Made by a program: the position numbers and the translations under genes. From Arctopsyche grandis (lineage: Eukaryota; Arthropoda; Insecta; Trichoptera; Hydropsychidae): DNA of 64,000 nucleotides. Position 1 is the first letter of the stretch; the number at the start of each line of letters is the position of its first letter. Location: assembly GCF_051622035.1 (NCBI RefSeq), contig NC_135360.1:10778001-10842000 (forward strand). Reading direction: 5' to 3'. The notes beneath the pieces were generated by a model that searched no databases, was not told the origin of the DNA, and saw nothing but the letters and a program-made list of their open reading frames with translations. This document shows positions 1-64,000 of this stretch, piece after piece.

Positions 1-2498
1 ATAGTTATAAAAATAAATGATGGCCACTTCATATAAAAAATGCGTATTTTTTTTTAATAATTATGTATGATACACTCGTGCAAATAAACGATCAAATTTA
101 CTAACAGTAGATATTATTTCTCAGTGGCATTTATTTGACATCCTTGTCATCTATTTGAAAACTGATATAACTGGTTAAAGTACATAAATCCTCCCCTATA
201 TTATGATTTTGTTTTCAGATTTAGCTATGAAAAGAGAAATATCATAACTCAAGATTACAATGACAAATATAATCTTGAGTTATGATAAGATATAAATAAT
301 GATTTGCTCACAACCCCCTTAAAAAATCTCAAATTTCAACCAGAATAAGCGGTTAAACGGTTCCTCGCAAACTGGTTCACCTACCTACCTAATATTATCA
401 CCTTTGCAATGTGATTTATACCATGTAATGTATCTGAGGAATACACCTGTAAGTAAAATAGTAATGTCAAAAGACTTTGGATATATAAATGGTATGTAAA
501 CATATGTTTACTTGGTTACCATATCAATTAGTAAATTTACAATATTTGCATTATAAAATTGTTTAAAAGTTTCATATTTTTCCAATAGTCGGAGGGAAGA
601 AAATAAAATGAAAAAAACAAAACCATGTAATTTCCACGGTATAATTAATATCCATAACATCATGAATCGTAAATGTTAATGATATTTGCCAACAGTATAA
701 TGCTACTGATGTTAATTGCCATTGCAAAATTTTATTATATAAGTTTGCTTTTGTACTGTACAAAAAACATACAGAATTAAAAAAAAGGTTCTATGAAGCA
801 AAACAGCATACATACATATATGTACGTACGATTGTACATTTTTTTTAATGAAACGTGCTGTAATCAAAAGCTGCATGTTTTATTTGTTTATAAAATGCTG
901 TGTAAACTCAGCGATAAGATAAATTTTAAAATGTATACGCATTTATAATCATGTTCATTATAAATTCCAAAAAATTATATAATATTATAATTTATGTACT
1001 AAAAAAAATAATGATATTATTATGTATGTAGAAATTAGGCAAAACTTTAAAAGTTATATACCAAAATAAATACATTTCAATCGAATAAAAAAAAGTTGAT
1101 TTAATTGTCCAATTATTTAAATTACTTTTATAATGTATAAATTATAAATAATAAATGTAAAATATTGCCTCCAATTTAATTCGTACAATTTTAGTGACAT
1201 CTGTGAAAGGAAAATGAAACTACAAAGTAGGAAAATGATGCGGAAAAAACTCGCATTCCAAATTCAATGTAATAATACGTCCACAAATATAATAATAATA
1301 AAATCAAATTATCAACACATTAAAAATGAGGATAATGTAAAGCAAACATATCAAAATGGAAATTTCATTTGCTCGCTTTAGACGACTTCATCAATGTCAA
1401 TTTTTCTAGCGAATTTAACGAAAAAATTTTCACAATTACGGAAAACGAGAAAACTCTTTTAGCACAATGATGGTGTTGGACACCTGATAATTGGAACGAT
1501 ATAAAAATTAAACATTGAATGCGTTAATAGCACTACATACGTCACACAAGTGACTCAATTACTCTGAAGTGGCATTGTTCGTCGATCACATAATTTGAAG
1601 CGAACGTGAAGGTGCATCGAGAAAAGCTGACCGTCGTCGTGTTAAAACGGTGCATACTTTTTTAACCCAAGTCTACGACAAGTTTCCCGAAATATACGTC
1701 GAAAACTATTTTAAAGGGAAAGGTCATGCATGTAAAAGAATGCATCGTAACTATACGATAAAACTTTCCGAGCGTCGATTTAAAATAAATGCGACTAAAA
1801 TGTATTACAGTACTATGATTTTCCTACACATTCCGCGTGTATGATTAAATGAGAAAAAATGCATTCCAGTAGTAGAAAAGTAAAATTAAATGTTGTCATA
1901 GTGCGATAGTGGTCACCGTTACTCATATTACTTGGCAAAATAATCGCTAAACATACATGCATACACACATATATATGTAAATAAGTATATACAATACAAA
2001 TGAACGTCATTTTAGCGTTTGGCAAACGAAATGCTACTATTGTTTTACATATTTCGTTTATGTAATGTACTTACATACATACATACATACATATATTTAC
2101 GAGTATAATACAATACAAAATCGCTGAAAAATTTCCTGCTTTAAAAATCAATAACACGATTGCTAATTTTGAAAAGGGAAAATTTAAATTTCCTTGCCCT
2201 ATTCGACTAGAATCATAAGATCTGTAAAAGTTTAATCAATTCAATATGTCTGATTTTAAATAGCATAAATAATTTATTCATGAAGTATATGCATATGTAC
2301 ATACATACATCCATATCTTTTTTGCAGAATAATGTTTATATATTTTCATATTTATTGCACGTTTAACAATGTATTATACATACGTATAATGTGTAATCAA
2401 ATAAAAACATTGCTTCTTAGTTATTATTCATCCTGCAAATCTGACAGTTATTATAAACGGACGTAAAAACAAGATATTTTTGTCATGAACAAATAAAT
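1..2498. other. AT-rich stretch without a recognisable gene
   Basis: No open frame here has recognisable protein content; the short frames are low-complexity or stop-bounded chance frames. Seen: a perfect hairpin at 241-286, CATA/TACA simple repeats near 810, 1950, 2080 and 2300, and a slightly GC-richer patch around 1400-1800 that I cannot assign. It may be intergenic, or part of an intron of the minus-strand gene that begins at 18650 (inference only). Confidence 0.6.
241..286. repeat. Perfect 17-bp hairpin
   Basis: Bases 241-257 (ATCATAACTCAAGATTA) are the exact reverse complement of 270-286, with a 12-base loop between them. A 17-bp perfect stem in unannotated AT-rich DNA could be the core of a tiny foldback element or a small structured RNA. 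No flanking duplication or promoter was recognised. Confidence 0.7.
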
Positions 2499-2786
2499 CA
2501 CCATCATTTACAGCCTGCTGGATGAAGGCTTCTCCAACACGCTCTCCATTCGTTTCTGTATTGCGCAAATTTCATCCACCTCACTCCACACATTTTTATA
2601 ATTTCATCAACCCTTTTTTCTTGCGGCCTTCTTTTCACCCATTACATTCTCTCGGGTACAATTCTAACACTTCTCTTGTCTACATTTCGTTCATTCTTCT
2701 AGTCACGTGACCCACCCATTGCCAAATCTTCTCACTCTTTCCACTATATCAACTACCCTTGTCAAACTTCTCACAGGGGTCCCATC
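2499..2786 (-). mobile_element. RTE-clade LINE 3' end, degenerate
   Basis: Read on the minus strand this resembles the C-terminal end of an RTE-type reverse transcriptase ORF. It includes the segment equivalent to WQWAGHVA...RW..VLEWYPRE seen better at 13732-13975, then a stretch equivalent to VGEAFIQQ, then a short ATG/GAT-type tail (CACCATCATTTACAG on the plus strand). RTE elements end in short tandem tails, which fits. It is 5'-truncated and frame-broken, so it is a fossil. Confidence 0.7.
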
Positions 2787-3103
2787 GAATACTCGAATAT
2801 TCGATATTCGAATATACTCGCCCCTTTTTCACTATTCATTATTCATTCATTTTCACGTTTTTTTTTTCAATATTGTGTTGTATTAAGTCAAATTTTCTAA
2901 TCTCAAATATTAAACTATCACTAAAATTATAAATCGAGAGCGTGCATTTGTTACATTACATCAAGTGATCGTCTTTTACAATTACTTCCGGAAAATCTAG
3001 ACTACAGGATACTAACAAAGAATCATCAAGATAACTACTCATTATTTTATTAAAGATGTAAAAATGTAGTAATATTCTAAAAATATTAACACTTTTACAT
3101 ATT

Positions 3104-3105
<2 letters not shown>

Positions 3106-3197
<92 letters not shown>
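3106..3197. repeat. (TA)n microsatellite
   Basis: About 90 bp of uninterrupted TA/AT dinucleotides. Confidence 0.95.
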
Positions 3198-3199
<2 letters not shown>

Positions 3200-3631
3200 A
3201 GCCATGTCTAAGCGATCAGAAGTGTGGAATTATTATCGAGAAAAGAACATAGTTGTCCTGTAGCTATACATATGTATGTATATATAATATATATTGGAAT
3301 GTTTTACCAATTTCATATTCGATAATTGATATTATGAATATTTGGGACCCCTATTTCTCAACCACGCAATCCATTACCTTTATCTCCTCGTAATGTAAGA
3401 CATACAGCGGTCCATACACCTTTTCATGTATTCAACAAGTACATACTACATACATATGTACATACATAAATATTTATTTCGATGACTCGGATCAAATTTT
3501 AAAATTTTTAAAAACCGAAATTTTATTTTAATAATATTTAGTTTTAATACGAAATTACTCCATATAAATCCCTAAATAAATATAATAAACGAAATATTAC
3601 AGTATGGTTTAATCCTTAATGATTTAAGCAT

Positions 3632-3777
<146 letters not shown>

Positions 3778-3821
3778 AACTTGAAATATGTAACTAATTG
3801 ATTCTATGAACTAGTTATTAT

Positions 3822-4255
3822 CAAAGATGGCCAAAGGCAATTTTAGGCCTTATAAAGGACAATTTGCCCAGTATAGCTTCCCCGATCCATTAATGTGTCT
3901 ATTGTCTAGGCACTTACACGTCTACCATGGTGAGACTATTATTTATGCACGCACTTGCCCAGGTACGTGAGAACTCCGGCGTATCCTTGTTTCGGGCACT
4001 TACTGAGTCCCGTTAGCCTAATCCGGAGTCTCTATTGTTCACCCACGAATGCACTTAGACAGTGGATTCTCTCTCTCTCTCATGGTCCCACGTGACAGTA
4101 TTTTTTATGGTTTAATGCTATTTCGTTCTGCTGGTCATTAGGAATCCGTAATTAGCAATTGTGACTGTCAAAACCGGCTAAGCTTGATACTAAATTGACA
4201 GGACTTGTATTAAACTTGCCTTGAAAAAATCGTAAGGGGTCTTTGGCCATCTCTG
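3822..4255. mobile_element. Non-autonomous DNA transposon with ~18-bp terminal inverted repeats
   Basis: The left end CAAAGATGGCCAAAGGC is matched by the reverse complement of the right end, CAGAGATGGCCAAAGAC (2 mismatches). The 434-bp interior is GC-richer than its surroundings and has no transposase frame. I see no convincing target-site duplication, so the superfamily is unproven; the CA...TG ends would suit hAT. Confidence 0.6.
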
Positions 4256-5639
4256 ATACTAGGGGCCTCATATATGTATTGTTTAACATTTTTGATTGAT
4301 ATTATACTATGTATATTTCAAATCTAGCTGCATAATTTTCCGTCACACATATTATTATTTACATTTTTTTGGTATTTTCCTGGTATTTTCCTGAAGAAAA
4401 CCTGGATAATGAGTAGGCAAAAAAAAAATATGCAAATAAGGTAATGTCAATTTTTTTATGATTGTATAATTTATTCTACTATTAATTTTACAAATAAATG
4501 TTTTATATTATAATTTAATGAACATCTATTGACAATTTCCCAGTGACTTTTATTATGATTACGCATTTAACATGATATACATATCTACATAAATAAATAT
4601 CTAATATTATTATAAATACAATGTGTAATTTTACTAATGATACATCATACATATGTACGTAGAGCGTGCGAATTATTTTAAATATTTATACACCCAAGTA
4701 TATTATTCGGTATGTGTGTGTGTATATGTAACGTTGATTGCGCGTCAATCGTAAATAATCATCTTTACGACGTTTCAGAAGCTTCTTCTTGAAATATTAC
4801 GACTGAAATGCATCTTTGACGTCATCGAGCCACCACTGACTTAAATTACACGAGCATTTCGGTTAATCAAAATCTATTTAAACCGCAAAAATGCACACAC
4901 TTAATAAAAATTAATGTAAAAAAATACACATATCACTAGCAACACAATAGAAAAGTTATTTACCCCAACGACGAGCGATATCATGAGGAAAACGTACAAT
5001 AAAACTTGAACAGCACCCAACGCGACCAGTATGAATACAATTTATAAAAGTCATCCCAATTTCGCTCTTAAAAAAAACGAATTAATGCATCGTTAACCTT
5101 TAACGTGCCGACGAGGACTAACCACAATGGACGAATAACTCGTTAAATACACTCGTATTTCATCACGCTGGAACAAACAAACGTTCGTTTCAATTATCAA
5201 TAATTGTTCGACACATAATAAATGCGTGCTGATGATCGGACTGGACGTCAAAATTGTCACAACAGCAGCAGTATCGACCGATGACGGTTATATCATCGAT
5301 AAAATGGCGATTCGTATTGCAAACGCGTAATGTGTAATAGTAAGTCTTACATCTACCTGCATATTCAAATTATACGAGCCTACTTCTATCTACTTGTATA
5401 ATGCAGGTGATGTCATTAAAATATTATAAATAATCAGTATACTGCCTGTGCTTTAATATATTTACCGAGGCTAATGGCGAATGAAAGCAAAACTAAACTC
5501 GTTCTATGAAAAGATAATGTTGTAAAAGATGAGTCGGAAATGAAGAGACGATGGTGCACGTTGTTTGGACGTAGTAATTGAATTTCTAAAAAAAATCCAT
5601 ATAGGATATTATTACATATGTCACAATGACATTTTTGCA
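4256..5639. other. Gene-free stretch with possible regulatory DNA
   Basis: No coding frame was recognised. From about 4740 to 5340 the sequence is less AT-rich and not obviously repetitive, and contains a perfect CRE palindrome TGACGTCA at 4817-4824. This could be cis-regulatory DNA, but nothing in the window shows which gene it would serve. Confidence 0.4.
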
Positions 5640-5870
5640 ATGAACGATAGATAGCCCATCGTGTGATTCGCTAGTTAAGAGATTCCCGGGTTCAAGCCCT
5701 GAGTTGACCTCGATTGAAGAGAATTTATTCAAAAGTAATTATGTATGTAGTGCTGCTGGTCAGACTTCGATATTTGTGACTCCAATTCGATTGTCTCCTA
5801 TCAGAGTTTGCTAATTTATCTGATATCAATGTTGAAACGGTTCCTCATCCCCACTATATCACCACTGTTT
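5640..5870 (+). mobile_element. tRNA-derived SINE
   Basis: A pol III B-box-like segment (GGGTTCAAGCCC, about 5689) is followed by a body shared with three other loci here: GCTGCTGGTCAGACTTCGAT, then GAGTTTGCTAATTTATCTGA, then TGTTGAAACGGTTCCTCA and a tail ending in TATCACCACTGTTTG. Related copies lie at 13085-13205, 14815-15215 and 17360-17905. A B box plus a shared non-tRNA body is the layout of a tRNA-type SINE. The A box is not clear. Confidence 0.75.
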
Positions 5871-6634
5871 GAATATAATTTGAAATTTATAATTTATAAA
5901 ATTTATATACATACAAACATATGTACAAGTTTAATACTATATTTTTCTCTCAAAGGAACCCGTAATGGTATCATGGGAAAAGTAAACGATAAATTAATTT
6001 GGTGTGAATATTTTGAAAAAATGTTGAAATAGATACCGTAGGTTTCTGTTTATAACAAATAATTGTTTTCAAAATTTAAAATTCGTAGTATTTTATTTTC
6101 TTTGTTTGCCAATTTATTATAAATATTATATATGTAAATGCTTGATTATTCTGAGTCGTCTATGTAATTTCAAAAAGTCCGATGAAAACTTTTTTATTAT
6201 ATGACGGGGAACGAGTTTTTTCCACTACTAATGTACTTGTTTTATTTGTCGAATTAATATTTATTAGTAACGATCATGACTAACTACAAATCTAGAAAAA
6301 CTACACTTTAATTACAACTTGAATAGCAAATTTCTGAGGATCAACGAAAAAGAAAAATTAAAACCAAGTTTTTAAAAATATAAGGTCAAAGCGCCGTTAT
6401 TTTTATTACATTTATAATTTATGTATAGTTAATAACATAAATTGAAAGTATGGCTACCAAATATTCGCATATCCAATAGTAAACTTGAAATAATTTAAAT
6501 ATGGTCTTAGAAAGGTCAAGATATTATTGAAATTTTAAGAGAATCCAAAAATAAAAAAATAAGTTCACGTAAAGAGTATTGGAATATTCAGATTGAAGAC
6601 CCCTGATAAGGAGTCAAAATGAAATATTACTACA

Positions 6635-6890
6635 CATCATCACCATCATCATTTACAGCCGTTCATCATCCACTGTTGGATGAAGGCCTCTCCAACATAC
6701 TTCTATTTTGAGCAACACTCATTCACATAGCCCCACGCATTTTCCACCTATCTCAATGACGAACTTTTAAACTTTCTTGGATACCGTTCGGGAACGTCTC
6801 TTGTCTGCCTATCATACATTCTTCTGGCTATACAACCCATTTTTCCATTGCCTATTCCAGTATTTCTCGACATTTTTCTTACACGGAAAA
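6635..6890 (-). mobile_element. RTE-clade LINE 3' end
   Basis: On the plus strand it starts with CATCATCACCATCATCATT, which is the short trinucleotide tail in reverse, then TTACAGCC and the segment TGTTGGATGAAGGCCTCTCC, which is shared with the copies at 2499, 15216 and 55216. The minus strand therefore reads toward a LINE 3' end. It is 5'-truncated with no intact frame. Confidence 0.75.
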
Positions 6891-6969
6891 CTTCCGATAA
6901 TCCGAAAATGTTCACGGAACACCTCGACTATTTTATAGGGTAAAAAGTTTTTATGAAATATGTACGTTA

Positions 6970-7414
6970 CAGTTGAAGTGCATATTTCAGTCGTAATATG
7001 TTTTGACTAGTTGGAATATATCCTATCTAACCTGGTACCAACTACCGTTATAGTTGAAATGTATTTTCAGTTGTAATATATATTGACTAGCTGGAATATA
7101 TTCCGTCTAACCCACGTAAGTTGATTCATACGGCGAATTACATTCCAACTGGTCAAAATATATTACAACTGAAAATACAGCTCAACTCTAAGTTGGTACC
7201 AGGTTAGATAAAGAAGTTAGGTTTTCGTGAAATCGTCACTCGACTAGTAAATTGAGTTGGAAAGTCACATTTTTGTTTTGAACACATTCTTAGAGTAATC
7301 TTAATACGGTAATCATTACCTTTACTCGTAATATCTAGCACATATTACAACTGGCGCATAAATGACCTAAAACTTCAGTTGGAATATATTACAACCGAAA
7401 ATACACTTCAACTG
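6970..7414. mobile_element. MITE with TA target duplication and internal inverted repeats
   Basis: The ends CAGTTGAAGTG... and ...CACTTCAACTG are inverted repeats of about 30 bp, each flanked by TA (6968-6969 and 7415-7416), as in Tc1/mariner elements. Inside, the terminal unit recurs near 7050-7110 in direct and 7140-7200 in inverted orientation, and GGTACCAACT/AGTTGGTACC pair around a centre near 7120, so most of the 445 bp is foldback. No transposase frame is present. Confidence 0.8.
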
Positions 7415-7416
7415 TA

Positions 7417-8905
7417 GCATGCCCATACATACATAGTTCAGATACATATTGCTTTTCATAATTTTTCACAGAACATTTGGAACACAGTTTGAGTAACCCA
7501 GGCATATATTCAATCACTAGTACGCATACTATAAAATGAATACATCAAATTATAGTATACTCATTAAACAGTTGGTTTCATACCCCTTGGATTTCAGTAC
7601 ATTGAAATAAAACTGGATTAACTATGAATATACATAGTACATATATATGGTATTTTGGTCGAGTATCTAATTCTGCACAGCTATAAACACGCCAACGCAA
7701 ATGTAATTTACTTTACAAAACGCACAATATGTATTATCAAACAGAAGGAAAATATTTTCGCAATAAAGCCTCAACGGCATACCAAATGCACTTTTGAAAA
7801 CACCACCTCTACAAAACGTGACAATCCACCTCGACCTCTTTAACATGTGCTCAAAGACTACAACCACGTAAAAACACTCATCTTGGCAAAGTCTTCCTCG
7901 GTTATAACATCATTTTGTCGACACGGCGTCATCCATCGAAACGAAAGCAAAACGTACTAAATATTATTGTTTACATACAAGCCGAAGTGCTAAACAATGC
8001 GAACGACGAATTTAATCTCGAAGGGGAATTCAGAACGAACGATGAATTAGCGCATTTTCGCACACGAACATACATATATCGATAGTGTGCGGGTCTCGTT
8101 GGAAAATTGACGTTCAAACATCGGAACGTTAGCGAGGGCGTCAGAGCAAATATACACTGTTAACGTTCGGTTTAATTCTACGGAAACAATATTTACGTTG
8201 CCGATGGAAGTCATTAACGCCTGCTGGGTTAGTTACCTTCGAGCATTCCTCAAGATGTGGTCTGCGAAGTCCGAAACACAATAAACACCCTCTCGGGTGG
8301 TCCACGAAATTAATGCTGCATTCAAGGCTGTGGAAAATCTGCGCAGGGATACATTCCATGAATAAAAAAAGTAGTTGCTTCTTCAAAAAAAAAAAAAAAA
8401 CAATGGCATCGTAAAGTGCAAAACGACGATAAACATCAGAGTAAACAAATCGAAAGGATTGTCGGTGTGTTTAGAGATGAAATACGACCGCAAGATATGT
8501 ATTAGCATACGAATTGAAATCAATTACGCATTGCCAAGTGTGCATCGTATCAATGTGCAAGAATTTAGTTCTGTTCTCGTCGCTATCGGTTTGGATCGCT
8601 GTACGAAATGAACAGTTCGCTGAATATGTAGTATCGGATGAAAGTCTTTCAGAATAAGATTCGATTTAAAAAAAAACTCAATTTTGACGCTATTCTGTAT
8701 TAAGAATCTAAACCACGTGACTATATTTCAAAAACCGCAACTTTGTAAAGTTGCGGTTGCGGAAAAATAAATTAATCAATACAATCATATGAATATGAAC
8801 AAAGTTTTATTTATAATAAGTGAACAAACCCACGCAAGTTATTTAAAATTGTAATTGTACGTACTATTGATGGTACTTTATATATGTATGTACATACATA
8901 CATAA
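7417..8905. other. Gene-free stretch, partly non-repetitive
   Basis: No recognisable protein. Roughly 7850-8620 is less AT-rich than its surroundings and lacks the simple repeats seen elsewhere, so conserved non-coding DNA or an unrecognised exon is possible. A perfect 12-bp hairpin (AACCGCAACTTT, GT loop, complement) lies at 8733-8758. Confidence 0.4.
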
Positions 8906-9574
8906 TAGGGAGTCCATTATCGATATTATCGGGCCGAAAAAGAGCTCGGTAATTTATTATTTTTACCGGTAAATCAAGAAAACTTATTCGTTGCGTTTTA
9001 TTATATTCCTCTCCTTTGTTTTATCTAACAAAATATACAATAATGAAAATAATAGTTGAAGTTTTAGAACGAATTAACAAAGAAGATATAGTAGTCAGTT
9101 TGGGAAAGAAAATTACTTTTGTGATGAAATGAAACTGAAATATACTTGAAAAATTAGATCACAACTATCAGACGATAGTGTGAATACATTATGTTTTCTT
9201 TGCTGTTATTTTCTTAAACGACGTATAAAAAATGGACATATTTTTATTCCTTTATAAAATGAGCCGTTATATTTGAAAGTGGCGAAAGTCCAATTTTCAG
9301 TTCCAAAAACACTATTTCTGTCTGACTTAATCCGCAAATTGTGATCACTTATTTTAATTCGATATGTCCAGAATCTCAGAAAAGCAGGGTAAACGTATTA
9401 CAGGCCACCAGTATTTTTAAATTTGTTATATCATATTTAATGTTTTGCGATATATTTCTCGAAATTAAGAAAAGTAGTCTTACGCCTTTATTGAAATTTA
9501 CCGGTAAACCTGTAATTGGTAAAACAAATATTGGATTACCGATAAACGGAAATTACGGTTAATTGGACTCCCTA
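8906..9574. mobile_element. hAT-type non-autonomous element (669 bp)
   Basis: It starts TAGGGAGTCCATTATCG and ends in the inverted counterpart GGTTAATTGGACTCCCTA. The flanks ATACATAA (8898-8905) and ATACATAC (9575-9582) agree at 7 of 8 positions, as expected for an aged 8-bp target duplication. The CATA-rich surroundings make a chance match more likely than usual. Internal ACCGGTAAA motifs recur near both ends. No transposase domain was recognised. Confidence 0.7.
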
Positions 9575-9582
9575 ATACATAC

Positions 9583-10439
9583 ATACATACATACTGATTA
9601 AATTTTATAAAAATATACGTCGTGTGGTTTGAATCTTTTATACAGAAATACATACGAACGTTGCATTTTGAGAATAAAATAATTAGATCGTTTTAATTAG
9701 ATCGTTTTGCTTTAATACATAAATTTGAACGAAGCACATCTGTGATTAACACAATACTATACACACGCGTCATACTCGTTTAAAAATAGTCCTTGCACTT
9801 ACGCATTTATCCGGTGATAATAGGCTAAATGTTAGTCATTACTGACACTAATAAACATATATAATGTATGTATTGTACATATTAAGAATTGCTTGGCGCT
9901 GCTCGGACGGGTGAAAGTTGGAAAAACTTTCAGAAGAATTTGCACTTTGACCCTGAACTCCGACCCCTTCCAAAAACCGTCTACCGTGAGATATTATGGA
10001 TATAAATTAAAAACTGTAAATTTGCATAGCTGACTAAAAACATACATACATACATATAATATATTGCAGTGTTAAAATATGGATTGATCATCTTGGGGTT
10101 ACACAATCTGCTTTAGATTTTCGACTTTTAAGTATTTATTTTATTTTATTTTTATACATACATTTTCACCATACACGCCATGACAGGTTGCCCCAAGGCG
10201 ACACCTACATATGGTCAGACTTTTTGTACATTCTTAACATATGTATATAGTATTAGCATAGTTCTTAACATATGTACATAGTTTTCAATATTCATCTATG
10301 GAAAAACCGATATAATAAATAATCAACAAATTTAATATACAGAAAATTTGCGAGAACACATTTTTACAGAGTATGTAGGTAGCATATTTCTAATGATCAA
10401 CAATTTCGAGATGCTACAAACCCGAATTTGTGAGAAACT
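9583..10439. other. Gene-free AT-rich stretch
   Basis: No coding content was recognised. Around 10140-10230 a T-rich tract followed by a GC-richer segment (CACGCCATGACAGGTTGCC) looks like the reversed 3' end of a LINE, but I cannot assign it to a clade. Confidence 0.35.
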
Positions 10440-10640
10440 GAAGGCGGGAGGAGGATACCGATTTATTGGATCCATCACAATAATTGAGCTAGATAATCGG
10501 CAACTCTAGCAGGAGACGGTAGATCTGGATTTTAATAACCACCAGATCTCGCCAGCAGCATATATGAATCGAATAATTATTTGGTTTCGGCCGGAACTTG
10601 AACTCACCAACTCTTTAATGGTATATGTATATTGGCGTCT
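10440..10640 (-). mobile_element. Probable tRNA-related SINE, minus strand
   Basis: On the minus strand, GGTGAGTTCAAGTTCCGGCC near 10600 resembles a pol III B box. It is followed by a body containing TGCTGCTGGCGAGATCTGG and an inverted pair, CAGATC/GATCTGG. It could be another branch of the SINE family seen at 5640, but outside the B-box region and GCTGCTGG the similarity is weak. Confidence 0.45.
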
Positions 10641-11999
10641 ATATGTATCGTAATATAATCGTCTAATGTGTGTGTGTGAAAAGTGCTGTCCGTTAACCCT
10701 GCTCCGTCTCTATTTCTCCCCTTGGAATCGTATATCGTGGAAAGAGACGCGGCATAGTATGAGCATTAGAGAGGGCTTTGCGCATGCGTGATGCTGTCAC
10801 TTCGGGCAGAAGGTATCGTATATAATAATTCTTTTGTTTATGTCAGCCGATCAAACGACGTATTCCATTGATCCGAATTGCGATTTTTTACCGAGTGCAG
10901 AAGTGTATGCACACAGGCCACTATTATATTATAAGCATTTATAAGAATTGAAAATAGGTTTTCAAGTTTTATTTTCCTATTATGCTGTAAACTTGCATTA
11001 AAATAAAATAATTCTATACATACTAACAAAAAAAATTGTAGAACAGAAAATAACCACTAGATCAGTAACTATTATAATCAAAGATCGGCGTTGGAACAAA
11101 TCTTTTATGCTTTTTGGATTTTTTTTTTTTTTTTGGTGCTTTTAAGCTATCTTGCTTTGTATACTAATGCAGAGGTCTAATATTATTTGACGAGCGCCCA
11201 GCCAACGCCCAAGACTAATTGTATTTTGAATATAATTTATAAACAATAAAAAGCATTTCAAAATCAAAAAAAAATTATCTTGGGGCGAAAAGGCTACAAA
11301 TTCTCGGGGCCCTTTATAATAAGAAATTTATCATAAGAATAAACATATATAAAAAGTAACCAACCGCAATTAATGAATCTGCATTCACTGGATATCTCAC
11401 ATTGAAATCTATAAATATTATTTTAGACAGACTTTTTTACGAAAAAAAATTTTACATAAAGCGCAACTTTTTTGAAAAAATTATTTGGCTGCAGATTTTT
11501 CTTTCATAATAATTAAGTATACGTATTAAATATTTTATTTTCTAAAATATGCTGATCTGGTTAAGGTTGTTATTGTTATTGTGCGGTTTGAGATCGTATG
11601 TAATTGTGTTCTAATATTTAATCTTTTTTTCTATTATTTTGTCCGTTTTTTTTATTTATGCTTACATTTTATTATACTTTGATATTTAATTTTTATTATT
11701 GTATATTTTAACTGTTTTTTCATGAATATATCCCAGCTATAGCGACGTCCTGGAGTATATCACTATAGCTTAACTGTAGTAAATAAATAAATATAATAAC
11801 TTCATACAGAATTCATTTGATTTTAACGTCGAGATGAAAACTTCCACAAAAACACTAAAAAAATACATACATACATGTATAAAACATAAATACATATGTA
11901 TGTACGTATGTATTCTGAAAAAGTTCTTTGATGTAATTTCACTGGGATAGATAAATTATACTAAAAAATAAAAATAAAATAAAAAAAAGATCGTAAATT
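10641..11999. other. Repeat-derived gene-free stretch
   Basis: Seen: a segment at 11215-11275 (GTATTTTGAATATAATTTAT and following) that is repeated at 13466-13520. Also a probable LINE 3' end at about 11530-11800, which has a T-rich untranslated region, a GC-richer terminal block (CCCAGCTATAGCGACGTCC) and a TAAA-type tail (TAAATAAATAAATA). No intact frame. Confidence 0.45.
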
Positions 12000-12959
12000 A
12001 TTCCCGATTAGAATTAAGCGTGTTGTGTGACGACGCATTTTACAAAAAATGAAAAATGAACTGCAAAAACAGCTGTTTTCTTTCAGGACGCTTTCGCTGC
12101 GCCGAACAGACACATAGGATCTGGCAGAAAAACTAGACAGAGACAGACACAACAACAAGATGAATTCGTCCCACTCTTGGGCGAGTTGCCCTTGTCCAAA
12201 TGTTTGAATCATACAGTAAAAATATCTGGACTAACATCCATCCATATTCCCAGTTTCGCACACTGCACACATGCATACACACACACACACACAAATCGTA
12301 AGTTTCGCCGATTTCACCCCAAACCAAACGGGTTCGAAAATGTATCTACACACGACAAGAGATCCACTTGTAGTAATAAATTTCGCACACGTACATATGT
12401 ACATATCTTCTTAGCCCGATGCAAAAGAACGCAATCAAAAAGCTCGTGTGTGGCTGTGAGCCAAAACGGTGCGAAAAAATATATATAAATACGGCGCGCT
12501 GTACCTCTCTTTCTCCCCGCGTCTCTTTCCATCTATCTCTTTATTATTATTATGGCCGTTTAATGTTATCGCACCGTTTGTGCGATCAAAATATTAAATA
12601 GGTTCAATTGCACAAGTGGGGCGAATGCTGCGCCTAAGATTCTCGACTAGAGAGGATCACGTGAACAGTACATACTTGTTTATTGGAAGTACATGTGTAT
12701 GCATGTATGAACGTATTGTGCATAAGTGCCTACATAAATGTCAGAATTTTAAAACGAGACGTAAATTCAAATATTCATTTGCGATAAGCCTGAGATATTA
12801 AACGAAACTAAAATTCTCTACGGTTTATTTAATATATTTTTAATATGTAGTATTTTTTATATAAATACATACATATACAGACTACCCTAATACAATTTGT
12901 TTGGGGTTGTTAAATTTTAAGAGTATTTAATGAGTAGTTAAAAATTACATATGTATAAA
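12000..12959. other. Less AT-rich stretch with a TATA-like motif
   Basis: A (CA)n tract lies near 12280. TATAAATA at 12484-12491 on the plus strand is followed by CGGCGCGCTG and a CT-rich stretch, which looks like a core promoter with a pyrimidine-rich leader. No convincing coding frame follows, so this is only a candidate. Confidence 0.3.
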
Positions 12960-13084
12960 ATGACTTCATGATCGTTGCAAGCCTAAATCGAGCGCGATTT
13001 ACTGCAAGCGCGCAACGGTCTAGTTAGAACATTTATAATAATTCAAATAATTTAACCAACAATAAATCAACAATTCAAGCTCTG

Positions 13085-13205
13085 GCTCAGCGTTGTTGAA
13101 AATAATTTATTATTTTATTACCATTTCGAGTTTCCCAATTTGTCTGATATCATTTTTGAAACAGTTCTTCACCAAATTTTCCACCTACCCTCTATTTGTC
13201 ACCTC
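13085..13205 (+). mobile_element. SINE fragment
   Basis: It contains the family 3' body: GTTGTTGAAAATAATTTAT, then TTGTCTGATATCATTTTTGA, a CTTCACCAAATTTTCCACC segment and the tail CCCTCTATTTGTCACC. These align in order with 17366-17522 and 17869-17890. The tRNA-related 5' part is missing or unrecognisable. Confidence 0.65.
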
Positions 13206-13731
13206 TATAGTACATATGTACAGATTTGATCTTACATATACATATGTCACCTTGGGAAAAATCCTATAATGGCACAGTGGTAAAATATGTTTTTAAAAAA
13301 AATTCAAAAATTGGTTTTTGTGCATTTTTTTCCTATTGTATACTAACATTAAAAGATAATTCTATAAAACTTATAGTATTATATAGTAAAGTATATAATG
13401 CAAGAAAAATAATATGTCCATACACTAGATAGTGATCACGTACAATAGATAGTGATACGACCTGAGACGTATTTTGAACATAATTTATGAACAATAAAAC
13501 GCATTTAAAAATCAATTACTTTTAAATAAATTAACACACTGTAAACTAACGGGTTGTTTCCCTACTCTAATCTTCTTAATCTAACGACATTGCGTTCAAA
13601 ATGACACTGGGAAAATGAAATATGACAACGGATCGATACTTCGTATATAAACATGGATGTATATATGCTATAGTTACACATAATGTAAGCATATGGTGAT
13701 GGAATTGGAATAATGTATATTATCCCATTTC

Positions 13732-13975
13732 CCCTCAAGACTTCCTTGCACCCTTTTAAATTCTCTCGGGTACCATTCGAGAACTTCTTTCATCCATATA
13801 TCATCCATTTTTCTAGCTACGTGACCCGCTCATTGCCATTTCAATCTCTTTACTCTCATCGTTACATCAACGACCTTTGTCACACTTCTCACCCACGTAT
13901 TCCGTTTTCTATCTCTCGTCGTTATGTCAAGCATAAAGGGTTCCATATTTCTTTGTTCAATGCCATTTTCTACTA
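13732..13975 (-). mobile_element. RTE-clade LINE, C-terminal RT segment
   Basis: The minus strand reads LKWQ(stop)AGHVARKMDD and then VLEWYPREFKR. This matches the well-known RTE/BovB-type C-terminal motif of the form WQWAGH.AR...RW...VLEW.PR. One stop codon falls inside the motif, so it is a pseudogene fragment. The same segment, in worse condition, is present at 2499-2786. Confidence 0.8.
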
Positions 13976-14814
13976 ATATCATTTTAAATCATAAGAAAAA
14001 TTAAGCCTTAAAAAATAAGGAAAAAGCTGAATTTATATGTTAGTTCATTGATCTTTTCCAAAAGTGATTGTATTGCTTTTTTTTATTTAAAGCTAAGAAT
14101 TTAAATTGATGAGTATGATTACGGGTTGATATGTTATTTATGATGCGAAATATTCAATATGTTTTTATAAAAGGAATGTACAAATGGTATTGAATAGACG
14201 TGTGTACATAAATACTCGTAGGGACAAGAATAGTTTTATTACATAATAGAAACTAAAACTGACACAGTCCGTTATGTCAAGACATAAAATGAGAAATTAC
14301 GCTATTAAAACAGGCTGAATTTCAGCAATTTGTCAGCGCGTTCATAGATAATGTATTGCCAAGGAATCTTACAAGAATCGTAGTGGAACGTACATACATA
14401 TGTGGCAGGGCTGTCGAATTTATTTCCCATTAGGCTAATTTTAAGATACCTCTGGAGTACTAATACATACAATATGACGCAGATATATAATATTATAGTG
14501 AGGTGACGCATTTGGCGTAACGGATTAGTCGAAGATCAGCCCACCCCTCAATTTGACCTAAAACTTGAGAAAAAGACAAAGATTGAAACACTGCGACTTA
14601 TGTAGATCTGCATACATTGGGTATTGGTGAGTCACTCTTATGTATGTTGTTAGTAATTCAATATTCATATATGTACATATGTACATTAAGTAAAAATAAA
14701 TAAATGCGATTTAAAGGCGATTCGGAGTCATACCAGAGTCAAAATACCACGACTTCACGATTTTATCTCTGGTATGTCCATTTTGAATCTTACATACAGT
14801 TCAATAAGATTACA
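13976..14814. other. Gene-free AT-rich stretch
   Basis: No gene or clear repeat family was identified. Short CATA/TACA repeats are present near 14390 and 14670. Confidence 0.5.
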
Positions 14815-15215
14815 GCCAGCAGGATAGTCAGCGTATGTTACTATTTTGCTGGAAGGTTTCGGGTTCGAGCCTCATTTGGTTAGATTGAAAAGAATCATGT
14901 GGTGTATCATTTGAAGTATTTCTGCAGTGTTGCTGGTCAGATTTGGATATTTGTGATTTCAAGTTGATTATTTCCTATTAGAGTTTGCTAATTTATCTGA
15001 TTTACTTGAAGCCTGCAGCTGAATTAAGATATATGTTATACTTTTTATCATTTTACATGAGAGCCAAATAACAAAAGTTGAATGATAAAACAATATACAT
15101 ACATATGTATGTATATTCCAATTAGAAAAACATATTTACTATGCCACACGCTTCAATTGTTGAAACGTTTCCTCACTAGCTAGCTACCAACCCTCTATTT
15201 GTCACCACTGTCTGA
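14815..15215 (+). mobile_element. tRNA-derived SINE split by a small insertion
   Basis: A B box (GGGTTCGAGCC near 14868) is followed by GTGTTGCTGGTCAGATTTGG and GAGTTTGCTAATTTATCTGA (to about 15001). The family's next segment, TTGTTGAAACG, only resumes near 15158, then CTCTATTTGTCACCACTGTC. The roughly 150 bp between them is absent from the copy at 5640 and starts and ends with TTGAAGC/GCTTCAA, so it looks like a small inserted element. Confidence 0.7.
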
Positions 15216-15345
15216 TCATCAGCAATTAAAACCACTCACCATCCACTGCATGATTAAGGCCTCTCCAACACGCTTCCACTCTTCTATGTTTTGCGCAACT
15301 GTCACTACAAATTGTTCCTACAAATTGACATCCCTGTCCTATCTC
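15216..15345 (-). mobile_element. RTE-clade LINE 3' end
   Basis: Plus-strand ATCATCAG...CACCATCCACTGCATGATTA, then GGCCTCTCCAACACGC and TTTTGCGCAACTGTCAC, match the other RTE 3' ends at 2499, 6635 and 55216. Only the last part of the ORF and the tail remain. It sits immediately after the SINE tail. Confidence 0.7.
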
Positions 15346-15502
15346 TCTCTCGCAAAATTCGAGTTATTTAGCATCTCGATTTTTGGGTAATTTGTATTAA
15401 TGCTGAAAATTTGTCCATATACATATGTGAATTTTTATATAAAATGCTTCTGTGCAATGTTTGCCCATAGATGTAGTGTTTAAAAATGTATGTATATAAT
15501 AA

Positions 15503-15895
15503 TGTAACGTACGCCGCGGATTAAGCGAATAGAATCCCAGAGACTATGTGACCGTTCAAGGGTTATCTGTTATCGGATTAACTATGACATTACTTCCAGG
15601 ATTATATCTGGACTTTAAGTGCATTTAGGCTAAACAATGACCGTTATTAGTTATTTCTCAGAATCGGTACGGGAAGACCCAATGTCGTGGAAATACATAT
15701 CCGAATACGTGACTATACAACAGGTAAACAGATTAGGCGCCCTGAGAGATCTACCCTTTATAAGGCGGTACGTAGGCGATATCATGTCATTCTGGACTGA
15801 GCAGGGACAGTGCGTGTAACTCCTGAATCATCAATAAATGCTGTGAAACGACTGTTGGCCTTTTACTTGGATCCTCCACCCACCCTTACGTAACA
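15503..15895 (+). mobile_element. Probable solo LTR, Gypsy-like
   Basis: This 393-bp block begins TGTAACGTACGCCGCGG and ends CACCCTTACGTAACA, so it has TG...CA ends and a short inverted TGT(A/T)ACG-type terminus. It is flanked on both sides by ATAA, compatible with a 4-bp target duplication. It is markedly GC-richer than its surroundings and has a polyadenylation signal (CAATAAATG, about 15832) near the 3' side. No gag or pol frame adjoins it, hence solo. The orientation is inferred from the poly(A) signal. Confidence 0.7.
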
Positions 15896-16017
15896 ATAAT
15901 ATATACAAACGCAGCGATCTGTTAGACGATTGTGTATGAATGATTGAATAAAAATAAAATAAAAACGGCGTTCAAACGCACTTCATTCTAATTTCTCTTT
16001 ATTTCTTCTTATTTACT

Positions 16018-16194
16018 ACCGGATATGTCTTTCAGTTGTTCTAAATATAAATAATTACCGACTACTTCTACTATTTTATCATCTAATGAAATACAATCAG
16101 GCATGCAATAACTATTAAACATTCGTTTGGTTTTTTCTGCGTCAATTTTTAATCCTAATTTCCTACTTTTCCTGTCCAGTTGTTTTAAATGTAT
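16018..16194 (-). pseudogene. RTE-clade reverse transcriptase fragment
   Basis: The minus strand encodes LKQLDRKSRKLGLKIDAEKT, then KRMFNSYCMP and VVGNYLYLEQL. This is the segment after the catalytic YxDD box in RTE-type reverse transcriptases (pattern L...S...GLK.N..KT..M.N...VE.YIYLGQ). Only about 60 codons survive, without the catalytic residues. Confidence 0.75.
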
Positions 16195-16353
16195 TATGAT
16201 ATACATACATATAATAATATATTTGTACAAGTTTGGCCACAAGTGTCGATTTAGGGCAACCTGCTGTGACACTATGATTAATGAAATAAATAAATATAAA
16301 TTAAATTAGGGGGGTTTTTTTCAGAACACATTTGACGTGTTGTATGTATTATA

Positions 16354-16732
16354 GGGGTCTACCTCAAGGGCCGGAATGTGAAATTACCGAAAACGCAAAT
16401 ATCGGAAGGCAAAGATCGAAAATCGAAAGATCTTAAGTCGAAAGATAAAAAAAAAGGGGTGCATGGTAAACGGTACATACTCACATAATTTGCGCGAGCA
16501 GGATACAACAGGAACAAGAGGAACAGGCTTTTCCTCCCGTATTCTCCGCGCGCACATTAATACGGAAAGAAAAGCCTGTTCTTCTTGTTCCTGTTGTATC
16601 CTGCTCGCGCAAATTAAGTGAGTATGTACCGTTTACCATGCACCCTTTTTTTTTATCTTTCGACTTAAGGTCTTTCGATTTTCGATCTTTGCGTTTTCGG
16701 TAATTTCACATTCCGGCCCGTCACGGAGACCG
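16354..16732. mobile_element. Foldback (palindromic) DNA element with 8-bp target duplication
   Basis: Nearly the whole 379 bp is one inverted repeat. The left arm runs from GGGCCGGAATGTGAAATTA through AAATCGAAAGATCTTAAGTC to CCTGTTGTATCC-type sequence, and the right arm is its reverse complement around a centre near 16550. It is flanked by the identical 8-mer GTATTATA at 16346-16353 and 16733-16740, which points to hAT-like transposition. A single-arm relative lies at 60836-61046. No protein is coded. Confidence 0.85.
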
Positions 16733-17130
16733 GTATTATAGATAGATAAAGTATGCGTCAATGATTTTCCTGTATTATCGAGTTTCAACCGATGGACACA
16801 GTATCGCTAGGTTTTCCCCGCGATTCGACCGCAAAACGCATTTAATCAAAACAAAAATGCAAAATTCTCGGAACTGACAGCACAACCCGTTCTCGGCTAT
16901 TGTAACGCTCTGATCGCACACGTCTCATTGCGCTAGAGAAGAGCGTGCAATTGGAATGCGCGCAGATCACTCGGAACCGGTCTGGTCTTCGAGCGAAAAA
17001 AAATGTCGGACGTCAACGATAAAACCAGTTATTTCGACAACAGGATAATTCGAATTGTGTGTCAATTCGAATCCAGCTGTGTACGAATCTCGTCGATGGC
17101 GTAACACACTTTCAAAAATTATTGGACGCG

Positions 17131-17229
17131 GACATGGCCGTGTCGAGCGTCGCCGTTGCGACCGTCAAAAGCGAAAATATTGCGCGCAAATTTCAAACAG
17201 TTTGACAAGTGTCAAATGATCAGCTGGTG
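17131..17229. repeat. 99-bp duplicated segment, copy 1
   Basis: It aligns without gaps to 18172-18270 with 6 differences (about 94% identity), five of them transitions, four of those at CpG sites. It contains a decayed form of the palindrome GTTTGACA-AG-TGTCAAAC. The 270 bp to its left are GC-richer than average but not recognised. Confidence 0.9.
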
Positions 17230-17359
17230 ATTTAACGCAAGCGCGCAACGGTCTATGTAGTCACCGTATAAAATGGTAAACGGATTATTCCGCAAAAAGC
17301 GATCTTAACCCCCGATCACGGATTGATGGAGTTATTGGGTGTCGGATGTTCTGTGATCG

Positions 17360-17522
17360 AGATTCATCGGCATTGTTGAAAATGATTTATTTATTCAGAG
17401 TGTTATATGTAGTGCTACTTGTCTTGGATAGATGTGACTCCGGGTCGATCGTTTCCCATCAGAGTTTGCCAATTTATCTGATTTCATCGTTGAAATAGTT
17501 CCTCATCAAATTTACCACCTAC
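17360..17522 (+). mobile_element. SINE, left part (interrupted by hAT element)
   Basis: It carries the family body: TAGTGCTACTTGTCTTGGA, GAGTTTGCCAATTTATCTGA, GTTGAAATAGTTCCTCATC and CCACCTAC. The sequence then breaks into a hAT element and resumes at 17869 with CCACCTACCCTCTATAGTAC, the same order as in the uninterrupted copy at 13085-13205. Confidence 0.75.
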
Positions 17523-17868
17523 CAGAGAAATGTAATATTAATAGAAGTGGCTTTAGGTGTTAAAGTGACAGTTGTCCACGGACAGATCTAAATAATTTTA
17601 TCATCAGTCGTATTTGACGCTTGGTGCTCGACGTATGTCCGATAAAAACTTCTCTGTTTGTTTATATTACTCGCAAGATGGGCAAGCATCGGTAAAAATT
17701 GCACAATACATTCAAAAACACACAATAAACAACATGGGATACATTTTTATAAGTAAATTGATCCGATTGTATTCCGTGCGATGTACCGTATTTATAGAGA
17801 CGTACCGCGTAAAATTGACAACAATTATTTATTCGTAAGGGCCCCTCTATTCTTATTACATCTCTCTG
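17523..17868. mobile_element. hAT-type MITE nested in a SINE (346 bp)
   Basis: Terminal inverted repeats CAGAGAAATGTAATA / TATTACATCTCTCTG-type ends are flanked by a perfect 8-bp duplication, CCACCTAC (17515-17522 and 17869-17876). The uninterrupted SINE at 13085 has a single CCACCTAC at this place, so the empty site is seen directly. No transposase frame. Confidence 0.9.
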
Positions 17869-17905
17869 CCACCTACCCTCTATAGTACACTAGTGGTTTT
17901 ACCCG
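17869..17905 (+). mobile_element. SINE, right part after the hAT insertion
   Basis: CCACCTACCCTCTATAGTAC continues the SINE of 17360-17522. After about 17895 the sequence changes to TTTTACCCGGCTTCGCTCGG, a different repeat-like segment, so the SINE end is near here. Confidence 0.65.
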
Positions 17906-18171
17906 GCTTCGCTCGGTATTTTTAATATAAACCACTTAAACATGGCTAATCTAATAGTAAAAAATTTATTAAATTTATTTGAATAGTTATATTTTATTTT
18001 AATATTCATTTGTTGTTTTTTTTTTTATTAAATTTAACGTCACGGATTCTAAGAACCAAAACTTACATACATACAAAGTCTCTTTCGAAATTATATATTA
18101 GATATGTACAAATTTGGTCTTAGATGGTGCCTTGGCACTATGGTAAAATGTTTTAATTTTTTTTTAAATAA

Positions 18172-18270
18172 GACATGGCTGTGTCAAGCGTCGCCATTGC
18201 GACCGTCAAAAGCGAAAATATTGCGTGCAAATGTCAAACAGTTTGACAAGTGTCAAACGATCAGCTGGTG
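18172..18270. repeat. 99-bp duplicated segment, copy 2, with intact palindrome
   Basis: Partner of 17131-17229. It contains the perfect palindrome GTTTGACA-AG-TGTCAAAC at 18241-18258 and lies about 220 bp beyond the donor end of the first exon at 18487-18650, so in the minus-strand gene it would be intronic. Confidence 0.9.
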
Positions 18271-18296
18271 CGTTTGTTTATTTACATCGAAGTTTC

Positions 18297-18315
18297 CGCT
18301 CGAAAGTTTCGAGCG
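18297..18315. promoter_or_regulatory. Palindromic CGCTCGAAAGTTTCGAGCG
   Basis: A 9-bp arm, one central base, and the exact complementary arm. It sits in the CpG-rich zone around the minus-strand first exon and next to the duplicated palindrome-bearing segment. A dimer-binding site is a guess; only the symmetry is seen. Confidence 0.5.
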
Positions 18316-18486
18316 AAGCGACTGAAAAAGTTTTAGAGCGTGCACTGAAACGCGCATGCGCACGATAAACAAAAACAAACGAATGGCGCCAACGAATGTA
18401 TTCAAATTTGAACTGCCACCTGGCGGATTTCGGACAAAACGTGTATAATGTATGTGTATGAAGTAAAGAACAAATTTGAATTTTAC

Positions 18487-18650
18487 CTGTTGTGTGGCGG
18501 CACAGTTCGGGACTTGAGCTCGTAGTATGTGGGTTGGTTCTGATGCTGCAGAGGCATTTCGTAGGGTGGAGGCTGCTGGTGCATCTGGTGAGGATGCAAT
18601 TGCATGGGTGGGAGCGGGTGGATGTTCTGCGGGGGCGGAGGCGCCGCCAT
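18487..18650 (-). CDS. First coding exon of an unidentified gene (Pro/Gln/His-rich N-terminus)
   Basis: The minus strand opens at ATG (18650-18648) and reads 54 codons plus two bases up to a good donor, CAACAG|GTAAAA, at 18487/18486. The frame closes at the TAA inside the donor, so the frame is exactly an exon long. The peptide starts MAAPPPPQNIHPLPPMQLH, continues through HQMHQQPPPYEMPLQHQNQ, and ends TYYELKSRTVPPHN plus a split codon. Pro-, Gln-, His- and Met-rich N-termini of this kind are common in insect transcription factors, but I recognise no family. It sits in a CpG-rich island. The splice phase is 2, and the next exon should lie to the left. I could not find one among the repeats of 1-18 kb, so it may be outside the window. 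The two longer minus-strand frames over the same bases are shadows. Confidence 0.6.
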
Positions 18651-19079
18651 CTGAGAGCGGTGGTCGGCAAACGTGAATCGCGAGCCGCAAACCGCAATGC
18701 GAGCGCCAAACGCCGAGCGGCTCCCGCGCTAAACCCGAACCGCGCGCCGACTGCACTTGCCCGCCCGCGCCGCCCCCCACAGCCACACTCAACCCACACT
18801 ATTTACGGCCATTGTCTGACGCGTTTCGGCATTACGACATTTTACATTTTATGTTTTGTCCTTTTAGCCGTGCAGAATAAATCTTCCAATAAATTCTTAC
18901 TGCTCGCTCGAAGCCTCTTCGCTCGTTTTCGCTTTGTAATACATTTTTGTTTAAGCAAATAATATTTCAGAAGATACAATCGCTTGATATTATAAAATGC
19001 CTTCTCACAAAAATGCCATCAGCTTAGAAAATATATGATAAGTCGGTCTCGAGTCATCGTTTGTTTGCTAATCACAATT

Positions 19080-19600
19080 ACAATGAAAGCGCCATTTAGC
19101 TTAAGGCGACTGTTCGAGCTAAAAGCCCTCATGGCCGTTCGTTGTGTTCTTACGGCCTTCTTCTTCTTCCTCTTTTGCGCCGACCATCTGTCAGTCGGCT
19201 TTAGATTCCCCCGTGGATTCGTACGTCCGGTCATCCCGGCGTGGACCGCCAGATGTAGCAGCCTCGTAAAACCCAGCCTCACCAAGGCAGGCTGGCCCGT
19301 GATTGACCCCTGCCTCGATCACGGCGAGCTCTCATTGGTATAGAAGCCCTCCGAGGAGTCTGGCTTCTCCCGTAGTCGACACTTATCGACTACGGCCAGC
19401 TCGACCACGTGTTTCGACCCAAGCCTCGAACACGGCGAGCTCTCAGACGCTCACGAGCTATCAACCAAGGCGGTTGATGGGGCTGATCCACCCTTCCTGA
19501 CCAGCCAGCGCTCTCATCCACAGCCCCGCCATCAAGGGGCAGAGGCGCCGAGCAACTCCCCGGCTCGGCCATTCAAGCTCAATAAACGAAGGCGTAACTA
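19080..19600. repeat. GC-rich sequence, probably transposon-derived
   Basis: This block has abruptly higher GC than its flanks and an internal duplication: GCCTCGATCACGGCGAGCTC near 19312 and GCCTCGAACACGGCGAGCTC near 19423. Open frames on both strands are short and show no domain. Such GC-rich, internally repeated blocks are typical of LINE 5' regions, but no coding hallmark supports a family. A similar GC-rich block lies at 20650-20960. Confidence 0.4.
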
Positions 19601-19794
19601 AACTGACATTTCTAATTCCCCCACCCCGCACCGTTCCAGAATGTGCTCGACGAGAGAGAAGACGATGGCCATCACACATACACAGCCGCTGGTCATCTCC
19701 AAACAAACACATACACACATACAGCTATCGAAACAGTGACCACTTTTTTCTAATTTAAAATCAGGACATTTTTTTAAAAAGAATAATTCTAGAT

Positions 19795-19976
19795 CAGTGG
19801 TCCATAACCTTGTTGGAGGTACTGACCCCCACCAGTTTCATATGCGCATTCACCGAACCCTTCTTAATTGGCACCCGAATCATATGAGTCGGGTGTGTGT
19901 CTTGACTTCCGCCGAACCCCTGAGACTGATTCACTGAACCCCTGGGGTTCGATCGAATCCAGGTTAAGAACCACTG
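19795..19976. mobile_element. hAT-type MITE (182 bp) with perfect 8-bp duplication
   Basis: It starts CAGTGGTCCATAACCTTG and ends CAGGTTAAGAACCACTG. These are imperfect inverted repeats of the familiar hAT form CAGTGGTTCTTAACC. The 8-mer TTCTAGAT flanks both ends (19787-19794 and 19977-19984). There is no coding capacity. Confidence 0.9.
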
Positions 19977-20132
19977 TTCTAGATACTTCAATTATTCAAA
20001 ACATTAATAAATATTAGAAAATTGTGAATGCACATTTATGAAAATAAAATATAATTTCTTATATGTATTCATAAACAGGCCCATCCCAAGGAAGTCGTCG
20101 ATTGTCTGCCCCTTACATTTTTTATTTAATAT

Positions 20133-20444
20133 TTAATTTTGGGTTAAAATGAATAAATTTTCTTCAAATTCAAATTCTACACGAGACTGGTTAAATTTAT
20201 ACTTAGTAATTAGCAAACATTTTAAAGTTTCAGCATACAATTGCGTTTTATCACTTGACCACATACTGTTCATCAAAGAAAAGAGTCGTTTGGCAGGTGC
20301 ATTTGTTCCTGGTAAATAAAGAGAATATTCAACTAATTTGTCAATATTTTTGCAGGAGATAAGCTTTTTTGCCAAAGGTTTTAAATGTTTCAATCCATCT
20401 ATTAGATGAAAAATGTGTACTAGTTTTATCTTACGACTTACCAA
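20133..20444 (-). pseudogene. hAT transposase C-terminal fragment
   Basis: The minus-strand frame of 103 codons contains LPGTNAPAKRLFSLMNSMW and LYAETLKCLLITKYKFN. This matches the hAT dimerisation region, where the pattern (P)G(T/S)NA..ER.FS.MN..W......L...T....L is characteristic. The upstream DDE and zinc-finger parts are absent, so it is a remnant. A possible element end, CAGGCCCATCCCAAGG, lies at about 20079 to its left. Confidence 0.75.
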
Positions 20445-21880
20445 AATATATACCCAAAAATCCAGTACTGTACTGGTAAAACCAGTACAAATGGTCGTCT
20501 TAATTTAGTTACGTCAACGTCGTTACATCATATTTTTCAAATTAGTATATGAGTAATGACGAACTTGACAGTAAGTTGGTAGTTTGTATCCAATTTAACA
20601 GATTATTCGACAAGATTTTGGTATATGTAGTTGTTCAGACCGATTTTTTGATGGTCGGCTTTCGTGGCCTTACGACCCACGATCTGGCCGATGTTTTTTT
20701 TGGTGCTGGCCACCCTGGTCAGCACGACCTGACTCTCACTACAACTGCCGCCGCGTAAACAGTGTGTGTTTTCGCGGCTCGCGTCCTTGCCACCGAATCA
20801 CCAGCTCGGGACTGGTGATGTTTGACGATACTTGGAGACCAGCTCCAGTATCCGTCCGGTGTGCACTAAGGAAGCCTGGTCTGCCTTCGTCCTGAAGGCA
20901 GACAACTCAGACACGCGTGCTTGGTGCATAACCGCACAACACGCGCTACTATTTGTATTCGAACCCCCCCCCCCCTTCCCCCCTGCTTGCTCTCTGTATA
21001 ATTTATATAAAAATACAGTTTATCATATACAGCTTAACGACCTGTTTTTGATTACATATAATCTCCCGCCCTTTTTTCCTACTTTACACATTGTGCGTAC
21101 ACACGCACACAGTACGAGAGAGGGAGACAGAGAGCAGAGCATCCATCAGCAGAGACCAGACCGCAGACGACGATCCGCAGGCCCCTTGGAGGAAACCACA
21201 CCGCGCTTTACCACGAACGCTACACATCACAACATCAGGTGGCTCTCGATTGAGAACCCCTGGCGTCCGTATAGTAGTAGATAATGAAAATAGCACTCAT
21301 TGCTATCAAAGTATGAACAGAGCCAGCCAACTTGGACCAGCGGATGCAAAGTGAAGGAAAGAAATAAATTCGAAGAAAAAGAAATTTATTCACATAATTG
21401 TTTGTATAAAATACAAATACATACAATAATAAATTATCGTATCAGGTACCTGAGGTCCGAAGACGAAAGTCGTATCACTTGCTTCTTCTTGAAAATAGTA
21501 TTCTACTTTTTATTCAATGGCAATATTACATCAACATAAATATTGTGCAAATTTTAACAGAGAACAAGTCTTTTTCCAATACTTTAGTATGTCATATATT
21601 AGAATAGGCCAGCCCTAATTATGAGCATATTCTTTAGTTATGTCTTCAATATCTATTGTTGAGCTTAAACATTTGCACACTTTTATATAGTATTACACCC
21701 TAACATGACTGGCCGTTCTATTTATTTGTGTTACCAAGCACGTTATTTGCATACAAAACTCAAAAAGGAAATTGACTTTTATGTGAACTCACGATTCTTA
21801 CCTAAATATGAAATATTTGATATAAGATAAATGTTTTTAAAAAAATTTACTACTGCTAGCACTAGCATCTATTTTTTCGT
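20445..21880. other. Gene-free stretch with GC-rich repeat-like blocks
   Basis: Seen: a self-complementary CCAGTACTGTACTGG at about 20461; a GC-rich block at 20650-20960 with paired segments such as GCCTGGTCTGCC/GGCAGAC; a C-tract of about 11 near 20965; and a block at 21090-21270 ending in TTGAGAACCCCTG, which resembles a hAT terminus. The partner end was not found. Promoter elements of SmG may lie just before 21945. Confidence 0.4.
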
Positions 21881-21944
21881 ATGGCAACACTTCCGTCACT
21901 GACGCTTCTGGTTTGCACGCTGATCTGTCTCGTTTGCCGGCAAA

Positions 21945-22589
21945 ATGTCGAAAGCTCATCCCCCAGAACTCAAAAAGTATATATTATTTTTAATAATACT
22001 CGTTTAACGTATATATTCACTTTACAATATATATTAATTCGATTTACACCCATGAAAGTTCTTAATGCAATTGTTTCAAATACGTACTGTGTGCGTTACC
22101 AAATTACGATATATGATATAGTGAATTTGTTCAACGCTTTCTTTTAAAATATGATTTCAAACATAATTCATTGCATAAAGTGTGGCCTTCTTAGTATTTC
22201 GTAGTATATTCAAATAATAAGTGCATTGTTAAATATTTTTAGGTTAAGTAAGTTTCACAATTTGTCAATCATTTTAGAGCTCACATTCATTCCTTGTGTC
22301 ATTTTAATTTCAGATTCATGGACAAAAAGATGTCCTTGAAATTAAATGGTGGTCGAGCAGTCAGCGGCATCCTCCGTGGCTTCGATCCATTTATGAATTT
22401 GGTATTAGATGAAACGGTAGAAGAATGCAAAGACGGACAGAAAAACACCATTGGAATGGTGGTGAGTTTCATTATCATCTTCGAGAGAATAACAATTATA
22501 ACTTCAATATTGTTTAATTATTTTCATTTATGTTTCAGGTAATCCGAGGAAATAGCATAATCATGCTCGAATCGCTAGATAGAATCTAG
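21945..22589 (+). CDS. Small nuclear ribonucleoprotein G (Sm protein G), complete
   Basis: Three exons: 21945-21976, 22314-22461 and 22539-22589 (stop TAG). They join in frame to 76 codons, the usual length of SmG. The protein starts [20 protein letters not shown], continues [20 protein letters not shown] and ends [17 protein letters not shown]. This is the Sm1-Sm2 fold: Sm1 holds the conserved G and the FDPFMNLV strand, and Sm2 holds the IRGNS loop (around residues 63-67) that contacts the Sm-site RNA. SmG forms the heptameric Sm ring with B, D1, D2, D3, E and F around U1, U2, U4 and U5 snRNAs, assembled in the cytoplasm and used in nuclear splicing. Junctions are AA|GTATAT...TTTCAG|A and GTG|GTGAGT...TTTCAG|G. 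Near-identity to animal SmG makes this call very secure. The longer plus-strand frame from 21881 is a chance read-through of exon 1. Confidence 0.97.
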
Positions 22590-22771
22590 CATTAAGCACT
22601 GTAGATTTAAGTCGTATTTGTAATGTATTACTTTTAACGTGTTCAAATCTTATTTAATAATAATATAGATATGTAAGCAACAAATCATTCTTTTTTTTAT
22701 ATACCATTTAAATGTAAGTTGTAGAGGATCGGTACAAGGTAACATTTATGAGGAATTTCAGATGTATGAAA

Positions 22772-22777
22772 AATAAA
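22772..22777 (+). terminator. Candidate polyadenylation signal of SmG
   Basis: AATAAA lies 183 bases after the SmG stop. It is the first canonical hexamer in the right place, and would give a short, AT-rich 3' untranslated region. Confidence 0.55.
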
Positions 22778-23694
22778 AAAAGTGATTTTTGGCATATTAC
22801 AAATGACTTTAATTTAGCCATAGTTTTCCATACAGATTTTTTGTCAATTTATATTACATCACTTAACTATAAAAAAAGATTATATAGTAACCACCATCGT
22901 CATACATTTCATTAATATTTATTTATTATCATTAATATATAATTATCATATAGAAACCATGTTAATCTATACATATATAAATGTAAATATAGTGAGATGT
23001 AGAAGTTAAACCATAAGGAAATTAAATCTTCAAAATACAAATGAGAGGGGGGATAGAACAACGGGCACTATACAAACACATTCACTTCTCAATTCGATTT
23101 TTTTTTCTTCGTACAGCCTTAGATAACTTATATAGAATATACAACAACTAACATAGCTCATCATTAAGCTATACTTATCGCTAACTGTACATATATTTCA
23201 TAAATTTAATGTATAGTATATTTTCGATCGGTACATTTATAAGAGCTAATACATTTTGAATGGAAATCTTGTACTCTTGAATTTATATATTTCTTTTTTT
23301 ACTTCGTATTCGCATACACGTATATATATACTATGTATATGAATACAAATATAAATTATATGGGCCTTCTGGGTGTGTATGTATGTGTCAATGTGTGTAT
23401 CCGTGTATGCACATTGCATATCAATGCACATAAGTACGTCACTAATTGTAAGTGTTCTTTCATATCAGAACAAAATTTGAGATTCTTAAAACTTAACTTC
23501 ATATTTTTTTCTTTATTTTATACCATATACAGTTTACGTAACTTGTGACTTACGAAAAAGAAACAAAATGCTATTTATGTGAACAAATAAAAATGCATTC
23601 TGCTAAACAATCAACAAAAATATCTTCGTTTTGTATCGAAGAAGCGTCGCCTGCGCTTATATATTACGTATTTTAAATTGTGACACACTGTCAA

Positions 23695-23838
23695 GATGTT
23701 TTCGCAGACGGCGCCGATTGTGGAAGTTGGTGCGAGAGATTAGTCTTATATTCAATGTTCGCTCGAATTATTTGCCCCGCCAATACTTGAAAAATTAAAC
23801 ATAGTCCAAACATGGCCGAAGCTGAACACATACAAGGT
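23695..23838 (-). CDS. Candidate short coding exon or small ORF (uncertain)
   Basis: In a patch that is clearly less AT-rich than its flanks, the minus strand reads MCSASAMFGLCLIFQVLAGQ, then IIRANIEYKTNLSHQ, and stops after SAPSAKTS (about 46 codons). A possible acceptor, TGTGTTCAG, lies inside its first codons, so it could instead be a terminal exon starting SAMFGLCL. One hydrophobic segment followed by a polar tail would suit a small membrane or secreted protein, or the last exon of a membrane protein such as a tetraspanin. No partner exon was found to the right on this strand, so this is tentative. Confidence 0.25.
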
Positions 23839-25074
23839 TAATAAAATATTAAATTCAATAAATGTAATGCTTTAACAAATGATAAAACAATACTTAAAAT
23901 CTACACTTAAAATTTATATAAACAACGATATTCACAAAATATTTATAAGCATTCTCGTATAAGATAATTTGTGCCAAATAAAAGACTATATAAGACTGTA
24001 AAATAAAAATAAATATTTCGATATTCTATTATATCAGATTATCTCAGACTATTAGGCCATTTTTTTTTTAAATACTTCAAAAATTTATTTAAAAAGAAAA
24101 AGATTGCAACTAGAAAAAAAAATGTAATAAAACTATAATAAAAATACAACACTTATATTTAAATATTTCAGTGTCACATGCAAAATACTGGCTTCAACAA
24201 GTATAGTAAAACCATTCCGTTCAAACAAAAAGTGTCAACTGTAAGTATACATTATCATCATCATCATACTTGTGACGAGTTGTAGGAATTGATTCCGTAA
24301 AAACGTGGAAGACTATGTAAATAATGCAATGCTATTTTTACGATATTTAAAACACAAGTTTATTTTCTTCATACGTATAAGTATTTTGTGATCATGCTGA
24401 GAATTCAAGCCAAGGATTTTAAACGATATTGTATAGGTACGACACACATATTCGAGGATATAGATAAACTCTAAAACTCAGATATATCATAGCATAAGTA
24501 CATAATATGCTAATACATCAAGTCTGTAATATGATCTTATTAAAAGTGATCAAAGATTCCTTTGATGAATAAATTATATATTTAAATTTGGAGGGAAAAA
24601 AAAGTGGTTATGGTAAAAAGGTGTGTATAAGGACAAATCTGAAAGTAAAAGTATTCAGATAACTCTATATGGGTTCATAGTAAAGAAATGCATAGAGAAA
24701 AGCCTAGTATATTATATTATAGAACATAATCTAAGCCTATTAACGAAAGACGTTAACATGAGAAAGATGAAAAAAATCAACAAGATCGTCGACGTGTGAA
24801 CATTTCCCATTTACGTCACGGTAAAAACGAAAATTTTCATAAGGAGATTAATTAACAACAAATAGCACAATACATATACATATTTAATAGATTTACAGTT
24901 AAAAATATTGCAAGATAGTCATTTTACATTTAGGAACCAAAATACTCTTCATAATTTGTATACATACATTTGAGCAATAAGTTATATTTATATGAACAAT
25001 AATCATAACTTTTTATATATGTATACGTAAGTGTGTATCTTTTTTTTTTAGCGTTTTAATTTCCAACCCATGGA

Positions 25075-25108
<34 letters not shown>

Positions 25109-25483
25109 AATTTATAAGTATAATATATAATTGACATTTTTTACAATGTCTACCGATTGCTTCCACGATCAATACATTAAGCCGTATGTGCAATAAGTAC
25201 TAATACAGGTGTTAAAACGATAAATCATGTTTCATTTTTGTATAAAAACTGAACAATTAGTCCCTTTTAAAATGTCACTGAGAAGAAAATAGTATAGATT
25301 TAAAAAGAGAATGATTTCAATTCATTTGTTTTTTTTTTGAATAAATAAATACTAAAACAAAAATCACCTCTAGATTACTATCAACTATGAAATAAAAATA
25401 ATAGAAAATATCAAGTCCTTGTGATCCAAATGAAATATACAATTTTTTTAAATAAAAATTATTAACATAAAATCACAGTTACA

Positions 25484-25491
<8 letters not shown>

Positions 25492-25563
<72 letters not shown>
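25492..25563. repeat. (TA)n microsatellite
   Basis: About 70 bp of TA dinucleotides. Confidence 0.95.
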
Positions 25564-25567
<4 letters not shown>

Positions 25568-25790
25568 ATGTAGTTGGCGTGGCAAGCACTGGCTGAAAAC
25601 GTTTTAATTTTTCAAAAACAAAAGAATTTTACTTATTTACAAAAAAAAATACGCGATGCGCCATTGAGCGTCCGTGTATGCCGATACAACAAACACTTTA
25701 TAATTCAATATATATTAAATGTATAATAATAATAATATATATATGTACATGTATAAAATATTTTGATTAACTAGTCTGCAAAAAGTGGTA

Positions 25791-25914
<124 letters not shown>

Positions 25915-28900
25915 TAATATAAAAAAAATAAAACAAAAAAAAAGAAGAGTAAAACAAAAGTTACAATCGTGACATATCACTAGTTTCGTTGACTTTGAAT
26001 AAGTAGTAAACATTTATTTATAAAAAGTAGATAATTTAGAAACGATCAACACTCGCGCCTAGTCGGCATTAAAACATGTAACGCTCCAAGTGTCCATCAT
26101 TTTCGAAAAAAGCTAATCAAGTACACTCTTAAAATTGGTATAAATGTACACAATAAACACGTACGTAATATATTATATATTTATATATATGCGTGTTTTT
26201 TTTTTCTCTCTCTCTCGACAGAATCATAAAAATGCAATTTTATACACCTTAATAAAAAAAAAAACAAAAAAAAAAGTATTACATCTTAAAACTCCACAAT
26301 GTATATTCATACACAGTGATCCGTTTACAACGTACGCATGCAGTCGAGTAAGCACGCCGTGTTTGCGTAGAAAATCCACTTATTCAATAAATATGATAAA
26401 CGGATCACGCTGCAAAATATACGTATATACACATACACATGTATGATTTGATAATATTAAAATGGACACATAAGACTTTTAAGTAATTTTCCCTCTAAAA
26501 TTTCATTATTAAAATGCTAGTTTTTTTTATCTTCACACAAGAGACTGGAGTTTCCTTTATAGAAAAAATAGCATCCAAGAGTATTATTATTTTCATTTAC
26601 GCATTATTTCTTAAATTTAAGATATATATCGTCATTCATTTTAAAGTGAAATTATCGCACATTTTACGTATTTCGTTCAGGGATTTTTCCCTTTTATTTA
26701 TTTTTGTATTATTCATCTACATAAACTCGCCATTAGTGTTTATAACATACATGCCACATACAAATTTGAACACTTTTATGTATGCATGGGGAACACACAT
26801 AAGCGCACGCACACACACACACTCACTTGCACAAATAGGCAATCTATGTCTATGAAATTCAACCAAAACAATGAATTCGAGAAAAAATGCAGATTCATCT
26901 CCAATTGAAACGGAAAAAGCAAATTAAAAAAAAACCTTAATCTGGCCAGTATCCGGATATGTTTATTTATGCAGTTATTTTAATTTAAAATAAAAATGTA
27001 TGTATAATAAATAAATAAATAAATAAGTTTCAGAACTGATGAAGGTCTTTCAAATGAAAATTTAGTAATAAAAAAAACGAGATCAAGAATAATTTTAGTG
27101 CATCGGTCAACACAATAGATGCACGAGAGTTATATTAAATATTTTTTTTTAAATCGTTAAAAAAAATCAATATAGATTTTTATTTCAAAAGACAAATGAA
27201 TATCGAAGAATAAAATAGAAAAAAAAACGAACAATGCTTAGCCCTGCTAAAAAAGCAATATGTAAATTACAAATATATTAAACTTTCCGATCCGAGTGTT
27301 TCGAACGATACTTTAAATACGATGAAATGCACAACTGAAGCGAAACACTTGATTAGCCGACGACAATAATAATATTATAATAATAAAAGAATATATTAAA
27401 TTTAACTATATTATTAGATTACAATAAAGAGTCTAAATTAAGTGACTATGTTGACAGTTCGGTCAATGTGTTGAAATTGTATCTTTTACACTATTAAAAT
27501 AAACTGGCCAATTTGATTGCGTAAAGTAAATTGGTGTATAATTCGATAATTCCCTAAAACAACATGTATATTTAAAATACCAAATACATATTGCATTTAA
27601 AAAAATTCACTCACTATTTGCTATCAACGCGAAAAAAGATCATAAAATGTGTATACGTAATAACATAATCTCAAAATTACCCCACATAACGATGAGATTA
27701 TTTCCATTTTAACATCTTTTAAAGTATGTACGTATCTCAAAAAGGCTATTCTTCACAGACAACACTACTTTCCGGTATTTTTACAACGATATTCAAAGCT
27801 TAAAACCTTCACAACGTCACAAAATTAATAATCTGCATTACCAATTACCAAAGCATTCTAACAAGGATGTATACATATTAAGAAAAATTAATCAATTGAA
27901 ATACATCATAATATAACTTTCAACGTGATTACGTTCATTCACGCAACCTTAAGAGATACGGAATAAAAGTTGATTTAATTTCAAAAAAGTAAAAAATGAA
28001 TTGCTTTAAATCCGCATGTATTTGATTCATAAATATATCTAAAAAAAAAGCTTATTCCATACACTTAAAAATGAAAGAAAATATAGAGATCGAAAAAAAT
28101 AAAAAAAACAGATTACGAAATTAAAGCATCCTTAAATTGAGATGAATAATGTTGAATTATATGTAAATGTGTGTATTTTATATACAAGACTTAAGTCTAC
28201 AAAAAATTTAAATACCCTGTTACATTGATTTAAAATAATTTTTAAAAGAGCCCCTATATACGCACACGTTAAGTTGCAATACACTCATTTGATTAAATAA
28301 AAATTGATCACTAAGAAAATACTAAATAAGAGATTATAAATGTAGTATAGTGCAAATATAATATGTTAAAACATTTTCTAAATCAACTATGTGTGAATTA
28401 AAACAACCAATTTCATATTACGTATGCTAAATAAGGCCTTAAAATGACTAAAATCGCAATAGAAAGTTGTTAATTCACTCAAATTAACCAATCGTAATAC
28501 ATTTAACATCATTAGATTAGAATTTGATAGTTTTCAGTAGTGTGGGGTTAAAAAGATTCACAAAATTGTATAATACTGACAAAATAATATTCGAGACGCA
28601 AAAAAGATTGATCCGATTCAAAACAGCAATCCAAAGTCTTACATGACAAACTCCGAACTACACCGCTACCGACAAGATACCATATTCTCAATGGTCAGGC
28701 AGTCTATAGAGGCCCCAAAATATTTTTTATGAAATTTAATCAATATCTATAAATACACATAAAATTAGATAAATGTAACTAAGATGTTGGTAACTATATT
28801 TTGTAGTAAATAAACGATCAAATCAGTAAAGTTACGGCGAAAACCACCGTTCCTTTATAAAATTCGATATTACTATTACGCTAAATTACATTTATCAAAT

Positions 28901-29481
28901 TTCAAGTGTATGCAATCATACATATATAAATAAATATATGTATTCATAAAATTTCACTACTAATTTATTAAAAGAGTATTTGTACACCTCATCTGGGGAT
29001 ATATATATATATATATATAATTACTATAATAGAGTTGAAAAATTTTCGAAGGCAAAATCCTTTTTCAAAGTGCATGTACCTTCACGAATAATCAAAATAC
29101 GGTCGAAAATGCATTTTTAAGATTTTAGATTTAAAATTTCAACAGTAAATAACCAAAATAAAAAATAAAAAAAAACAATTCAATTCGACTAGTTTCAACA
29201 TCAATACAGCCATTTCACTCAGATGTTTTTAAGATTAGAAAAACAACTGAAACAAAAAACTTAACTCGAAAGAAGTTATAAAATTGGACATATTTGAGAT
29301 TAACAATATTTGCTTGGAAAATTAAAAAACACCGCTAATATTAATTGTTATATATTAACACGTACGCGACGCATTAAGGTGTCTGTAAATTATAAATCGT
29401 CCATACAAGTCCACTTTAAATAACATATTTGAATTAAATTAATATTTTGATTTATGATTTTAATTAGTTACCCTAGAACAA

Positions 29482-29487
29482 TTTATT
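29482..29487 (-). terminator. Candidate polyadenylation signal of Thd1
   Basis: On the minus strand AATAAA lies about 75 bases beyond the Thd1 stop codon (29563-29561). Other A/T-rich hexamers lie further on, so a longer 3' end is possible. Confidence 0.4.
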
Positions 29488-29560
29488 ATTATTATATATT
29501 GACAAAAATACTATTATAAATTAATTCACTGTGTATTAAAATCCTAATACAATTTCCGAA

Positions 29561-32500
29561 TTAACAAAATCCTCCAAAACTCACTGATGATGCATCTGCT
29601 GCTGCATTTTTATGAATATGATCGAGAACGTGAGAACTGAGATACGTTGGCATGTTAGCTGCGTTTTGAATCGATGCTGGCCCGTATCCGTTATAGTACG
29701 CCGAATAGTTTGGGGGAGGTGCGGTGGGAGGGTAGCCCCCACCAGGTCCGTATTGTTGCGCTGGAAGGCCAGGATAACCCGAATGGGGATGATACGCCGA
29801 CAGGGCTTCGGGCAAATATCCCGGGGTGGGTCGCATCAGTTGGCCATAAGGACTACCAGGATATCCAACAAAGCTGCCCGCAGCTAGTGCCGATGAATAC
29901 CCATTGTTGGAAACCGGTGGTGGACCATATGGTGTAGGTTGATATGGTGAATATGGGCTATATAAGGGCGGGGCATGAGCAGCATAGGGGTTTTCGAGAG
30001 TAGGAACGGGTGCAGGTCCTGCATGTGGCGCTACCTCCGACGACAGAGCTGGTCCCCCATCTGCTATTGATGGTATCTGATCGACGAGTGACTCGAGGCC
30101 CGATAGGCTCTTAGAAGAGACGTCTTGCTGTTTAGTTGAAGTGGGGGAGGATTTCACTGGAGACCCATAATCAACCGGTTGAACTGGAAAATTTATTTTT
30201 ATATTATTTCAAGTTTTCAAAGTTTAAAATACAAATATGATGAAACTATTAATCGTTTAAAACATTAACCATTAGAACCCTGCGCCGATATTGACTGCGG
30301 TGATCCTTGTCCTCCATCCAATGGCAAGCCTCTGAAAGCACCGCCTCCCGACTGTGATGAGAAGGGAGATGGCTGACTGCCCCCAACCGATAAAGGATGA
30401 TGAGATGGAGGCGTTGATCCCATTCTATAAAATCAAAAAATAAAACTATCAAATAAAAACAATCCCAATACACGAGTCATCACTTAATCAAATTATACAT
30501 ACCTGTTGAACGGATTGCCATACATGGAAGAGGCATGATGTGATAAAATTCCTGATCCTTCGCCTTGACGAGGGCTACCCCCCGGATCACCCGAATAGTT
30601 GCTAATTGAATATCCTCCAGGTCCGACGCCTAATCTTTCGTGTTGACTTGAAATGCTAGCAACGCTGGCATTGTCAACATCGCGGGGAGAATTTCTGGGA
30701 ACATTTGACAGATCTGCAGCAACTGGTGTCGCAGTTCCATACGAAGAATTAGCAGATCCACTGGGGGTCGGCACTTGAAAGCCGAGTCTCGGTTCGTTCG
30801 AAACAGGCGATTGCGCTTCGTTTGAATTGGGTTGATTATTATACATGGAGTTTCCATAATTTCTGCTTAAATCTAAATTTCCTTTAGATGAATCCATTGT
30901 GGTGGGTATTGGCGATGATGTGTTCGATGATGATGATGGCCCAATTAGGTTTAATGCAGAGTGTCGATTTTGCGAACTGTGCTGACGATTTGAAGACATT
31001 TGGAGTAACGGATTAGCACAAGTGTCCATTAAGTCGTTGCTGTCGTGTGACGATGCGTGACTGACGTCTCCCATCGCGGTGAGAGCGGCTTCAGGATTAA
31101 TTGATTGATTATTCTGTCTCAAATCGTTCGCCGACATTTGATCACCACCTGGACTTGTTCTTTGACTAACACTACGAGTAGAACTATTAGTTTCATTTTC
31201 CTGTACATGCATTTGGTTATCCAAAATTGGTGGTTCAAAGTCTATATGCCCTATACTAGGGCTGGCAGGTCCTGGCGAGGATATGGCAGCTGATATTTCA
31301 CTTGACAATTCAGTGTGATATTGTGACATATTGTTTCCTGATGGATTCATCGACATATTTTGAGGAGGACTATGTGAATACACAGGATTGTGTCTCGACT
31401 GGCTTTGATGTATTGGACTCTGACCATAAACAGGATGATGAGGGAGATTGTGAGAAGTCTGGAGTGGTACAGGAGAATATGGATGACTTCTTGAATGCAT
31501 TGGACTATGTTGATATGATTGTGAAGGTGGAATTGGAGACTGAGAATAAATATTATTTTGAGGTAAAGGAGACTGAGAGTATGGGTGGGGAGGATTTCCT
31601 TGTTGAGCAGGACTTAATTGAGGATATGATGCTCCTTGGGATAGTGGAGATTGTGGATTAAAAGAGTGACCTATGGAAGCAGGAGACCTACAAGCGTACG
31701 CTAAAGATTGCGATGCTGGACTTTGTGAAAATCCTTGTCCTTGTGGTACTGGTGATTGCGGATAAGGATGTGGCATATTAGCAGGACTTTGAACAAACAT
31801 AGGACTCTGCTGAGAATATGTAGGCGTATTGTTTTGTGGAGCAGGCGATCTAGAGTAAGAATGACCTTGCAATGGACTAGCTTGAGAATAATTATGATTT
31901 TGGCTATGGGGCCTCAATGGAGGACTTTGAGAATATTGCGAAGGATTTTGAGGTACTGGAGATTGAGAATACGGATGAGGAGTCTGTCCAGAAACAGGAC
32001 TATTTGAAAAAGTCGGTGCCATTACTTGATGACGTTGAGGGCTCTGAGAGTAGCCAACAGGTCTTGGACTAGATCCATATCCAACACCATGAGGTCGTGG
32101 ACTTTGTGAAAATGGCCCAGGTGATTGCCCGTAGCCTGGTTGAGCTCGTTGCATATTTGCAAGATTTCCAGGTGTTCCTGGAGTGACATTTCCCAGTGGT
32201 TGGGGATTGTCTATTCCCGGAGATTGTATAGGTCCTGAGTTGACACTGTTATTTTGAAGTCCACCTTGAAAATATGGAGATGTTTCTGCCCCACTAGGAA
32301 CACCAGATAAATTTTGTGATTGACCTTGAACATTTCCTCCTGACGACATCGACTGATTTCCAGTTTGATTCAAATTATTTGGATACATTAATTGTGTTGG
32401 ATTTTCATGACTTAGATTCGACTGAGAATATTCACGATTAGAATGCAAATTTTGTTGATATTGATTATCCATACTTTGTTGTGATAGATTTAATGATTGA

Positions 32501-32563
32501 TTTAAAGGCATGTTAGGTAATGCTTGTGGTAAACTTGACTGAGTTGTTTGTTGTTGCTGTTGT

Positions 32564-32598
<35 letters not shown>

Positions 32599-32602
32599 TT
32601 GC

Positions 32603-32672
<70 letters not shown>

Positions 32673-35600
32673 GCTGCTGTTGTTGCTGCTGCTGTGCAAG
32701 ATATTGCTGTTCTTCTGGTCGAACTTTCTTAGGTCGTCCTCTTTTCTTTTTAGCTGGCTGTTCGCCATTTAAACAGTCTGGTTGTGGCTGTTTGGGAGCA
32801 CGAGGAGTTCGAGGAGTTGGAGGAGCCACTTCTCCATTTTCAAGTTTAATCTTCTTTGGCCTTCCTCTTTTTTTCTTAACAGGAACCTCTGTACCATCCT
32901 CCAAAACCATAGTTTCACAAGGCAGGTCGGGACCGATTAATCTGGAATTTTTACTTTTTTTTTATTGGCAACTTCGAGTTGATAAAATCTATATAAATAA
33001 TTAAAATAACTTAATATTGCATTATTAACAACCTCCTTATTTCTTGATCTTCTTGTGCTCGTCTGCAAGTCGTATCTGGGAATACCAGCTCTGAATCATC
33101 TACATGAGCCAATGCTCCATTCAAATAATCTCGGAAACGACGCAATGCTGAATAGAATGGGACCTTATCGGCAGCACGAGGCAACTGGGCACATCTTGCA
33201 CTGGATGATGGCATTACCCACATGTACTAATAAAAATATATAAATATTAGTTGATTTAAAAACAATTACATAATAAATTATTACTATACAATAGGTATGC
33301 ATGTATTTCGACTTACAGTGTTAGTTCCATGTACGGTATCAGGTTGACGTCCGAAACAGAAATCTTTTTTGCCAGAGAAGACTTCATATATCAATTTTCC
33401 ATTGAAAACTGCTATTTTAGGTCGAAACGTTTGTAATTTTTCCAGTAATACTTGACTTCCTTCTTTAATTTCTTTGCGAGTTAAATCAGCAGAACCTTTT
33501 GTCGCTCGTTGAACCATATTAGTAAATCCGATACCAAAATGTAATAGCTAAATAACAAATAATGGATTAGTTTCATACAAGTACATATATATTATTACAC
33601 ATCAAATAAGAATATATTCAAATAACCTTATAATCCTCATCAGCGCTCATCTGTTCCTGGGTTAGACCAGACAAATACAAACACTTCCAAAAATGATTTC
33701 CGGGACCAGCATAATGGTGTCCTTTATAAGCAGCAAAAAGACCGGGATTTATGCCAATCTGAAATTGAGAGAAAATTTATAATTTCACACAAAAACAACC
33801 GTTCGAATTATGTTAAAAAATAATAATAAAAATTTTGTTTCTACATCAACATGAAATTGAACCATACTCACAATGATGATATCTAAATTTTGAGCAAGAT
33901 GATCAGGTAATGTACGACGGCAAACTTCTTCTTCAGACATCCCATTAAAACGATCGTGCTTTTTACGCTCTTTAACAGGTTTTGCTAACGCCATAATTGG
34001 GACATTATCCAATCCTTCTTGTTTTATATCCAAACTAGAATATTAAAAATCAAAATAAACTTCACTTACTGAAGAAAATTAACTAATCTAAATCACAATA
34101 ACGATGAAGATGAAATTGAGAAAAAAATCTGCTAATGAAAAATTATTAAAAGCATAAATGTAAATACAAACCATTCATCCTTTATTTTCTTCTTTCTCCC
34201 TCGCTTTTTGGGCGCAGTCGGCATCATGTGTTGCGATACCATCATATCATTCTGAATATGGTTTCCTCCGGGAGGCAGCATTCCTGGATTACCTTGTCCG
34301 AGCATAGCACACATTGCCGCTTCTTCATCTACAAAACTATACGGATCTTCCGAGCACTCTCTTTTAATTCCGTTATATGAAAGCATATCAGGATCGTGCT
34401 CCCTTTTAACACCACCGGCAAACGTGTGTTGCATGTAAGGGTCGCATTTCATAGCATACGGATTTTGATCTCGCTTTATTCCACCAAATCCACCATACTG
34501 CATTTCATCTTTATAATTATTCATAAACATCTCCTCAGGACGTTTGTATCGGGCGTATGGATCCATATCTCTACAATATGGATCGTCCCTTTTGAAATGA
34601 TTGTAAGGATCGTGACCAGTTGCACTCATGTCATAAGGCTCTCTTTTAATGCCGCCAAACGGCATTTCCGGCCCTCTCACTTGCATGTACGGCTGAGGTA
34701 ATCTGTTTTTTAAATCATATGGATTCATTTGATCGCCCCTTCCAATGTTAGGATTGGGAGGGTACGATTGCGACTGGGAAGAACTGTCCTCCTGATGCAG
34801 CGGAAGCATGTGGCCTTGCACTGCTTCGCCGCTATCGAAAGGAAGATTCTGCTGTCGAGGAACTCCCAACGATGAATTAGACCTCGAGTTTGACGGACAT
34901 GGAGACGATGGTAAGTTATCTCTTGACACGCTGGATTCATCTGCGTTTGAAGGTTCGTTTAATCTTTTAGGTGAGTTTGACGCCGAATTCAAACCGTCCA
35001 TTCTAGTTTCTCCATCTCTTTCCATTGCATCGGGGAAAGGGAGATCGGTCTCGTCCTGATTCTCCATCGCCTTGTCTGCACAATCTTTCACTTCTGTATC
35101 TACTGTCACATCACACTTATTATCCGTTTCACTTTCACAAGCAACCGTCTCGGTATCACCCATGTTTGCTACGGACACGTCAGATTCACTTTTATCACTT
35201 ATTTTGTCTTCCACAGGCGCGGCAGGCTCTTGGGGAACCTCCTTGGGAGAGCACTGCTCTGCAGACTTGGGGCTGGGTTCTGCCTCGCACTCGGGTGCCG
35301 GGGAAGGTTGTTTGATTTCGGCAGGCTGCGGTTCCGCTTCCAACGATTTCTGCTGAACGCCATCGCCACTAGTCTCGTAACCGTCGTCCTGGACATCCTG
35401 CGGTCTCGCATCTCCCTGAAGGGGCACGCCTCTGAAAACATCAAAAAACGTAACGTTAAATTACAAAGCGTAACATAAAAACGAAAGGAAATCTAAAAAT
35501 AAGCAAAAAACGATAAACAATACGACACAACGTTTGTCGAAGATAATTTGCATCGTATCTACAACTGCGCTACGTTTAATTTAGTCATCGTTGTACATCA

Positions 35601-38600
35601 GGGGTATTCAAATTACACCACACACACATGCTGTATTCATATTCATAGACTCCACCAATACGAACAATGTAAAAATTCCATTCAAAATACGGCCAGAAAG
35701 TCACTATTTATATTAACATACATTTGAGGAATACAATGACATTCTATTAAAAAACTTCAGCAAATAAATTAAACCAGTTTGTCTGAGATAAAAATCAACT
35801 AGTCATCCTCATTTATATTGTATAGTATATCATCAATGCCACATTATTAGTTCCCTTATGAAGGCTACTGTGTACTTCATTCTGTCCAGAGGTAGTTCAG
35901 CTGTAATTTGCATATTGCACTAATATTATTTATTTATTTTATGGCATATATGTAAACACATCCCAGCGAGGCCCAAGTGGTAGGGAGTAGATCATTAATT
36001 CCACTCCAACAAGTATTCCATTTATGATGATAATGATGAGCGCGGGCTACTAGACGATAAATTACTTCAATAAGAAGACAAGACATCTTCATAGTAAAAT
36101 TTCCGGCTTCTTCGAACATATACATAGATAGAAGAGATCCAGATAGTTTGGAAAGACTAATTGTGACTGGACTTGGGGAAGGTGTATTCGATGGACCAGA
36201 CAGGTCCAAGTCGCTAATGGCTCTTCTATAACTAAAGCCATTAGGCTAGCTGAATGTCGAGAAAGATGGAGACTAGCAATGAGACAATGAGATCACGACC
36301 CTCTGCACAGAGGATAATGACTCGAAACAAGATAACACAATACTATTGTGCTCTTTTATACTACATGTATAGAAATATCTACTCAATCAGTACTATTCAT
36401 ATTTGTAACGAAACCCTTCTAACCGTACGCTAAAAATGTTTTATTTAAATGTACTCATGAAGAAATGTTTTTAAAGAACGTAAAATTATTTGCCAAATCA
36501 ACATCACACAATTTGTTACTTAATTAGTTACATGTTGACTTTAACAATTCAAATTAACTAGTTTGTCGTGTCGAAGAACAATTTATGATCTTAAACTGAG
36601 GTATAGAATTTTAAACACATCTGTTTTAGGGGAGATAAACTTCAGTGTTAAGATCATAAATACTAAATCAATACAGTGTATGACAACAATATAACAATGC
36701 AATTGCCAAGACTTGTGTCCTTCACGACAGTATAAAAACGCACCTTTACATTTACTTTCAGAGCTAAATTAAAGACACAGATAAATTGTCTTTCTACTTA
36801 ACAATTGTCTTTTTTTGTGTACTATGTGTATGTATTTAAACACATAGTACCAGTGGCGTAGCCAGGATTTTGTCTAGGGGGGGTTTTGACAGGAAAAAAG
36901 GCAAGATAATTTATATTTAATTAATATAATATCACAACATATAAAAATAAAGTAAATAAGTAATAAACTTAATAAACTTAAAATAAAAATAATGAATACT
37001 TTAAAAAAGTACGAAATTCACAGATCCAATCTTCGCGTATTTATCTAATATTTTTTCTGCACTAAAATTTATATCCCTATGAATATCTAATAAAGCAAGT
37101 CCATTTAGTCGATTTTCCGACATCGTATTTCTTAAATATGTTTTTAGTCATCGTAGTGTGGAGAAGCTCCGTTCACTTGTGGCTGTTGTCACCGGAAGTG
37201 TTGCTAGAATTTTTAGAGGTATGTAAATATTGAAGGATTGCAAATTGCAATTGCAGCTAGTGCGTTTTTTGGTCGATTTTCACTAGTACTTATATATTGC
37301 CACCACATTTCCAACTCTCCAGTTAGAACGCAAGGCCCACAAAATATATCTTGGTTGTAAATTTCCCTCGAAGTCTTTATCTTATTTTTTAAAACACTTG
37401 ATGGTTGAGAGCTTTTTCCATCAGGAAGCAAACATTGGAAATTTTCAAGTATATGTTTACGTCCTAAAAATCTGTCATGGATTTGGGATAGAAAACTATC
37501 CAAAAATGGTACAAACGATCAATTGCGACAGGAGTGGGATATTTTGCCACCGACTGCACTCCGCCAAGGGGGGGTCCAGACCCCCTGGACCCCCCCTCCT
37601 TCGCTACGCCACTGCATAGTACATTCTATTATTAAATGCTAGCAATCATGCTATAAACTTAATTCATTTCATTGTAGTTTTTTCCTCATGCTTGTACGTT
37701 TGAATTATTTTTTATTTATTTATTTATTTTTTATTTTATTAATTGAAAAATCAACAGACAGGATGTACATAGATATGTATAAAAAAACAAATAGTAAATA
37801 AATAATATATGTAACATCCGAGTCCAATAATAGATTTTTACAAAAATGAAAAAGATAAATATAAGGAAAACAAATTAAAAAGTAAAGAATAAAGGCATGA
37901 CAAAATATGTAGAACATTGCATAATTAAACTATAGTATTAAAATATTTGGAAAAGGTTATAAAATAGAATATACGAAGAAATTGAAATTTACAAATATAA
38001 AACAAATGAAAAAGGTAAATACAAAATAAACAAATGAAAAGGAAAAGAATGAAAGCTATAATATGATTAAATAGCACATTACATAACTAAACTAAAGTAT
38101 AAAAATATTGGAAATATTGGAAAAATAGAATAGGAGAAGAAATGAATCAATCGGTCAAGATTCTCTTGATGTTAGACCTGAATTGATGTAGGGAAATACC
38201 AAATAGATCAACCTCATTCAGCTCTCCGTTAAACATACGATAAACGCGCTGCAGATAAAAATATTTTTGGGAATTAGTATTGAAAGGATCAAGTGAAAAG
38301 AGTGCAACGCGTCTAGAGTACCGAACTGGGATTCTGAAATTAACCTTATTCAGTAAATCAGAACAATCAAGGAAACCATTTATGAGCTTAAAGAAGAATA
38401 TAGCATCAGTATGTCGTCGCCTGACAGAAAGATTGTTAAAAGAAAGGATTTTAAAAATGTAATTAAATAAATAAATAAACTCATCAACAATATTTTCTCA
38501 TATTTGAGTTCGGGCACTTGAGAACGTTTGCAGAACCTAGATTGAAGATGGTGATAAAGCAGTAATGACTCTGATTAAAAAAAAACCCCACCACAGACCG

Positions 38601-41600
38601 TCCAATGAAACAAACAGAACCCGACTCGAACAAATAAATCAATATTTTTTCCTCGTCACACTCAAAAGCACTGACAAACGTCCCCATCCTTTGTTAGAGC
38701 GCATCTCGAGCGATGCAACGGCAACGGGAGCCACGGGAGAGACAGCACGGAGCCGGAGACGCCAGAGTGTCACATGACATTTGGCAAGTGTCAAACCGCA
38801 AGAACATAACCTCACCAAGAGTGGGGGTCGCGCGACATCTCTGCATAGAGCGGGAGCGAGCACTGAACCGAAGTGCACTTGCACAAGTGCAGGTGTGCGA
38901 GGCGCTCTCTGCGTTGCAATACGCACACGCAAACGCGAACGCACACTCGAGTGCATGTGCACATCACACACACACACACACACACACACGGCCATACAAT
39001 ATATCACGCTACAGCTACGGCTACACAGGCGCACACGTACGATTGCGAGAATACACATATGTACGTACCGAAACGCTCACACATTGACAGACACACGAAA
39101 CGAGTGTGTTGTATAAATAGGGAGGCGGCTGACCGAAATAGTGCAGCGCGCGACGACTCTGGCCGCGAGGCGCGCTCTTCTGGCCAAACTGCCTCATAGC
39201 CTCATCTCATATTCTTCACCTCGTCTCATATCATCACCATCACACATCAATTCCTTCATTTACTATCTACATAGATGTGAAATTGTCGAACACACAATCC
39301 AACTCTGACTATCTGAGTCCGGTTGTAAAAAAAATGTAAAATTTCATTTGTTTTCTAATCGGTTTAATTTGGAGTAATAAGACAAAATGGCGCTTATATA
39401 TAATGAGCTGATGTGATTAATTTGTTTTTTTTTAATGTTCTATATTTTTTATTTATTTACAATTTCGCTAGTGACGTCACAGAATCGCTCCAGGTCCACA
39501 GAGCAAAAGAGACGCAATAAAAAAATTACAATTATCTGAAGACATTTTTTTGTTAAAACAAAATATATACATATAAAATTAGTTTATTCGCTCTACAATC
39601 TACGGAATATGGATGTTTTCAGGATCTTGGCAGCAGGGAGGCTGTGCGCAAGAAAACATGAAACGAAGTTCTAATGTCTGTCTTGTCGAAAGAAAGTCAA
39701 CATCTAATATGGAAATCGGTTCGACAACCATTCGTTTCTTACATACATTGTTGGGCCAGAGAATTGACGTCAATCAAATTGTGCAAGGGGGAATTAGGTA
39801 CAATCGAGTATACAACCGACGATTGAAACAACAACTCGACTGATCAATCGTCGAAAGCTTGTTTGTAAAGAGAAAGAATAATGCCGGTAGAGTACTTCCT
39901 TGACAGTGGATGTTGGAGGACTGTGTCAGGAGACTCGCAAATGTTTTTTAGTCAAAGTGGCTGAATGCAGTTGAAAAATTGGAAAAAGCTAAGTTGATCC
40001 GCACCCTGGTGTCCGTACTCGGAGAGTCAAGAACAAATTGAGTCGCAGTTGAATTTTTAACAACTCCGACTCCACAGCTTTAATCCTTTTTCTTCTCTTT
40101 CTCTTCTTTAGATGTCAACTAATTCTCATGACAACAGTTTTAAATACATACTGTATGTATAATAGTTACAAAAAATATTTTTTCATCATGATTCTGTATC
40201 ATTATAACATTGAAACATTCTTGACAACCTGATTTTTTACACATGATCTTCAAAGGGTTTCTCATCGGGTCCAATTTTTATCATAATCTATGACCTTCTA
40301 TGATCTATAACCTTTGCCTTTAGTAGAAGTTTCGGGGATAATAAATGAGCATGTTAACATTCAAGATCCTCTAAGAGCATGCTACTATTTAGCATTAATC
40401 TTTTCTCGATAATATTCCATTACTTTTGAAAACACATTGAACAACAGGTTTCACGAAACCTGATAAATTTTGAACAAAATAAATACTGCAAAACCCATTG
40501 GTTGACAGAGTGGAGGTACAAAATATATTTTATTTCCAAATATTATATGTTGTAATAACAGTGTTCAATCACAGAGATGAGAGGTTACATTATATGACTA
40601 GCAGAATAGACAAGGGAAGTACTCGAATGGTGGCCAAAAGATTAACTGCCGACAATTGAATATTGTTCAAAACAAAGAGGAATGATTACAAATCATTTTG
40701 AAGATAAAGTATTGAAGTAATAAAATGATTAAATTAAAGATGCATCAATACGGTGTGCGGGATTAGGTTTTAATATACAGTAGAAGCATTTTGTATGAGA
40801 TGTTGTTGTCGGATAAAATCAAAGAAACCTCGACTAACTTTTAAAATAGCACCTATAAATCTGCAAATTAGAATTAAATTATTAAATTGATTATTTTTAT
40901 AAATAATAATTTGATATTATATTATCCAAATAAAGCAATAATAAAAATGAAAAATAAAATACAATAAGAAGCAATGTGTCACTTATTTTGTATATTTATC
41001 ATTTGGCAAATTAAAGAATGGAATATTAATTTGGTGTTACAGTAGAACCTCGGTTATCAGGGTTGAACAAGACAAATAGTTTTAACTAGCAAAATAAGAG
41101 GCTGGTAAAAATAAGGAATTATGCCAAAATTTTGTCTAGTGTCTGAGGATGACAGTTCAAAGCGTAAAATATGTAAAAAAAAAAAAAAAAAAAAACACAA
41201 AACGAATAAGTCGTAGTGTATTTATTCTAAAGAGATCCTCTGGACAGCCAATAAATGGTCCATTGTTAAATGAATAAATAATATTTAATATTTTTCCCTC
41301 TTCTTTAATCTAGATTGTTTGTTATTCGGATAATCTTAACCGTTTTGGTCTGAATAATTGATGTGTATTAAATTTCAATTTTTAAACTATGTAGGTATAT
41401 TTTATTACAAGACAAAATAATTAGCTTTCCATGTCAATATATTTCGAATTAAAATATGTATGTAAATTAATATACTGGTTCATTATCAGATCCTACCTGT
41501 TATAGTCATTGAATTACTACCCACAAAAGTAATATTTTGGCGAGTGTAATTTCATGGATCTTTTCGTTTATTAAAAGCAAATTTGTGCCGTGTGTAGATG

Positions 41601-44334
41601 TCATAATGTATGCGTGTGGTTTGGTTCTGTTAAGCAGATCCACGTCCGTTCGCTTTATCTGTGATAAAATGGAACGAAAACCTCACGCTGATGTTATTCT
41701 GACTTGTAACATGCAATGCCAGACGGCAAAACCTTAACCAAACCAGCTGATTGCTGGCATTTTTGCATTGATAATCGACCGCAAACGGTTAACTCAGTTT
41801 TTAGATTACACATATTGTGTTCAAAGAAATTGAAAGGATCATATTTATTTATAATAAAATATTGGTTTTGTCGCATTGAGCTTTCGCTGCTTACAAATTA
41901 ATACGATTGCGTTAAATTAAAAGCGTGAGTTTTCACTCTTAGAAACACCGGCGTATGATATGATATGGCATATCTTAGGTTTATCCCATAAAAACTTCTA
42001 CACTTGTAAAGTCCAAAGAAGGGAACAAAGTCCAAAGTATGCAAGACAAGGTCAAAATCAGTTTGGAAACTGATTTCAATAATTGAAATTGTAATATAAG
42101 TCAGTAATTGTAAAGACTATCCATCAGCTTTCTTTTAACATAATAAGCACAGAACTAACCAATTTTTGACATAATTGTGAGAAGGATTAAGCGATAAAGA
42201 ATAAATTGACATTATTTTAAATTCATAATTTATTTTAATTTTTTTTTCGGATAATGAAAATCTCAGTACTGTCAAACTATAGGATGTAAACAACAATCAA
42301 ATTGAAGAATAGATCTTAAATTTTTAAAAAAATATATCATTTGTATGAGTTTTTCAATTTTTATTTCATTTCATCTCTCTCATTATCACTTGCAAAACCT
42401 GATAAATTTTCGCAATGAGATCAATTACATTAAATTAAGAATAATTTCAGGAGATGCACATAATGCGTGAAAAACACTAAAAATAGTTGAGGGAGTTTCC
42501 ATCTGGCCGTCTCACCTTTCCGATGGCATTAAGCCAATAAGCTTTACTTCAAAACTGAATATTTAATCTTTAATTTTTAAATATTAAACTGTAACGTTAC
42601 ACTGCCGCGTATAAATCAAAATTGTCTCGCCAAATATTTACAACGACATGTTAAATTCATAAAAAAAAAATCAATACATATTGATTCATTTGTAAACAAG
42701 TATGATTTACACAATCGATATCACTACTGTAATGTTGATAGTATCATTTTACAAACGAGAGATATGGTTAATTCATGGCACTTTTTTGTTTATATAATAT
42801 AACATGCTTTTTTTATTTACATAAATAAACAAAATTTGGTTAAAATAAACAGTTTTTTTTTTTTAATTTAAACCCATAAATATATTTTTTCATGCACACT
42901 TGGCGATGATATGACGTTCTGAAACTATTATAACAGTAACATATTAATAAAAATAAACAAAGCGATTTGCAATAACAATCCGCAACAAAACACCGAGTAC
43001 AGACAGTACATTTGATTCTATTCATACATTGAATTCATTTTTACATCCACACTGTAGCAAACTTGCATCATGACTTCGACGGAGGTTATCTAACAGCATG
43101 GAATTTTTCAGACATCCTTGCACTATGTTAATATAATACCGAACACACGAGTTTAGAACATAAGAGAAATAGAGAACGTGTTTTGAATGATAAACAGATA
43201 ACAATATGAAATAGTGAAAATGAGGAGGAGATGTAGGCAATTTTCAAACACTAGCTTCGGATGCTCAACTGTACGCGGACAAAAATAATAATAGTCAATA
43301 CTCAAATCATAGACTAGACCATATTATAAAATGTATAGATTTTTCAGTGTTTTTATGAAAGGAATTAGAATTCTTTTGATATTGAGATACATATATTAGC
43401 ATAAAGCCTTAGCTTTATATAATGTATGAAAAGAAATATTTATTCAATAAAATTTTCAAATAAATAGAAACAAAAGAACATCACTTGCATTTTATACAAC
43501 GCAAACAAATCAATATGGAGTAGACAAGGTCAATTTCTAGATCAAAAATGTACATCACACGTTCATTCTAATATCAAAAATGGCATCATATAAACCGGGG
43601 ACGCACAATCTGCAGATAAATGTCAAAAATTAGTAAGCAGTCTATTCTTTAATCACATATTTCAAATACGTTTGGCGTAAATAAAAATCTGTATTAGAGA
43701 AAAATATAATATAATTCGAAAAAAAAAGACCGTCATTTGTTTATTAATGCAGATATTTGAAAAAAAGCGTTCGATAAACAAACGAATCGAACCGTATCGC
43801 GATCAATCAATCAGCTGTTTGGCACGACAAAAATCCATAGCGAAGTATAGCATAGAAGAGCGAGCACACAACACGAAAATTGACAGGTGAGCTTGGAAGA
43901 GCTCACCCGAAGCGGCCATCGAAGGACTAGGCTCGAGCGAACACACGTAAATAAACAATCGAAGATCGGAGAGGTGACAAGTGGGACAGTGGGACAGTGG
44001 GACAAGCGGTGAAGGAGCGGTGAAGGAGCGGTGAAGGAGCGAATATGTCGCGGTCCTCATGTCGCGGCTCGTGTAAACATCACGATTACGTAGAGCAGAG
44101 CGATGGCGATGGCGATGGCGATGGCGGGGGCGGGAGCGGGGCGGGGCGGGGGGAAGGGGGCGTGCGAGACTACTTCATCGATTGTAAACACAGGGCGGGC
44201 GGGCGAGTGGAGGGGGTCGGCGGGGCGCACGCTCGGCTCGTGGGGCTGGAGGCGAGCGCGCGAGTGTGGGTGAGAGTGTGGGTGAGTGTGTGTGCGTGTG
44301 CGTGTGCGGGTACTCACGTGCGCGCGCCCTCCAT
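29561..44334 (-). CDS. Thymine DNA glycosylase (Thd1/TDG), giant insect form, complete
   Basis: Nine minus-strand exons: 44334-44318, 35431-34172, 34034-33872, 33758-33627, 33547-33317, 33226-33033, 32941-30503, 30424-30270 and 30183-29561 (stop TAA). All introns are GT-AG, all phases match, and the total of 5214 nt gives 1737 aa. The enzyme removes T or U from G mismatches, and formyl- or carboxyl-cytosine, in nuclear base-excision repair. The catalytic domain spans about residues 440-655. [10 protein letters not shown] precedes LDIIIIGINPGL, in which Asn484 matches the catalytic Asn of human [48 protein letters not shown] and [14 protein letters not shown] (from 606) follow. Human TDG is about 410 aa; here long disordered arms are added. 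The N-terminal arm is acidic, with four sumoylation-type motifs and a basic KKRGRKKK (414-421). The C-terminal arm has two AT-hooks KKKRGRPKK (688-696 and 730-738), 49 Gln (749-797), SQSP repeats, and a late LVDQIPSI that recalls the TDG C-terminus. A large Thd1 is also known in Drosophila. Confidence 0.95.
31360..32140 (-). repeat. SQSP-repeat region of Thd1
   Basis: Within exon 7 (about residues 934-1193) the chain repeats (Y/H)SQSPxPxx at irregular spacing, for example [19 protein letters not shown] and [19 protein letters not shown]. It is a low-complexity Tyr/Ser/Pro/Gln chain recalling the RNA polymerase II C-terminal domain in composition, without its strict heptad. Each SP is a possible proline-directed kinase site. 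Confidence 0.85.
32548..32694 (-). repeat. CAA/CAG tract coding 49 glutamines in Thd1
   Basis: Forty-nine consecutive Gln codons (residues 749-797), mainly CAA with CAG interruptions near both ends. It lies directly after the second AT-hook. The Leu, Val and Asn runs seen in other frames are shadows of this tract. The pure CAA core is likely to vary in length between individuals. Confidence 0.95.
36150..36310 (+). mobile_element. Possible LINE C-terminus remnant
   Basis: Plus-strand codons can be read as [19 protein letters not shown] then (stop) DHDPLHRG. This has the look of the end of a non-LTR retrotransposon ORF2 (A..R.RWR...R). It is short and broken; similarity was judged by eye only. 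Confidence 0.35.
36851..37614 (-). mobile_element. hAT element with transposase pseudogene (764 bp)
   Basis: The ends CAGTGGCGTAGCC and GCTACGCCACTG are inverted repeats of classic hAT type, flanked by a perfect 8-bp duplication, CATAGTAC (36843-36850 and 37615-37622). Minus-strand coding remains: [19 protein letters not shown] and following (37503 downward), then after a frameshift [17 protein letters not shown], an in-frame TGA, and [20 protein letters not shown]. This is the hAT C-terminal dimerisation region, as in ZMYM1-like transposases. The N-terminal and DDE parts are deleted. It is a dead internal-deletion copy. Confidence 0.92.
37700..38460 (-). mobile_element. LINE 3' end (Jockey/CR1-like), minus strand
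   Basis: From about 38455 down to 38160 the minus strand reads [39 protein letters not shown] and [20 protein letters not shown]. This is the C-terminal pattern R...D..FL.K..NG..D...LL..I.F..P.R common in Jockey/CR1-type ORF2 proteins. An AT-rich 3' untranslated region and an A/TAAA-type tail follow down to about 37705. The element is 5'-truncated and lies about 85 bp from the hAT copy. The exact clade is uncertain. Confidence 0.75.
38690..39200. promoter_or_regulatory. GC-rich patch with plus-strand TATA box
   Basis: Inside Thd1 intron 1, GC and CpG rise. The patch includes an (AC)n tract at 38966-38990 and TATAAATAGG at 39112-39121, followed by GGCGGCTGACC and, about 30 bases on, GTGCAGCGCG as a possible start. 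Transcription would run antisense to Thd1. No coding frame of note follows; the overlapping short frames are low-complexity. It also contains TTTGGCAAGTGTCAAAC at 38780, a variant of the palindrome near 18241. Confidence 0.4.
41040..41352. mobile_element. pogo/Tigger-like MITE
   Basis: It begins CAGTAGAACCTCGGTTATCA, the terminal form typical of pogo/Tigger transposons, and ends in TTATTCGGATAATCTTAACC...TTTTGGTCTG, whose complement CAGACCAAAACGGTTAAG resembles the left end. The left flank is TA; the right flank AA does not keep the expected TA. No transposase frame. Confidence 0.5.
43975..44041. repeat. Short tandem repeats near the Thd1 promoter
   Basis: GTGGGACA units (three copies) are followed by GGTGAAGGAGC units (three copies) at the left edge of the CpG island. 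Confidence 0.85.
44318..44334 (-). CDS. Thd1 exon 1 (17-nt start exon)
   Basis: The minus strand reads GAC ATG GAG GGC GCG CGC AC|GTGAGT. Five codons plus two bases end at a consensus donor. Joined to exon 2 (TTTTCAG|AGGCGTGCCC) it reads [17 protein letters not shown], in phase and without a stop. It lies in the CpG island where a promoter is expected, and is too short to appear as an open frame on its own. The alternative is a start inside exon 2; exon 2 begins directly after an acceptor, and its first in-frame ATG is about 90 codons in, which would lose part of the acidic arm. Confidence 0.8.
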
Positions 44335-44765
44335 GTCGGGCGGGGCGGTCAGCGGGGCGCGGGGGTGCGGGCGAGTGCGGGGGCGCTCCGTGCGGCCGTC
44401 ATGGGGGTGCGGGGCGCGGGTGGGGGGTTGCGGGGGGCGTTAGCGCGGCGGCGGGCGGGGGGGCGCTCCCCGCCAAAAATCAATATGCATGTCTGCGGGC
44501 CGCGAGTCGATGTCCAGCGCACCCGGCCCGACCAACTCCGCAGCTTTTTTAGCCAGCCGGTGTTGCCACACTTTTTTCCTACGATTTTTTACTTGCGAAC
44601 TAGTGCGGCCGGCGCACGCTCCGCATCCCCGTCCCACTGCCGACATCACTACTACCCTATGCCATATGCCCTCTAGCCCGTCCCTCTCCCACGCAAACAA
44701 ACGACGGCACGTGTCCCTACACCGTGTTAGTTGTGTACGCTGTGCGTTGTGGTTTCGAAACAATT

Positions 44766-47700
44766 AGCCACTGTAAGTAAGTATGTATTATATGTAAGTA
44801 TGTTCATCGTGAACGAGAGGATTTTGATCGTGAAATTGCCAGATCTGCATCAGTGAAGAATATATTTATTATGGTCGTGAAACAATGGATAAGATTATGT
44901 AAGTATGCGATACTATCAAATGTGAAAAAGTAAGAAACAGGTAATATACATAAAATGATAGTAAAAATTAAAAAAATGTAAACGACATTTAGTCAAAATT
45001 ACTTAAAAGTTTTCATTTAATAAATGACTACGAGTTTAATCTAAGATCCATATTTCTGAAATAGTAATTTATTGAAAAATGTTTGCTTTCATTAAAACTA
45101 GAACTGTTTCAGTTTCATAGCTTCAATGATAAACGGATTAGGGCGAAATCACACAGAAAAGAACGTGACACACGGTTTTTTAGATATTTTTATATATGCG
45201 AAAAAAATGTGGCACGCCTAGTACATATTCAAGGCACGTCGTTCCAAAATCACCCCCTGAAGTGTGTTTGGTGATAGTGATTAATAACGGCAAATCCCAT
45301 ATTTGAAGAAATGTAGGAGAAACTTGTCGAAATAATAAGATCATATGATTTGACAATAAACTGGGAACGTCCTTTTTTGACCGCATGCCGTTCCGTTCAT
45401 CTCCGTTTTCGCCCTTATTGCGCAAATAACGATCACACGCACGATGATCGTGAATACGGAATATCTAGCTTTCGATTTTTTTGGTGCCAGATCGAGTTTT
45501 TTGGTCCCAGATTTAGATTTTAGCGACGTGCGTGAGATCACTTTTTGCGGAATTATTGCCGAACCAGCTTCAATACGTTGAAAAAAAAAACAGTCGATTC
45601 TAGCGAATTTTCTAAAAAGCATTCTAAACATTCTTGAGTGGGTTTTTTATTTACATTCTTAATACTGAACTGACACGAATTATTCCCATCTTGTGCAATT
45701 TTGGACACCATACTTTTGTTTTTATATATATTTTTGTCATTGCAAAATCGTATTATTAAAATCGTCATGTGGTAGCTATATTTGTATTTTTGACAATCGT
45801 ATTGAAACAGTTCTTAAGTGCGATATTTTGAACAATCGACAAAAATTTACTAGTAAAATAAATTACGTAGTGTATGGGATCATTGTGACTTTTTTTTTGT
45901 AGAAGTTATAATGGCGCTGGGTCATTAGCCATACTCGCGCCAACTTGTGTGAATTATTTATTTGAAACAATTGTAATGTTGACATTGAACCGCGTGTAAA
46001 AAGTGATAATTAAAACGCATTGTTTATAGCCATTCATTTGCTCCACATTATCATTTACGAATGTTGGGATTTTGCTATGTGTGAAATAAATTATACTTGT
46101 TTTTGCTTGCATTATTTTATTACACTAAATAGAAAATAATCGTTAGTGCGCTAATCAATAAATTTGCAATTGAAAATTATAGTTTTTTTTAATAGATAAA
46201 ATTGCTAAATAAAATACTTTGAATTTGTTTTATTTTAAATTTACAATTAAAACGGTTTAAAATATAGATATTTAAGTTTTTCAAGTCCAATGATAGTTTT
46301 GATAAGCAAGTAAGTTCTGTAAAAATTTCAAATACCTTATTTCGAATTACTTAATAACGGGGTAAACATTTTTATAAATACAATTAGGACGTTTTAAAGA
46401 ATCAAATGTGCTAAAGATCTTTTAGAAAACATTGAAGCTCTCATATTTCAATTAAAAATCCTCATAATTTGTATTTAAATAATAATTTTCCTAGGAAAAC
46501 TGATCAAAAACTCTAATTTGATTTTTACTGCTATTGCAGTTATTTTAAATGCTCTTTTTGCTCAAAAAATATTTGTATTAATTGGATTGTACTTATATAA
46601 TCATAAATTATACGCTTATAATTAATTAAACGAAAGAAAATACGAAGGGTTTTCTTTCTGAACGTGGACGCTTTTCCTTCTCTTTGTGCCAAACACGTGA
46701 TCTGGCTACTATTTTCATGCATTTTCACGTCGTCTTCATTATTTATTTAATATAATAAAAGCATCGTTTTTTTTTAATAGAATTTATTTATATTTATGTA
46801 CATATACGAAAAAATGTTTAATAACAATAAAATATTAACAAAAAAATGTTTATAAATAATGATAATACTTTAATACTATTATGATGGTGAATTATTTTGT
46901 TAACTTTTTATTTATTTTTTACCACATACTAAATAATAAAATAATTCATTTTTTTTGTTCGGTTTTTTAATATTGCGGTTAGATAGTGAAATGAAAACGG
47001 TTAGATGTCTGTTTCATTGTTTATTTACATTTTTTCATATTTACGTAAATGTATACGAAAATCATTTTAGTGGGTATTTAAATACGATAAGGTTGATAAT
47101 AAAGGAATTTTAATTACAAGTGAATGTATTATGTAGCAAAAGCAAGCAAATATGTAATACAATCGTTTTTTCGTGTTTATTTTGATGAAAGCTTATTGAG
47201 GGAGCTTCAAGAGGTGATATTGTGAGGTCAGGAATAGTAGAGAGGGGAAGGACCTCCCATCCCATGTCCGGCAGGATATCGACTTTTGCGCCAGCCCAGC
47301 GTGGACACACGTTATCGCAGAAAGTAGGTACATACTTACCCATAAAACTGGAATGTAACGGAACACACACATGTATATGTATGTACATATGTACATACAC
47401 GCACACGAACAGGCAACATTACTTTTATTTCAGATCCACGTGCAGTTTCATTGATAATTACCCAAAAAAAAAAAAAAAAACATTTAAAAGTTGTCCATTT
47501 CTCCATATAATGGGATATGCGTATCATAATAAAATAAACGAAACGCAAACAATAATTTAAATAAATAAGTACTTATATTATTCAGTTACATATTTCATAC
47601 GTAATGATTTATAATCAGTGGAAAACTTGAGTAATCTTGCAGAAAAATACAAATTATCTATGTATGTACCTTCGTTATGAAGCGAAAACCTTTTCGCGTT

Positions 47701-50700
47701 AATAGTGGGATGACCTCAATGACCAAATGTCCTTCAAAAACAGTATTTTGGCTAAAATATCGCGTAATAACACTCAGTAATGACCCCACACAGTGAAAGT
47801 AGCCCCAGGCTTGATCGTCCTCGTTTTACGCACACCATTTAAAAACATTTTACTTTACCCACATACAGGTAGATAAAGTACAGGTGTATATTGTGCATAC
47901 TACATATGTATATTCCAACACAATCGTATGAAATTTAAAAGTATCATGCTCTTCTACGAACAAGTAATAGCACTGATCTGCTATATTAACATTTAGAAGA
48001 TTTCGATTTGTGTACGTATGTTTTACATAAGTGCAATAATTTCAACCTGAATTGGCCTACGTGACAGGAGTTTTCAGTCAGTGCCATTTTTATCAATCGC
48101 ACATATTTGTAGATGGCATAATCTAAAGTTGGTTAATCGGTTCTATAAACAAGATAAAGCCAATTTTAAATACGCCTTTATTGAACGATTAAAGTCCATC
48201 GATGGTCGCTTTTTAGCTTCACGATTTCGATGTATGTATGTATGTATTTTTGCCTTGAAAAGTGGTTTTCACTTGTTCGTCCGTGGCCAAAGATTAAGAT
48301 GTTTGGGAGATGGTCGATGTCGTAAAACGTTACGTTGAACCTAGACGACAATGCTGATATTGATAAGCGACAAGTTGTACCAATGTTTGATCTAAACCCA
48401 CATCTAAATTGCTCTAAATTGAAAAGAGATAAAATAAAACCGATTAAAGTTCATTGTAGTGATACTGATATAAACGTGTAAACATCTCAATTCTTACATA
48501 AAATAACTATTTTCTTTGATATTTCATCTTGGGCGAATTTTTCTTGCCAATTGACAATTTCTGAAATCTGTTTAAAGTGAAAATTGTGCACAAGTTGTTA
48601 CCTACGTATAATATATTATAGTAAGCATGGCATGTATAATCATTCACACGGCGTACATAGTTTATTTTGAAAGCAATAATATTCGACAACATTTTCTATG
48701 CAAAGAAAGATAAGAATTTTCAACCGACTTCCCATTTCGAGGTAAAGTTTAACGACACGTCTAAAATGAATGCACAAGTACATATGTATTATATGGTTTC
48801 GGATTCTAACTTCAAGTTTGCCTTTACGTACAGACTTTGAATGGACTTTTTGAAGTTATTTGAAAGATTTTCAAATTGCGTTGTATTAGTAGCCTCGTTT
48901 TAATTAGAAGAGAAGGTTAGTTGCAGAATATTCCAGAATCGGCCTCATGCCAGAATATGGACGAAGTATTTTTACCATCGAGTAAATATATCTCGTTTGC
49001 AAACTAACAAAGTAGATAGTTTGAATTAGGAATCTCGTTATTCTTCAAAATAAAGAATTGGGTGATTCAATTAAAGATTAATTGTCTTTTTGATAACTCT
49101 TAGCCTTCCTATTAATATTGTACAAATACATATACATATGTATATGTACATAAATCTGAACCCAAATATTAAATTCTTGATATTATAATTGTTAACAATT
49201 CCATCAAATATAACAAGACTACTATTTAATTAAAGCAAAAACTTGTATTTCCATTCAAGTTGAAAAATACTAATCCCGCTTTAGAATTGAATTCAGAATA
49301 GAATGCGTTAAGAATTTCGAACTGCAAATAACTGGGTCAGTTTTTCTTAATTTAACCCAAACATAAAAGGAAAACACGGAATAGGAAATGCTAATATAAA
49401 TATTAAAAAAATAGTTTTCAAATCAAAAATTATATTTTGAATAAAAAAATGTGATAGATACAACAATTGTAAAATAAATTATATACATATTTTAAATTAA
49501 TACAACATAAATTCAAAAAAACATTCAGTCTTTCGACGTTAAATGTGGCGTGCAAATCAATGATAATAATCTCAAATAAATAGTATTTCACTGATATGGA
49601 CGACCGATGTGGGCGTTAGCTCGTTGATAGCACCTGCAACAATCTTAACTTAAATAACATAAAAAGTTAAATTGTTAAATCATTAAATTGTAATAATTGT
49701 ATTAATGTTGACATTAAATTAAATAAGTATTTCGTATGTTGAAATAAAATTGGTGAAACCGAACGAACAGTGTCAAGTTTTGCGCTACTGGATTAAAATG
49801 GAGGAGTTGAATCTCACTTTCTGAACATCAAAGTGAAGAGATCACACCTCCACTTAGTCCTTTGCGCTAATCTGTCCTGTTTCTGTCGGGTTGGTAATAT
49901 TTTCGGAACTCCTGTAGATTGAACCATCATAGATTAGCTGGAAAGTTAGATCTGGCAAGTAATAAGTCACTGCCTCGAGATCTCCCCATCCAACTCACCT
50001 ATGATGGTAAATGCTCGAAGGAATTTATTGCTTGAATAGTGCAGCGTTGCGGTTGAATGGCCTCATTCTAAAAATTCAAACTGTCATGGAGTGTCTTTGT
50101 CGTCTATCGTTATCACTCATTTTTTTATTAAATATTTGCCACATGCAAATAGCAACTTCCTTGCGGCTCTTCAGGTTAGAATTCAGTACTGTGAACTACT
50201 GGTGAAATATTTCTGGTAGTGTTTCGTATGCAGCGTAGTTCTATAACATTAAATAAAAAAAAATAAAAATGTTAAATTAATTAATTAAAATAAATGTACA
50301 GAGTTCATGCGGTAAATCTGAAAAAAAAAACTTATAAACAATACATACATATTATATAATACAAATGAAAAAAAAAACAATTACTCACAATATAATTTTA
50401 ACTGTTTTACTTCAAATTATCTACTTTATGTATCGGTTTGTTGCCAATTGTAAAAGTATAATATAAGTGAGAAGTTCACAGCAATCATTGCGAACATTTC
50501 GCAATGTAATGATCCCGTCAAATATAACAAGTCAAAAGGCATCGTTTCCTTTTTATCCCCTACATTTATACGACTGGCAAACCCATACTTGGAAAAGCGA
50601 ACGTTAAGTGATAAGAAACCAACGATTCTAGAGCGATAACAAACTGAGAAATTGGAGACCTTATCAAAAATTTAACTGCCATTCAACTAACTATATGTGT

Positions 50701-52059
50701 TAATTGAGAATATTTAAACAGTTGTCAGTATCACAGTTGTATATTTTAGAAGAGTAGAAGTCTAAAACGCCCAAATTTAACACAATTACTAAGACTATAA
50801 ATGTATATTGTATTGATAGTAATATAGAAAAGGCAGATTTTATTCAGATGAATTTTTTTCATAAAAAAAAAATTGACATCTTTAATTGAAAGTTACACTT
50901 TCATATTACAAATTTTCACGTTTTAACTGTTAGTTTTCTCGTAAATTTATGACGAATTTTGAATACAGTACGTGTTATAGAGTGAAATGGTTGCTCGTCG
51001 CTGAGATTATGGATATCTTATGTTTATACAAAAACCGAACGATCGATTGGTCGGATATGACTTATCACTGTAACCAAACACTCGAAATCACCTATCATCA
51101 ATAATTGAAGATAAGAAAATATATACGAAATATGTCTATTATAGTTCGATTTAACTTGAAAAATATTACGCTCAAATTCGAAAATGTCGTAAGACATTTA
51201 CCGTTGCATAATTAACATAATGATTGTTGTTAAATAAGAGTAAATGCACATACATACATATATTTGATTCAACAATTATGATTATACGCATATTCCAAAA
51301 TATATAATTCATTCTAAACAGTAGTCAACCTATGTATTTTGCTATTTCTATTACAAGCTAATGAATAGTTTGTATTCCAATTCGGATGAAATACTATATA
51401 TACATATAGAGGAATCTTACTATCTTTAGTTTACTACAATATCATTTAACTAAGGAATTTTATTTTGCTAACGAGCATTATTTAACTAAGCCTCTTTCTA
51501 AATTGTTGCCGTTTCTTTAGGATCCAAAGGGGTGCCATGTGTGCCACCTCCCCCCCCCTCCCCCTTGGACGAATTTGATTTCGTATATGTATATACATAC
51601 ATATTTTTAATTTTCCCAAAGCCACATTTCAACTTTCAAAAATGTATCTATACAAAGTAAGTCCTTAAAATTTATGGCTTAGTGCTTTTAACAAGATATT
51701 TTTTTATCATTTTCAATTTGAATACACCCCTCCCCTCCCTTGGCCATTTTATGGATCTGGTTGTGTAAAATCTTACCAAGTTTTGCAAAATATGTACACT
51801 TTCGTTTTAATTAGTCCCAAATAAAATATACATATCAGTGATTCTTAAAAATCAGATGTATTACCTACTTTATTTTTTAGTTTGCCATTTAGCTAGAATA
51901 TATAGAGTCAAATTCTACTATAACGAATATTGAAATAACGATATTTCACATACGTACATATACATATGTATGTATGTATGTACATATATTGAATTAATAC
52001 TACACGAAGACAGTATGTTGTTGAAATAAAATTGGCGACAAGTACATGCAATGTTTTCA
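44766..52059. other. Gene-free AT-rich interval
   Basis: No supported gene. A mariner transposase relic lies at 47175-47341. Less AT-rich patches at about 45080-45560, 48050-48340 and 49780-50220 show no recognisable protein. Simple CATA/TACA repeats are scattered. A C-rich segment, CACCTCCCCCCCCTCCCCC, is at about 51542. Confidence 0.5.
47175..47341 (-). pseudogene. mariner transposase relic
   Basis: The minus strand reads YVPTFCDNVCPRWAG then DMGWEVLPLSTIPDLTISPL. This parallels the mariner segment containing DNARPH (second catalytic Asp) and GWEVLPHPPYSPDL.P.D (third catalytic Asp). The third-Asp region is changed to PLEAPS, so it is inactive. Only about 55 codons remain and no ends were found. 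Confidence 0.65.
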
Positions 52060-52067
52060 CCTTTTAA

Positions 52068-52982
52068 CAGGGAACCGAACCGAAAACCCTGGAAAAACCA
52101 TTTTTTGTGTCGGAAAGAAAACCAATATTTTTTTCGGTTCGGTTAAATTAATATGTAAATACTTTGCGAATGATGGAATTAATGGACAAACATACAGGAA
52201 TGTATATTAAAAAAATGTTTTTGAAACTTTAAGAAAAATATAATATCGACAAATATACTCTGTTACAACAGATAATGGAGCTAATATGATCAAATTTGTC
52301 AACTTGTTAGAAATCGAAATAGACGAAGAATATCAGAATATTAATTATGAAGCAAATATACAACCTTCCATTGGGAACTGTTGTTTCCCTCAACTCATCC
52401 GAATAAAATGTGTGGCACATATTTTACAATTAGCAATCAAATATTCTATTAACGATTCCGATTTAAATACAATTATAAATGAAGCTCGTGAGTTGTCAAT
52501 GAACTCATTATACATATATTCATATTATAGATATCAATGAACACATTATAAATTGCCTTTCAAAAGTGCGCGATTCAAACACCTGTGAACCGAAAAGCAA
52601 CAGTAAATACACCCATACTGTAAAAATTAACTTCCAGAATAAAACAAACCACTAGATTATTTCTAAACTGCCCGATGAAAAGTTGGTAAGCCTAGAGAAA
52701 GTCAATTAAGTATGAATAAAAAATATATATTCCATCTGCATTTTAGCTACATATATCAGAATCAAGCGGAAAGCTGCACACACTAGGATATATTCTCCTT
52801 ATAGCGAAATCCTTTATAGTTATAGCGAAAAACCATATAAAGAGAGGTATAGACGGTGTGGGTGTATTTACATTAACTTGCTGATATTTAAATACAAGAG
52901 AACCGAAAACCAAAAACCGGGACTGAACCGATATATTTTTTTTACCTAACCGGAACGACAAAAATAACGGTTCGGGTCTCTG
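52068..52982 (+). mobile_element. hAT element with degraded transposase (915 bp)
   Basis: The ends CAGGGAACCGAACCG and CGGTTCGGGTCTCTG are imperfect inverted repeats. The flanks CCTTTTAA (52060-52067) and CTTTTTAA (52983-52990) match at 7 of 8 positions. Inside on the plus strand are TTDNGANMIKFVNLLE and then IRIKCVAHILQLAIKYSIN, the hAT pattern with the catalytic Asp of TxDNAxN and the CxAHxLQL motif. C-terminal coding is lost and CGAACCG-type motifs repeat near both ends. Confidence 0.85.
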
Positions 52983-52990
52983 CTTTTTAA

Positions 52991-54670
52991 CTTTTATAGT
53001 AGTAGTATATTAATATTTTCCCAAATATGCATTACCTATATATTTCTCCTACATATGGTTTCACGTTGTTTATTTTTTGTAAATTAAACCTGGTATTTCA
53101 ATATTGAAAATGTCTCTTTACTCTTGATTTCTGTGTTTTATGACTTTCACGTTCCTTTTTCATGCAATTTTTCATCGAGCATGTGTTTGTACACAAAAAT
53201 TTACCTTGTAAAATAAGGGACACGTTACTACTCATAAATACATTAATTGAAGACTTTGTAAATAACGTTCATTCTCCACGTTCATAAATTATAAATTTTA
53301 CTTCTACATATAACGCCCATCACTTATCACCACTACTGCAGCTCTAGCAAGCTTAACTGATATGCGATAATTACATATATTCAACAGTGAAACTCAACAT
53401 GATTTCCAATTATTTTAGAGTAGCATACCACTTTTTGGCGAATACATACATACTCACTTACCTCATTCGTTAATGAGATGAACGATTTTTGGTATCTATG
53501 CGAAACATACTCAAGCATTTTATAAATAAACGGCAAACATTCAATTACAATCACTTTCCACCATCGAACGAAATATCTTCGAACGGAGCGAATTTACCAA
53601 GAACACAACATTGCATATAGAAACAGTGTTTTCCAAAAGCGTATCACTGACGTCACACATGATTATTTAATTATTGACATTAGTTCAATTCGACGCGCGT
53701 GTACGCGTCAAATTTTTGACGTTCGAGGTGTTTTTTCCATCACATCATCCGTTTGAGGATTCACTTCGCGGAAATAGGGATTCGTATGTGAACTGTCGGA
53801 TTTTCTTGGGAAATCTTCGAAATGAAAAACGTCACCAGAGCGAATGGCCAGAGCGCCGATCTCACACTAAACAGCGCTTGATGACAATACGATGCACGCT
53901 TGACTCATGTATCCAGACAAAATGTAAATAATCAAACAGACGGGGGTAAGAGAACGAATCTGAAACATGCCTATCAAGTGACCGACCATAATTTGAGACT
54001 TATATCGTTTCATTTAACGTGTGAACTCTTTCTAAGCCGACCGATTCCAAAGTGGATTCATTGCATATTCTCTGAAATTTCAAATGTTCATTACAGGGTA
54101 TCTGCTGTCTCAGCAAACACTATTCGTTCCTTCTTTGCAGACTTTGCTTGCTGAACGAAATGTTAAGTAAGTAGAAAAATAAATTCATGGGAACGCGTTC
54201 ACCGAATCGTTCAAGGTTGTTCCGAAATGTGTCTACTTATTTATGCCGTATCAGTTGACAAACATCAGCGATGAAATCGCATATAGATTTCTTTGAAAAC
54301 ATAAAAAAGTCGATAAAAACGACTGACAACCACTTCAACTCATATTCGTTTCAAGTGTTGCCTTAGAAATATTGAAGAAGTATCGTATTCATAAAAAATG
54401 ATCAATGCGGCTCTTTGTGATCCAGAATAAGATTTTTTTTTAAGCTAGAACGAAAAACAAAACAGAAAAATTCTTAACATATGCATAGGAATATATGTAT
54501 TAAGTACACTTGAGGTAAAAGGAATTTTTTTTTTAATTATTATCAATAAGTATAATATTAAACGAAAATAAGAAATTACTCATACATTAGTACATTATTT
54601 AAGGGTTACATTATGTATTAAAATTACTTAACTTAAGTTACATTATGTTTATAGATAGACATCTTATATG
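52991..54670. other. Gene-free stretch
   Basis: No gene recognised. 53540-54180 is less AT-rich and mostly non-repetitive, with a CRE palindrome TGACGTCA at 53648-53655 and short frames that carry no known domain. It may be regulatory. Confidence 0.4.
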
Positions 54671-55115
54671 CAGTGCCGGCCTTACACCCAATGACGCCCT
54701 CGGTCAATTTTTTCTAAGCACTCTTAGAAAAAAATTATAAAAATTTGGATTACCATCCTTCTTTTTCCTGGCCTTGGGACCTTGCTACAGTTTCAGACAG
54801 TGTCAGCAAAAGCATAGAAACCCAAATGTGTGGATATAATTCTTGTAAATTGTGCTGTTTTATAAAATTTAATACAATGAATGAAAGGCTTTTAAATTGA
54901 TTAGTTCATTGCTAATAATACTCGCGGTGCGCTTAATTTGAAGATTGGCTTTTTCCACTAGATTGTTTGAATAGAATTTGCCGAGTACAAATGTAGGGCC
55001 TTTGGCGCTCTAATTTTAATGTTAAAGCGCTTTTGGCGCATCGAGCGGTGCCCTAACTCATTTGGAGCCCTCGGGCACCGCCCGACCCAGGCCCCCCCCC
55101 CTAAAACCGGCACTG
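54671..55115. mobile_element. hAT-type non-autonomous element (445 bp)
   Basis: The ends CAGTGCCGGCCTTA and AAAACCGGCACTG are inverted repeats flanked by a perfect 8-bp duplication, CTTATATG (54663-54670 and 55116-55123). GC-rich ends and an AT-rich centre; no transposase frame. Confidence 0.93.
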
Positions 55116-55215
55116 CTTATATGTCAAATAAGTCCAGAGAACAGTGACGTGTTAAGGGCTAGTGATACCTGGGCCAACTCTTCGATTGTATGCCTTTATG
55201 AACAACAAAAAAAAT

Positions 55216-55345
55216 AATATCATCATCATCAACATCTACATCATCTTCCTTCACCATGCACTGCTGGATAAAAGCCTCTCTAACACACTTCCACTCGTCT
55301 CTGTTTTGCGCAACTATCATCCATCTCATTGAAATAAAAGTCCAA
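55216..55345 (-). mobile_element. RTE-clade LINE 3' end
   Basis: ATCATCATCATCAACATC, CTGCTGGATAAAAGCCTCTC and TTTTGCGCAACTATCATCC match the RTE 3' ends at 2499, 6635 and 15216. Minus orientation again. Only the ORF end and the trinucleotide tail are left. Confidence 0.7.
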
Positions 55346-55799
55346 ATTGTAATCGATTCGTCTTAAGATACAACAATAATGAGAATAATATTTAAGTCAG
55401 CACCACAGAAGAAAACTTTTTTTCATTTATTGAAATGTTTTCTGATTTACATATATGTACATATTTGCAGACTTATGTGTATCAGAAAATCCACACTTTC
55501 ATTTAATTCTTTGATGCCCCCCTAATTGGAAGCCTGGGGCCGTTGCACCGTTGCCCTCCCCCCCCTCTGCACAGCGCTTTTATTTTATTTTGGCATTTGA
55601 CAATATATAATAATGCATTGAATGAATTTAACTCTATAGCAGGCATCAATCACTACAAGATTTTATTAAATTATGTCATGATTTTCTCCTGAATCGGTCA
55701 GTTGTACACGGGCCCCTTTAGTAACCCAGGCCCTGGATCTTCATCCCGGTCCTTTGCCTCTAGTACATACATACATGTATGTATGTACTACCTTTACCC
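55346..55799. other. Repeat-derived stretch
   Basis: It contains GC-rich segments with C-runs (GCCCTCCCCCCCCTCTGC near 55552; GGGCCCCTTTAGTAACCC near 55710) that look like pieces of other transposons. No ends could be paired. No gene. Confidence 0.35.
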
Positions 55800-56432
55800 T
55801 ACTCCTTTCCTTTTGGGCATGCTTGGGTATAATTCCCTTGAACGTCGGAGAAACTTTATTAATTCGTTTCGTTCCCCAGCTCCTACGTGGTAATACGTCA
55901 TGCCCGTTGTTGCTGGAGCAGTTGGGACTTTGTGTCCCTAATAACTATGTGCGTGGTAGACATCATGATTTAATGGCTCTACCTCCTGCCCGCACAGTTC
56001 TTTTTCGAATGGCTCATATTCCAAGAGCTATTCGACTTCTTAATGAAATCGTTGCTGCCGAGACTGAATATGATATTTTCCACCTTAGTGAGCGTAAATT
56101 GTCGGATATTACTCTAACTCATTTATCTGGTAGCCTGCGCTCATCATTGTTCTCATGATTGATGAGTGGAATTTTGATTAACTCTTACATTTGGGCCTCA
56201 CAGGGATGTTTTGTATTTGCAGTCGGTTCTTATTTATTGGAACTGGCTGTATATTTTATATTTTTACGTATCTGCTATTATAATTGCTATTGTTTTTTAT
56301 GATTATGTATAAATGTATTTTTGTCTGTGTATATAAATATGTTTATATTTATTTTTCTTTCTCTTTTTTCTTTTATAAGACATTCCCTTCATTGTTTTTT
56401 ATAATTTGTAATTATTATTATTATTTGTTGTT

Positions 56433-56480
<48 letters not shown>

Positions 56481-56620
56481 TTATTTTTGTTATGTCTAAT
56501 TTCTTTAGTTATTATTTTGTTTCTTTTCTTTTCTGTTATATTTTTGACCATTGTGGCGAATTAGGAATTCCTGTAATGCTACAATGGCCCCCCAAACTTT
56601 AAATAAATAAATAAATTTAT
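55800..56620 (+). mobile_element. LINE 3' end (Jockey/CR1-like), plus strand
   Basis: The plus strand reads NYVRGRHHDLMALPPART, VLFRMAHIPRAIRLLNEIV and ending SGSLRSSLFS (stop near 56158). This matches the extreme C-terminus of a Jockey/CR1-type ORF2, where RT and P.RA..L.N are recurrent. About 450 bp of T-rich 3' untranslated sequence, including a (TA)n tract, ends with ATGGCCCCCCAAACTTTAAA and a TAAA-type tail at about 56600. 5'-truncated. Confidence 0.7.
56437..56477. repeat. (TA)n microsatellite
   Basis: About 40 bp of TA dinucleotides, inside the 3' untranslated region of the LINE. Confidence 0.95.
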
Positions 56621-56860
56621 GTATGTATGTATGTGCATAATCCTACCTACATAGAAGTTCAAGTTCGGTTTCGGATTCGGTTAAAAACTGTTATATAAGA
56701 TTATTACTAGAATTCTCTGATAAATAAAACAAACTTTAAAAATGAAGTTTCAAATTGATAGTAGCTACGTATTTAGATGATTTAAAGAAGAAATATGATT
56801 AGCTATAATAATGAAAACGATCGGATAAGAGATAAAAAGTCCTCTGAATTGTAATAGTAA

Positions 56861-56887
56861 GTGAAACGTAAAGGAGGTTTGTAAAAA
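56861..56887. repeat. 27-bp inverted repeat, left copy
   Basis: It begins GTGAAACGTAAAGGAGGTTT and is the exact reverse complement of 61889-61915, 5 kb away. Confidence 0.9.
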
Positions 56888-59355
56888 AATACACAAGTAG
56901 CAAGTTTACATTAATTAATATCTAATCATATACGTATGTATGTAAGTCTACACAAGACAATATTATTAATCTGATTGTATTCCAGTTAAGATGGATAATG
57001 TAATATGATCCATCAACATATTTTAGCATATCATACAAATGTAGTATGATATCATTTTAAAATGAGAATTTATATAATTTTTTCATTTCTACATATATAG
57101 ATGTAGGTATGTAAATATGTAGGTATATATGTATCCTTTTTTTCAGGTTTAGTCAGGTGCAATGTTATTTGAACTTTAAATACTGACGTGGCCTGGCTTA
57201 TATAATATAACAAACAGGTACAATTTCTTGAAACATAATTTGTAATTTTCTTGTGTACCTTATCACAGACCTGTTATCAGTTCTGTAACACACCCTAACG
57301 CCTTATCAACGGCGTCTAAGCGATGATATCTTCAGTTGTCAGGTGGAAATGAAAGTTTCACCATAAATCAATATAATCCCTATCGAACAGCAAACTTTAA
57401 CAAATTGATTCGATAAAAAATAACACGATCGTTTGAAATTGATAGCACATATTAGCACTGCTATTAAATTATTGGATAAAGTGTTTTTTAAATAAATATG
57501 AAATAAGTTTTACTATTTGCATTGCTGTTCAAAGATAAACTGCTATAGTTTATCAATTCTTTAAAGTTGTGTCACACTCACACATACAAACATATTACGG
57601 ACTATATTCGTGGAAAAATGTGTCACGTTTCAAATTTAATACCGTTCTACACAAACAAATTTGAAAATATACAATAATTTAATTTCAATATTTACAGTTC
57701 AATTTACATTATACTGTATGTATATAAAATTAAATGAAGCTGAAACATTTTCTAATAAATTCTACATACATAGTTGTAAACCTTAGACATTTAAATCTTT
57801 AAGCTGACTTATTTATTTAATGCCACAAACTTTTAAATTTTGATAAACGATTTTTAATAAATCCACCTTAAGCTTCTTTACTAATGATTCATTGCAAATA
57901 AGTATATAATTCTCATACACTTACGATATGCTTACCGATAAATTAAATAAATAACGATATGTGTTATATAAAATAATAAAACTTTTGAAAAGACAACGCT
58001 TCTAGCTATTTCAAGGCATACATTTACTTCCAAAAAATATTGTAAGAAACAAAATAGCTTATGATTATTTTTTATTTAACAAAAATAGTGCTTTCACGTG
58101 AAATTAAAGCCAAATTTTACAATTTTTATAAGTTTAGATGGTTATCTTTTTTTTGTATGATGTTCAATTTTGTTATCAATTTACACAATGTAGGTCTTTT
58201 ATCTTAAATTAATTAAAGTAAGTAAATAATCCGTTTTTTATACGTCTAAAAAGATCATTCGGATTTAACATGTAACTTGTAAGTATTATTTGAAATATTA
58301 TTAATGGTAAGCTGTTTTATATAATATGTATGTACATACATACTTTCAAATTTTAAGTTCAGACTGAAAATAAAAAGTCATTGATGGTTATTTTTAGTTA
58401 AGTGTGTTTCTAAAACAAGTTACATTATTATAGATAGTTAATAAAATGTAATAATTATTTTAAAAGATGCTTCGTAATAAAAAAACGGTCATTAATTTTG
58501 GGGACAATTTTTTTATTCACTGACTAAATAAAAAAACAGTCAGTAACTAGGTGAAAAATAATGATCAGTAATTATTCATAAAATCAGTTAGTAAGAAACA
58601 TTAAACGGTCAGTAAAAAGCAATATTTTACATTGTGAGACACCACATCAGGTGACGTAAATATTTCTCGAGTTCACAATTTTTCTAGACCATGAAAACGT
58701 GATCAGTGATCGACTCGAATCGAGTTTGAATTTTCGCATGATTACAAAACTTCATATATGTACTTATTGTTAATACGTATGTACATACATACATAAAGTA
58801 AAAATTTCAGTCTGATCCGTTAAGCGGTTAAGAAGATAATTCAATACAAAAACTTAAAAAAGAAAGAGGAGACCTACATATGTATGTATAAGGTGAGGTA
58901 CCACTTAAAGTAAGTTTTAGTTTGATGGGATTAACGGTTTTTGAATTATCTCCGAAATATACAAGACATACATACATATGTATGTACATACTAACACACA
59001 CACTTTTTTCTCCAAACCATGAAAACGTGATCAATGATTCTGAGTTCAAATAAATCAAAATTTCGAAGTAGAAATTTCGCATGATCACAAAACTTCAACT
59101 AAGCTTCGGCCATGTTTCTATATTATAAAAAAATACAACAGAAATAATTTTAAGCAAATTAATAAAAAATTAAAAATACTGAAAGAAATATAAATTAATC
59201 ATTTAATCAAATTATTTATGAAAGAAAAAAAAATTATAAAATATTTATTAATTGATTAATTTTAATAATTATTAAAAATATTTAATATTTTAATTGAGAA
59301 TCGAAATGTGGAACGTACATATAATACATATACATATATAGTTATGTATATATAC
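56888..59355. other. Gene-free AT-rich stretch
   Basis: No gene recognised. 58485-58620 holds a set of GTCAGTAA/ACTGAC-type motifs that recur at 61170-61250 and 61640-61770. Between 58840 and 59090 the words CATGAAAACGTGATCA and TTCGCATGATTACAAAACTT repeat parts of 58690-58760, so there is a diverged local duplication. Confidence 0.45.
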
Positions 59356-60385
59356 TAAGGCTTCCAATACCGGAATCCCGGGATCCCGGTGTTTTCTGGT
59401 ACCGTGTATCCCGGTGCTGAAACTAGTCTGAATACCGGGATTACAGTGCTGGCAAAAATTCTTTAAAAATATTATTTTTACAAAAATAATAAAGAAAAAA
59501 TATAAAACAACATTATTTAATGAAAAATGGTGGGATGAGCAATGACAGTCATAGTCCATTTGTTTTCTATGACCCGTTTTGACACCGGCTTGCAGTTCCC
59601 ACGAAATGGTATCAACGGCCTGTATTATGTCGCAGATTTTGTGCTCAACTGCAATGATATTTGTAGCATATTTTTACTGATTCGAACTCAGAATCGATCA
59701 CTGATCAAGTTTTCACGTGTGTTTGTGTGTCTGTGTGAGTGTCTGTATGTGTGTCCTGTACGTCGGTGTATTTTGGGGATTTTTTGAACACCGTTCGTCC
59801 AATCAAACTGAAACTTAGTATCGGTTACTGAAATTATTATCGATACGACGTAATTTTTTTTTAAATTTTCAAGTTGACCGGAAATGGTACCTTCCATTAT
59901 AGGTGTTCTCTTTTTTTTACTAGCCTCTTTTCAACTTGCTTTCAATTTTTTCGTTTGACAATATTTGGGTTCTTATCCACACTCTTTTGTTTCGATGAAT
60001 AATTACCAGATGGAACAAACTATTTGTAAAAAACGAATCAGTGAATCAAAGTGATGTTTTTTACTTTATTTGATTACATTAAAGGATGTATTTTATTTAA
60101 TCTTAGAAATAAAGAAATGGATGCGAACCGAAAATTTAAAGAATGTAGCCAAACTCTCAAAACAAGAACGCCAATATGAGGAGTATTTTTTGCGTGAAAC
60201 ATCGGGAGAGTTTGCAAAATGCAATTGAACGGTTTTGAAATATTAAAATATGCAATTGAACATTTTTTTTCCTTTTTTTTTGTTATACGTTTGATTTCCC
60301 GGTGCTAGCACCGGGATCCCGGGATTGGAAATTCCTAGCACCACAATCCCGGTGCTGAAGTAATCTTCCGGGATTGGAAGCACTA
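59356..60385. mobile_element. DNA transposon with CTTCCAAT...CCGG termini (1 kb)
   Basis: The left end TAAGGCTTCCAATACCGG and the reversed right end TAGTGCTTCCAATCCCGG match at 15 of 18 positions. Sub-terminal CCCGGTGCT motifs recur in both ends. Plus-strand KKWMRTENLKNVAKLSKQE near 60115 may be a transposase relic. The target duplication is not clear, so the hAT assignment is tentative. Confidence 0.65.
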
Positions 60386-60408
60386 ATATATAAGTAGGTT
60401 CGGTGTCC

Positions 60409-60660
60409 GGTGATTACACCCCAAATGTGAATGGCTACCAGGGTAACCACCGCTACGAAAATCGCTCGCGCGGATCTCTGGTCGTAGGAAAATTGCCGTA
60501 CATAAAACTGCCTAAATTTTGCTCAAAACTGCCCAAATCTCGTAAAAAAAAGCATTTGCTCAGCAATATTTGGGCAGTTTTCGTGCGACAGGAGTTCCGC
60601 GCGAGTGATTTTCATAGCGGCGGTTATCTTGGTAGCGATTCACATTTGGGATGTTGTCGG
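60409..60660. mobile_element. Foldback element, family 2
   Basis: Left arm: GATTACACCCCAAATGTGAA, then GGCTACCAGGGTAACCACCG and GAAAATCGCTCGCGCGG. Right arm: the reverse complement, CGCGCGAGTGATTTTC, CGGCGGTTATCTTGGTAGCG, TTCACATTTGGGATGT. The arms are about 85 bp with moderate divergence, around a centre near 60535. No protein. A one-armed relative is at 62116-62245. Confidence 0.8.
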
Positions 60661-60835
60661 AACAGTACTCATTTTTGAAGCTGTAATCTAATTTTGAAAA
60701 ATTCATTTCTCTTGCGAATATGTAAACGAATAGTATTATATGTAAAGAATAACGAATAACTAAAAATCGGACGAATACTTAATTCCAATATTCGAATATA
60801 AAAGTGGAAGCCCTATATCATATACATTTTTACGG

Positions 60836-61046
60836 GTCTACCTCACGGGCCCGAATGAGAAACGCCCGAAAACGCAAATATCGGAAGGCAAAGATCGAAA
60901 ATCGAAAGATCTTAAGTCGAAAGATTATAAAAGGGTGCATGGTAAACGGTACATACTCACTTAATTTGCGCGAGTATGATACAACAGGAACAAGAGGAAC
61001 AGGCTTTTCCTCCCGAATTAATGTGCGCGCGCAGAATGTGCCAGAA
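60836..61046. mobile_element. Foldback family 1, single arm
   Basis: It matches the left arm of 16354-16732: GGTCTACCTCACGGGCCCG, then AACGCAAATATCGGAAGGC, AAATCGAAAGATCTTAAGTC, GGTGCATGGTAAACGGTACA and GAACAAGAGGAACAGGC, ending near CCTCCCGAATTAATGTGCGCG. The right arm is missing. The frame read through it is coincidental. Confidence 0.8.
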
Positions 61047-61276
61047 ATAAAATAATTAGATATTTATTTTTAGTTTGTAAACCAAATCACACTGATTTAA
61101 TTTCTATTTTAATGGTTTTTGGTTATCTTCAAGATGATTTTTGATGAACGAACTGTTCACGCGAGTGTCCTTCTTTTGAATTACTGACTATTTAATTTAA
61201 ATACTAACTATGTTATATAAATTACTGATTTTTTAATTTATTACAGTCTAGAGATCATTTAATGTATAATCTCATC

Positions 61277-61612
61277 CAGGGCCGACGAGAGGAGGGGTCG
61301 AGTCGGAGTAAAGTTCCAGGGTCCTGACTACTCGAGGGGCCCCATATCGGGACTTCCGACTGACCGATATGATATTTTATATTATTCTACATAAAAATAC
61401 CTGTATTTATTTAATGCTAAATGTTTATTATTTTTCGATTCACGCATTATTTGTGTCCATGTGAAATTGTACCTGTTACATCATACTTTCTTATTCAATT
61501 ATTTTAAATAACAACCAACATATTGATATTTTTCAAGTTTTTTTTTTTTGTAGTTTGTTATAGGGCCCGGAATTATTTTTCCCAGGTCCCGGGATTTCTC
61601 TCGGCGACCCTG
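61277..61612. mobile_element. hAT-type MITE (336 bp)
   Basis: The ends CAGGGCCGACGAGAGGAG and CTCTCGGCGACCCTG are inverted repeats. The flanks ATCTCATC (61269-61276) and ATCTCACC (61613-61620) match at 7 of 8. GC-rich ends, AT-rich centre; no transposase. Confidence 0.85.
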
Positions 61613-61888
61613 ATCTCACCACAAATATACTAACCAATGGATGCAGACCATTTATAATACTAACTGACCATTTTGATTATTACTGACGAATTATTTAATT
61701 TAATGACCGAAAAAGGGAATTTGTAACTGACCATTAATAAATAAATACAGTCCATTAATTTTGTATACAAAATTTTCTTCAGCTATGTTCATACATATGT
61801 AAGTGTATACATGTATATGTATATTCAAAGCACTTTATATTTAAATCTTAATTATATCGCGAATTCATTATATATAAACTAGACCTCG

Positions 61889-61915
61889 TTTTTACAAACC
61901 TCCTTTACGTTTCAC
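61889..61915. repeat. 27-bp inverted repeat, right copy
   Basis: Exact reverse complement of 56861-56887. It ends TCCTTTACGTTTCAC. Confidence 0.9.
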
Positions 61916-62115
61916 ATTAATTACAGAAATACAATGGCCGTATAATTGAGTACAGAACAGCTTTGATGACTTATTAAATTATAAATATTTTTTATTTAAT
62001 TAAGTTTGTAAAATTGTAAGTCAATAGTTTTATATTTAACATCTGATTATATATAATGACTTTAAAAGTGTTAGTTTATTATCAATTTTATTGTTATTAC
62101 TAGCTGAACCCCGCA

Positions 62116-62245
62116 ATATTTAAACAGTTTTCTGAACGGCAATTTTCCTGTGCGACGAATTTTCATGCGACAGAAGACCCGCGCGCGTGATTTTCGTAGC
62201 GGCGGCTATCTTGGTAGCGATTCACATTTGGGATGTAATCATCGA
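62116..62245. mobile_element. Foldback family 2, right-arm copy
   Basis: ACAGTTTTCTGAACGGC, GCGACAGAAGACCCGCGCGC, GATTTTCGTAGCGGCGGCT and TTCACATTTGGGATGTAATC correspond to the right half of 60409-60660. The end GATGTAATC pairs with the GATTACA start of that element, which supports the inferred terminus. Confidence 0.75.
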
Positions 62246-62527
62246 ACCGTAAAAAGAGGGTCGAATCCACATGACATAATGAAACTGATTTCAAAAAATT
62301 CCTGGTTGCACAACGCCAAGATGAATTTTCTATTAATGACTAGAAGTAATTGTATAAGTATTGTTAAAACATATTCTTTTACTTTGTGAAAATAAATACA
62401 ATTCGTTTTGTGTGGTTATGTTTCTTCCATGTGTTGTTGCAATAACGTGTAGTGGCCAACGTGACTGTCATCTGTCAGGCTGCACTCGCTGTCAAAAGCA
62501 TTGCTGGTTCCTTAATCCTGGCTCATT

Positions 62528-63923
62528 ATGGAACCATGTCGACTGTGTATGAAGATAGCACAGAATCCGACATTCCACCTTATTTTCGACGATGACTCTG
62601 ACACGTTGCTAAAAATACTCACATGTTTACCATTACGCGTAAGATTTTATATTTATGCGTTTTTATAAAAAGTTCCTAAAGTGAAATACAATTTATTTAT
62701 ATAAAAAGGCTTATTTATAATTGGTCATTAAAATTTTAAATTATAGATGCACATTTTATTTTGTTTCAGTTGTCAAAAGGAGATGGCTTACCAAATAAGA
62801 TTTGCAGTATTTGTTTTCACAAAGTTAATGATTTCTATTGTTTCCGCAATAAAGCAGTAGATTCAGAAAATTCGTAAGATATTTTTAGAGCGATAATATT
62901 TAATTATAATGTATGTGTGTATGTTCTACTGTGTAATAAAATCTTGTCCTGTAGGTTAAATGATTTACATGGTTTGCAACACAATAAGGGTAGTCAAATT
63001 CAGGACAAGATGGAGTCTGAACCATGCAAGTGGATATTTGACGAAGGGAATACAACGTTAAGATTGCCATTAAAACATGAACCACTCGTGCAAATCACAC
63101 CACCGAAGCATTTCAATTCAGTTTGTACACAAACTGAAGATTTTCCTACTCTATTTAAATTAACAGATATCAAAGAAGAAATAGTCGAAAGTGTGATGTG
63201 CGGTAGAGATGACTATGAAGAGTTACCAATGTTTAAAAATGAACCATTGACTGATGATAGCAAAGACATTGTTTTAAATGCTGAACAAATAGAATTTTCC
63301 AATCCTGAGAATATAATATGTGCTTCTGTTTCGTATAACTTTTCAAATGAATATCGAAAGAGTAAGAAATCACCCAAAACCAAAATCAAAATTAAAAAAC
63401 ACGCTCGTAAATCTAGTGGCGATATTAATTCAATCGACGCAGACAATTTAATTGCTAAACCTGATATTTTGCAAAGTGAAGATGCTGCAACCGATGAAAT
63501 TTGGATGTGTTGTGTTTGCTTTAAAAAATTCAAAAAAAGGGGAGACATTTTAAAACACTACAAGTTTGTGCTGTTGTTCTTTTTTTACATAAAATGTTAA
63601 TTCAATTTAAATGACATTCTTTGTGTTATTTTAAGGTCACACTGTAATGAAGCATATAATATGCAATCTATTTCTCTGGTTGATGGAAGAAGAAAAGAAG
63701 TTTTCAATTGTACAGTGTGTAATCAGGTTATTGCCAAATATTGTATAATTCAAATTATTCTCTATAGTCTGACGACAGCTTAATAATATTACTATCTCTT
63801 TGCAGACCTTTGATTCAAAGCACGCTTTTAAAACTCATTTTGCGATTCATAATAATGGCAAACAATATAAGTGCTCCCTTTGTGAAAAAACTTTCAAAAC
63901 ACCAGTAGAAATTTTAAAACACG
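62528..63923 (+). CDS. ZAD C2H2 zinc-finger protein, 3' end beyond the window
   Basis: Five exons are visible: 62528-62638, 62770-62873, 62955-63563, 63636-63726 and 63806-63923. They join in frame (344 codons plus one base), and the last donor (CACG|GTTCG) shows that the gene continues past the window. Residues 1-72 form a ZAD: MEPCRLCMKIAQNPTFHLIF opens it, with Cys4, Cys7, Cys49 and Cys52 (CSIC) as the zinc ligands. ZADs mediate dimerisation in arthropod zinc-finger proteins. A long acidic linker (73-250) has a basic stretch, KSKKSPKTKIKIKKHARKSS, probably a nuclear localisation signal. Zinc finger 1 starts at Cys257 (CCVCFKKFKKRGDILKHYKS), finger 2 is FNCTVCNQTFDSKHAFKTHF and finger 3 YKCSLCEKTFKTPVEILKH. 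It is most likely a sequence-specific nuclear DNA-binding regulator; target unknown. The ATG is inferred from the ZAD start. The donor after exon 4 (CAG|GTTATT) is weak but required by finger 2. Confidence 0.9.
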
Positions 63924-64000
63924 GTTCGTTTAAAATTCTTTATATTATTCTTAATGTGCAATTTTTTTGGCCTTTTTATGTTTTAATTATTTTGTTTTTA
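63924..64000 (+). other. Intron of the zinc-finger gene, to window edge
   Basis: It begins GTTCGTTTAA after finger 3 is cut in its His region, and is AT-rich up to the end. The second zinc-binding His of finger 3 and any later fingers must lie in following exons. Confidence 0.7.

Follow-up and report, generated by a model that had tools for sequence, protein, structure and literature searches.

We detected a dense array of SUMO-type lysine motifs in the N-terminal arm of a TDG-type glycosylase encoded in the analysed window, a 64,000-nucleotide stretch of the Arctopsyche grandis genome. Based on the motifs, their placement and the domain that follows them, we propose that this segment may be a multi-site SUMO-acceptor arm, taking the place of the single C-terminal site of human TDG, and we put the probability of this reading at about 0.55. 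A four-site, strictly N-terminal version of the idea had been suggested by a first, sequence-only reading of the same DNA. Its core agrees with the motif make-up, the predicted disorder and the non-random placement described below, while the number of sites and their confinement to the N-terminal side had to be corrected.

The gene and its catalytic domain

The TDG-type gene lies on the minus strand, where six exons join in frame to give a partial protein of 1475 residues (Thd1). The 5' exon was not located, and residue 1 is throughout the first whole codon of the exon 35431-34172, which holds the N-terminal arm and the entire lysine array. The exons and the domain are as follows.

35431-34172, minus strand: exon, partial residues 1-420; open frame with an AG acceptor and a GT donor, in-frame join
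34034-33872, minus strand: exon
33758-33627, minus strand: exon
33547-33317, minus strand: exon
33226-33033, minus strand: exon
32941 to the stop at 30493, minus strand: C-terminal exon
33155..33904, minus strand: UDG-superfamily catalytic domain, residues 464-619, with three internal introns (coordinates from the exon table)

The catalytic domain matches PF03167 in Pfam (E 1.3e-18; 67.9 bits against a cut-off of 24.3), and a search of PDB chains gave human TDG as its closest solved relative (best chain E 8.3e-73). In the alignment, the GINPG of Thd1 pairs with the GINPG of human TDG, which we take to be the active-site motif of the TDG/MUG branch. On these sequence grounds Thd1 is assigned to the TDG/MUG branch of the uracil-DNA glycosylase superfamily, and the name Thd1, given to the gene in the first reading and used for the fly TDG orthologue (PMC9584883), is sound at the family level. 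Searches for relatives by tblastn, with the catalytic domain and with the array, in viral and prokaryote contigs returned none, as expected for an animal gene.

Thd1 is considerably longer than its human counterpart, with at least 1475 residues and AT-hook-like, polyglutamine and SQSP regions compared with the 410 residues of human TDG (PMC11602971). The C-terminal exon contains a CAA/CAG tract at 32543-32685 that is translated into polyglutamine (TRF: 47 copies of a 3-mer, plus-strand unit GTT) and that directly follows two AT-hook-like KKKRGRPKK patches. The C-terminal 735 residues (30493-32941, minus strand) hold 10 [YFH]SxSP and 15 QSP words, for which the shuffle means are 0.24 and 2.6, respectively, and neither count was reached in 2000 shuffles; by eye, these SQSP-type words resemble a degenerate RNA polymerase II CTD repeat. 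Besides, a Pro/Tyr/Gly-rich ORF at 29561-30208 (minus strand), which has no Pfam match, may be a further 3' exon of Thd1. The interval 36850-37600 looks by eye like transposon remains, and its minus-strand ORF at 37213-37518 is likewise without a Pfam match.

Lysine motifs of the N-terminal arm

Translation of the minus strand confirmed the four motifs from which the SUMO idea started, GGIKRE, GGIKRD, GGVKRE and NGIKRE, with lysine codons at 34647-34645, 34476-34474, 34407-34405 and 34365-34363, all within or touching 34365-34650. The lysines numbered K268, K325, K348 and K362 in that reading are K262, K319, K342 and K356 here, and the five DPY words that it quoted are all present in the translated arm. 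The array is, however, bigger than it claimed, with seven of the nine lysines of the core fitting [VILMFY]Kx[ED]. Left out were FKRD (K280), MKCD (K328) and YKDE (K307) inside the array, and IKDE (K417) and IKQE (K424) between the array and the catalytic domain. The sites are listed below.

34321..34728, minus strand: core array, residues 235-370 (136 residues), with 9 lysines and 7 [DN]PY words
34630..34659, minus strand: cassette 1, 10 residues, K262; fits P-x(0,4)-[IV]KxE-x(0,3)-P and psiKxEP
34576..34605, minus strand: previously unlisted cassette, 10 residues, K280
34504..34515, minus strand: YKDE, K307, a weak fit (Tyr at -1)
34456..34488, minus strand: cassette, 11 residues, K319
34441..34452, minus strand: MKCD, K328, a weak fit
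34387..34419, minus strand: cassette, 11 residues, K342
34339..34377, minus strand: cassette, 13 residues, K356
34174..34185, minus strand: IKDE, K417, closing a basic KKRGRKKK patch
34016..34027, minus strand: IKQE, K424, ahead of the catalytic domain
32839..32850, minus strand: IKLE, K692, within a 13-residue C-terminal AT-hook-like patch

Four of the cassettes carry Gly at -2, giving G[IV]KR[ED], and the core lysines that do not fit the broader pattern are K241 and K296. The array was said to sit N-terminal to the domain instead of C-terminal to it; it does precede the domain, but one psiKxE site, IKLE at K692, lies on the C-terminal side, where it is the sole psiKx[ED] match of the partial protein. 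The AT_hook match at the K692 patch falls under its Pfam cut-off (E 0.062).

The arm is predicted to be a disordered segment. FoldIndex gave -0.20 for the array and +0.11 for the catalytic domain, and AlphaFold, run on the single sequence with no alignment, gave a pLDDT below 50 at 374 of the 442 residues of the exon ORF and predicted no secondary structure in the arm. The single AlphaFold helix, at ORF residues 429-441, consists almost wholly of intron read-through and was rejected as an artefact of the ORF submitted. Searches of Pfam and of PDB chains with the core array had no hits at E values up to 10; a TSP1_ADAMTS match obtained with the whole exon was at chance level (E 5.6) and was discarded. 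Thus, the psi-K-x-[E/D] consensus of SUMO substrates is found in the Thd1 arm within a segment predicted to be disordered.

The motifs are far more frequent than the composition of the core would give. When the residues of the core were shuffled 50,000 times, no shuffle reached the observed four G[IV]KR[ED] (mean 0.001), five KR[ED] (mean 0.115), six [VILMF]Kx[ED] (mean 0.303) or seven [DN]PY words (mean 0.207), and the three strict [VILMF]KxE sites (mean 0.13) were reached in 9 of 50,000. The limits of the core had been set after the motifs were seen, and the whole 1475-residue partial protein was therefore shuffled as well. Its nine [VILMF]Kx[ED] sites (mean 0.96) were not reached in any of 3,000 shuffles, and the six sites of its densest 100 residues compare with a maximum that never exceeded three. 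Each of the nine core lysines has one of V, I, L, M, F and Y in front of it, against 10 of the 46 lysines in the rest of the partial protein (Fisher p 1.5e-05), and the full [VILMFY]Kx[ED] pattern occurs at seven of nine against three of 46 (Fisher p 1.9e-05), the three outside the core being IKDE (K417), IKQE (K424) and IKLE (K692). Isoleucine and valine are scarce in the core (six in 136 residues), and four of these six immediately precede a lysine.

The Thd1 exon also ranks first in the window when SUMO-type sites per about 100 amino acids are counted over the 252 stop-to-stop ORFs of at least 60 amino acids in six frames, most of which are not genes: the exon has six, the runner-up three, 25 ORFs one and 225 none. 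The runner-up, at 62878-63600 on the plus strand, contains LKHEP, IKEE and FKNEP, shows by eye what looks like the beginning of a zinc-finger-like CxxC arrangement and has no Pfam match. With a second ORF in the window carrying three such sites, SUMO-type clusters need not be special.

SUMO-site preferences and alternative readings

A synergy-control flanking rule, P-x(0,4)-[IV]KxE-x(0,3)-P, has been described for SUMO motifs. The strict pattern has one match in Thd1, K262, and a relaxed form allowing D for E and VILMF at -1 has three (K262, K280 and K328). Thd1 resembles the steroid receptors carrying such motifs in having psiKxE in the N-terminal part and a proline-flanked first cassette; it differs from them in its one strict match, in the Gly that precedes the motif in the four cassettes first listed, and in that the carrier is a DNA glycosylase and not a receptor. 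Among these receptors GR, a nuclear protein, has two psiKxE SUMO sites, located towards its N terminus (PMC3373386). MultiSUMOylation, with several sites per protein, usually affects flexible regions (PMC7915335), and Thd1 differs from the proteins described in its G-[IV]-K-R-[ED] cassette, repeated in alternation with [DN]PY words.

A survey of human SUMO sites published in 2026 found I and V at -1 enriched 2.23-fold and 2.02-fold, E at +2 enriched 3.91-fold, and G at -2 enriched more than 1.5-fold with an uneven trend; at +1 it lists Pro, and not Arg, as enriched (PMC13213312). The cassette G-[IV]-K-x-E therefore agrees with the human preferences at -2, -1 and +2, but its Arg at +1 does not. 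The same survey reports a 2.4-fold higher likelihood of sites in disordered regions, and in its best set the KxE type accounts for 29% and the KxD type for 6.3% of sites (PMC13213312). With KxD at only 6.3%, K280, K319 and K328 are the weaker candidates, and the two percentages together imply that a match to the consensus is neither proof of modification nor required for it. A limited search of open papers found, among the titles and abstract openings listed, none on SUMO modification of an insect TDG.

The arm could also serve as a SUMO-independent, multivalent partner-binding repeat, approximately [FIV]-K-R-[ED] followed by [DN]-P-Y within a few residues, or as a set of aromatic and basic condensation stickers, a reading that we consider rather unlikely. 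The seven [DN]PY words, which are outside any SUMO consensus, depart from chance as clearly as the lysine words do, and Arg stands at +1 in five of the seven fitting core lysines, where human SUMO sites favour Pro (PMC13213312). On the other hand, the spacing of the words is irregular, the core has no family or chain match, as noted above, and K307 and K328, which lie outside the KR[ED] cassettes yet have a hydrophobic or aromatic residue at -1 and an acidic one at +2, are left unexplained. In the multi-site SUMO reading, the [DN]PY words probably serve to space the motifs with aromatic residues, or else form a second element for binding.

The codons of the repeats bear on their origin. TRF returned no rows at score 30 for a tandem repeat in 34000-35500, and a recent tandem duplication was on this ground rejected as the origin of the array. 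For the five KR[ED] cassettes, 60 comparisons of codons over six columns comprised 14 identical, 23 synonymous and 23 with another residue, so that codons differ in 23 of the 37 comparisons between like residues, a level not scaled to codon usage; the seven [DN]PY words gave 21 identical, 32 synonymous and 10 with another residue in 63 comparisons. IKRE is encoded by the same 12 bases at K262 and K356, and hence the array may in part be of recent origin. The mixed codons elsewhere are consistent with ancient duplications that selection has maintained, or with words that became alike independently, and are not proof of selection.

Neutral drift, in which old internal duplications persist in a disordered, low-complexity arm with lysines of no use, is in our view improbable. 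The predicted disorder and the 12 bases shared by K262 and K356 would suit it, as would a C-terminal exon whose polyglutamine and SQSP-type repeats imply that the gene tolerates repeats. Against it stand the absence of a tandem repeat at the DNA level, the persistence of the words while their codons differ, and the lysines outside the cassettes that also fit the motif.

Acetylation of the lysines, or switching between acetyl and SUMO, appears the least likely: the GG-[IV]-K-R context is similar to the histone H4 lysine words GGAKR and GGVKR, and K262 fits psiKxEP, the form described for SUMO/acetyl switches, but psiKxEP has this single match in the partial protein, and acetylation does not require the acidic residue at +2. 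The disordered regions of human TDG do bear acetylation sites (PMC11602971).

Comparison with human TDG and a possible mode of action

In human TDG, the only sumoylation site is reported to be K330, which lies in the disordered region at the C terminus (PMC11602971; K330 also in PMC3040724). The SUMO on K330 binds a SIM within its own molecule (residues 308-311), and the 2024 paper describing this concludes that sumoylation impairs productive substrate binding through the intramolecular SUMO-SIM contact, with the E310Q substitution largely rescuing activity (PMC11602971). The human site is thus single and C-terminal, as had been assumed, but its effect goes beyond the control of product release to which it had been ascribed, since productive substrate binding is impaired (PMC11602971).

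Human residue numbers were assigned by counting through the alignment to 1wyw_A, and the positions so obtained carry the residues that PMC11602971 names. This alignment stops at AQED, about six residues short of K330, and ungapped counting onward places K330 on I662 of Thd1. Thd1 has no lysine in residues 616 to 682 and so differs from human TDG in having no K330-type psiKxE acceptor just C-terminal to the domain. The contrast with the human enzyme is therefore stronger than the first reading claimed. Where human TDG has one acceptor, Thd1 has several candidate acceptors, mostly N-terminal, plus IKLE further C-terminal.

The SUMO-docking surface of human TDG comprises F279, P280, R281, D284, V308-V311 and F315 (PMC11602971). 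In the 1wyw_A alignment P280, R281, D284 and E310 are identical in Thd1, whereas F279, V308, Q309, V311 and F315 are replaced by L, D, S, L and D, respectively, the D at F315 adjoining an alignment gap. The Thd1 segment aligned at E310 of the SIM is the following.

33080..33091, minus strand: ELVF, residues 641-644, with E aligned to human E310 of the SIM (alignment to 1wyw_A)

Judged from the aligned residues, the human-type docking surface is kept only in part, and the identity at P280, R281 and D284 could have other structural causes. Three SIM patterns, following PMC3395311 for the first two and part of the third, had no match in the partial protein, and the matches of two looser patterns were confined to the catalytic domain and residue 1323, with none at ELVF.

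If the arm is a multi-site SUMO acceptor, Ubc9 would conjugate SUMO to one or more of its lysines, and the SUMO, carried on a long flexible arm, could reach the docking surface of the catalytic domain in the same chain or in a neighbouring one, where docking would lower productive DNA binding. As an alternative to docking, the arm SUMO might recruit chromatin partners that bear a SIM. With several acceptors, the response would be graded by their number rather than all-or-none. A more far-reaching version, which we advance tentatively and consider less probable, is a lineage-specific relocated TDG switch, in which five to nine N-terminal acceptors would approach that docking surface from the opposite side, act as a rheostat and serve also as a SUMO-rich chromatin tether.

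The control of TDG by SUMO has been described as a paradigm for how sumoylation regulates enzymes (PMC11602971), and it has been worked out on one human lysine. A TDG relative that has no lysine at the K330 position and carries an array on the opposite side of the domain would tell whether it is the position of SUMO or its mere presence that matters, and such an array-bearing relative would allow the evolution of the SUMO switch to be tested.
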